Assembly (NCBI GenBank): GCA_028277465.1
Contig: JANQGF010000311.1
Location: 1-32,147, forward strand
Source: Chromatiaceae bacterium
GTDB lineage: Bacteria; Pseudomonadota; Gammaproteobacteria; Chromatiales; Chromatiaceae
Direction: 5' to 3'
DNA length: 32,147 bases
The first letter of the stretch is position 1. The number at the start of each line of letters is the position of its first letter. The translations under genes and the position numbers were made by a program. Below are positions 1 through 32,147 of this stretch, one piece after another. Below the pieces are notes generated by a model. That model was given only the letters and a program-made list of their open reading frames with translations. It was not told the origin of the DNA and searched no databases.

Positions 1-40
1 CCGGAGCATGGAACAAGAGCCGCAGCAGTTTGCAGGCTCG

Positions 41-63
41 TCGCGGCGAGGCGCCGCTCCCAC
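41..63 (-). repeat. REP-like hairpin repeat, left copy
   Basis: On the minus strand this reads GTGGGAGCGGCGCC followed by TCGCCGCGA. The GCGGCG/CGCCGC halves can form a small stem. Apart from one inserted base it matches the element at 32112-32135, which lies in the opposite orientation. It resembles the short extragenic palindromes that recur in gammaproteobacterial genomes. Copy number elsewhere cannot be judged from here. Confidence 0.55.
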
Positions 64-274
64 CAAATCGAGCGGCTGGGGTGCTGTTCCACGGTAACCG
101 CGCCTGGCACCTCGTTGCGTCGTCGAGCCAGGTCAGGCTGGCCTCGCCATGATGCCCCCGGAAGCTGACGTTGGGGTGAGCACGACCGTCGGCGGGTCCG
201 TCTCTTGGTAGAAGACGACCGTCAGGTCCATGTCGCCCCAGCGATAGTGGATTGGTGGGGGAGCCGTCAACCTA

Positions 275-570
275 AGAAGCGGCGATCGCCGCAAGGTCAT
301 GACCCTCTCCGGCGAAGAGCTGCGGCGGCGCTTCCTGCTGCATGTCCTACCCAAAGGCTTCATGCGCGTGAGGCACGTCGGCTTCCTGGCCAATCGTTGC
401 CGCGCCCGGCGCTTGCCGGAGATCCGCGCCGCCATCGTCGCGCCCACGGCCCGTCCAGCGAGCGAGAGGCACGAAGCGCCCACGCGGACCTTTGACGGCC
501 ATCCCTGTCCGAGCTGCCGCACCGGACGGTTGCGTGTGCGTGCCCGCGCTGGCTCCGAAGCGCCGCGAGG
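275..570 (+). pseudogene. IS91-type (Y2) transposase, C-terminal remnant
   Basis: The frame through the ATG at 299 encodes MTLSGEELRRRFLLHVLPKG, then a segment containing GFLANRCRARRLPEIRA, then a zinc-ribbon-like CPSCRTGRLRV. This is the usual C-terminal end of IS91-family transposases (HUH/Y2 rolling-circle type). The N-terminal catalytic region with the tyrosines and HUH motif is absent. An in-frame stop (TAG at 245-247) lies a short way upstream, so this is a decayed 3' fragment and not a working element. The frame stays open to 838, but nothing after about 570 looks like transposase. It sits at the left edge of the accessory region. Confidence 0.7.
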
Positions 571-888
571 GAGGATAACGCTCGCTCGTCCGCGTCGATG
601 CTGCTTCCGCCTCCTTTCTCAGGCCTCCTTTCTTAGGCCCGACAGGGAGTTTACGCTGGCGCTCGCCTCGCGCCGCGGAATTGGACTAACATACTCCTCA
701 ATACACGTCTTCGCAGTACCCTCGGAGCCCCTTCGATGCCTGGTTTCTGCCTCTGTGACGTTCCGCCCCCGCGATCTGCCGACACTGGTGCACCAGCGCC
801 CTCCGCGGCCAACCGATACAATTTTTCTCTCTATATAAAGGTGTGCCCGCGCCGTCGCGACCGGCGAGGTCGTGTCAGGGTCGGATTC
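571..888. other. Gene-poor stretch left of the first attC-like site
   Basis: No convincing gene is seen here. Frames on both strands are open for 80-100 codons, but none resembles a known family. The stretch ends in an AT-rich tract near 820-840 followed by GC-rich DNA. It could be the degraded end of the IS91 element or a cassette without a gene. Confidence 0.4.
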
Positions 889-982
889 GTCCAACAGGCA
901 TTTATCCATCGGGCGCTCGAATGTCACCGCGAGACCGTGCTTACTGCCATGCGCCCGATGGATAAATGCTTAATAGTTGGGC
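889..982 (+). other. attC-like integron recombination site 1
   Basis: The left core is GTCCAAC (889-895), which fits RYYYAAC. The right core is GTTGGGC (976-982), which fits GTTRRRY, and the two are complementary at 6 of 7 positions. Between them lie two perfectly complementary 19-base arms (898-916 and 951-969) with a 34-base loop. The total of 94 bp is within the usual attC range. The odd points are that the arms are perfect, without the extrahelical bases that normally set strand choice, and that the spacers are uneven (2 and 6 bases). A gene in the same orientation starts 20 bp after the right core, as expected in a cassette array. The alternative is an unrelated hairpin or MITE end. Confidence 0.6.
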
Positions 983-1001
983 GGTAACAAAAGGTGACGT
1001 A

Positions 1002-1159
1002 GTGAAGCCCAAGGTTTACGTCGAAACATCGGTGATCAGCTATTTGACGGCGCGACCGACGAATGATCTTCGAGCAATGGCCAACCAAACTGCTACAGTT
1101 GAATAGTGGGGGACCCGGCGCTCGAAATTTGTACATCAGATGAATCGACGGAGGCCTGA
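1002..1159 (+). pseudogene. VapC-type PIN-domain toxin, internally deleted
   Basis: A GTG at 1002, behind the possible ribosome site AAGGTG, opens a frame reading VKPKVYVETSVISYL and then TARPTNDLRAMANQ. This is the usual N-terminus of a PIN-domain VapC-family ribonuclease, with the first acidic residue in VETS. The frame stops at TAG 1104-1106 after 34 codons. In another frame, 1121-1159 reads LEICTSDESTEA and stop, which resembles the C-terminal ICTPEEL-type tail of the same family. The core with the remaining acidic residues (about 100 codons) is gone, so no active nuclease can be made. The small partner gene starts 3 bp after the tail. The N-terminal assignment is firm; the tail match is inferred from family memory. 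Confidence 0.65.
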
Positions 1160-1162
1160 AGT

Positions 1163-1378
1163 ATGTGGCAAGACCCCATTGTTGCTGAGACGCGTGCCCT
1201 AAGGGAAGAATACGCCGAGCAATTTGGCCATGATGCAGATGCTATTTTTCAGGATATTCTGCACAGACAAAATGTTCCGGGAAAAAAGCTAGTTACCTTT
1301 CCGGCACGGAAACCTATAGTCGAAAAAGTTCCCGCCCAACAAGGCGCCCCAGCCGACGCTCGTACCTCGCGCGGCTGA
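1163..1378 (+). CDS. Small antitoxin-like partner of the PIN toxin
   Basis: This 71-residue protein starts MWQDPIVAETRALREEYAEQ and continues FGHDADAIFQDILHRQ. That is the pattern of the small soluble proteins usually encoded directly after this type of PIN toxin and presumed to neutralise it. The start has a good ribosome site (GGAGG at 1150-1154, 8-base spacing). The last 15 or so residues are encoded by the attC-like site that follows, and the stop at 1376-1378 lies inside it, a common arrangement in gene cassettes. No DNA-binding domain can be seen. With its toxin destroyed it would be an orphan. Antitoxin function is inferred from gene order and resemblance. Confidence 0.6.
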   Translation: MWQDPIVAETRALREEYAEQFGHDADAIFQDILHRQNVPGKKLVTFPARKPIVEKVPAQQGAPADARTSRG

Positions 1379-1394
1379 AGCTTTGTCGTTGGCG
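1334..1394 (+). other. attC-like integron recombination site 2
   Basis: The left core is GCCCAAC (1334-1340) and the right core-like sequence is GTTGGCG (1388-1394). Between them are CAGCCG (1350-1355) and CGGCTG (1372-1377), with the pattern AGCCGACGC...GCGCGGCT typical of 60-bp attC sites from resistance cassettes. The first five bases of the right core pair with the left core. Its last two depart from GTTRRRY, so the site may be worn. It follows the small antitoxin-like gene in the same orientation. Confidence 0.6.
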
Positions 1395-1505
1395 GCAACA
1401 AGCAAAGACGCTGCCAGCCGCGGCAATGGATGCGCAAAACGCAAGACATGACCCTCGACTTTCGATCCAGCATGTGTCAACAACCAACCCATCAAGGAAT
1501 ATATC

Positions 1506-1898
1506 ATGAGAGTATTTATTGCCCCGGCCTTATTGTTACAGGTTTCTTTTGCTCCAGCTGCCGAATGGAACTGCAGGAATTATGACGCCGAAATATCTTG
1601 CACCACAGACACATGTGAAATATCCGCTCCGGACGAGTTTACGCCTCTGGATGCGTACTTCGATGACACTGGAAAAATGTCTGTGGGGATGTACTCCGGA
1701 GTCTGGGAGGGAGAAGGCACGGTTATAAACGAGCGAGACTTTGTGATCGTTGTTGGTAATGACCTTGTTTTCTCAACATCACCGGAGTCGAAATCAGACA
1801 TCTTCATCGCACTTGATACCAGAGACAAGGTTGCTGTGTTTAAAGACGCCAGTTACGCGATGCCTATGCGGTGCAAAAAAAGCAGAGGGAGTGAATAA
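1506..1898 (+). CDS. Exported 130-residue protein of unknown function
   Basis: The N-terminus MRVFIAPALLLQVSFAPAAE looks like a cleavable Sec signal peptide with an APA-A type site, so the mature protein of about 110 residues should be periplasmic. It keeps four cysteines (WNCRN, ISCTT, DTCEI, MRCKK), enough for two disulfides. The rest is polar and apparently beta-rich, including a segment IFIALDTRDKVAVFKDASYA. I have a sense of similar hypothetical proteins in other gammaproteobacteria but know no function. It lies 152 bp upstream of a leaderless peptidoglycan-active protein, with no attC-like site between them, so the two may share a cassette. A protective (immunity-like) role is conceivable but unproven. 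Confidence 0.65.
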   Translation: MRVFIAPALLLQVSFAPAAEWNCRNYDAEISCTTDTCEISAPDEFTPLDAYFDDTGKMSVGMYSGVWEGEGTVINERDFVIVVGNDLVFSTSPESKSDIFIALDTRDKVAVFKDASYAMPMRCKKSRGSE

Positions 1899-1922
1899 GC
1901 TTCACACCATCTGCAACAGAGC

Positions 1923-1944
1923 CGGAGGCCATATTTGGCCTCCG
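1923..1944 (+). terminator. Hairpin after the 130-residue gene
   Basis: CGGAGGCC (1923-1930) and GGCCTCCG (1937-1944) form a perfect 8-bp stem with a 6-base loop, 25 bp after the stop at 1898. No run of T follows, so it is a weak candidate for an intrinsic terminator. It could instead stabilise the upstream mRNA end. Confidence 0.35.
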
Positions 1945-2050
1945 CTATTGCTTCAGTCTTGGTACTGCGCGGGGGGGGAGGTGAAAAACGCCAGCCTTCT
2001 CTTCTGGAAGCTCCAGGCGCATTCGTCAACCACTTCAATAGGTGAAACAA

Positions 2051-3637
2051 ATGGAATACAGAGCCAACCTGCCCACACTTCTCAAGAAACAGCCCGTACA
2101 AGGCGAGGATCTCCCCGACGATCAGAAAAAGCCTGTTCTCGAAGGAACGATATACATCGTGAATGAGGTACTTGAATCCGATGGCCTCCATTCTCACGTT
2201 GAACTCGCGTCTGAAGCGGGCTCTTGGTGGATTTTCTTGCCTCACTGGGATGTTGAGCTGCAGGGGCAAGATCTAGCGGCTGCATTCTCGCTTCAACAAG
2301 ACAACTCCAGCACCCTTATCTATGGCTACTTAACATTTAATCGGGGCAATCAAGAGATTCTAAGAGTTCGGGCCACTTCTGGTCAACCCGGATTCCAGTA
2401 CCCTGGAGCTCACACTGTCAGGGGTAGAGGATGCATTCCCCCAGACAATGACTGGAGGATTTCCACCAGTGGTTACTACTCGTCGACTCGCGGTATCGAA
2501 GGCATCTTTTATCACATCACCCCGGATCCGGATCCAGACACTGGACGAAGTGAATTCGGACTCCACCGAGATTCCAACGTTGCAACTTCGCCAGGCTCTG
2601 CTGGTTGTATAGTCGTCAAAACCAGCGACTTTAACAACAGAATTCGACCGTTGCTGGATAGCTTGAGAGGGGTTCAACTCCACGTCCCTTTGACTGTTGT
2701 GTACAACCAAGCAACTGCTATTGCTGTAGCCTCAGAAGGCTCCGGCGCAAGTTACACTGTTGTACCTGGTGACACACTCTCCGGCATCGCAAGCAAACAA
2801 GGAGTTACGTTACAGAACTTGCTTAACGAAAATCCCGGCATCATTAATCCGGACCAAATTCAAGTTGGAGACATCATCAAAGTGCCTGGTTCGGGTGCGG
2901 GAGGGTCAAACACAACGGATACGGCAGGGTCAGGCACAAGTGTAGCTACATCGGGAGAGTCCAGTGTCACCTATACTATCGTACCTGGTGATACACTCTC
3001 CAGGATAGCAACCAGACACGGAGTTACCGTTGAGAGGGTGCTCAGCGCAAATCCGAACATAACCAATCCGAATCTGATTCACGTTGGTGACATGATCAAA
3101 ATTCCTCCGGCAGGTGGGCGAGAGTCTCCTGCTTCTGGAGAGTCAGGAGGCGCGGGCACGAATATGGAGACGATGGCTCTCGCCTTGGGAATTTGGACTG
3201 AAGCTCGCGACAATCCGAGTGCATCGGTTAGGCGTGAGGAAATGATACGTGTTGGCGGCGTGATCCTCAATCGAGCCCAAACTGGATATCGCGGTAAGTC
3301 CACGATCCTGGATACGGTACTCGATAGGTTCCAGTTTTCGCATTTCAACAGCTTGAACAATCCAGAGCGAGTTGCTTTGGGATCCGGGAGCGTACAGACT
3401 GTCAGCAATCGGATGGATGGTCGTCCCCGCTGGAATGAAGTGCTCGATATAGCCCGCCATCTCCTCTCGGGCGTAATTGCCAATCCTTGGAGCGGAATGA
3501 CAACTGTGCGCCACTATTACAGCCCGCGCTCGATGGTGCCGAGAGGTAGCGCTCCAAGCTGGGTTGTTCTCAGCAATGAGGTCGACGTGCCGAATATTCC
3601 CAATAACCGGTTCCGTTGGTACCGGGATATCGCATAG
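2051..3637 (+). CDS. Transpeptidase-like / LysM / SleB-like cell-wall protein
   Basis: This 528-residue protein has several wall-related parts. Residues about 90-205 resemble an L,D-transpeptidase-type fold with FGLHRD (His172) and PGSAGCIVV (Cys186), a candidate His/Cys pair. Two LysM repeats follow (about 234-279 and 306-352, each with VPGDTLS). Residues about 372-528 match the SleB/cell-wall hydrolase 2 family, with GIWTEARDN (candidate catalytic Glu384) and GGVILNRAQ. The first 80 residues are unassigned. There is no signal peptide or membrane segment, so export would need another route, lysis or a secretion apparatus. ATG 2051 is chosen because AGGTG lies 6 bases upstream; a GTG at 2042 lacks such a site. 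Composition is lower in GC than the core genes. Confidence 0.75.
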   Translation: MEYRANLPTLLKKQPVQGEDLPDDQKKPVLEGTIYIVNEVLESDGLHSHVELASEAGSWWIFLPHWDVELQGQDLAAAFSLQQDNSSTLIYGYLTFNRGNQEILRVRATSGQPGFQYPGAHTVRGRGCIPPDNDWRISTSGYYSSTRGIEGIFYHITPDPDPDTGRSEFGLHRDSNVATSPGSAGCIVVKTSDFNNRIRPLLDSLRGVQLHVPLTVVYNQATAIAVASEGSGASYTVVPGDTLSGIASKQGVTLQNLLNENPGIINPDQIQVGDIIKVPGSGAGGSNTTDTAGSGTSVATSGESSVTYTIVPGDTLSRIATRHGVTVERVLSANPNITNPNLIHVGDMIKIPPAGGRESPASGESGGAGTNMETMALALGIWTEARDNPSASVRREEMIRVGGVILNRAQTGYRGKSTILDTVLDRFQFSHFNSLNNPERVALGSGSVQTVSNRMDGRPRWNEVLDIARHLLSGVIANPWSGMTTVRHYYSPRSMVPRGSAPSWVVLSNEVDVPNIPNNRFRWYRDIA

Positions 3638-3664
3638 GGGAAAAAAGGTGCGGCTCATTAAATG

Positions 3665-3742
3665 CGCCAACAAGCGGATTACAGCTGACCGCCCAAAGCG
3701 CGGCCGCGCTTTGGGCGGTCAGCTGAACCTTGACGGTGGTCG
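3665..3742 (+). other. Degenerate attC-like site 3
   Basis: CGCCAAC (3665-3671) followed by AAGCGG and a long palindrome resembles the left half of an attC site. The sequence after the palindrome (ACCTTGACGGTGG) resembles a right half that has lost its GTTRRRY core. It lies after the LysM protein and before the lipase, where a cassette boundary would be expected. The call is weak without the neighbouring sites. Confidence 0.35.
3682..3725. repeat. Perfect 44-bp palindrome
   Basis: The 22 bases from 3682 (CAGCTGACCGCCCAAAGCGC then GG) are exactly mirrored on the other strand by 3704-3725, with no spacer; the centre CGGCCG is a site for rare-cutting GC enzymes. As RNA it would form a very strong hairpin 45 bp after the LysM gene stop, and could act as a terminator although no T run follows. 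As single-stranded DNA it could be the folded stem of attC-like site 3. Confidence 0.8.
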
Positions 3743-3792
3743 CGAGTCAACACCATCATTATACTCTATTCATTAAAGATCTGCGATTTTTA

Positions 3793-3798
3793 TATAAT
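3793..3798 (+). promoter_or_regulatory. Possible -10 element upstream of the lipase
   Basis: An exact TATAAT lies in an AT-rich stretch (3755-3805), about 140 bp upstream of the lipase start. A poor -35 candidate (TTCATT, 3769-3774) is 18 bases upstream. The stretch 3638-3936 holds no gene; besides the palindrome it has an imperfect stem pairing about 3843-3854 with 3873-3884. Confidence 0.25.
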
Positions 3799-3936
3799 CT
3801 AGAGCTTCAGCGAAAAAAGAATGACAGAGCAACCGCGGCTCTCGGGCCGGCTAGCCGCGGGAACCGCAGCGACTAGCTAGCCCGCATAAAAGTGCACTGA
3901 ACATTAGCCGAAGAACTCAGTTCTGGGAGGGTCGTA

Positions 3937-4782
3937 ATGACTAAACTAACAGACCAAATGCAGCTCAAGCCTTTAACGTCACGTTATGCGCCGGTGAACG
4001 CGTATTGGATGGCCAAATTTTCTAAGCTCGCCTACCGCAAGCGAGCAGATGGTTCGCCGGACGTTGAGGCTATTAAAACCGAGCTATACGGAATCGATAA
4101 GAAATTTTCCGAAGTGCAAGGCTTCGATGCCAAGAGTTCCGAAGGTATTGTCATAAAGCACGAGGACTTCGTTGTGGCAGCCTTTCGTGGAACGGATGAA
4201 ATTGCCGACTGGTTGGATAATTTGAATGCCGTGTCCCAATCTGGCCCACTAGGTGATGTACATACCGGGTTTTTTAAGGCTCTAATGGATATCTGGCCTC
4301 AAATGAAAATGGCTATTCGCTCCTTTCGTAGAACGTCAAGTGGGCTCCCTGATAGGCCTTTGTGGCTGACAGGGCATAGCCTTGGCGGTGCTTTGGCGAC
4401 ACTCGCAGTAGCAACGTTAATAGACGCGGATGAAACGTTTTATGGTGCATACACTTTTGGCAGCCCGCGTGTAGGAGACAGGGATTTTGCTCGGAACTTT
4501 AACTTAGAAGCGAAAGGCAAAGTTTTTAGATACCAAAATAACGCAGACATTGTAACTCGCGTTCCCGCGCGCCTCATGGGTTACAGCCATGTCGGATCGT
4601 TTGTCTATATTTCCGAGGATGGCATGCTGAGCACAGACATTGGCTGGTGGTATCGTTTCATGGATACCGTCAAAGGTGTAATTGCAGACATCGGAGAAAA
4701 GGGCTTAGATTCGATTAAGGATCACAGTATCGACGAATATATCGCAGGAATTTCCAATTATGGAGACAATAGTCCCGGTTGA
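3937..4782 (+). CDS. Class 3 lipase (alpha/beta hydrolase)
   Basis: This 281-residue protein belongs to the Lipase_3 family. It has the nucleophile elbow LTGHSLGGALATLAV (Ser148), then YTFGSPRVGD, the acid in QNNADIVTRVP (Asp204) and a candidate histidine at His263 in DHSIDEY. FRGTDEIADW supplies the oxyanion-hole-type segment. It should hydrolyse acylglycerol or phospholipid esters; the substrate is unknown. There is no signal peptide or lipobox, so it is cytoplasmic or exported by a non-Sec route. The start has a strong ribosome site (GGGAGG 3925-3930, 6-base spacing). Composition matches the preceding accessory genes. Leaderless class 3 lipases occur among phage, type VI and housekeeping proteins, so the role stays open. 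Confidence 0.85.
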   Translation: MTKLTDQMQLKPLTSRYAPVNAYWMAKFSKLAYRKRADGSPDVEAIKTELYGIDKKFSEVQGFDAKSSEGIVIKHEDFVVAAFRGTDEIADWLDNLNAVSQSGPLGDVHTGFFKALMDIWPQMKMAIRSFRRTSSGLPDRPLWLTGHSLGGALATLAVATLIDADETFYGAYTFGSPRVGDRDFARNFNLEAKGKVFRYQNNADIVTRVPARLMGYSHVGSFVYISEDGMLSTDIGWWYRFMDTVKGVIADIGEKGLDSIKDHSIDEYIAGISNYGDNSPG

Positions 4783-4803
4783 GAAGTTTGTCATTGTGGA
4801 TGA

Positions 4804-4878
4804 GACTGGTTGATCTTCCTCGAACTCACCGACGGAAGAATCGTCGGCTTTCCGGTGGACAGGTTCAAGATTCCTTGA
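4804..4878 (+). pseudogene. DUF2442-like fragment
   Basis: The frame reads DWLIFLELTDGRIVGFPVDR then FKIP and a stop at 4876-4878. The pattern LELTDGRxxxFPxDRF is characteristic of DUF2442 proteins, small proteins often found in toxin-antitoxin-like gene pairs. An in-frame stop lies immediately upstream and no start is available, so it is a remnant. It overlaps the 3' end of the oppositely directed DUF6599-like gene by 14 bp and marks the right edge of the accessory region. The assignment rests on one short motif. Confidence 0.45.
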
Positions 4879-5503
4879 CGAACCGGGTTCCAGTGACCGT
4901 CCCCAGGTCCGGAAAACGGAAGGCGAGGTCCTGTCCGTCGACTGTTTCGGCCAATCCCCGCGCCAGGTCGGCGCCGGCGGTCTCCGCGGACAGGCCGTCC
5001 CCGAACAGGCTCATCTGTACATAGTAGGGACCGAGGATGAAGCTCAGGCCCCGAAGGCTACGGAAGCCCATCGCGCCCACCTCAACCGATTGCTGGTCGC
5101 CGGCCTCGTCCACGAGGACGCCGAAGGCGTTCAGGGGTTTGCCCATGTCGTGCAGGTTCACCACCAGGGCCGGCTGGCCATCACCCGTATCCCCGTACTC
5201 GCCCACCAACAGGCCCCGGAAGCCGGCACCGATGAAGTACTCGGCATGGCCGTTGATGTACTCGTACAGAGTCTCCTCGTCGTAGCCGCGAACCTGGCCC
5301 GCGCGAGGCATCCCCGCGATGCTTTCCCCGAGCAAGGAGGCGTCCGGTCCGGCCGCGTTACCGCGCGGCGCAAACTCCACCAGGTCCGGATCATAACGCT
5401 GACCGTCGAGATAGATGGCCGCCGCGAGAATGGGCAGCAGGACCATCAAGCCCAGACGGACGGCGAAGGGTGAGGTCGGCGATTCGGGGAGTGGTTCGGC
5501 CAT
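4865..5503 (-). CDS. DUF6599-like membrane-anchored protein
   Basis: This 212-residue protein has one hydrophobic N-terminal segment (LGLMVLLPILAAAIYL) that should anchor it in the inner membrane, with the rest outside. The signature LYEYINGHAEYFIGAGFRGL resembles the YINGxAE motif of DUF6599 proteins. No catalytic function is known to me. The ATG at 5503 is preferred because AGGA lies 5 bases upstream; an ATG at 5521 has no such site. It follows the truncated aldo/keto reductase by 21 bp and probably shares its transcript. The gene ends where the low-GC accessory region begins, but the C-terminus looks complete. Confidence 0.6.
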   Translation of the reverse strand: MAEPLPESPTSPFAVRLGLMVLLPILAAAIYLDGQRYDPDLVEFAPRGNAAGPDASLLGESIAGMPRAGQVRGYDEETLYEYINGHAEYFIGAGFRGLLVGEYGDTGDGQPALVVNLHDMGKPLNAFGVLVDEAGDQQSVEVGAMGFRSLRGLSFILGPYYVQMSLFGDGLSAETAGADLARGLAETVDGQDLAFRFPDLGTVTGTRFVKES

Positions 5504-5524
5504 GACGATCCTGCCGGTCATCGG

Positions 5525-6079
5525 TCAGGCGTAGCCAGCAAAGGACAGGGCGTCGTGGGCGGCGCGCAGCTTGAGCGAGACCGGTAATCCGTTGGGACAG
5601 GCTCCGACGCAGGATTCGATCCCGCAGCCCAGGCAGGCGGTTGCGTCCTGCGGAAGGCCCGCGTAGGACTGCATGGCCCGCTTCTCCTCGCCGTACTGCT
5701 CGAAGTACATCTGGTAGCGCAGTGTGGAGGCGATGGGCACGCCCGCGGGGCAGGCAGTCTCGCAGTCGCTGCATCCGGTCCGGCAATAGTCGCTGCCGTG
5801 TAGGGCCGCGTAGCGGTCGAGGATACGCCGGTCTGCGGAGGTCATGGTCTGTCCTGAGGCCTGCAGGTAGAGGTCGATGTCCCGGACACGCTTCATGGTG
5901 ACGACTAGACCCGCGACCTCCGGGTGCTCCAGCACCCACTTGAAGGCCGCGTGCTCGAATACTCCACCCTTGGGGTCCATGTCCATCGCACGAGCACCCG
6001 CCAGGGTCTTCATGGCGACGACCCCGACGCCGCGGGCCTCGGCCTCCTCGAGCACCTCCGGGACCTTTGGGAACTTCAT
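5525..6079 (-). pseudogene. Ferredoxin-type aldo/keto reductase, 5'-truncated
   Basis: The 184 codons match the last part of aldo/keto reductases that carry a C-terminal iron-sulfur domain: RGVGVVAMKTLAGARAMD, VLEHPEVAGLVVTMKRV, then Cys99, 103, 106 and 110 and Cys149, 152, 157 and 161, enough for two [4Fe-4S] clusters. The first half of the barrel with the catalytic Asp, Tyr, Lys and His is missing. Homology begins abruptly at FMKFPKVPEV, exactly where the preceding gene ends, and its ATG overlaps that gene's TGA by ATGA. It is therefore either a deletion relic or a retained electron-transfer fragment translated by coupling. Catalysis as a reductase is not expected. Confidence 0.65.
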
Positions 6080-6525
6080 GAATCGGCCGCCTTCTCCAGG
6101 CGCACCAGGGCCTCGGCCGGCCGATCGAGGCGCAGCAGCAGGTATCCGGCCCCCTTGAGCGCGAGCAGCAGGAACCGGGTCAGCGGCGCCGAGCGAGCGA
6201 GGGCCGCGGCGATGCCCTCCTGGTCCCAGTCGGACCAACCGGGGTATCGCCCCGGGTCCAGCCCCAGCTCCGCCGCCGCGACCGCGAGCACCCGGTCCGC
6301 CACGGTTAGGGCCTCCGCCAGGCGACGGCGGTAGTAGTAGAAGCGATACAGCGCGACGAGCACCGATAGATGTTCCGGGGCCAGCAAGTAGACGCGAAGC
6401 AGCTTCAGCTCTGCCTCATCGCTGCCGAAGACCTCGGCAGCCTCGGCGATCAGGGCATCGACCTGGTCCGGAGGCGGCCGGTCGAAGTACATCTCCTCGC
6501 CGGCGAAATCCAGCAGGTCTTTCAA
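6076..6525 (-). CDS. Helical TPR-like protein downstream of nifS
   Basis: This 149-residue protein is almost entirely helical and begins LKDLLDFAGEEMYFDRPPPD. Repeats such as PEHLSVLVALYRFYYYRRRL with AEALTVADRV, and LKGAGYLLLRLDRPAEALV, resemble tetratricopeptide helices. I associate similar small proteins with nif gene clusters but know no function; a scaffold for metallocluster assembly would fit the place. The start appears to be TTG at 6525, nine bases after the nifS stop, which argues for co-transcription. No ATG upstream is available. The C-terminal end coincides with a probable deletion junction, so a few residues may be missing. Confidence 0.6.
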   Translation of the reverse strand: MKDLLDFAGEEMYFDRPPPDQVDALIAEAAEVFGSDEAELKLLRVYLLAPEHLSVLVALYRFYYYRRRLAEALTVADRVLAVAAAELGLDPGRYPGWSDWDQEGIAAALARSAPLTRFLLLALKGAGYLLLRLDRPAEALVRLEKAADS

Positions 6526-6534
6526 GGCTGACGA

Positions 6535-7761
6535 TCAGGCGTAGGCGGGCTGGAATGCCCGCTCGGGCTCGGTGACCGGTCCGTCGTCGCTCCAGTAGGG
6601 CGAGAGCCGGCGTAGTTGCGCAACGACGGGCGGGACGGCCGCGACGACCCGATCGATCTCCTCGGCCGTGGTTTCACGCGACAGCGAGAACCGAACGGTC
6701 CCGTGCGCCGCCGTGAAGGGTATTCCCATCGCCCGCATCACGTGGCTCGGCTCCAGCGAGCCCGAGGTGCAGGCCGAGCCGCTGGAGGCAGCGATGCCGA
6801 GCCTGTTCAGCAAGAGCAGGATCGCCTCGCCCTCGATGTACTCGAATGCGATGTTGGCGGTATTGGGTAGCCGGTTACCGGGGTCGCCGGTCACGAAGCA
6901 GTTCGGCACCGCCGCGAGGATGCCCTGCTCCAGCCGATCGCGCAGCGCCCGGACCCGCGTCTTCTCGTCCACCATGTGCGCCGAGGCCAGCTCGGAGGCG
7001 ACGCCGAGGGCGACGATCGAGGCGCTGTTCTCGGTGCCGGCACGGCGCCCGCGCTCCTGATGGCCGCCGCGTAGCAGCGGCCGGAAACGGGTGCCGCGAC
7101 GGAGATAGAGCACGCCGATGCCCTTCGGTGCATGCAGCTTGTGGCCCGACAGGGACAGCATGTCGATGCTCGTCTCTTTCAGGTCGATCGGCACCTTGCC
7201 GACGGCTTGGACCGCGTCGGTGTGGAACGTGACGCCAGCCGATCGCGCCAGCTCGGCCATCTCCTCGACCGGAAAGAGCGTACCGGTCTCGTTGTTGGCC
7301 CACATCACCGAGACGAGCGCGACCCGATGCGAGAGGAGATCCATGTACTGTTGCATATCCAGCCGTCCCTTGGCGTCGACGCCCAGGTAGTGGACCTTGT
7401 AGCCCTCCTTCTCCAGGTGCTCGCACAGCGAGCGTATCGCCGGATGCTCGACGGCCGTGGTGATGATCTCGCGCCGTCCAGGCTGCGTCTTGAGTGCGGA
7501 GAGGACGGCGGTCGAGTTCGACTCGGTGCCGCACGAGGTGAATATGATCTCCGAGTCCAGCTCGGCGCCGAGCAGTGTCCGAACCTGACCGCGTGCGGTC
7601 TTGAGCGCGCGGCCCACGCGGTCGCCGAAGCGATGCAACGACGACGGATTGCCGAACTGCTCGGTGAAGAAGGGCAGCATCGCCTCGACCACGGCGGGAT
7701 CGACCCGAGTCGTGGCATTGTTGTCAAGATAGATTCCGGGTTGAGAATCGGTCTGGGTCAT
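6535..7761 (-). CDS. nifS: Cysteine desulfurase NifS
   Basis: NifS removes sulfur from L-cysteine by a PLP-dependent reaction and hands it to NifU for iron-sulfur clusters of nitrogenase. The 408-residue length fits the family. IYLDNNATTRVDP opens the protein, the PLP lysine is Lys208 in SLSGHKLHAPKG, and the active cysteine is Cys331 in SSGSACTSGSLEPSHV. That loop has the NifS form rather than the longer IscS form. The start has GGAG upstream (around GGAGCCGTCGCG). It is 127 bp downstream of nifU and 9 bp upstream of the helical protein. It should be expressed with nifU from the promoter at 8834-8848. Confidence 0.96.
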   Translation of the reverse strand: MTQTDSQPGIYLDNNATTRVDPAVVEAMLPFFTEQFGNPSSLHRFGDRVGRALKTARGQVRTLLGAELDSEIIFTSCGTESNSTAVLSALKTQPGRREIITTAVEHPAIRSLCEHLEKEGYKVHYLGVDAKGRLDMQQYMDLLSHRVALVSVMWANNETGTLFPVEEMAELARSAGVTFHTDAVQAVGKVPIDLKETSIDMLSLSGHKLHAPKGIGVLYLRRGTRFRPLLRGGHQERGRRAGTENSASIVALGVASELASAHMVDEKTRVRALRDRLEQGILAAVPNCFVTGDPGNRLPNTANIAFEYIEGEAILLLLNRLGIAASSGSACTSGSLEPSHVMRAMGIPFTAAHGTVRFSLSRETTAEEIDRVVAAVPPVVAQLRRLSPYWSDDGPVTEPERAFQPAYA

Positions 7762-7888
7762 CGCGACGGCTCCGAAGGTCAGGCGAAGGAAGAGAGGGTC
7801 CGATCCGGGGCAGGGCCGCCGGAGCTGTGAACACTGCCATCCATGGGCTGTGCGGCGGGTGGTCCGCGGGGCGCTGCTCTGCGGCGGC

Positions 7889-8779
7889 TCAGGCTGACTT
7901 GCGCATCAGCTCGATCGGCAGGACGCGCACGAACTCGCCAAGCTCCTCGACGATGCGTTGCTGGATACCGTCGAGCGTGGTCGCGGCCATCTGGCAGCCG
8001 GAGCAGGCACCGGTCATTTCGACGTAGATATCGCGGCCGTCGACGTCGACCAATTCGACATCCCCTTGGTCGCGCTGCAGGTTTGGCCGGATCGCGTCGA
8101 TCGCAGTCTCGATCCGGCGGATACGCTGCAGGTTGGTCAGGCCCTTTCGGTCGATCGGCGGCTTGCCGGCCGTTGTCGCGGACGGCGCGGTCGGATCGAA
8201 GGTCTTGCCCTGCTCGGCCAGGACTTGGGTCAGGATCTCTTCGATGCCCTCCTGACAGGCGGAGCAACCGCCGCCGGCCTTGGTGTAATTGGTGACGGCG
8301 GTGACTGAGTCCAGACCGTTGGCGCGAATGGTGTCTTCGATCAACACCGCATCGACCGCGAAGCACTTGCAGACCAGTGCCCCTTCTTCATGATCCTCCT
8401 TCCAGCTCTCCCCGCGGTAGTTCGCCACCGCCGCCTGCAAGGCCTCGCGACCCATGACCGAGCAGTGCATCTTCTCCGGGGGCAGGCCGTCCAGATAGTC
8501 GGCGATGTCCTGATTGCTGACCGCGAGGGCCTCGTCCAGGGTCATGCCCTTGATGATCTCGGTCAGCGCCGAGCTGGAGGCGATCGCCGAGCCGCAGCCG
8601 AAGGTCTGAAAGCCGGCCTGCTCGATCCGCTCGGTCATCGGGTCGACCCGCAGCGTCAGGCGCAAGGCGTCGCCGCACGACAGCGAGCCAATCTCGCCGA
8701 TGGCATTGGCATTGGCCACCGCCCCGGCGTTACGCGGGTTGAAGAAGTGCTCTTTGACGGTTTCGGAATAGTCCCACAT
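7889..8779 (-). CDS. nifU: Iron-sulfur scaffold NifU
   Basis: NifU assembles [2Fe-2S] and [4Fe-4S] clusters for nitrogenase with sulfur from NifS. The 296-residue protein has all three modules. The N-terminal IscU-like scaffold has Cys35, 62 and 106 (SLSCGDA, FGCGSA, MHCSVM). The central [2Fe-2S] domain has Cys137, 139, 172 and 175 (VCKC and CSAC). The C-terminal Nfu-like domain has Cys259 and 262 (CSGCQMA). The start is ATG 8779, beginning [19 protein letters not shown]; 36 further codons upstream are open but cover the promoter. It is the first gene of the nifUS operon. Confidence 0.96.
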
Positions 8780-8833
8780 GGCCGGGCTCCAGGGGTCGGG
8801 GAAGTGGTGGGGTGCATTTCTCAACGCCGAAAC

Positions 8834-8848
8834 GCAATATCCAGGCCA
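8834..8848 (-). promoter_or_regulatory. Sigma-54 (-24/-12) promoter of nifU
   Basis: On the minus strand this reads TGGCCTGGATATTGC, close to the sigma-54 consensus TGGCAC-N5-TTGC. The GG and GC doublets are separated by the required 10 bases. Transcription would start near 8822, giving a leader of about 40 bases before nifU. Sigma-54 promoters depend on an activator such as NifA, and a matching upstream site is present at 8932-8947. Confidence 0.75.
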
Positions 8849-8931
8849 GCGGGAGTACGTCGACAACCGAATCAAGGGTCCGGCCAAGCGGTGAAAGGAG
8901 TCGCTATCTCGGGAGCGCTACCAGCCACCGA

Positions 8932-8947
8932 TGTCACGCTTGCGACA
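8932..8947 (-). promoter_or_regulatory. NifA upstream activator site (TGT-N10-ACA)
   Basis: The sequence TGTCACGCTTGCGACA is an exact TGT-N10-ACA, the NifA binding consensus. It lies about 85-100 bp upstream of the -24 element, a normal distance for a DNA-looping activator. The 350-bp interval 8780-9129 has no gene and is accounted for by this regulatory region and the 3' flank of the HDOD gene. Confidence 0.7.
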
Positions 8948-9129
8948 CGACCGCCGACTTCGTTCCGAAACGAACATCCTGCTCGGCCGCAATGGTCGCC
9001 GACGCTGGCTCTTGCAACTTGCACGAGGTCGGCCAGCATGGAGGGTCCGCGATGCATAAGGCCTGCTGTTCAGAGCCCGATCCCAAGCGCTTCCTCGATG
9101 TGGCTTGTATCCTTGACCCGAGAACCCAA

Positions 9130-10659
9130 TCAGCGATGACGCGAGGCCGCCATGGTCAACCCCATGTTGGCCTGTTGGACGAAGTGCTTGAAATCCGCAA
9201 AGATGTCGGCATCCAGTGGGCGCTGGCTGAGACCGCGATCGGCGTAGAAGATGCCGATGCATTGATGATTGACGACGGTGGGGGCGAGCAGGAAAGGTGT
9301 CCGTCCCATGATCTGGACGAGGTCACCTGGGATGTGATCCGAGAGCCTTTCACAGTCCTGGGCGCTGACCCAGCGCGGGAGCTTGCTCTCCATGGTCTCG
9401 AACAGGACGCCGGGTTCGCGCGCGTCGCGGCCGAAACTGAAGGCCCGAGTGAGTTGAGCGTGATCCTCGCCGAGGGCGTACTTGGCCTTGACGCTTTGCT
9501 TGTCGGGTGTGATCAGGGCGAAGAGGACTCGGTCCATGCCCACGCCGCGATAGATGCCTTCCAGGACCAACTCCATGATTCCATTGAAGTCGCACTTCCC
9601 CTCCTCGAGACGCGTCTCTTCGAAGATGGACTCCAGCTCGCGCAGGATCTTGATCTGCAGCATGCTATCGGGTAGCGGATGGGTGGGCGTGGCACTGGTG
9701 TCGAGTGCTGCCCGTCGCAGTGTCCGAGGCATGTCACGCTCACCCTCGCCGCCGCTGTGCAGGTTGGGCTGAGGGATGAGGACTGCGGCGAAGCGTGCAC
9801 CCAGATCGGTGGCGATGGCGGTGGCTGCCCGCGCGGCTTGATACAGTTGGGTGCGGGTCTCGTCCAGTGGGAGCCGGGTGAGCTTGGCGGCCTCGCGCGT
9901 CAGTTGGTTCATCGCCTCCGAGCGCCAGCCTTGCGCTTCGGCGCATTGGGCGATCTGCTGGCCCAGTAGGAGGGTCTGAATCCGCTCGTCCTTTTGCGAA
10001 GGATGGGCGAGCGCCTCTTGGAGCAATTCGGTTAGGCGCCATTCCCGGATCAGCCGCCGGCTCAGTTGGTTCAGCCGAAAGCCCAGCAGCGTCTCTTGCG
10101 CCTGTTCGGGAGTCATGTCGGGTTGCTTCGAGAGCTGCTCCAGTCGATCCCCGGTCTCGCCGCTGAAGCACCAGAAGGCCAGCTCGCCGATGCGCGAGAG
10201 TAGGGTGGCAATGAAGATCTCTTCGGGGGACTTATCATCGCGCGCGCTGGCGAGCGCACGCGCCTGGGTTGCGGCGTGAATGGTGCGGGCCAGCTCGCGG
10301 CCGAGACGCTCTTTGGCCGCCCCTGTGACGAGTGCATCCACCAAGGTGAGCGCCAAGCACATGTTGCGCACCGCGTTGAAGCCCAACACGACGATGGCGC
10401 GGGTGATGGTACTGATCTCGGATCCGAGCGGATTGTAATAGATGGAGTTGGCCAGCTTGAGGGCGCGGGCGGTGAGCGATGCGTCCTGCAGTACCACCCG
10501 AGCGAGGGCAGAGATGGGCGCTGAGTCGTCATGCGATATGCTGATGACCTGCCGCACCGTCTGATCGAAGATCGGCATCTCTTGTCGGCGGATCAGCTCG
10601 GCCCACTCGTCCAGTTGGCGCTTGGGAGCGGTTGGCGTATTCACGGTGGTATCGGGCAT
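9130..10659 (-). CDS. HDOD-GAF-like signalling protein
   Basis: This 509-residue protein has an HDOD domain at about residues 20-215 (VLQDASLTARALKLANS and VLGFNAVRNMCLAL are typical). HDOD domains are HD-fold relatives that lack the phosphodiesterase metal ligands and act in protein-protein signalling. Residues about 330-505 look GAF-like (MELVLEGIYRGVGMDRVLFA and PFLLAPTVVNHQCIGIFYAD), probably a sensory unit. No signal peptide is seen, so it is cytoplasmic. The ATG at 10659 has GAGGA nine bases upstream. It points the same way as nifU but is separated from it by 350 bp with a dedicated nif promoter, so a link to nitrogen fixation is not implied. The ligand is unknown. Confidence 0.8.
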   Translation of the reverse strand: MPDTTVNTPTAPKRQLDEWAELIRRQEMPIFDQTVRQVISISHDDSAPISALARVVLQDASLTARALKLANSIYYNPLGSEISTITRAIVVLGFNAVRNMCLALTLVDALVTGAAKERLGRELARTIHAATQARALASARDDKSPEEIFIATLLSRIGELAFWCFSGETGDRLEQLSKQPDMTPEQAQETLLGFRLNQLSRRLIREWRLTELLQEALAHPSQKDERIQTLLLGQQIAQCAEAQGWRSEAMNQLTREAAKLTRLPLDETRTQLYQAARAATAIATDLGARFAAVLIPQPNLHSGGEGERDMPRTLRRAALDTSATPTHPLPDSMLQIKILRELESIFEETRLEEGKCDFNGIMELVLEGIYRGVGMDRVLFALITPDKQSVKAKYALGEDHAQLTRAFSFGRDAREPGVLFETMESKLPRWVSAQDCERLSDHIPGDLVQIMGRTPFLLAPTVVNHQCIGIFYADRGLSQRPLDADIFADFKHFVQQANMGLTMAASRHR

Positions 10660-10791
10660 CGGGATGGGTCCTCACTATAGGTGAGCGTGGGGTGCAAATC
10701 CAGATCGCCCCTGGCGCGCGGCCCGAAGCGAGTGCGGCTGGTCGCCGATTTCCGTGACTCGGATCCCACTCTTGCAGAATGGTGACTTGCG

Positions 10792-11355
10792 ATGTCGAGC
10801 TTTTCTTCCCATCGAGTGCGTTTGGCCGCTCATTTCATAGGGTGCGGCGCTGTGGTGGCCTATCCGACCGAGGCGGTCTTTGGATTGGGATGCGATCCGC
10901 GGGACTCCATCGCGGTGGAACGCATTCTCAGGATGAAGCACAGGGACGTCTCCAAGGGTTTGATCCTGATCGCGGCGGATCCGGCGCAGTTGGCGCCTTG
11001 GGTGGAGGACCTGTCTGCGCAGCGCATGACTGAGATTCGGGCGAGCTGGCCGGGTCCACATACCTGGCTGCTGCCGGCACGACCTCGAACCCCGGAGTGG
11101 CTCAGGGGTCGTTTCGACACGCTCGCCGTGCGGGTCACGGCCCACCCGCTCGCCGCTGGGCTCTGCCGCGCCTATGGTGGTGCCATCGTTTCCACCAGTG
11201 CCAATCGATCCGACCGGCCGCCGGCGCGCACGGCCCTCCAGGTGCGCCTCGCCTTGACTCCTCCTCCCGACTACATCTTGGCCGGGAGCTGCGCTGGTGC
11301 ACGGCGTCCCTCCATGATCCGCGATGGCCTGACCGGCCAGGTCCTACGCCAATGA
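10792..11355 (+). CDS. tsaC: Threonylcarbamoyl-AMP synthase TsaC (YrdC/Sua5)
   Basis: TsaC makes threonylcarbamoyl-AMP from threonine, bicarbonate and ATP for the t6A modification of ANN-decoding tRNAs. The 187-residue length fits the short, single-domain TsaC form. VVAYPTEAVFGLGCDP and the nucleotide/substrate segment MKHRDVSKGLILIAAD are in place, followed by SWPGPHTWLLPA, FDTLAVRVTAHP and IVSTSANRSDRPPA, all typical of the YrdC fold. It is transcribed divergently from the HDOD gene with a 132-bp gap. No clear ribosome site stands out before the ATG. Confidence 0.93.
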   Translation: MSSFSSHRVRLAAHFIGCGAVVAYPTEAVFGLGCDPRDSIAVERILRMKHRDVSKGLILIAADPAQLAPWVEDLSAQRMTEIRASWPGPHTWLLPARPRTPEWLRGRFDTLAVRVTAHPLAAGLCRAYGGAIVSTSANRSDRPPARTALQVRLALTPPPDYILAGSCAGARRPSMIRDGLTGQVLRQ

Positions 11356-11551
11356 CTGGCCGCTCGATCACCGTCAATCGAGCCGGATGGAAGGGTCGGA
11401 ATGGCCGGTCCATCGAGCCGCTCGAGCGGACTGTCTGGTGAATGTGCCGAGCCGCGCGGCAGAGTCTCCGAGCCGGCCTCGGTTTGAAATGTGGCCGCTT
11501 GCCAATACCTCCCTCTCATCGCCTGAAGATCAACAGAACGAGGAGCCGAGG

Positions 11552-12598
11552 ATGATGAAGGCAACGGAGACCGCGATCCGCTGGGTCGAACAGGGGAAGG
11601 TGCCGGATGCGGTGACGCGAAGTGGTATCCGCACGCTGCTGCGTCAACGCTTGGCGACACTGCCGATAGAGGACTGTGAGGCGGCGATGCGCCATAAGCG
11701 CGATTTCATCGCCATGATGGATGCCTCGCCGATTGCCGAGTTGCCGCACCGAGCCAATGAACAGCACTACGAGCTTCCGGCCGCCTTCTTCGATGTCGTT
11801 CTCGGCCCCTACCGCAAGTACAGCAGCTGCTTCTGGCCGGAGGGGGTCGAGACCCTGGAGGCCGCCGAAGAGGTCGCGCTCCGGATCACCGCGGAACGGG
11901 CCGAGATTCAGGACGGACAGCGGGTCTTGGAACTGGGGTGCGGCTGGGGTGCCTTGAGTCTCTATTTGGCCGAGCGCTTCCCGAACTGCCGGATCACCGG
12001 AGTTTCCAATTCGCATGGTCAGCGCCGATTCATCGAATCGGAGCGGGATCGACGTGGTCTGAGTAACCTGGACGTGATCACGGCCGACATGAACGACTTC
12101 CAGGCCGAAGCTCAGTACGACCGCATCGTCTCCCTAGAGATGTTCGAGCACATGCGCAATCATCGGGCGCTGTTCGCGCGGGTCGCCGACTGGCTGCGAC
12201 CCGGTGGACGTTTCTTTATGCACATCTTCGTGCATCGCGAACACCCCTATCCCTATGAGGATCAGGGCCCGAGCGACTGGATGAGCCACTACTTCTTCGC
12301 CGGTGGCATCATGCCGAGCGACGATCTGCCCCTGCACTTTCAGGGGGACCTGAGGCTCCTTACCCATTGGCGTTGGGACGGCCGTCACTACGAGCGGACA
12401 CTGAACGCCTGGTTGGCGCGAATGGACGCCGCCCGCGAGCGGATCTGGCCGATCCTGGAAGAGACCTACGGGGCCGCTGGGGTCGCGACTTGGTGGATGC
12501 GATGGCGGTTGTTCTTCATGGCCTGCGCCGAGTTGTTCGGTTATCGCAAAGGGCAGGAATGGTTCGTCTCGCACTATCTGTTCGAGCGGCCCGCCTGA
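11552..12598 (+). CDS. CFA-synthase-like SAM methyltransferase
   Basis: This 348-residue protein is an S-adenosylmethionine-dependent methyltransferase of the cyclopropane-fatty-acid synthase superfamily. Motif I is VLELGCGWGALSLYLAERFP (residues 125-144), with NEQHYELPAAFF and RKYSSCFWPEG upstream and FEHMRNH and FFAGGIMPSDDL downstream. It is shorter than E. coli Cfa and lacks much of its N-terminal lipid-binding domain, so it may act on another lipid or a small amine, as in the coclaurine N-methyltransferase-like branch. ATG 11552 is chosen because AGGAG lies 6 bases upstream; an open extension to 11387 has no family similarity. It converges on the thermonuclease-family gene with a 16-bp gap. 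Confidence 0.82.
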   Translation: MMKATETAIRWVEQGKVPDAVTRSGIRTLLRQRLATLPIEDCEAAMRHKRDFIAMMDASPIAELPHRANEQHYELPAAFFDVVLGPYRKYSSCFWPEGVETLEAAEEVALRITAERAEIQDGQRVLELGCGWGALSLYLAERFPNCRITGVSNSHGQRRFIESERDRRGLSNLDVITADMNDFQAEAQYDRIVSLEMFEHMRNHRALFARVADWLRPGGRFFMHIFVHREHPYPYEDQGPSDWMSHYFFAGGIMPSDDLPLHFQGDLRLLTHWRWDGRHYERTLNAWLARMDAARERIWPILEETYGAAGVATWWMRWRLFFMACAELFGYRKGQEWFVSHYLFERPA

Positions 12599-12614
12599 GG
12601 TGCCCTGCGTTGAG

Positions 12615-13175
12615 CTATCGACTCCCCGGCTGTTGCCGAAGCCGAAAGGCCCAGGGTGTCTGGTGATCGCCTGGGCGGCTCCAGATCCCCAGTCCCGCCT
12701 CGCGTGCCTCGCGCTCGGCACGCAGGAAGCGCGGATCCTTGCAGTAGCGGTCGTAGACGGCGGCATTGCCGCGCTTGACTTGCTCCAGGTTCAGCAGCCG
12801 TCGCTCCGGCCCCCTCGTATAGACCTGGCCGACCGTACGACCGAACCTGTCTCGCTCGATCGGGATGAGTTCCAATCGGTGCGTGACCATGGCGCGCAGT
12901 GCTGCGCGCGAGCGCCGGCCCCAGGGGCCTTGGTCCCGCTCGGGCGCGTCGATGCAGTGAAGCCGTACCTCCAGCGGCTCGTCTCCGCAGACCAGACGCA
13001 GCGAGTCACCGTCCAATAGGGTATCTAGCCGGCAGTCCTTTGCCGTTCCCATGAGCGACCAGGGCGCCGGAATGCTGCCAAGTCCCCAACGCTCGATCGC
13101 CCAAACGCCCGTGAGGAGGAGGGCAGCCAGCAGGCTCAGTCGGTGCTTGCGCAGTATCCGGCGCCCGTTGATCAT
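12615..13175 (-). CDS. Thermonuclease-family (SNase) protein, membrane-anchored
   Basis: This 186-residue protein has an N-terminal hydrophobic segment (LSLLAALLLTGVWAI) and then a staphylococcal-nuclease-like domain: LDGDSLRL, VRLHCIDAPERDQGPWG and RDRFGRTVGQVYT, with YCKDPRFLRAEREAREAGLGIW at the end. The Asp and Arg positions expected for Ca-dependent cleavage are in these motifs (DGDS, RLHCIDAPE, RDRFGR). It probably cleaves nucleic acid outside the cytoplasm. It lies 42 bp downstream of nhaD on the same strand and may be read from the same transcript. Confidence 0.85.
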   Translation of the reverse strand: MINGRRILRKHRLSLLAALLLTGVWAIERWGLGSIPAPWSLMGTAKDCRLDTLLDGDSLRLVCGDEPLEVRLHCIDAPERDQGPWGRRSRAALRAMVTHRLELIPIERDRFGRTVGQVYTRGPERRLLNLEQVKRGNAAVYDRYCKDPRFLRAEREAREAGLGIWSRPGDHQTPWAFRLRQQPGSR

Positions 13176-13217
13176 GCGGTCGGAGTTCGCACCGTGCGGG
13201 CGGACGCGGCCCCAACC

Positions 13218-14618
13218 TCATCCATTGATCCACAGATGGACCAGGATGCTCGCCACATAGCCCAGTGCGATCACTGGCGTCCATCTGAGATGGGCGAAAA
13301 AGGTATAGATTCCACGGGCCTGCCCCATGAGGGCGACGCCGGCCGCCGACCCGATGGACAGCAGCGAGCCGCCGACGCCTGCGGTGAGCGTGACCAGGAG
13401 CCATTGGGTCTCGCCCATTTGCGGGTTCATGGTCAGGACCGCAAACATGACCGGGATGTTGTCGACGATGGCCGACAGGACCCCGACCGACACATTGGCG
13501 GCCGTCGGGCCCCATTGGTTGTACATGAGATCCGAGGTCATCGCGAGATAGCCGATCTGTCCAAGCCCGCCGACACAGAGCACGACACCGTAGAAGAACA
13601 GCAGGGTGTCCCATTCGGCCCGTGCCACCTTGTTGAAGATATCGAAGGGGGTCATGTCGCCGACGAGTGTCGCCCGATCCTCGTTGCGTCGCTGCCAATC
13701 CTGCTGGGTCATGCGCAGGTAGAACCCGAAGAACTGAAGGTATCCGAGTCCGGTCAGCATGCCGATCACCGGTGGGAGATGCAGGAAGTTATGGAAGCTC
13801 ACGGCCGTGGCGATGGTCAGGAGGAACAAGACCATGATGCGCCGCGCGCCCCGCTTCATGTGCACATCCTCGACCGCCACCTCCGGTTTGAGTTGCGGGA
13901 TGGCGAGCGACATGATGAGCGCCGGGACGACATAGTTGACCACGGACGGCACGAACAGCTTGAAGAAGGTGAAGAAGTCGACGATCCCCTCCTGCCAGAC
14001 CATGAGGGTCGTGATGTCTCCGAAGGGACTGAAGGCGCCGCCGGCATTCGCCGCGACGACGATGTTGATACAGCCCAGGGCGACGAAGCCTTTGTTGTCG
14101 CCGCCGACCGCCATGACCACGGCGCACATCAAGAGGGCCGTGGTCAGATTGTCTGCGATCGGGGAGATGACGAAGGCGAGCGCCCCGGTCATCCAGAAGA
14201 GCGTGCGGAAATCGAAACCGCGACGAATGAGCCAGGCACGCAAGGCATCGAAGACCTGCCGCTCCTGCAAGGCGTTGATATAGGTCATCGCCACCAAGAG
14301 GAAGAGCATGAGTTCCGTATACTCGAGCAGGTTATGACGAACCGCCTCCTCGGCGAGATGCGGATGGCCCATTTGCGTATAGACATAGGCGATCAAGGCC
14401 CAGATGATTCCAGCCGCCACGATCACCGGCTTGGATTTCCGCAAATGCACGAATTCCTCGGCCATGACGACGAGGTAGGCCAGTCCGAAGACGATGAGGG
14501 CGATATAGCCGACCGGGTGGGTCGTCAGGTCGGGCTGGTCGGTTGGCGTCGCCGCAAAGGCGGCGACCGGGGCGAAGAGGGCGAGCGTCCCGAGGAGCGA
14601 TGCTTGCAAAGGGGGCAT
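13218..14618 (-). CDS. nhaD: Na+/H+ antiporter NhaD
   Basis: NhaD expels Na+ (or Li+) in exchange for protons across the inner membrane. The 466-residue protein is strongly hydrophobic with about 12 membrane segments, after a possible N-terminal leader (ALFAPVAAFAATP). Family marks include VISPIADNLTTALLMCAV, CINIVVAANAGGAFSPFGD with TTLMVWQ, and SAIVDNIPVMFAVLTMNP, which carry the conserved polar residues within membrane segments. The organism may be salt-adapted, though NhaD is not proof. The ATG at 14618 lacks a strong ribosome site. Confidence 0.93.
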   Translation of the reverse strand: MPPLQASLLGTLALFAPVAAFAATPTDQPDLTTHPVGYIALIVFGLAYLVVMAEEFVHLRKSKPVIVAAGIIWALIAYVYTQMGHPHLAEEAVRHNLLEYTELMLFLLVAMTYINALQERQVFDALRAWLIRRGFDFRTLFWMTGALAFVISPIADNLTTALLMCAVVMAVGGDNKGFVALGCINIVVAANAGGAFSPFGDITTLMVWQEGIVDFFTFFKLFVPSVVNYVVPALIMSLAIPQLKPEVAVEDVHMKRGARRIMVLFLLTIATAVSFHNFLHLPPVIGMLTGLGYLQFFGFYLRMTQQDWQRRNEDRATLVGDMTPFDIFNKVARAEWDTLLFFYGVVLCVGGLGQIGYLAMTSDLMYNQWGPTAANVSVGVLSAIVDNIPVMFAVLTMNPQMGETQWLLVTLTAGVGGSLLSIGSAAGVALMGQARGIYTFFAHLRWTPVIALGYVASILVHLWING

Positions 14619-15008
14619 GATTGGGCCTATGTCTCGACTGCTGGGTCCATTTCAGGTTCAAAGGCAATCACCCAAGATAACCTGTGCTGGAACGCTCGCC
14701 AAGTCCGGGACGCCCCATCCGTGATTGGTGTCCGGCCGGCCTGTCGGGTCGACCGACTGGTTGGCCATTGCCGATGAGACCAGCGAGCGGTGCGTAGCGT
14801 CCTGAACGGGGCGGGCGGGTTCGAAGGGGCCGCCAATGGCTGGGGCCGTACCTGGGATGCTTGCGGAGAAGCCCATTGAGTGGCACAGTCACCTGGCCTG
14901 GCGACCTTCCCGGTCGCACGCCATGAATGCCAACCCGGCGCGATCCGGTCGGAGATCTTTCAGTAATCCCCTGATCCGGGCCGAGCGCCTTCACGATCGA
15001 TTTCCTCT
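14619..15008. other. Intergenic stretch, no feature recognised
   Basis: This 390-bp interval separates the divergent nhaD and threonine-phosphate decarboxylase genes. Open frames on both strands resemble nothing. Since a cobalamin gene follows, I looked for a B12 riboswitch; only loose fragments (GAGTGGCAC near 14879) are present and no complete B12 box with its flanking helices could be assembled. Confidence 0.5.
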
Positions 15009-16103
15009 TTGCTTCCATTGACCGCGGTACAGAGCCCCTTGGGAGATGTGGGACGACTTGAGCACGGCGGGGGAGTGCGTCGGGCCGCCCGCCAGTACGG
15101 CATTCCTGTGGAGGAATGGCTCGACTTGTCCACTGGTATCAATCCCCACAGCTGGCCGGTTCCAGCCGTCCCATCCGCCGTCTGGGCGCGGTTGCCAGAA
15201 GAGGAGGACGGTCTGGAAGAGGCGGCGGCTCGATACTATGGTGCCCCACGACCGCTGCCGCTGGCTGGGTCTCAGGCCGCGATCCAATCGCTACCCAAGT
15301 TGCGTCCCCCCTGTTGCGTTGGGGTGCCCCGAATCGGCTATCGAGAACATGCGCAGGCCTGGCGGTCTGCCGGCCATCGGCTGGTCGAGCTCGCGGACAA
15401 CGATCCGGGTCATCGGCTCGAGGAGGGATCGGACCGGCTCGACTGTCTGGTCGTCATCAGCCCCAACAACCCGACCGGTCATCGCTGGCCGGTCGAGAGA
15501 CTGCTCGACTGGCATGCGCGTCTGGCCGCGCGCGGCGGCTGGCTGGTGGTCGACGAGGCCTTTATCGACGCCACGCCGGACTGGAGCCTGGCCCCCTATG
15601 CCGGCCGTCCCGGACTCGTCGTCTTGCGGTCCTTCGGCAAGTTCTTCGGTCTGGCCGGGGTGCGGGTCGGCTTCCTGCTGGCGGAGCCCTCATTGCAGGC
15701 GCGCATGCGGACGCGTCTCGGACCCTGGACCCTGACTGGCCCTTCGCGTCTGGTGGCCCGCCAGGCGCTGGCCGATGTCGTTTGGCAGGCCTCGGCGCGT
15801 GCGGACTTGTGGCGTGCCGCCGATCGACTCGCCGATCTCCTGCGTCGTCATGGTCTCAGACCAGCGGGTGGAACCTCGCTCTTTCAATGGGTGCTGACCC
15901 CAGAGGCCGATCGAATCCATGCGGCGCTGGCGCGTCGCGCGATCTTGGTTCGTCGCTTCGATCGGCCCGCGAGCCTGCGGTTCGGATTGCCGGGTGAGGC
16001 GTCGGCATGGCGGCGCTTGGCGCTGGCCTTGGACTCCGTCGTCGGCCCCGGGGAGGGTGCGGGTCCTTCGATGATGGACGAGTCGTCGTGGTCTGCGGCT
16101 TGA
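15009..16103 (+). CDS. cobD: Threonine-phosphate decarboxylase (cobalamin)
   Basis: This PLP enzyme decarboxylates L-threonine O-3-phosphate to aminopropanol phosphate, the linker of the cobalamin nucleotide loop (CobD in Salmonella, CobC in the aerobic naming). The fold-type I aminotransferase marks are LDLSTGINPHSWP, SPNNPTG (151-157), VDEAFID (181-187) and the PLP lysine Lys211 in SFGKFFGLAGVRVGF. The start is uncertain: the frame opens at TTG 15009, and TTG 15018, TTG 15039 or GTG 15048 are also possible; homology clearly starts by LEHGG. No good ribosome site supports any of them. A degenerate CobT-like frame follows after 19 bp, consistent with a former cobalamin operon. Confidence 0.87.
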   Translation: MLPLTAVQSPLGDVGRLEHGGGVRRAARQYGIPVEEWLDLSTGINPHSWPVPAVPSAVWARLPEEEDGLEEAAARYYGAPRPLPLAGSQAAIQSLPKLRPPCCVGVPRIGYREHAQAWRSAGHRLVELADNDPGHRLEEGSDRLDCLVVISPNNPTGHRWPVERLLDWHARLAARGGWLVVDEAFIDATPDWSLAPYAGRPGLVVLRSFGKFFGLAGVRVGFLLAEPSLQARMRTRLGPWTLTGPSRLVARQALADVVWQASARADLWRAADRLADLLRRHGLRPAGGTSLFQWVLTPEADRIHAALARRAILVRRFDRPASLRFGLPGEASAWRRLALALDSVVGPGEGAGPSMMDESSWSAA

Positions 16104-16122
16104 GCCTTGGACTGGACGGCGG

Positions 16123-17154
16123 TTGCGGTTCGGATGGGTCGATGCGGCCGTGAGACCCGAGTGGCTGAGGGTTCCTGCCGCCGATGCAAGCTCGGGCCGG
16201 CGCGGTCGAGCCTGCAAGCGGAGCCGTGCCCGTTCCGCGATCGGCTCGCGGCCCGGGGGGCGGGGGGTGCTGCCCGGGGGATGGCCCCTCGATGCCGAGC
16301 GGCAGGGCGCTTGGGCGATGAGCGGCGTCGATCGGGCGCACTTCATCGTCTTCGTCGGAGACCCCGATGTCGCGACGCCGACCTCAGGTACGGCCGCCGA
16401 TGTCTCGGTTGGCTGTGGAGAAACGCCGCTGTGTGAGAGCGGGCTTGCAGGATTGCCGCCCAGCGCGGATCTCGTGATCGAGGTCCTCGGTCCCGGGACC
16501 CTCGGGCGGACCGGGTCAGGGCATGGCGTCAGGGGTGCCGGCGCGGCGACAGCGAGGGCCGGGGGGCATCGTGTCCCTCTGGACAAACATGGGTTGGATG
16601 TCGCCCTGAGCGTGGGTCGGCATGCGGCCGAGCGCGCGAAGCTGGCTGACAGCGGCCTCCTGATCGCCGTCGGTCGTCGCGCTTGTGTGGACGAGGCGAT
16701 GAGGAGACCGAACGACGCTTGGCCGAGGTGGTGCAAGGGACAACCCGAGGGTCCGCTTGCGAGCCGAGTGAGTCCGTCCTCTGGTGCGGTCGGCCGTGCC
16801 ATTGAGCTCGAAGCGGCACATGCAGGCGCGGATCCGGACACCAGCCCCGTGTCGGATCCCTACGAGGCCGTGCGTCATGCGGGGGACTTCGAACTCGCGG
16901 CGCTCGTGGGAACGGCGATCGCTGGTGCGCAGATGGCCCTCCCCGTGCTCTTGCTCGGGGACAGCGGGCGACGGGCCGCCGCGGCCGCCGCCCGTTTGCA
17001 TCCGGGTCTGCGGGGTTGGCTCTGGCTGACCGGGCCGAGTGATCTGACCCAGCCGGCCCGCGCCGAGCCTGGTGCGGCCTCGTGTGGTCTCCAGAGACCC
17101 CGGTCGAACCTCCGCCTCAGACCATCGCGGTGTCGAACACCAGATTCAACATGA
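16123..17154 (+). pseudogene. CobT-like frame with lost active site
   Basis: CobT activates the lower cobalamin base by transferring it to nicotinate mononucleotide. This frame (343 codons from a TTG) aligns by eye over its length: VDRAHFIVFVGDPDVAT for the usual AGDHGVA region, DLVIEVLGPGT, then GLDVALSVGRHAAERAKLAD, and finally DPYEAVRHAGDFELAALVGT with MALPVLLLGDSGRRAAAAA and LHPGLRGWLWL. The expected EMGIGNTT motif is replaced by GRRACVDEA and the SAEPGH segment by SDLTQPA, so both expected catalytic glutamates appear lost. The glycine-rich C-terminus is absent and the end overlaps the SLC13 gene by 38 bp. It is a decaying gene or a non-catalytic paralogue; long open frames alone mean little at this GC. 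Confidence 0.5.
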
Positions 17155-19090
17155 TCAGCGCGACGATCAGGAAGAGAATCGTCATGATCCCGCCGGCCCG
17201 CATGAAATCGGCAACGCGATAACCACCCGGCCCCATGGTCAGGGCATTGACCTGATGGGTGGGGATGAGGAAGGAGTTGGAGGTGGCGATGGCGACGGTC
17301 AAGGCGAAGACCGCGGGGTTGGCGCCGGCACCCAGCGCCATATTGACGGCCAGCGGGACCAGCAGCACGGTGGCACCGACATTCGACATCACCAGCGTGA
17401 AGAAGGTCGCGAGACCCGCCAGGGCCGCCTGGATCACCCAGATGGGTACGTCGCCGAGCGCCGTGAGCGTCTGCTGCGCAATCCAGGCCGCGGTACCAGT
17501 GGCCTCGACCGCGAGCCCGAGTGGGATCAGGGATGCGAGCAGGAAGACGGTCTTCCAGCTGACGGCCTCATAGGCCTCTTCGATGGAGAGCACACCCAGC
17601 AGCACCATTCCGATGGCCCCGCTCAGCAGTGCAATCGAGAGCCTGAGGTCGGTGAAGAGGATCAGGCTCAGCGTCAGCACGAAGAGAAAGAGGGCCGCCG
17701 GGACCTTGTTGGGACGCAACTCTTCGTGCGGGTACTCGGTGGTCACGATCACGAAGTTGCGGTCCTTCTCGAGTCGGTTGAGGTCGGCCCAGGTGGTGTG
17801 GACGACCAAGGCATCACCGGCGATGAAGGGCGTGTTTCGTACGCCCCCTGTCTTGTAGGTGATCTGCTTGCCGCCACGGTTGATGGCCAGCAGCGAGAGT
17901 CCGTAGATCTTGCGCATCCAGACGTCGCGAGCGGTCTTGCCGATCAGGTTGGACCCGGGTGGGATGACGATCTCGGCGACGCCCGCCTTGGTGTGGGCCA
18001 TGGCCTCGGCGAAGAGGTCCAGGTCGGGCTTGGTCTCGACCCGATTGGCCTCGGCCATCGTTGCCAATGACTCCTCGGTTCCGAGGAGGGCGAGCATGGT
18101 ACCCGCGGTGATGCCCAGGGTGCGGTCCACGCCGTCGGCGCCGAAACGCAGACCGTCGCCCTTCTCGACCGCCACGATCCTGACCTTCCAGGTGCGTTCC
18201 AGCTCATCGACGCTGATCCCGACCAGTGGGCTGCCCTCCGGGATGCGGACCTCTTGGAGGGTGAAATCGCTGAGACCGTAGGTCTCGGCGAAGTAGCGGC
18301 TGGCGTCACTGCCCTCGAGCTTGTCACTGCCGCGTGCGGGTAGCACGAAACGCCCTGCCAGCACGAAGTAGGCGATGCCGGCGATCAGCAGCGCGGCGCC
18401 GACCGGGGTGACGTCGAAGAGCTGGAAGGTCTCCATCGGCGCAACGTCCGCGGGGAGCGATTGGTTGGAGGTCAGGATGAGATCGTTGAGCAGGATCAGG
18501 GGGCTAGAGCCCACCATGGTGATGGTGCCACCGAGGATGGCGCAGAAACCCATCGGCATGAGCAGACGCGAGATCGGCAGTCCGGTGCGGGCCGAGATCC
18601 GGCTCACCACCGGGAGAAAGAGGGCAGCCGCCCCCACGTTCTGCATGAAGCTGGAGATGACGCCGACGGTGCCCGAGATGAGCGGGATGATCCGCGCCTC
18701 GGTGGCACCGCCGATGCGCATGATGTAGCCGGCGACCTGCGACATGATGCCGGTCTTGTCTAAGCCGGCACCGACGATCATGACCGCGATGATGGAGATG
18801 ACCGCGTTACTGGCAAAGCCGTCGAACAGACGCTCCACCGGGACTAACCCGGTCTCCAACCCCATCCAGGGTGCCAGCAGACTGGTCAGTCCGAGCAGTA
18901 CCATGACGGTGATTGCCGCCACGTCCACGCTGACCACTTCGAAGGCGAACAAGAAGATCGTCAGCAGCAAGAAGCCGCTGACCCAAGCGATCTCGATGGA
19001 GGGCACGATGCCGGCCAGGTAGATGGCCATGATGGCGAAGAGAGCGGCGGCGAGGTCTTGCTTGGACAGGTTACGGAAGGCAGCGAGCAT
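17117..19090 (-). CDS. SLC13-type permease with two TrkA-C domains
   Basis: This 657-residue inner-membrane protein has the split arrangement of this family: hydrophobic segments at about residues 10-260, a central soluble pair of TrkA-C (RCK_C) domains at about 290-480 (LQEVRIPEGSPLVGISVDEL and AEIVIPPGSNLIGKTARDVW), and a second membrane half to the end. The permease marks are FMQNVGAAALFLPVV, TITMVGSSPLILLND and VMSNVGATVLLVPLAVNMAL. It probably imports an anion by a sodium-coupled mechanism; sulfate, dicarboxylates and others are possible. ATG 19090 is chosen for AGAGG upstream and because MLAAFRNLSKQDL begins the conserved part; 51 upstream codons are open. Confidence 0.85.
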   Translation of the reverse strand: MLAAFRNLSKQDLAAALFAIMAIYLAGIVPSIEIAWVSGFLLLTIFLFAFEVVSVDVAAITVMVLLGLTSLLAPWMGLETGLVPVERLFDGFASNAVISIIAVMIVGAGLDKTGIMSQVAGYIMRIGGATEARIIPLISGTVGVISSFMQNVGAAALFLPVVSRISARTGLPISRLLMPMGFCAILGGTITMVGSSPLILLNDLILTSNQSLPADVAPMETFQLFDVTPVGAALLIAGIAYFVLAGRFVLPARGSDKLEGSDASRYFAETYGLSDFTLQEVRIPEGSPLVGISVDELERTWKVRIVAVEKGDGLRFGADGVDRTLGITAGTMLALLGTEESLATMAEANRVETKPDLDLFAEAMAHTKAGVAEIVIPPGSNLIGKTARDVWMRKIYGLSLLAINRGGKQITYKTGGVRNTPFIAGDALVVHTTWADLNRLEKDRNFVIVTTEYPHEELRPNKVPAALFLFVLTLSLILFTDLRLSIALLSGAIGMVLLGVLSIEEAYEAVSWKTVFLLASLIPLGLAVEATGTAAWIAQQTLTALGDVPIWVIQAALAGLATFFTLVMSNVGATVLLVPLAVNMALGAGANPAVFALTVAIATSNSFLIPTHQVNALTMGPGGYRVADFMRAGGIMTILFLIVALIMLNLVFDTAMV

Positions 19091-19454
19091 AGGGGTCCTC
19101 TTCGTACTTCCTAGGCGATTTCTGTCGATTCTCATCCCACCTGGCTCGTCTCGACGTCCACCTTCTGCGTCGCGCCAGCCGTCACATCGCCCGGCGATGC
19201 GCCTGCTGGTGCTCCTTGAAGGCAGACGCCAATCCGGCGCCATCTGGCATAAGAAGCTCCGGCAATCGCCTTATCGATCCGAAATCGTTCCGTCGGATGC
19301 CGGGCGCCCATGATACGTAAAGGAATCCTTATATTCCTGGTTTTTTTGCGGCCTTTGATCGAGAGATGGGCATGGCCGGCGCTGGCGATTGCCCAGCCTC
19401 ACTGCTAGTCTCATTCGTGAACTTCGCATTCGTCGTTCATTTGGAGCTTGGCCC
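19091..19454. other. Divergent intergenic region
   Basis: No gene is seen in this 364-bp gap between the divergent SLC13 and retropepsin-like genes, which must hold both promoters. Near 19320-19350 AGGAAT and ATTCCT form a short AT-rich hairpin followed by TTTTTTT. It looks like an intrinsic terminator but no plus-strand gene ends before it. Confidence 0.4.
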
Positions 19455-20216
19455 ATGAGCTGTGCCGACCGCTGGTTTACGACTGCGCCTGTGCTGATTG
19501 GCTGGGGGTTGGCTCAGGCGGTGGGCGAGGGGCCCCAGGTCTTTCAGGTCGAGCTGGCCGCCGAGCTCGAAAGGCTCAAGTCGCAGCATGGATTCGAGGT
19601 GCGTGGTATCGCCCAGACCGCCGGCGCCAGGGCGCGAGCCGAGGGGGATGGATTGCTGGCACGCCTGCATACCCTGTTGGAGGACTTCGATCATGTCATC
19701 GTCCAGACCCCGGACGGGGGTGTCGAGCGGCTGATCATCCTCGGCGAGAAGGTCGCCTATGTGCCCCAGCCCATGGTCGAGACGAATGGGGAAGAGGATG
19801 CTCAGGTCGAGATCGGCGAGGAGGGCGAGATCATCTTGCCGACCCAGCGCAAAGGAGTCTCTCATACCGTGACCTTGGCCTTGGAAGGGCCAAATCGGCG
19901 GCGTGTGCAACAGGCCCTGCTGGTCGACACCGGCGCGGATCAGGTCGTGCTTCCATCCTCGCTGCTGGGATCGCTCGGCATCCCGCCCAGTTCGCTACGC
20001 AATCAGCGGGTGCAGACGGCCAATGGCCCTGTGGCCGCGCGAGTGGGCACCTTGGACGGGGTCTGGCTCGGCGAGACGCAAATCACCGACGTCGCGGTCG
20101 CCTTCATCGAGGACTCGAGGCTGGGCGGTCAGTCCCTGCTCGGTATGAGCGTGCTGGGCCGTTTTCTCATTACCATCGACGACGACAACGACCAATTGAT
20201 TCTCAAGGAGAAGTGA
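19455..20216 (+). CDS. Retropepsin-like aspartic protease
   Basis: This 253-residue protein carries LLVDTGADQVVLPSSLL (catalytic Asp158), TANGPVAARVGTLDGVWLG and SLLGMSVLGRF, the order seen in single-domain clan AA proteases that work as dimers. The N-terminus (WFTTAPVLIGWGLAQAVG) is a probable signal peptide or anchor, placing the enzyme in the periplasm. Residues 30-130 are a family-specific stretch with an acidic segment (VETNGEEDAQVEIGEEGEII). Substrate is unknown. ATG 19455 is chosen because GGAG lies about 10 bases upstream and it supplies the signal-like start; a TTG at 19389 would add 22 unlikely residues. It converges on the coiled-coil gene with a 25-bp gap. Confidence 0.8.
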   Translation: MSCADRWFTTAPVLIGWGLAQAVGEGPQVFQVELAAELERLKSQHGFEVRGIAQTAGARARAEGDGLLARLHTLLEDFDHVIVQTPDGGVERLIILGEKVAYVPQPMVETNGEEDAQVEIGEEGEIILPTQRKGVSHTVTLALEGPNRRRVQQALLVDTGADQVVLPSSLLGSLGIPPSSLRNQRVQTANGPVAARVGTLDGVWLGETQITDVAVAFIEDSRLGGQSLLGMSVLGRFLITIDDDNDQLILKEK

Positions 20217-20241
20217 CGAGGCATTTCGCTCTGGACGCGGT

Positions 20242-20541
20242 TCAATGCCCAGCCCCGCGTTCGTAGCGCTGAAGCCGTTGCTGGAGGTCCAGGATCTCGT
20301 TTTCGAGGCGCTCGACATGCTCAGATGAGTAGGTGAGCTCCTGCTTCGCTTGGTGCAACGCGATCTGGCGCGTGAACTTCTTCAACTCATTGAGATCGCT
20401 CTCGATGCGCCCGAGGCTGGCGAGGGTTTGGTCCAGACGCTCATTGGTCCGGACCAGGCGATCCTCGAACTCCTCGCGGAGATTCGCGACCGCGTCGCGA
20501 AGCTTCTGCAGGAGTACGATACCCATTTGGGAAGTGCTCAT
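20242..20541 (-). CDS. Small coiled-coil protein
   Basis: This protein of 99 residues, from MSTSQMGIVLLQKLRDAVAN, is predicted by eye to be one long coiled coil (LREEFEDRLVRTNERLDQTL, LASLGRIESDLNELKKFTRQ, HVERLENEILDLQQRLQRYE). There is no membrane segment or signal peptide. Function is unknown. The start is uncertain: ATG 20541 has no clear ribosome site and the frame is open to 20634. It occupies the position downstream of lspA where other gammaproteobacteria often have fkpB, but is not related to it. Confidence 0.6.
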   Translation of the reverse strand: MSTSQMGIVLLQKLRDAVANLREEFEDRLVRTNERLDQTLASLGRIESDLNELKKFTRQIALHQAKQELTYSSEHVERLENEILDLQQRLQRYERGAGH

Positions 20542-20652
20542 GGTGCGTTTCAGGGACGAAGTGGGAATTGGGTAGGATCTTATCCGAGAATGGTCGGCCG
20601 AACGTGGATCTCGCTGGACCGAGCACCCTCTCATCGAGCCGATCGAGGCGCC

Positions 20653-20690
20653 GGATGCCGAGGCGTCGCGTTACTCGGCGCGAGGCATCC
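20653..20690 (-). repeat. Inverted repeat downstream of lspA
   Basis: GGATGCC (20653-20659) and GGCATCC (20684-20690) are complementary, with further GC-rich pairing possible between them. The repeat begins 11 bp beyond the lspA stop and could end or stabilise the ileS-lspA transcript. No T run follows on the minus strand. Confidence 0.35.
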
Positions 20691-20700
20691 AGTCGAGGTC

Positions 20701-21210
20701 TCAGGCCCTCTTGTCGGAGGGGGTGCGACCTCTGTTCGCATCCGCGACCAGGGTCGCGATGAGAAGGATGACGGCCCCCACGCTGATGGCGCTGTCGGCG
20801 ATATTGAATGCCGGCCAGGGGTTGAAGAGTTCCCAGGGTATGGCGGGCAGATAGATTTGAATGAAGTCTACCACATGGCCGAGCAGGACGCGGTCGATCA
20901 GATTGCCGACGGCACCACCGATGAGGAGCGCCAGTCCCAGGGCCTGGAATCCATCCCCGCGCTCGAGCCTCAGCAGCCAGACCGTGAGGGCGATGCTCAG
21001 GACCAGCGCGAGTGTCACGAACAGCCAGCGCTGCCAGCCGCCCGCGCTCGCGAGGAGACTGAAGGCCGCGCCCTCGTTGAACATGAGGGTGAGATTGACG
21101 TTTGGAACGAGCGCGACCGGTTCGAATGGTCGCAGGCTCGTTCGGGCCAGCCACTTCGTGGCTTGATCCAGGACCAGGACGAGAAGCGAGAGCCAGAGCC
21201 AGTGTCTCAC
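20701..21210 (-). CDS. lspA: Lipoprotein signal peptidase LspA
   Basis: LspA (signal peptidase II) cleaves the signal peptide from prolipoproteins in the inner membrane. The 169-residue protein has four membrane segments and the two aspartates: Asp115 in GNLIDRVLLGHVVDF and Asp139 in FNIADSAIS. LDQATKW and MFNEGAAFSLL are also family marks. The start is GTG 21208-21210, with AGGAAGGGA just upstream; the frame remains open far into ileS but without similarity. It follows ileS by 14 bp, the classic ileS-lspA pair. Confidence 0.95.
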   Translation of the reverse strand: MRHWLWLSLLVLVLDQATKWLARTSLRPFEPVALVPNVNLTLMFNEGAAFSLLASAGGWQRWLFVTLALVLSIALTVWLLRLERGDGFQALGLALLIGGAVGNLIDRVLLGHVVDFIQIYLPAIPWELFNPWPAFNIADSAISVGAVILLIATLVADANRGRTPSDKRA

Positions 21211-21224
21211 GGTCTTCCCTTCCT

Positions 21225-24056
21225 CTAGGCGTAGCAGCGGTGCTCGCCTGCGCCGGCGACGTTCTCGACACAGCGCCCGCAGAGCGATGGATGCTCGGGA
21301 TGGGTACCGACATCCGACCGACGATGCCAGCACCGCACACATTTGTCGCGCTCGGAGGCCGTGACCCTGACGGTGAGGCCGGCAAGGTCGGTCTCGAGTG
21401 CGTCAGCGGGCCGTTCGCTGGCCGGATGCAGCCGTACCTCGGAGACGATGAGCACGAAGCGCAATTCATTGCCGAGGCGCCTCAGGAGCTCGAGGAGTGC
21501 GTCCGGGCAATAGAGATCCAGTTCTGCATCCAGCGAGGACCCGATCTGCCCGCTCTTGCGAGCGGTCTCCAGCGCCGGGCCGACCGCGGTTCGCGCCGCG
21601 ATCACGCGGTCCCAGAAACCGGCATCCATGCTGTCGTTCGACCCCAGCGAGAAGAGTCCCTGGTACCAGGTCTCGGTGAAGATGGTTGGTGACCGATCAC
21701 CGGGGATCTGCTGCCAGACCTCGTCGGCGGTGAAGCTGAGGATGGGCGCCAACCAACGGCTCATCGCCTCGACGATATGATACATGGCGGTCTGGCAGGA
21801 GCGGCGCGGCAGGCTGTCGCGCTGGGTGGTGTACTGACGGTCCTTGATCACGTCCAAGTAGAAGCCGCCCATGTCGACGACACAGAATTGCTGGACCTTC
21901 TGACAGATGAGATGGAACTGATAGTCGCGATAGGCGGCGAGGAGGTCCAGCTGCAGCCGACGGGTGCGCTCCACGGCCCAGCGGTCGAGCGCGACCATAC
22001 GCTCGGGTGCGACCTGGTTGCAGGCCGGATCGAAGCCGTTGAGGTTCGCTAGCAGGAAGCGCGCGGTGTTGCGAATACGCCGGTAGGCGTCGGCGGTCCG
22101 TTTGAGGATCTCGTCGCTGACGCTGATCTCGCCCCGGTAATCGGTTGCCGCGACCCAGAGCCGGATGATATCGGCGCCGAGTGTCTTCATGACCGTCTGG
22201 GGGCTGACCACGTTGCCCTTCGACTTCGACATCTTCTCGCCCTTGGCATCGACAGTGAAGCCATGGGTGAGCACTTGGCGGTAGGGTGCGCGCCCATGGA
22301 TGGCGACCGAGGTCATGAGCGATGACTGAAACCAGCCCCGATGTTGATCGGAGCCTTCCAGATAGAGATCCGCCGGGGTGCGCAACCCCTCGCGCCGCTC
22401 CAGCACGCAGGCATGGGTCACACCCGAGTCGAACCAGACGTCCAGGGTGTCATGGACCTTCTCGTAGCGGGCGCCTTCCTCCTCGCCGAGCAGGTCCGCC
22501 GGGTAGAGATCGAACCAGGCCTCGATCCCACGCTGTTCGACGCGTCGGGCGATCGTCTCGATCAGCTCGAGCGTGCGCGGATGGAGCTCGCCAGTCTCCT
22601 TGTGGACGAAGAGTGTGATAGGAACGCCCCAGGTGCGCTGGCGCGAGATACACCAATCTGGGCGGCTCCGGATCATGCCCTCGATCCGGCTCTGACCCCA
22701 ATCCGGCATCCATCTGACCTCGCCGATCTCGTGCAAGGCCGTCTCGCGCAGACCCTGCCGGTCCATGCTGATGAACCACTGTGGTGTCGCACGGAAGATG
22801 ATGGGCGTCTTGTGACGCCAGCAATGGGGGTAGCTGTGGGTGAAGCGGGTCTCGAGCAGCAGAGCGCCCCGGGCCGCGAGCGTTGCGACCACGTGCTCGT
22901 TGGCCTGGAAGACGTTCTCGCCCTCGAACAGGGGCGTGCCAGGCAGGAAGCGTCCATCGCCGCCGACCGGGTTGTCGACCGGCAGCCGATAGCGTTGACC
23001 GACCAGATAGTCCTCCAGACCGTGTCCGGGTGCGGTATGAACGGCGCCGGTGCCGGCGTCGAGCGTGACATGCTCTCCCACGATCACCGGGACCTCGCGG
23101 TCATAGATGGGATGTCTGAGTCGCACGCCTTCGAAGTCGATGCCGCGCCCATAGCCGACCACCCGGTAGTGCTCGAGACCCCAGCGGTCCATGGTGTCCT
23201 TGAGCAGTCCCTCGGCGACGATCAGACGCTCTTGGTCCTGCTCCGAGACCGCCTCGACGATCACATAGTCCAGCTCCGGATTCAGTGCCACCGCTTGATT
23301 GGCTGGTAGGGTCCAGGGTGTCGTGGTCCAGATGACGACCGAGACCGGCCCCTCGCCGCAACCCGTTGGTGTGCCGTGGCAGCGCGACACGAGCGCGTCC
23401 GGATCGACGACCGGGAAGCGGACATCGATGGCGATCGACTGCCGGTCCGCGTATTCCACCTCCGCCTCTGCCAATGCCGAGCCGCAGTCGATACACCAGT
23501 GCACTGGTTTCTCGCCCTTTTGAAGATGACCTTTGGCGATGATGCGGCCGAGCGAGCGAATGATCTCCGCCTCGAAGCCGAAGTCCATGGTCAGGTAGGG
23601 CTGGTCCCAGTCGCCCAAGACGGCGAGTCGCTTGAAATCACGACGCTGGTGATCGATCTGCTCGGCAGCATAGTGGCGACAGGCGACCCGAAACTCGGCA
23701 GCGCTGATCTTGTGGCCCGGTTTGCCTTTCCTCTTCTCGACCTGGAGCTCGATCGGCAGGCCGTGACAGTCCCATCCCGGCACGAAGGGGGCGTCCATCC
23801 CGTCGAGCGTGCGCGCCTTCAGGATCACGTCCTTGAGCACCTTGTTGACCGCGTGACCCATGTGGATCTGGCCATTGGCGTAAGGTGGGCCGTCATGCAG
23901 GATGAAGGTCTCGGCCCCGGCGCGTGCCGCACGGATGCGGGCGTAGAGGTTCAGCGATTCCCAGCGCTCGAGCATCTCGGGCTCGCGCTGGGCCAGGTTG
24001 GCCTTCATCGCGAAGCCTGTCTTGGGGAGGTTCAGGGTATTCTTGTAATCAGTCAC
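21225..24056 (-). CDS. ileS: Isoleucyl-tRNA synthetase
   Basis: IleS charges tRNA-Ile with isoleucine and edits valine. The 943-residue size fits the bacterial form (E. coli 938). The class I signature is [16 protein letters not shown], the second is [12 protein letters not shown], and [14 protein letters not shown] belongs to the editing domain. The C-terminal zinc-binding Cys set is [12 protein letters not shown] with [12 protein letters not shown]. The start is GTG 24054-24056, reading (M)[19 protein letters not shown], the usual N-terminus; 24 upstream codons are open but lack similarity. It is followed by lspA in the same operon. Confidence 0.97.
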
Positions 24057-24376
24057 TTGGATCGGTCTCGGATGCGTCGGACGGCTCGGGTCGGCTAGGA
24101 AGGCCCGCTGAATGGCCACCCTGGCCAAGACCAGCAGGTGATTCGAGAATGCCGTGCCCGCGTCGCCAAGGCGTCCGCACGAAGGGCGAGCGACGGCTCT
24201 ATTCGACTGTCCGGATGCAAGCTACAAGCCGCGAAGCAGAGAATCAAGGGGACTTGTCGAACGGCTGCAGATCCGGGCTCGGGTCCGGGTGCGGTCGCGC
24301 TTTTGTGGCGACGATATGAATGTCCTATCCTTGGTTTCTCGATGCCGGGAGTACCGAGCGGATTGGCGCCTCCCGA

Positions 24377-24395
24377 CGGCCGGCATGTCCGGCCG
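24377..24395 (+). repeat. Short hairpin before the HD-GYP gene
   Basis: CGGCCGG (24377-24383) and CCGGCCG (24389-24395) form a 7-bp stem with a 5-base loop, 25 bases before the GTG start. It could affect translation or be chance at this GC. The rest of 24057-24420, between divergent ileS and this gene, holds no recognised feature. Confidence 0.25.
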
Positions 24396-24420
24396 ACGTC
24401 AGCTGCGAGTTGGAAAGAGC

Positions 24421-25695
24421 GTGAGTGACAAGACCCTCGACAAGAGCCAATTGCGGATCGGTCTATTCGTCCATCTCGATCTACCCTGGATGAATCATCC
24501 CTTTCTGACGAATAGCTTCAAGATTCGAAATCAGAAGCAGTTGGACGCCTTGCATGAGCTCGGCATCGAGCAGGTTCGGTTCGATCCCGACCGCAGCGAT
24601 GATCCACCGCCGCCTGCCGACACCCCTGAGGAGTCCCCGCGAGTCGTCATCAATGAGGAGGTGAAGGATGATCTCACGGCGGCACTCTGGGAGGAGAAGC
24701 GGTGCCGGATGCAGGTCTTGAAGGAGCGGCGGTCGCGTCTCAATCGATGCGCCAAGCGGTATAGTCGATCGGTGGGTGCGGCGCGCAGACTCATGTCGCA
24801 TCTGCGCGCCGCCCCGGTTCAGGCGGCCGAAGAGGCGAATGGCCTCGTGGTCGAGATGGTGGATGAGCTGACCAGCGACCACGAGGCCACGGTCCAGCTG
24901 GTCAACCTCAAGCACCAGGATGAGAACAGCTATTTTCATGCGGTCAACGTGGTCGCTCTGGCGTTGGTGGTCGGCCAGAAGCTGGATCTGGAGAGGACGC
25001 AATTGCGTCTGCTCGGATTGGGGGGGCTGTTTCACGACCTGGGGCACCAGCGGATACCGACCCAGATCCTCCACAAGAAGACCCCCTTCTCGCGGGCCGA
25101 GAGACAGGTCTATGAGCAACACGCCCGTTATGGGGCGGAGATGGCGCGTCGGATCGGGACCCTGCCGCAGGCTGTGGTCGAGATCATCGCCAAGCACCAT
25201 GAGCACATGGATGGGAGTGGCTATCCCGATGGCCTGGATGATCGCGACCTTGGGACGCTGACGCGCATTATCACAGTGGTCAATCGGTACGACAATCTGT
25301 GCAATGGGTGGGGGGCCGAGCGTGGACTCTCGCCCCACCAGGCCGTCTCGCGGATGTACTCCAAGGAGCGCGACTACTATGACCCCAAGATACTCAACAC
25401 CTTCATCACCAACCTTGGGGTCTATCCACCCGGAACCGTCGTCAGGCTGAACGACGGGCGGATCGCGCTGGTGGTCTCGATCAACTCGGGCGACCTCCTG
25501 AAGCCCAATGTCCTGGTGTATTCGGCGGAGGTGCCGAAAGAAGAGGCCGTGGTCTTGGACCTGGTCGAAGAAGAGATCGGCATTCGCGAGAGCCTGCACC
25601 AATCCGAGCTGAGCCAGGAGTTGAAGGACTATCTGAATCTATCCGATAAGCTCAGCTACTATTTCCAGGCGTCGCCGGGCTCGAGATCGCGCTGA
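24421..25695 (+). CDS. DUF3391/HD-GYP cyclic-di-GMP phosphodiesterase
   Basis: HD-GYP proteins hydrolyse cyclic di-GMP. This 424-residue protein has an N-terminal DUF3391 domain (QLRIGLFVHLDLPWMNHPFL with QVRFDPDR) and an HD-GYP domain from about residue 160. It has FHAVNVVALA, HDLGHQRIP (His205-Asp206) and HHEHMDGSGYP (259-269). The metal residues are present, but the usual HDxGK lysine is His209 here, so activity may differ. GTG 24421 is preferred because VSDKTLDKSQLRIG starts the conserved part and GGAAAG lies just upstream; a frame extending to 24154 lacks similarity. It is cytoplasmic, with no receiver or transmembrane domain. Confidence 0.87.
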   Translation: MSDKTLDKSQLRIGLFVHLDLPWMNHPFLTNSFKIRNQKQLDALHELGIEQVRFDPDRSDDPPPPADTPEESPRVVINEEVKDDLTAALWEEKRCRMQVLKERRSRLNRCAKRYSRSVGAARRLMSHLRAAPVQAAEEANGLVVEMVDELTSDHEATVQLVNLKHQDENSYFHAVNVVALALVVGQKLDLERTQLRLLGLGGLFHDLGHQRIPTQILHKKTPFSRAERQVYEQHARYGAEMARRIGTLPQAVVEIIAKHHEHMDGSGYPDGLDDRDLGTLTRIITVVNRYDNLCNGWGAERGLSPHQAVSRMYSKERDYYDPKILNTFITNLGVYPPGTVVRLNDGRIALVVSINSGDLLKPNVLVYSAEVPKEEAVVLDLVEEEIGIRESLHQSELSQELKDYLNLSDKLSYYFQASPGSRSR

Positions 25696-25808
25696 ATGCG
25701 CGAGCCAAGGTGAAGCTGGCCCGTAGGACGAGTTCCGGAGACCCTGACCCCAGGCCACGCACCGGGAGTGCGCCGAGCCCACGCCATCTGCAATCGAGCC
25801 CGCAACCT

Positions 25809-26402
25809 TCAGAAGAACCACTGGGCTCCCCCATAGATGGTGAATTTGGTTTGTGGGTTGTAATTGAGGCGTAGCCCTGCCCCAAAACGATTGGATTGCG
25901 CGCCCTGCTCGGCGATCTGCTGACCGGCGCGCAGGGCGTTGCCGATCGCGGTCACGTCGTCGCTATGAAGCTTGTACCAGGCGAGCGGGTTGTTCGGCGC
26001 CAATCGAATGTCGCTGGTCATGCGTTGCAGCCCTATTGCCGCCGAGTTGAAGGTCTCCGAGAGTTCCCAGGGAAAGGGAAGTAGCCGTGCGCCATAGCCG
26101 AAACCGACACCGGCCGATCTCCCGGTGACGCTTGCGGATGCCCCGAACCTGAAACCGCGAAAGACCAGTCCCATGTCCAGGTCTCGATTGGCCGGGTTGA
26201 AGCCAGCTTTCAGGGAGAAACGGCGGACGCTCAGAGACGCTTCGACATTGCCCCCGTAGTTGTAGGCCCAACTGGTGCGAAACGCCCCGGACCGATAGGC
26301 GAGATTCACTTTGCCGGTGTCGGCATCGAGTGCCAACACCCAGAGCTGCATCTGAAGCTTGGGTGGAAGCAGTTTGAAGTCGATATCGAATTCGTTTTCC
26401 AT
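25809..26402 (-). CDS. Beta-rich protein of unknown function
   Basis: This 197-residue protein has alternating short strands (VNLAYRSGAFRTSWAYNYGG, VEASLSVRRFSLKAGFNPA, FRFGASASVTGRSAGVGFGY) and ends in TKFTIYGGAQWFF. The final phenylalanine and amphipathic strands recall outer-membrane beta barrels, but there is no signal peptide; the N-terminus MENEFDIDFKLLPPKLQMQL is hydrophilic. It has a good ribosome site (GAGGA, 8-base spacing), so the start is probably right. I know no family for it. It converges on the HD-GYP gene, 113 bp away, with no obvious terminator between them. Confidence 0.6.
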   Translation of the reverse strand: MENEFDIDFKLLPPKLQMQLWVLALDADTGKVNLAYRSGAFRTSWAYNYGGNVEASLSVRRFSLKAGFNPANRDLDMGLVFRGFRFGASASVTGRSAGVGFGYGARLLPFPWELSETFNSAAIGLQRMTSDIRLAPNNPLAWYKLHSDDVTAIGNALRAGQQIAEQGAQSNRFGAGLRLNYNPQTKFTIYGGAQWFF

Positions 26403-26682
26403 GGTGCGGTCCTCAACCCGATTTCAGATTCGTGCCTGATCGACACGCAGCATCAATCGGACCAATCTCACTTCTGCCTCATCCTTCAAGGCGTAAGGTG
26501 CCCTTAATAAGGGGAATCGGGCCGCGGCGCGGCGGTCACCGACGGGTCCGACCAGGCCAAACGAATCCGATCGGACCAAAACGGACCAGTTCGTGCCGGT
26601 GCTGTTCCTTGCCAAACGGGTTCGATCGCGCGGGTGGGGCGATGTCCTGGAAAGAACTCACCCAGGGTATCGACTGGCTGTA

Positions 26683-26744
26683 GTTGGGCTGAGCGAGAGC
26701 GAAGCCCAACAAGCGCCGCGTTGGGGTTCGTTCCTCACCCCAAC
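26683..26744. repeat. REP-like double-hairpin element
   Basis: Two stems lie side by side: GTTGGGCT/AGCCCAAC (26683-26690 and 26703-26710) and GTTGGGGT/ACCCCAAC (26720-26727 and 26737-26744). The loops GAGCGAGAGCGA and TCGTTCCTC belong to a repeat type widespread in proteobacteria, in which a stem ending AGCCCAAC is followed by GTTGGGTTTCG. It is the only structure recognised in the 26403-26814 gap between hypF and the beta-rich gene, apart from a small palindrome CCCTTAATAAGGG near 26501. It lies downstream of hypF. Confidence 0.6.
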
Positions 26745-26814
26745 CGACACAGTTGGCGGTTTCCGCCTGAGCCGCGGATTGCTCGCACACCCTCTCCACC
26801 CGGCCAGAGCGCCT

Positions 26815-29199
26815 TCATGACGCGTTCAAGGACTTGGCGGCGGCGACACAGGCCTGACCGAGCGAGATGCCGCCATCGTTCGAGGGCACCTGGTGCTGGA
26901 GCAGCACGCCAAGGCCGGCCGCTCTCAATCCTCTGGCGACCGCCTCCAAGAGAAGTCGGTTCTGGAAGACGCCGCCGGAGAGCGCGACGGTATCCAACGC
27001 TTGCTGTTCTGCCAACCCCGTCGCGAGTCCGACGATGGCCTCGGCGAGTCCGGCATGAAAACGTGCGGCGATCAGCTCGAGAGCGACGCCGCAAGCCAGG
27101 TCGTCGAAGAGGGTATCCCAGAGGGGTGCCGGGTCCAACATGGCACCACTGGGTCCGTTGGCGGTCCCGAAGGGATATCCGGGCATTCCCTCCTTCCAGG
27201 CACCGACGGCGAGCGCTTCGAGCTCGATCGCGGCCTGTCCCTCGTAGGCCAGGGGCTCGACCCCGAGACCGAGCGAGGCGGCCACCGCATCGAAGAGTCG
27301 ACCCGCCGAGCTCGATAAAGGGGCATTGAGCCCACGCTCGATCAGCTTGCGCAGGACCCCGAGCGGTCGACCCTCGAGCCGTTGTACGGCACCGAGATCG
27401 GGATACCGGGCGCGCATGGCCTCCCAGCCGGCGGCACTCTCGATCTGAGCGAAGAGGTTGCGCCAGGGCTCTAGGATCGCCTGGGCTCCACCCGGCAGGG
27501 CGACCGGCTTCAGATGGCCGACCCGGTGGTAGTCGCGATAATCGCCGACCAGAAACTCGCCGCCCCAGAGCGTCCCGTCATCGCCATAACCCAGACCATC
27601 GAGCAGGATCCCGAGCACGGGTCCGGCATCCAGCGCCCGACCATTGTCCGCCAGCACGGACGCCAAGTGGGCGTGATGATGCTGCACACCGACGATCGGC
27701 AGCTCCTCGCGGACTGCCCAATCCCGGCCGATGAGGGTCGAGCGATAGTCCGGATGCAGGTCGACGGCGAGCAGGCTGGGAGGCTGTTGGAAGAGCTCGA
27801 GATAGAGTGCGAGCGTCCCTTCGTACTCGCGTGCGGTGCGTGCGTCTTCCAGATCGCCGAGGTGCTGGGAGAGGATCGCCTCGCCGTCTCTCAGCAAACA
27901 GAAGGTATTCTTGAGCTCGCCGCCGAAGGCCAGGATGGGCGGCGCCTGCGCGAAGCCCGCCGGCAGCAGGAGCGGCGCGGGGGCATAACCGCGCGCCCGG
28001 CGCACTAGCCGCGGCGCCCCCGCCATCACCCGCACGACCGAGTCATCGACCCGATTGACGATGGCGCGATCGTGCAGCAGCGAGCAGTCCGCCAGATCAG
28101 CGAGCCGTTTCGTCGCGTCCAGGTTGTCGATGCACTGGGGCTCTTCGCTCAGGTTGCCACTGGTCATGACCAAGGGGCGGTCCCAGTCTTCGAGCAGCAG
28201 CCGATGGAGCGGGCTATAGGGCAGCATGAAGCCGAGCGTGGTCTGACCCGGTGCGATCTGGGGTGCCAGACCGCCTGCTTCCATGTATCCAGAGGGGTCG
28301 AGCGCGCGGGGTGGGTGCGCCTCGAGCAGCAGAATGGGTGCCGCGGGGCTCGCGAGCAAGGCCGCCTCCTGTGCGCTGACCCGGCAGTGGGCGCGGATCA
28401 CCGCGAGATCCCGTGCCATCAATGCGAACGGCTTGAGAAACCGCCGTTTGCGCCGGCGCAGCTGGGCGACGGCCGCCCCGTTGGCGGCGTCGCAGGCCAG
28501 ATGGAAGCCGCCGATGCCCTTGATCGCCAGGATCCGGCCCTCGGCCAGCAGCCGGCTGGCGGCGGCGACGGCGTCGGCAGCGCCGAGCTCGGCGGGGTCC
28601 AAGCGAGTGCCATCGGCGCCGATCAGCCAGACCCGCGGGCCACAATCCGGGCAGGCATTGGGCTGGGCGTGAAAACGGCGGTCGCCCGGGTCTTCGTACT
28701 CGGCCGCGCAGCTGGGGCACATGGGAAAGACCGCCATGCTGGTGCTGGCGCGGTCGTAGGGGATGCCCTTGACGATGCTGAGCCTGGGTCCACAGTGGGT
28801 GCAGTTGGTGAAGGGGTAGCGATAGCGACGATTGGCCGGGTCATGGATCTCGGTGGCGCAGTCCGAGCAGGTGGCTGCGTCGGCGACGATCCCGGTGTGC
28901 ACCTGGGTCGCGGCGCTGGAGGAGATGACGAAGCTGTCCGTCGCGAGCCGATCCGCGAGCCGATCGCGCTCGATGGCCTCGATGCGCGCCAACGGGGGGC
29001 ATTCCGCCAGCAGTCGGTGGCAGAAGCGGTCGACCGCCTGGGGCGCGGCAGAGACGCCGGGTTGGACCCGGATCAGCACGCCTTCACCATCGTTGCGCAC
29101 GTCCCCGACCAAGCCGCAGGCGCGAGCGAGACGCCAGACGGTGGGTCGAAAGCCCACGCCTTGGACCAGGCCGCGGACGCGTATCAGCTCGGCGCTCAT
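26815..29199 (-). CDS. hypF: Carbamoyltransferase HypF (hydrogenase maturation)
   Basis: HypF turns carbamoyl phosphate into a thiocarboxamide on HypE, the source of the cyanide ligands of [NiFe]-hydrogenase. All parts are present in 794 residues: an acylphosphatase-like domain (LVQGVGFRPTVWRLA), two zinc-finger-like units with Cys111/114, 133/136, 161/164 and 183/186, a YrdC-like domain (ILAIKGIGGFHLACDA) and a Kae1-like carbamoyltransferase domain (GVQHHHAHLASVLADNG and VALSGGVFQNRLL). It is transcribed away from the Nudix-regulator pair, with 105 bp between. No other hyp or hydrogenase structural gene is in the window. Confidence 0.95.
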   Translation of the reverse strand: MSAELIRVRGLVQGVGFRPTVWRLARACGLVGDVRNDGEGVLIRVQPGVSAAPQAVDRFCHRLLAECPPLARIEAIERDRLADRLATDSFVISSSAATQVHTGIVADAATCSDCATEIHDPANRRYRYPFTNCTHCGPRLSIVKGIPYDRASTSMAVFPMCPSCAAEYEDPGDRRFHAQPNACPDCGPRVWLIGADGTRLDPAELGAADAVAAASRLLAEGRILAIKGIGGFHLACDAANGAAVAQLRRRKRRFLKPFALMARDLAVIRAHCRVSAQEAALLASPAAPILLLEAHPPRALDPSGYMEAGGLAPQIAPGQTTLGFMLPYSPLHRLLLEDWDRPLVMTSGNLSEEPQCIDNLDATKRLADLADCSLLHDRAIVNRVDDSVVRVMAGAPRLVRRARGYAPAPLLLPAGFAQAPPILAFGGELKNTFCLLRDGEAILSQHLGDLEDARTAREYEGTLALYLELFQQPPSLLAVDLHPDYRSTLIGRDWAVREELPIVGVQHHHAHLASVLADNGRALDAGPVLGILLDGLGYGDDGTLWGGEFLVGDYRDYHRVGHLKPVALPGGAQAILEPWRNLFAQIESAAGWEAMRARYPDLGAVQRLEGRPLGVLRKLIERGLNAPLSSSAGRLFDAVAASLGLGVEPLAYEGQAAIELEALAVGAWKEGMPGYPFGTANGPSGAMLDPAPLWDTLFDDLACGVALELIAARFHAGLAEAIVGLATGLAEQQALDTVALSGGVFQNRLLLEAVARGLRAAGLGVLLQHQVPSNDGGISLGQACVAAAKSLNAS

Positions 29200-29304
29200 G
29201 ACGATCGGCTCACCCGTCTGGAAAAATCCTCATGATCGCCTGCTGATTTCGGCCAGAATGGCCAATAATCCACCTCTCTCCGGCGAGCGATCGATCGACA
29301 TCCA

Positions 29305-29882
29305 ATGAACTATTGCAGCGACTGTGGCGCCCCCATCAGACTCCTGGTTCCACCCGGTGACAACCGCGAGCGCCATGTCTGTGACCGATGTGGGATGGTG
29401 CACTACCAGAACCCGAAGGTCGTGGTGGGTTGCATCCCGGCGTGGGAAGACAAGATCCTACTCTGCCGCCGCGCCATCGAGCCTCGCTCCGGGCTCTGGA
29501 CCCTGCCGGCGGGCTTCATGGAGCGCGGCGAGACCACTCAGGCCGGCGCCGCGCGGGAGACCCTGGAGGAGGCCAACGCGCGCGTCGAGGTGGGACCACT
29601 CTACAGCCTCTTCAATCTGCCGCATATCGACCAGGTCTATCTGCTGTTTCGCAGTCGCCTGTTGGATCTGGATTTCTACCCTGGAGAGGAGAGCTCGGAG
29701 GTTCGGCTCTTCAGCGAGGCCGAGATCCCTTGGGGTGAGCTCGCCTTTCCCGTGGTCCGGGAGACCCTCGTGCTCTATTTTCGGGACCAGGTGACAGGCT
29801 ACCAGGGTATGTACTCCGGCGACATCGTCCGCGATCGCGACGGCGTACGCCGTTACCGGATCCGGATCCACGAGGATCGGGT

Positions 29883-29886
<4 letters not shown>
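29305..29886 (+). CDS. Nudix hydrolase with N-terminal zinc ribbon
   Basis: This 193-residue protein has a zinc ribbon (Cys4, Cys7, Cys26, Cys29 in YCSDCG and VCDRCG) and a Nudix box at about 70-92 (GFMERGETTQAGAARETLEEA). The glutamates needed for Mg binding are in place; the glycine usual after EE is replaced by Asn (EEANA). It hydrolyses a nucleoside diphosphate derivative; NADH or ADP-ribose types are possible. Its stop overlaps the start of the hydrogenase regulator by 4 bases (ATGA), which indicates translational coupling, so it probably works in the same process or is at least co-expressed. Confidence 0.87.
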
Positions 29887-31334
<1,448 letters not shown>

Positions 31335-31448
31335 TTCGCCGTCTTGGGGTCGCTGCGCCGCACCCCTATCTCCACTTGACGAGTTCGCGCGGACAGGCGC
31401 GATCCAAGACGTCTCGATCAGTGTGACCAGGCCGAAGAGGGGTAACCG

Positions 31449-31985
31449 ATGGCGATTGAAACGACGACGCTCGGCGGTGGGTGTTTTTGGTGCCTGGAGG
31501 CCGCCTTGCAGTCACTCGCGGGCGTCGAGACGGTGATTCCGGGATACGCCGGGGGTAGCACCGAGAACCCCGAGTATCGAGAGGTCTGCACGGGGTCGAC
31601 GGGGCACGCCGAGGTGGTCCAGGTCACTTTCGACGACCGCCAAATGGATTTCGGTACCCTCTTGGCGGTCTTCTTCACCATCCATGATCCAACGACGCTC
31701 AACCGGCAGGGCGTCGACGTGGGGACCCAGTACCGATCCGTGATCTTCTACCACTCCGAGGAGCAACGGGCGATCGCCGAGCGAGTCGTCGCCGATCTGA
31801 CCGCGGCCCAGGTCTGGTCCGACCCCATCGTGACGCAGATCGAGCCCGTCCCGACCTTCTATCCGGCCGAGGACTATCATCGCGACTACTACCGCCGTAA
31901 CCCCATGCAGGGTTACTGTCAGGTCGTCATCTCACCCAAGCTTGCGAAGCTGCGCCAGCGCCACGGTGATCTGGTGCGCACCTGA
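31449..31985 (+). CDS. msrA: Peptide methionine sulfoxide reductase MsrA
   Basis: MsrA reduces methionine-S-sulfoxide in proteins and free methionine with thioredoxin. The 178-residue protein has the active motif GGGCFWCLEA (nucleophile Cys12), then PGYAGGSTENPEYREVCTGS with TGHAEVVQV, and a C-terminal Cys157 in MQGYCQ as candidate resolving residue. The start has AGAGGGG about 6 bases upstream. It is 114 bp downstream of the regulator and is probably independently expressed. The remaining bases 31986-32147 show no further gene. Confidence 0.95.
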   Translation: MAIETTTLGGGCFWCLEAALQSLAGVETVIPGYAGGSTENPEYREVCTGSTGHAEVVQVTFDDRQMDFGTLLAVFFTIHDPTTLNRQGVDVGTQYRSVIFYHSEEQRAIAERVVADLTAAQVWSDPIVTQIEPVPTFYPAEDYHRDYYRRNPMQGYCQVVISPKLAKLRQRHGDLVRT

Positions 31986-32111
31986 ACCGATTGGCTGGCG
32001 CTTTGGGCCGCGGGTCATGTTATCTTGAAGGTCGCAGGTTCTTTAACCGGCCTCGATCACCGGTTCGCCCGATCCCTTGAGTCGGCATCGCGCATCATGC
32101 GGCAGCATCAC

Positions 32112-32135
32112 GTGGGAGCGGCGCCATCGCCGCGA
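32112..32135 (+). repeat. REP-like hairpin repeat, right copy
   Basis: GTGGGAGCGGCGCCA then TCGCCGCGA, with a GCGGCG/CGCCGC stem, matches the element at 41-63 in the opposite orientation except for one base inserted in the loop. Sequence after it (TCGCGCG) differs from the left copy. Confidence 0.55.
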
Positions 32136-32147
32136 TCGCGCGCTCTT

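Follow-up and report, generated by a model that had tools for sequence, protein, structure and literature searches.

Small clusters of attC sites that lack an integron integrase (CALINs) are common and ordinary, and their origin is seldom visible. The window analysed here, one entire contig (C112) of 32,147 nucleotides from a 4.31 Mb Chromatiaceae genome in 418 contigs, holds near its left end a run of genes that the initial annotation read as a remnant cassette array with three attC-like sites and without its integrase. The NifS-type protein encoded on the contig is nearest to those of Thiohalocapsa and other Chromatiaceae, which points to a purple sulphur bacterium or a close relative as host. 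The locus raises the question of whether these genes are integron cassettes and what forms the upstream limit of the array. We present evidence that the window probably carries, with a probability of roughly 0.85, a two-cassette chromosomal integron remnant (a CALIN) whose upstream side appears to have given way to the terminus of a mobile element. One boundary of this CALIN is a transposon end lying exactly on a cassette core, and an IS91-type element that targets integrons is the less expected part of the locus.

Results

attC sites and cassette boundaries

The search for attC sites relied on two covariance models. The training set of the first comprised 20 sites, drawn from class 1 integrons and same-family chromosomal integrons and excluding those of the window; 112 matches to it served to build the second. 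Both models place site 2 at the top of the whole genome (43.9 bits, E 2.7e-6; 40.4 bits, E 1.6e-5), with a clear strand polarity of 40.4 bits on the plus strand versus 9.6 bits on the minus strand. The site possesses R and L boxes, spacers and an extrahelical base, and as judged from score and anatomy it is a genuine attC. Within the window, site 3 ranks next after site 2, at 18.6 bits (E 0.021) with the first model and 18.8 bits (E 0.016) with the second, a weak score when taken alone. It contains a 44-nt perfect palindrome (3682-3725) and has 20 of 23 bases in common with an attC on another contig of the genome, C340, a likeness equalled by none of 1000 shuffles. Nothing in Rfam exceeded its gathering score at the sites, and a blastn search of plasmids with site 2 returned chance matches only.

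The R boxes that pair in an integron stand at opposite ends of a cassette rather than of a site. Among relatives, complementarity is complete (7/7) across 84% of cassettes (n=43), versus 21% of box pairs taken from one site and 16% of unrelated pairs. In the window, GTTGGGC (976-982) is complementary at 7/7 positions to GCCCAAC (1334-1340), and GTTGGCG to CGCCAAC likewise across the second cassette (Table 1); the two R boxes of site 2 match each other at only 5/7. These cross-cassette matches support site 3, which on this evidence is a weak, worn attC, and they fix the cassette limits at 977-1388 and at 1389 to about 3735. Two attC sites therefore lie close together, a CALIN having at least two, one of them strong (1334-1394) and one weak by model (3665-3741).

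Could sites 2 and 3 instead be chance hairpins or terminators? The folding of site 2 by itself is only moderately above that of shuffled sequences (z about -1.6) and the perfect palindrome of site 3 is terminator-like, yet the model scores, the 7/7 boxes over both cassettes and the conservation of the cassette in relatives make such an origin exceedingly improbable. For site 2 it is refuted by homologous cassettes; for site 3 it keeps a slight probability.

Table 1. Features of the cassette region and its upstream boundary (window coordinates)
Feature	Position	Strand	Remarks
Transposase C-terminus	269-544	+	76.6% identity to L189 transposase; Y2_Tnp 3.5e-11
Right-hand 0.7 kb of the element	about 280-975	+	79.8% identity over 708 bp to L189 element
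Right terminus of the element (site 1)	889-975	+	subterminal CCAAC repeat and 20-bp hairpin; multicopy unit in relatives
R' core GTTGGGC, start of cassette 1	976-982	+	strand exchange point after G at 976
Broken PIN toxin gene	1002-1162	+	first 34 codons, in-frame TAG, internal deletion, C-terminus remnant
Antitoxin gene	1163-1378	+	frame intact; last codons and stop (1376-1378) within site 2 attC
Site 2, attC of cassette 1	1334-1394	+	top genome score; 44/46 bases in common with same-cassette attC of L089
Cassette 2	1389-3735 (end approximate)	+	R' 1388-1394 and R'' 3665-3671 complementary 7/7
130-aa protein	1506-1898	+	signal-peptide-like start
531-aa LysM protein	2042-3637	+	two LysM domains 4.2e-31; weak C-terminal Hydrolase_2 match (0.0014, under its cut-off)
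Site 3, worn attC of cassette 2	3665-3741	+	R' core reads GGTGGTC; 18.6-18.8 bits
Lipase (class 3)	3937-4782	+	Lipase_3 1.4e-26; downstream of site 3

Contents of the cassettes

Several features of the region named in the initial annotation were borne out. Every gene between 1002 and 4782 is on the plus strand, GC content falls to 0.50-0.53 against 0.62-0.70 around, the antitoxin stop codon lies inside site 2, and the toxin-antitoxin debris is real, consisting of a broken PIN toxin gene ahead of its antitoxin. The toxin remnant is 67-86% identical to intact PIN proteins of 157-174 aa that adjoin the same antitoxin elsewhere. Of 204 genomes searched in the order, 46 encode relatives of the antitoxin. 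Several of these show the PIN gene, then the antitoxin, then an attC overlapping the antitoxin end, and in two loci (L089, L094) GTTGGGC precedes the PIN start by about 20 nt, the spacing found in the window. The first cassette is thus like the PIN/antitoxin cassette of Chromatiaceae integrons (L088, L089, L094) in gene order, R' position and an attC that encodes the antitoxin end, but differs in that its toxin gene is broken.

Within the second cassette, the 130-aa protein has no match in Pfam or NCBIfam and has distant homologues on rhizobial plasmids. The LysM protein, whose C-terminus weakly matches a cell-wall hydrolase, has zero homologues above threshold in 210 genomes of the order. An effector-immunity pair, in which the 130-aa protein would guard against the LysM protein, was considered but is not supported: the Tlde1 match reaches only E 0.1, and no cell-wall hydrolase is annotated beside a rhizobial homologue of the smaller protein. 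No attC closing off the downstream lipase gene was found. Beyond it, a short frame at 4813-4878 ending in FLELTDGRIVGFPVDRFKIP resembles by eye the end of a DUF2442 protein; its 4813-4875 stretch has no Pfam match.

Site 1 and the IS91-type element

Site 1 (889-982) was the leading evidence for the array in the initial annotation. The 94-nt inverted repeat with cores GTCCAAC and GTTGGGC is indeed present and folds well beyond shuffled sequences (z about -6), but neither attC model matches it at E<=10 with filters off. It departs from the model in having no left spacer, no L boxes, a perfect 20-bp stem and no extrahelical base. Its relatives likewise speak against an attC. Full-length matches to the unit (about 80-86% identity) all end at one base, as in GATAAATGCTTAATA immediately before GTTR, and the sequences diverge beyond; upstream of the unit, most copies stay alike for about 2.4 kb. 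An attI was also rejected, since the attI of the same family, defined beside intI, has a different sequence. From these alignments, site 1 is identified as the right (3') end of an IS91-type element of about 2.5 kb rather than as an attC.

The element carries genes for a tyrosine recombinase of 294 aa and for a transposase of the IS91 type (Y2_Tnp, Zn_Tnp_IS91); in the L189 copy these two domains score 8.6e-57 and 4e-26, respectively, the combination of HUH Y2 and zinc-binding domains that characterizes IS91. IS91 ends are hairpins beside a short fixed target that is not duplicated, and the hairpin terminus here fits that description, with GTTA or GTTG behind it at 26 of the 32 ends. IS91 itself is reported to use GTTC or CTTG, its target differing in the fourth base from the GTTA or GTTG seen here, and ISfinder lists IS91-family elements that have an additional gene for a tyrosine recombinase. 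One genome holds a pair of copies with 99.76% identity across 2521 bp, and another genome (G172) contains 13 dispersed copies that are 96.5-100% identical, which indicates that the element was recently mobile. At the left end stands GTTGAACTAATCCG, of which the right end bears a near-perfect inverted repeat, CGGATTAGTCCAAC. A short 399-bp version (L056:1941-2339) has altered but matching ends, GTTGAACTAAACCG and CGGTTTAGTCCAAC, indicating that left and right ends changed together. A diverged element of the same layout is present on C396 of the host genome.

Target sites of the element

A search of 204 genomes of the order for the left end, using a pattern without GTTG, found 48 left ends in 21 genomes, versus 0 in the reversed control. 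Seven of the 48 adjoin an attC, five an attI and five a probable second type of attI. With the model run without filters on fetched flanks, the attC lies exactly at the left end in six copies (L198, L249, L252, L254, L259, L263), in an identical register in the five compared for it (L249 to L263); in a further locus an attC (L191:551-611) touches another left end. A motif found where the first cassette begins next to intI, and for that reason taken to be attI, adjoins the left end in L194, L196, L197 and L265, and in degenerate form in L189. A second motif, CTAGAACAC followed by GTT, adjoins it in L244, L248, L250, L253 and L255; among these copies only L255 is known to lie near intI (533 bp), and the motif is probably a second attI type.

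On the other side, GTTA or GTTG, the GTTR of a cassette core, comes next after 26 of the 32 right ends, and the right flank begins a cassette: comparison of its opening heptamer with the R'' box of the next attC gave 7/7 matches in 5 of 11 cases and 6/7 in 4 of 11. A simple stem score places the end of an attC-like site at 10 of 40 left ends, versus 23 of 627 control GTTR positions. Many copies, including most of the 13 in G172, adjoin no recognised attC or attI, so that GTTR, and not a folded attC, may suffice as the target.

An alternative reading treats the element as a gene cassette in its own right, with site 1 a highly divergent attC moved by IntI or by the element's own tyrosine recombinase. 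The element starts G/TTGAAC and ends AATAG/TTRRRY in cassette-like fashion, its left end and CCAAC repeat are complementary at 6/7 positions (7/7 in G069), and the circle junction is predicted to fold as an attC-like double stem; furthermore, an attC beside ISCR28 has been interpreted likewise (PMC12772301). Against this stand the failure of both attC models at site 1, the missing left spacer, L boxes and extrahelical base, the IS91-type transposase, and the 13 near-identical copies dispersed in G172, mostly with no recognisable attC adjoining. A cassette identity is accordingly unlikely, if still to be reckoned with. We favour a putative transposon over a self-carrying cassette, because the end fails the attC model and the dispersed copies multiply.

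Integrases and attC sites elsewhere in the genome

As the initial annotation had stated, no intI is present on the 32 kb contig, which on the left reaches only 889 bp beyond cassette 1. The two integrases in the genome that exceed the family cut-off each lie on another contig. One, on C178, is intact (361 bits versus the TIGR02249 cut-off of 265) and about 42.5% identical to IntI1; its neighbours, with names read off the sequence, are mnmE, yidC, rnpA, rpmH, dnaA, dnaN and recF. The other, on C132, is broken by an in-frame TAG and lacks its N-terminus (L009, 1026-1922); a GTTGGGC core stands a little upstream of it. Across the region and the genome, therefore, the covariance models match two of the three sites, and intI genes and an attC array occur elsewhere; the total absence of both, which would have spoken against a cassette remnant, was not observed.

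That second array, on C340, lies at a contig end and includes a SIR2-like gene and a response-regulator gene. The SIR2-like protein (L076, 798-1943; PF13289 2.4e-18, weak Dsr1 match) is encoded between attC sites, and its gene is possibly a defence cassette. At 2510-2740 of the same locus, a unit of about 130 bp with inverted ends of about 20 bp (CCTTGATCATCGTTTGGTCC) and CTGAAGAG on either flank splits an attC, and from this structure is classed as a MITE-like insertion within the attC. On C105 (L077, 3626-4234), a degenerate attC that has 30 of 34 bases in common with site 2 adjoins a DUF4926 gene, and right after the attC core begins a group II intron (RF02005, 54.2 bits) in cassette orientation. 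A lone attC-like site on C87 (L078, 2531-2634; 26.7 bits) has helicase-like and outer-membrane-protein-like genes, named by eye, on either side. The window itself begins with a repeat of about 98 bp (1-98), with about 40 genome copies among the matches listed at 97-100% identity, many at contig ends; this repeat probably breaks the assembly.

These contig ends bear on a further alternative, in which the assembly has split a complete integron, the window being its distal portion and the intact enzyme on C178 its integrase. That contig stops 135 bp past the intI match, on the attI side, and the window starts in the repeat whose copies, among the matches listed, lie mostly at contig ends. However, cassette 1 lies about 900 bp in from the contig end, behind repeat and element remnant, and C178 could be joined at least as well to C340, whose array reaches a contig end. 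A complete integron is thus quite improbable.

Discussion

The reading of the window as a CALIN is supported by the attC matches, the R boxes of the cassettes, the related cassettes of other genomes, and the intI genes and attC array elsewhere in the same genome. The initial annotation of a cassette array without a local integrase stands in this form, upheld by sites 2 and 3, R boxes and relatives, but its lead site is the end of an IS91-type element. That end is recognised as the common terminus of a multicopy element, the left ends of which adjoin attI and, in an identical register, attC. Three points weigh against the overall interpretation: site 3 alone is a weak match, many copies of the element adjoin no recognised attC or attI, and the lipase gene has no right-side boundary.

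We infer that an integron integrase once inserted both cassettes, that the element landed on the GTT core ahead of the PIN cassette, replacing an attC or attI there, and that it afterwards lost its left 1.8 kb. The array has been reduced to a strong attC (site 2), a worn one (site 3) and an R' half-site at 976-982. With no attC ahead of cassette 1 and with site 3 damaged, the array is largely frozen; site 2 might still recombine in trans through the intact IntI on C178. By analogy with IS91, the element probably moves by its HUH transposase through rolling-circle transfer of one strand, which would begin at the hairpin end adjoining the GTTR target. More tentatively, and at somewhat less than even odds, we propose that IS91-type transposons with their own tyrosine recombinase prefer attI and attC core targets, have covarying ends and an attC-mimicking circle junction, and so invade and break up arrays independently of IntI. 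The transposon end lying on a cassette core in the window suggests a route by which an element targeting attI or attC can part cassettes from their integrase. An attC beside IS91-like elements has been noticed in two recent papers, the cause being unsettled, and the copies and target sites described here make the question testable. The defined ends, the copies in several genera and the attI insertions go beyond the literature that we found, with subscription papers outside the search.

Like other CALINs, the window has attC cassettes in a single orientation, low GC, toxin-antitoxin genes and no intI within its 32 kb; it differs in being very short, with one strong and one weak attC, and in having an IS91-type element's terminus as its upstream limit. 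In a Shewanella integron, the IS91-like element ISShvi3 adjoins an attC and was described as giving rise to a new gene cassette structure (PMC9229058). It is a single case, whereas the element here, compared with it by description only, has defined ends, many copies, attI insertions and a tyrosine recombinase gene. ISCR28, which is IS91-related, has an attC at or directly after its end (PMC12772301). That attC is predicted at the element's own end, whereas the models recognise no attC in the end of the present element, and its attC or attI neighbours lie outside the left end. Finally, IS1111-attC elements and group IIC-attC introns target attC (as cited in PMC9229058, PMC7923331); they do so with unrelated enzymes, an IS110-family transposase and an intron ribozyme, in contrast to the HUH transposase and tyrosine recombinase of the element described here.
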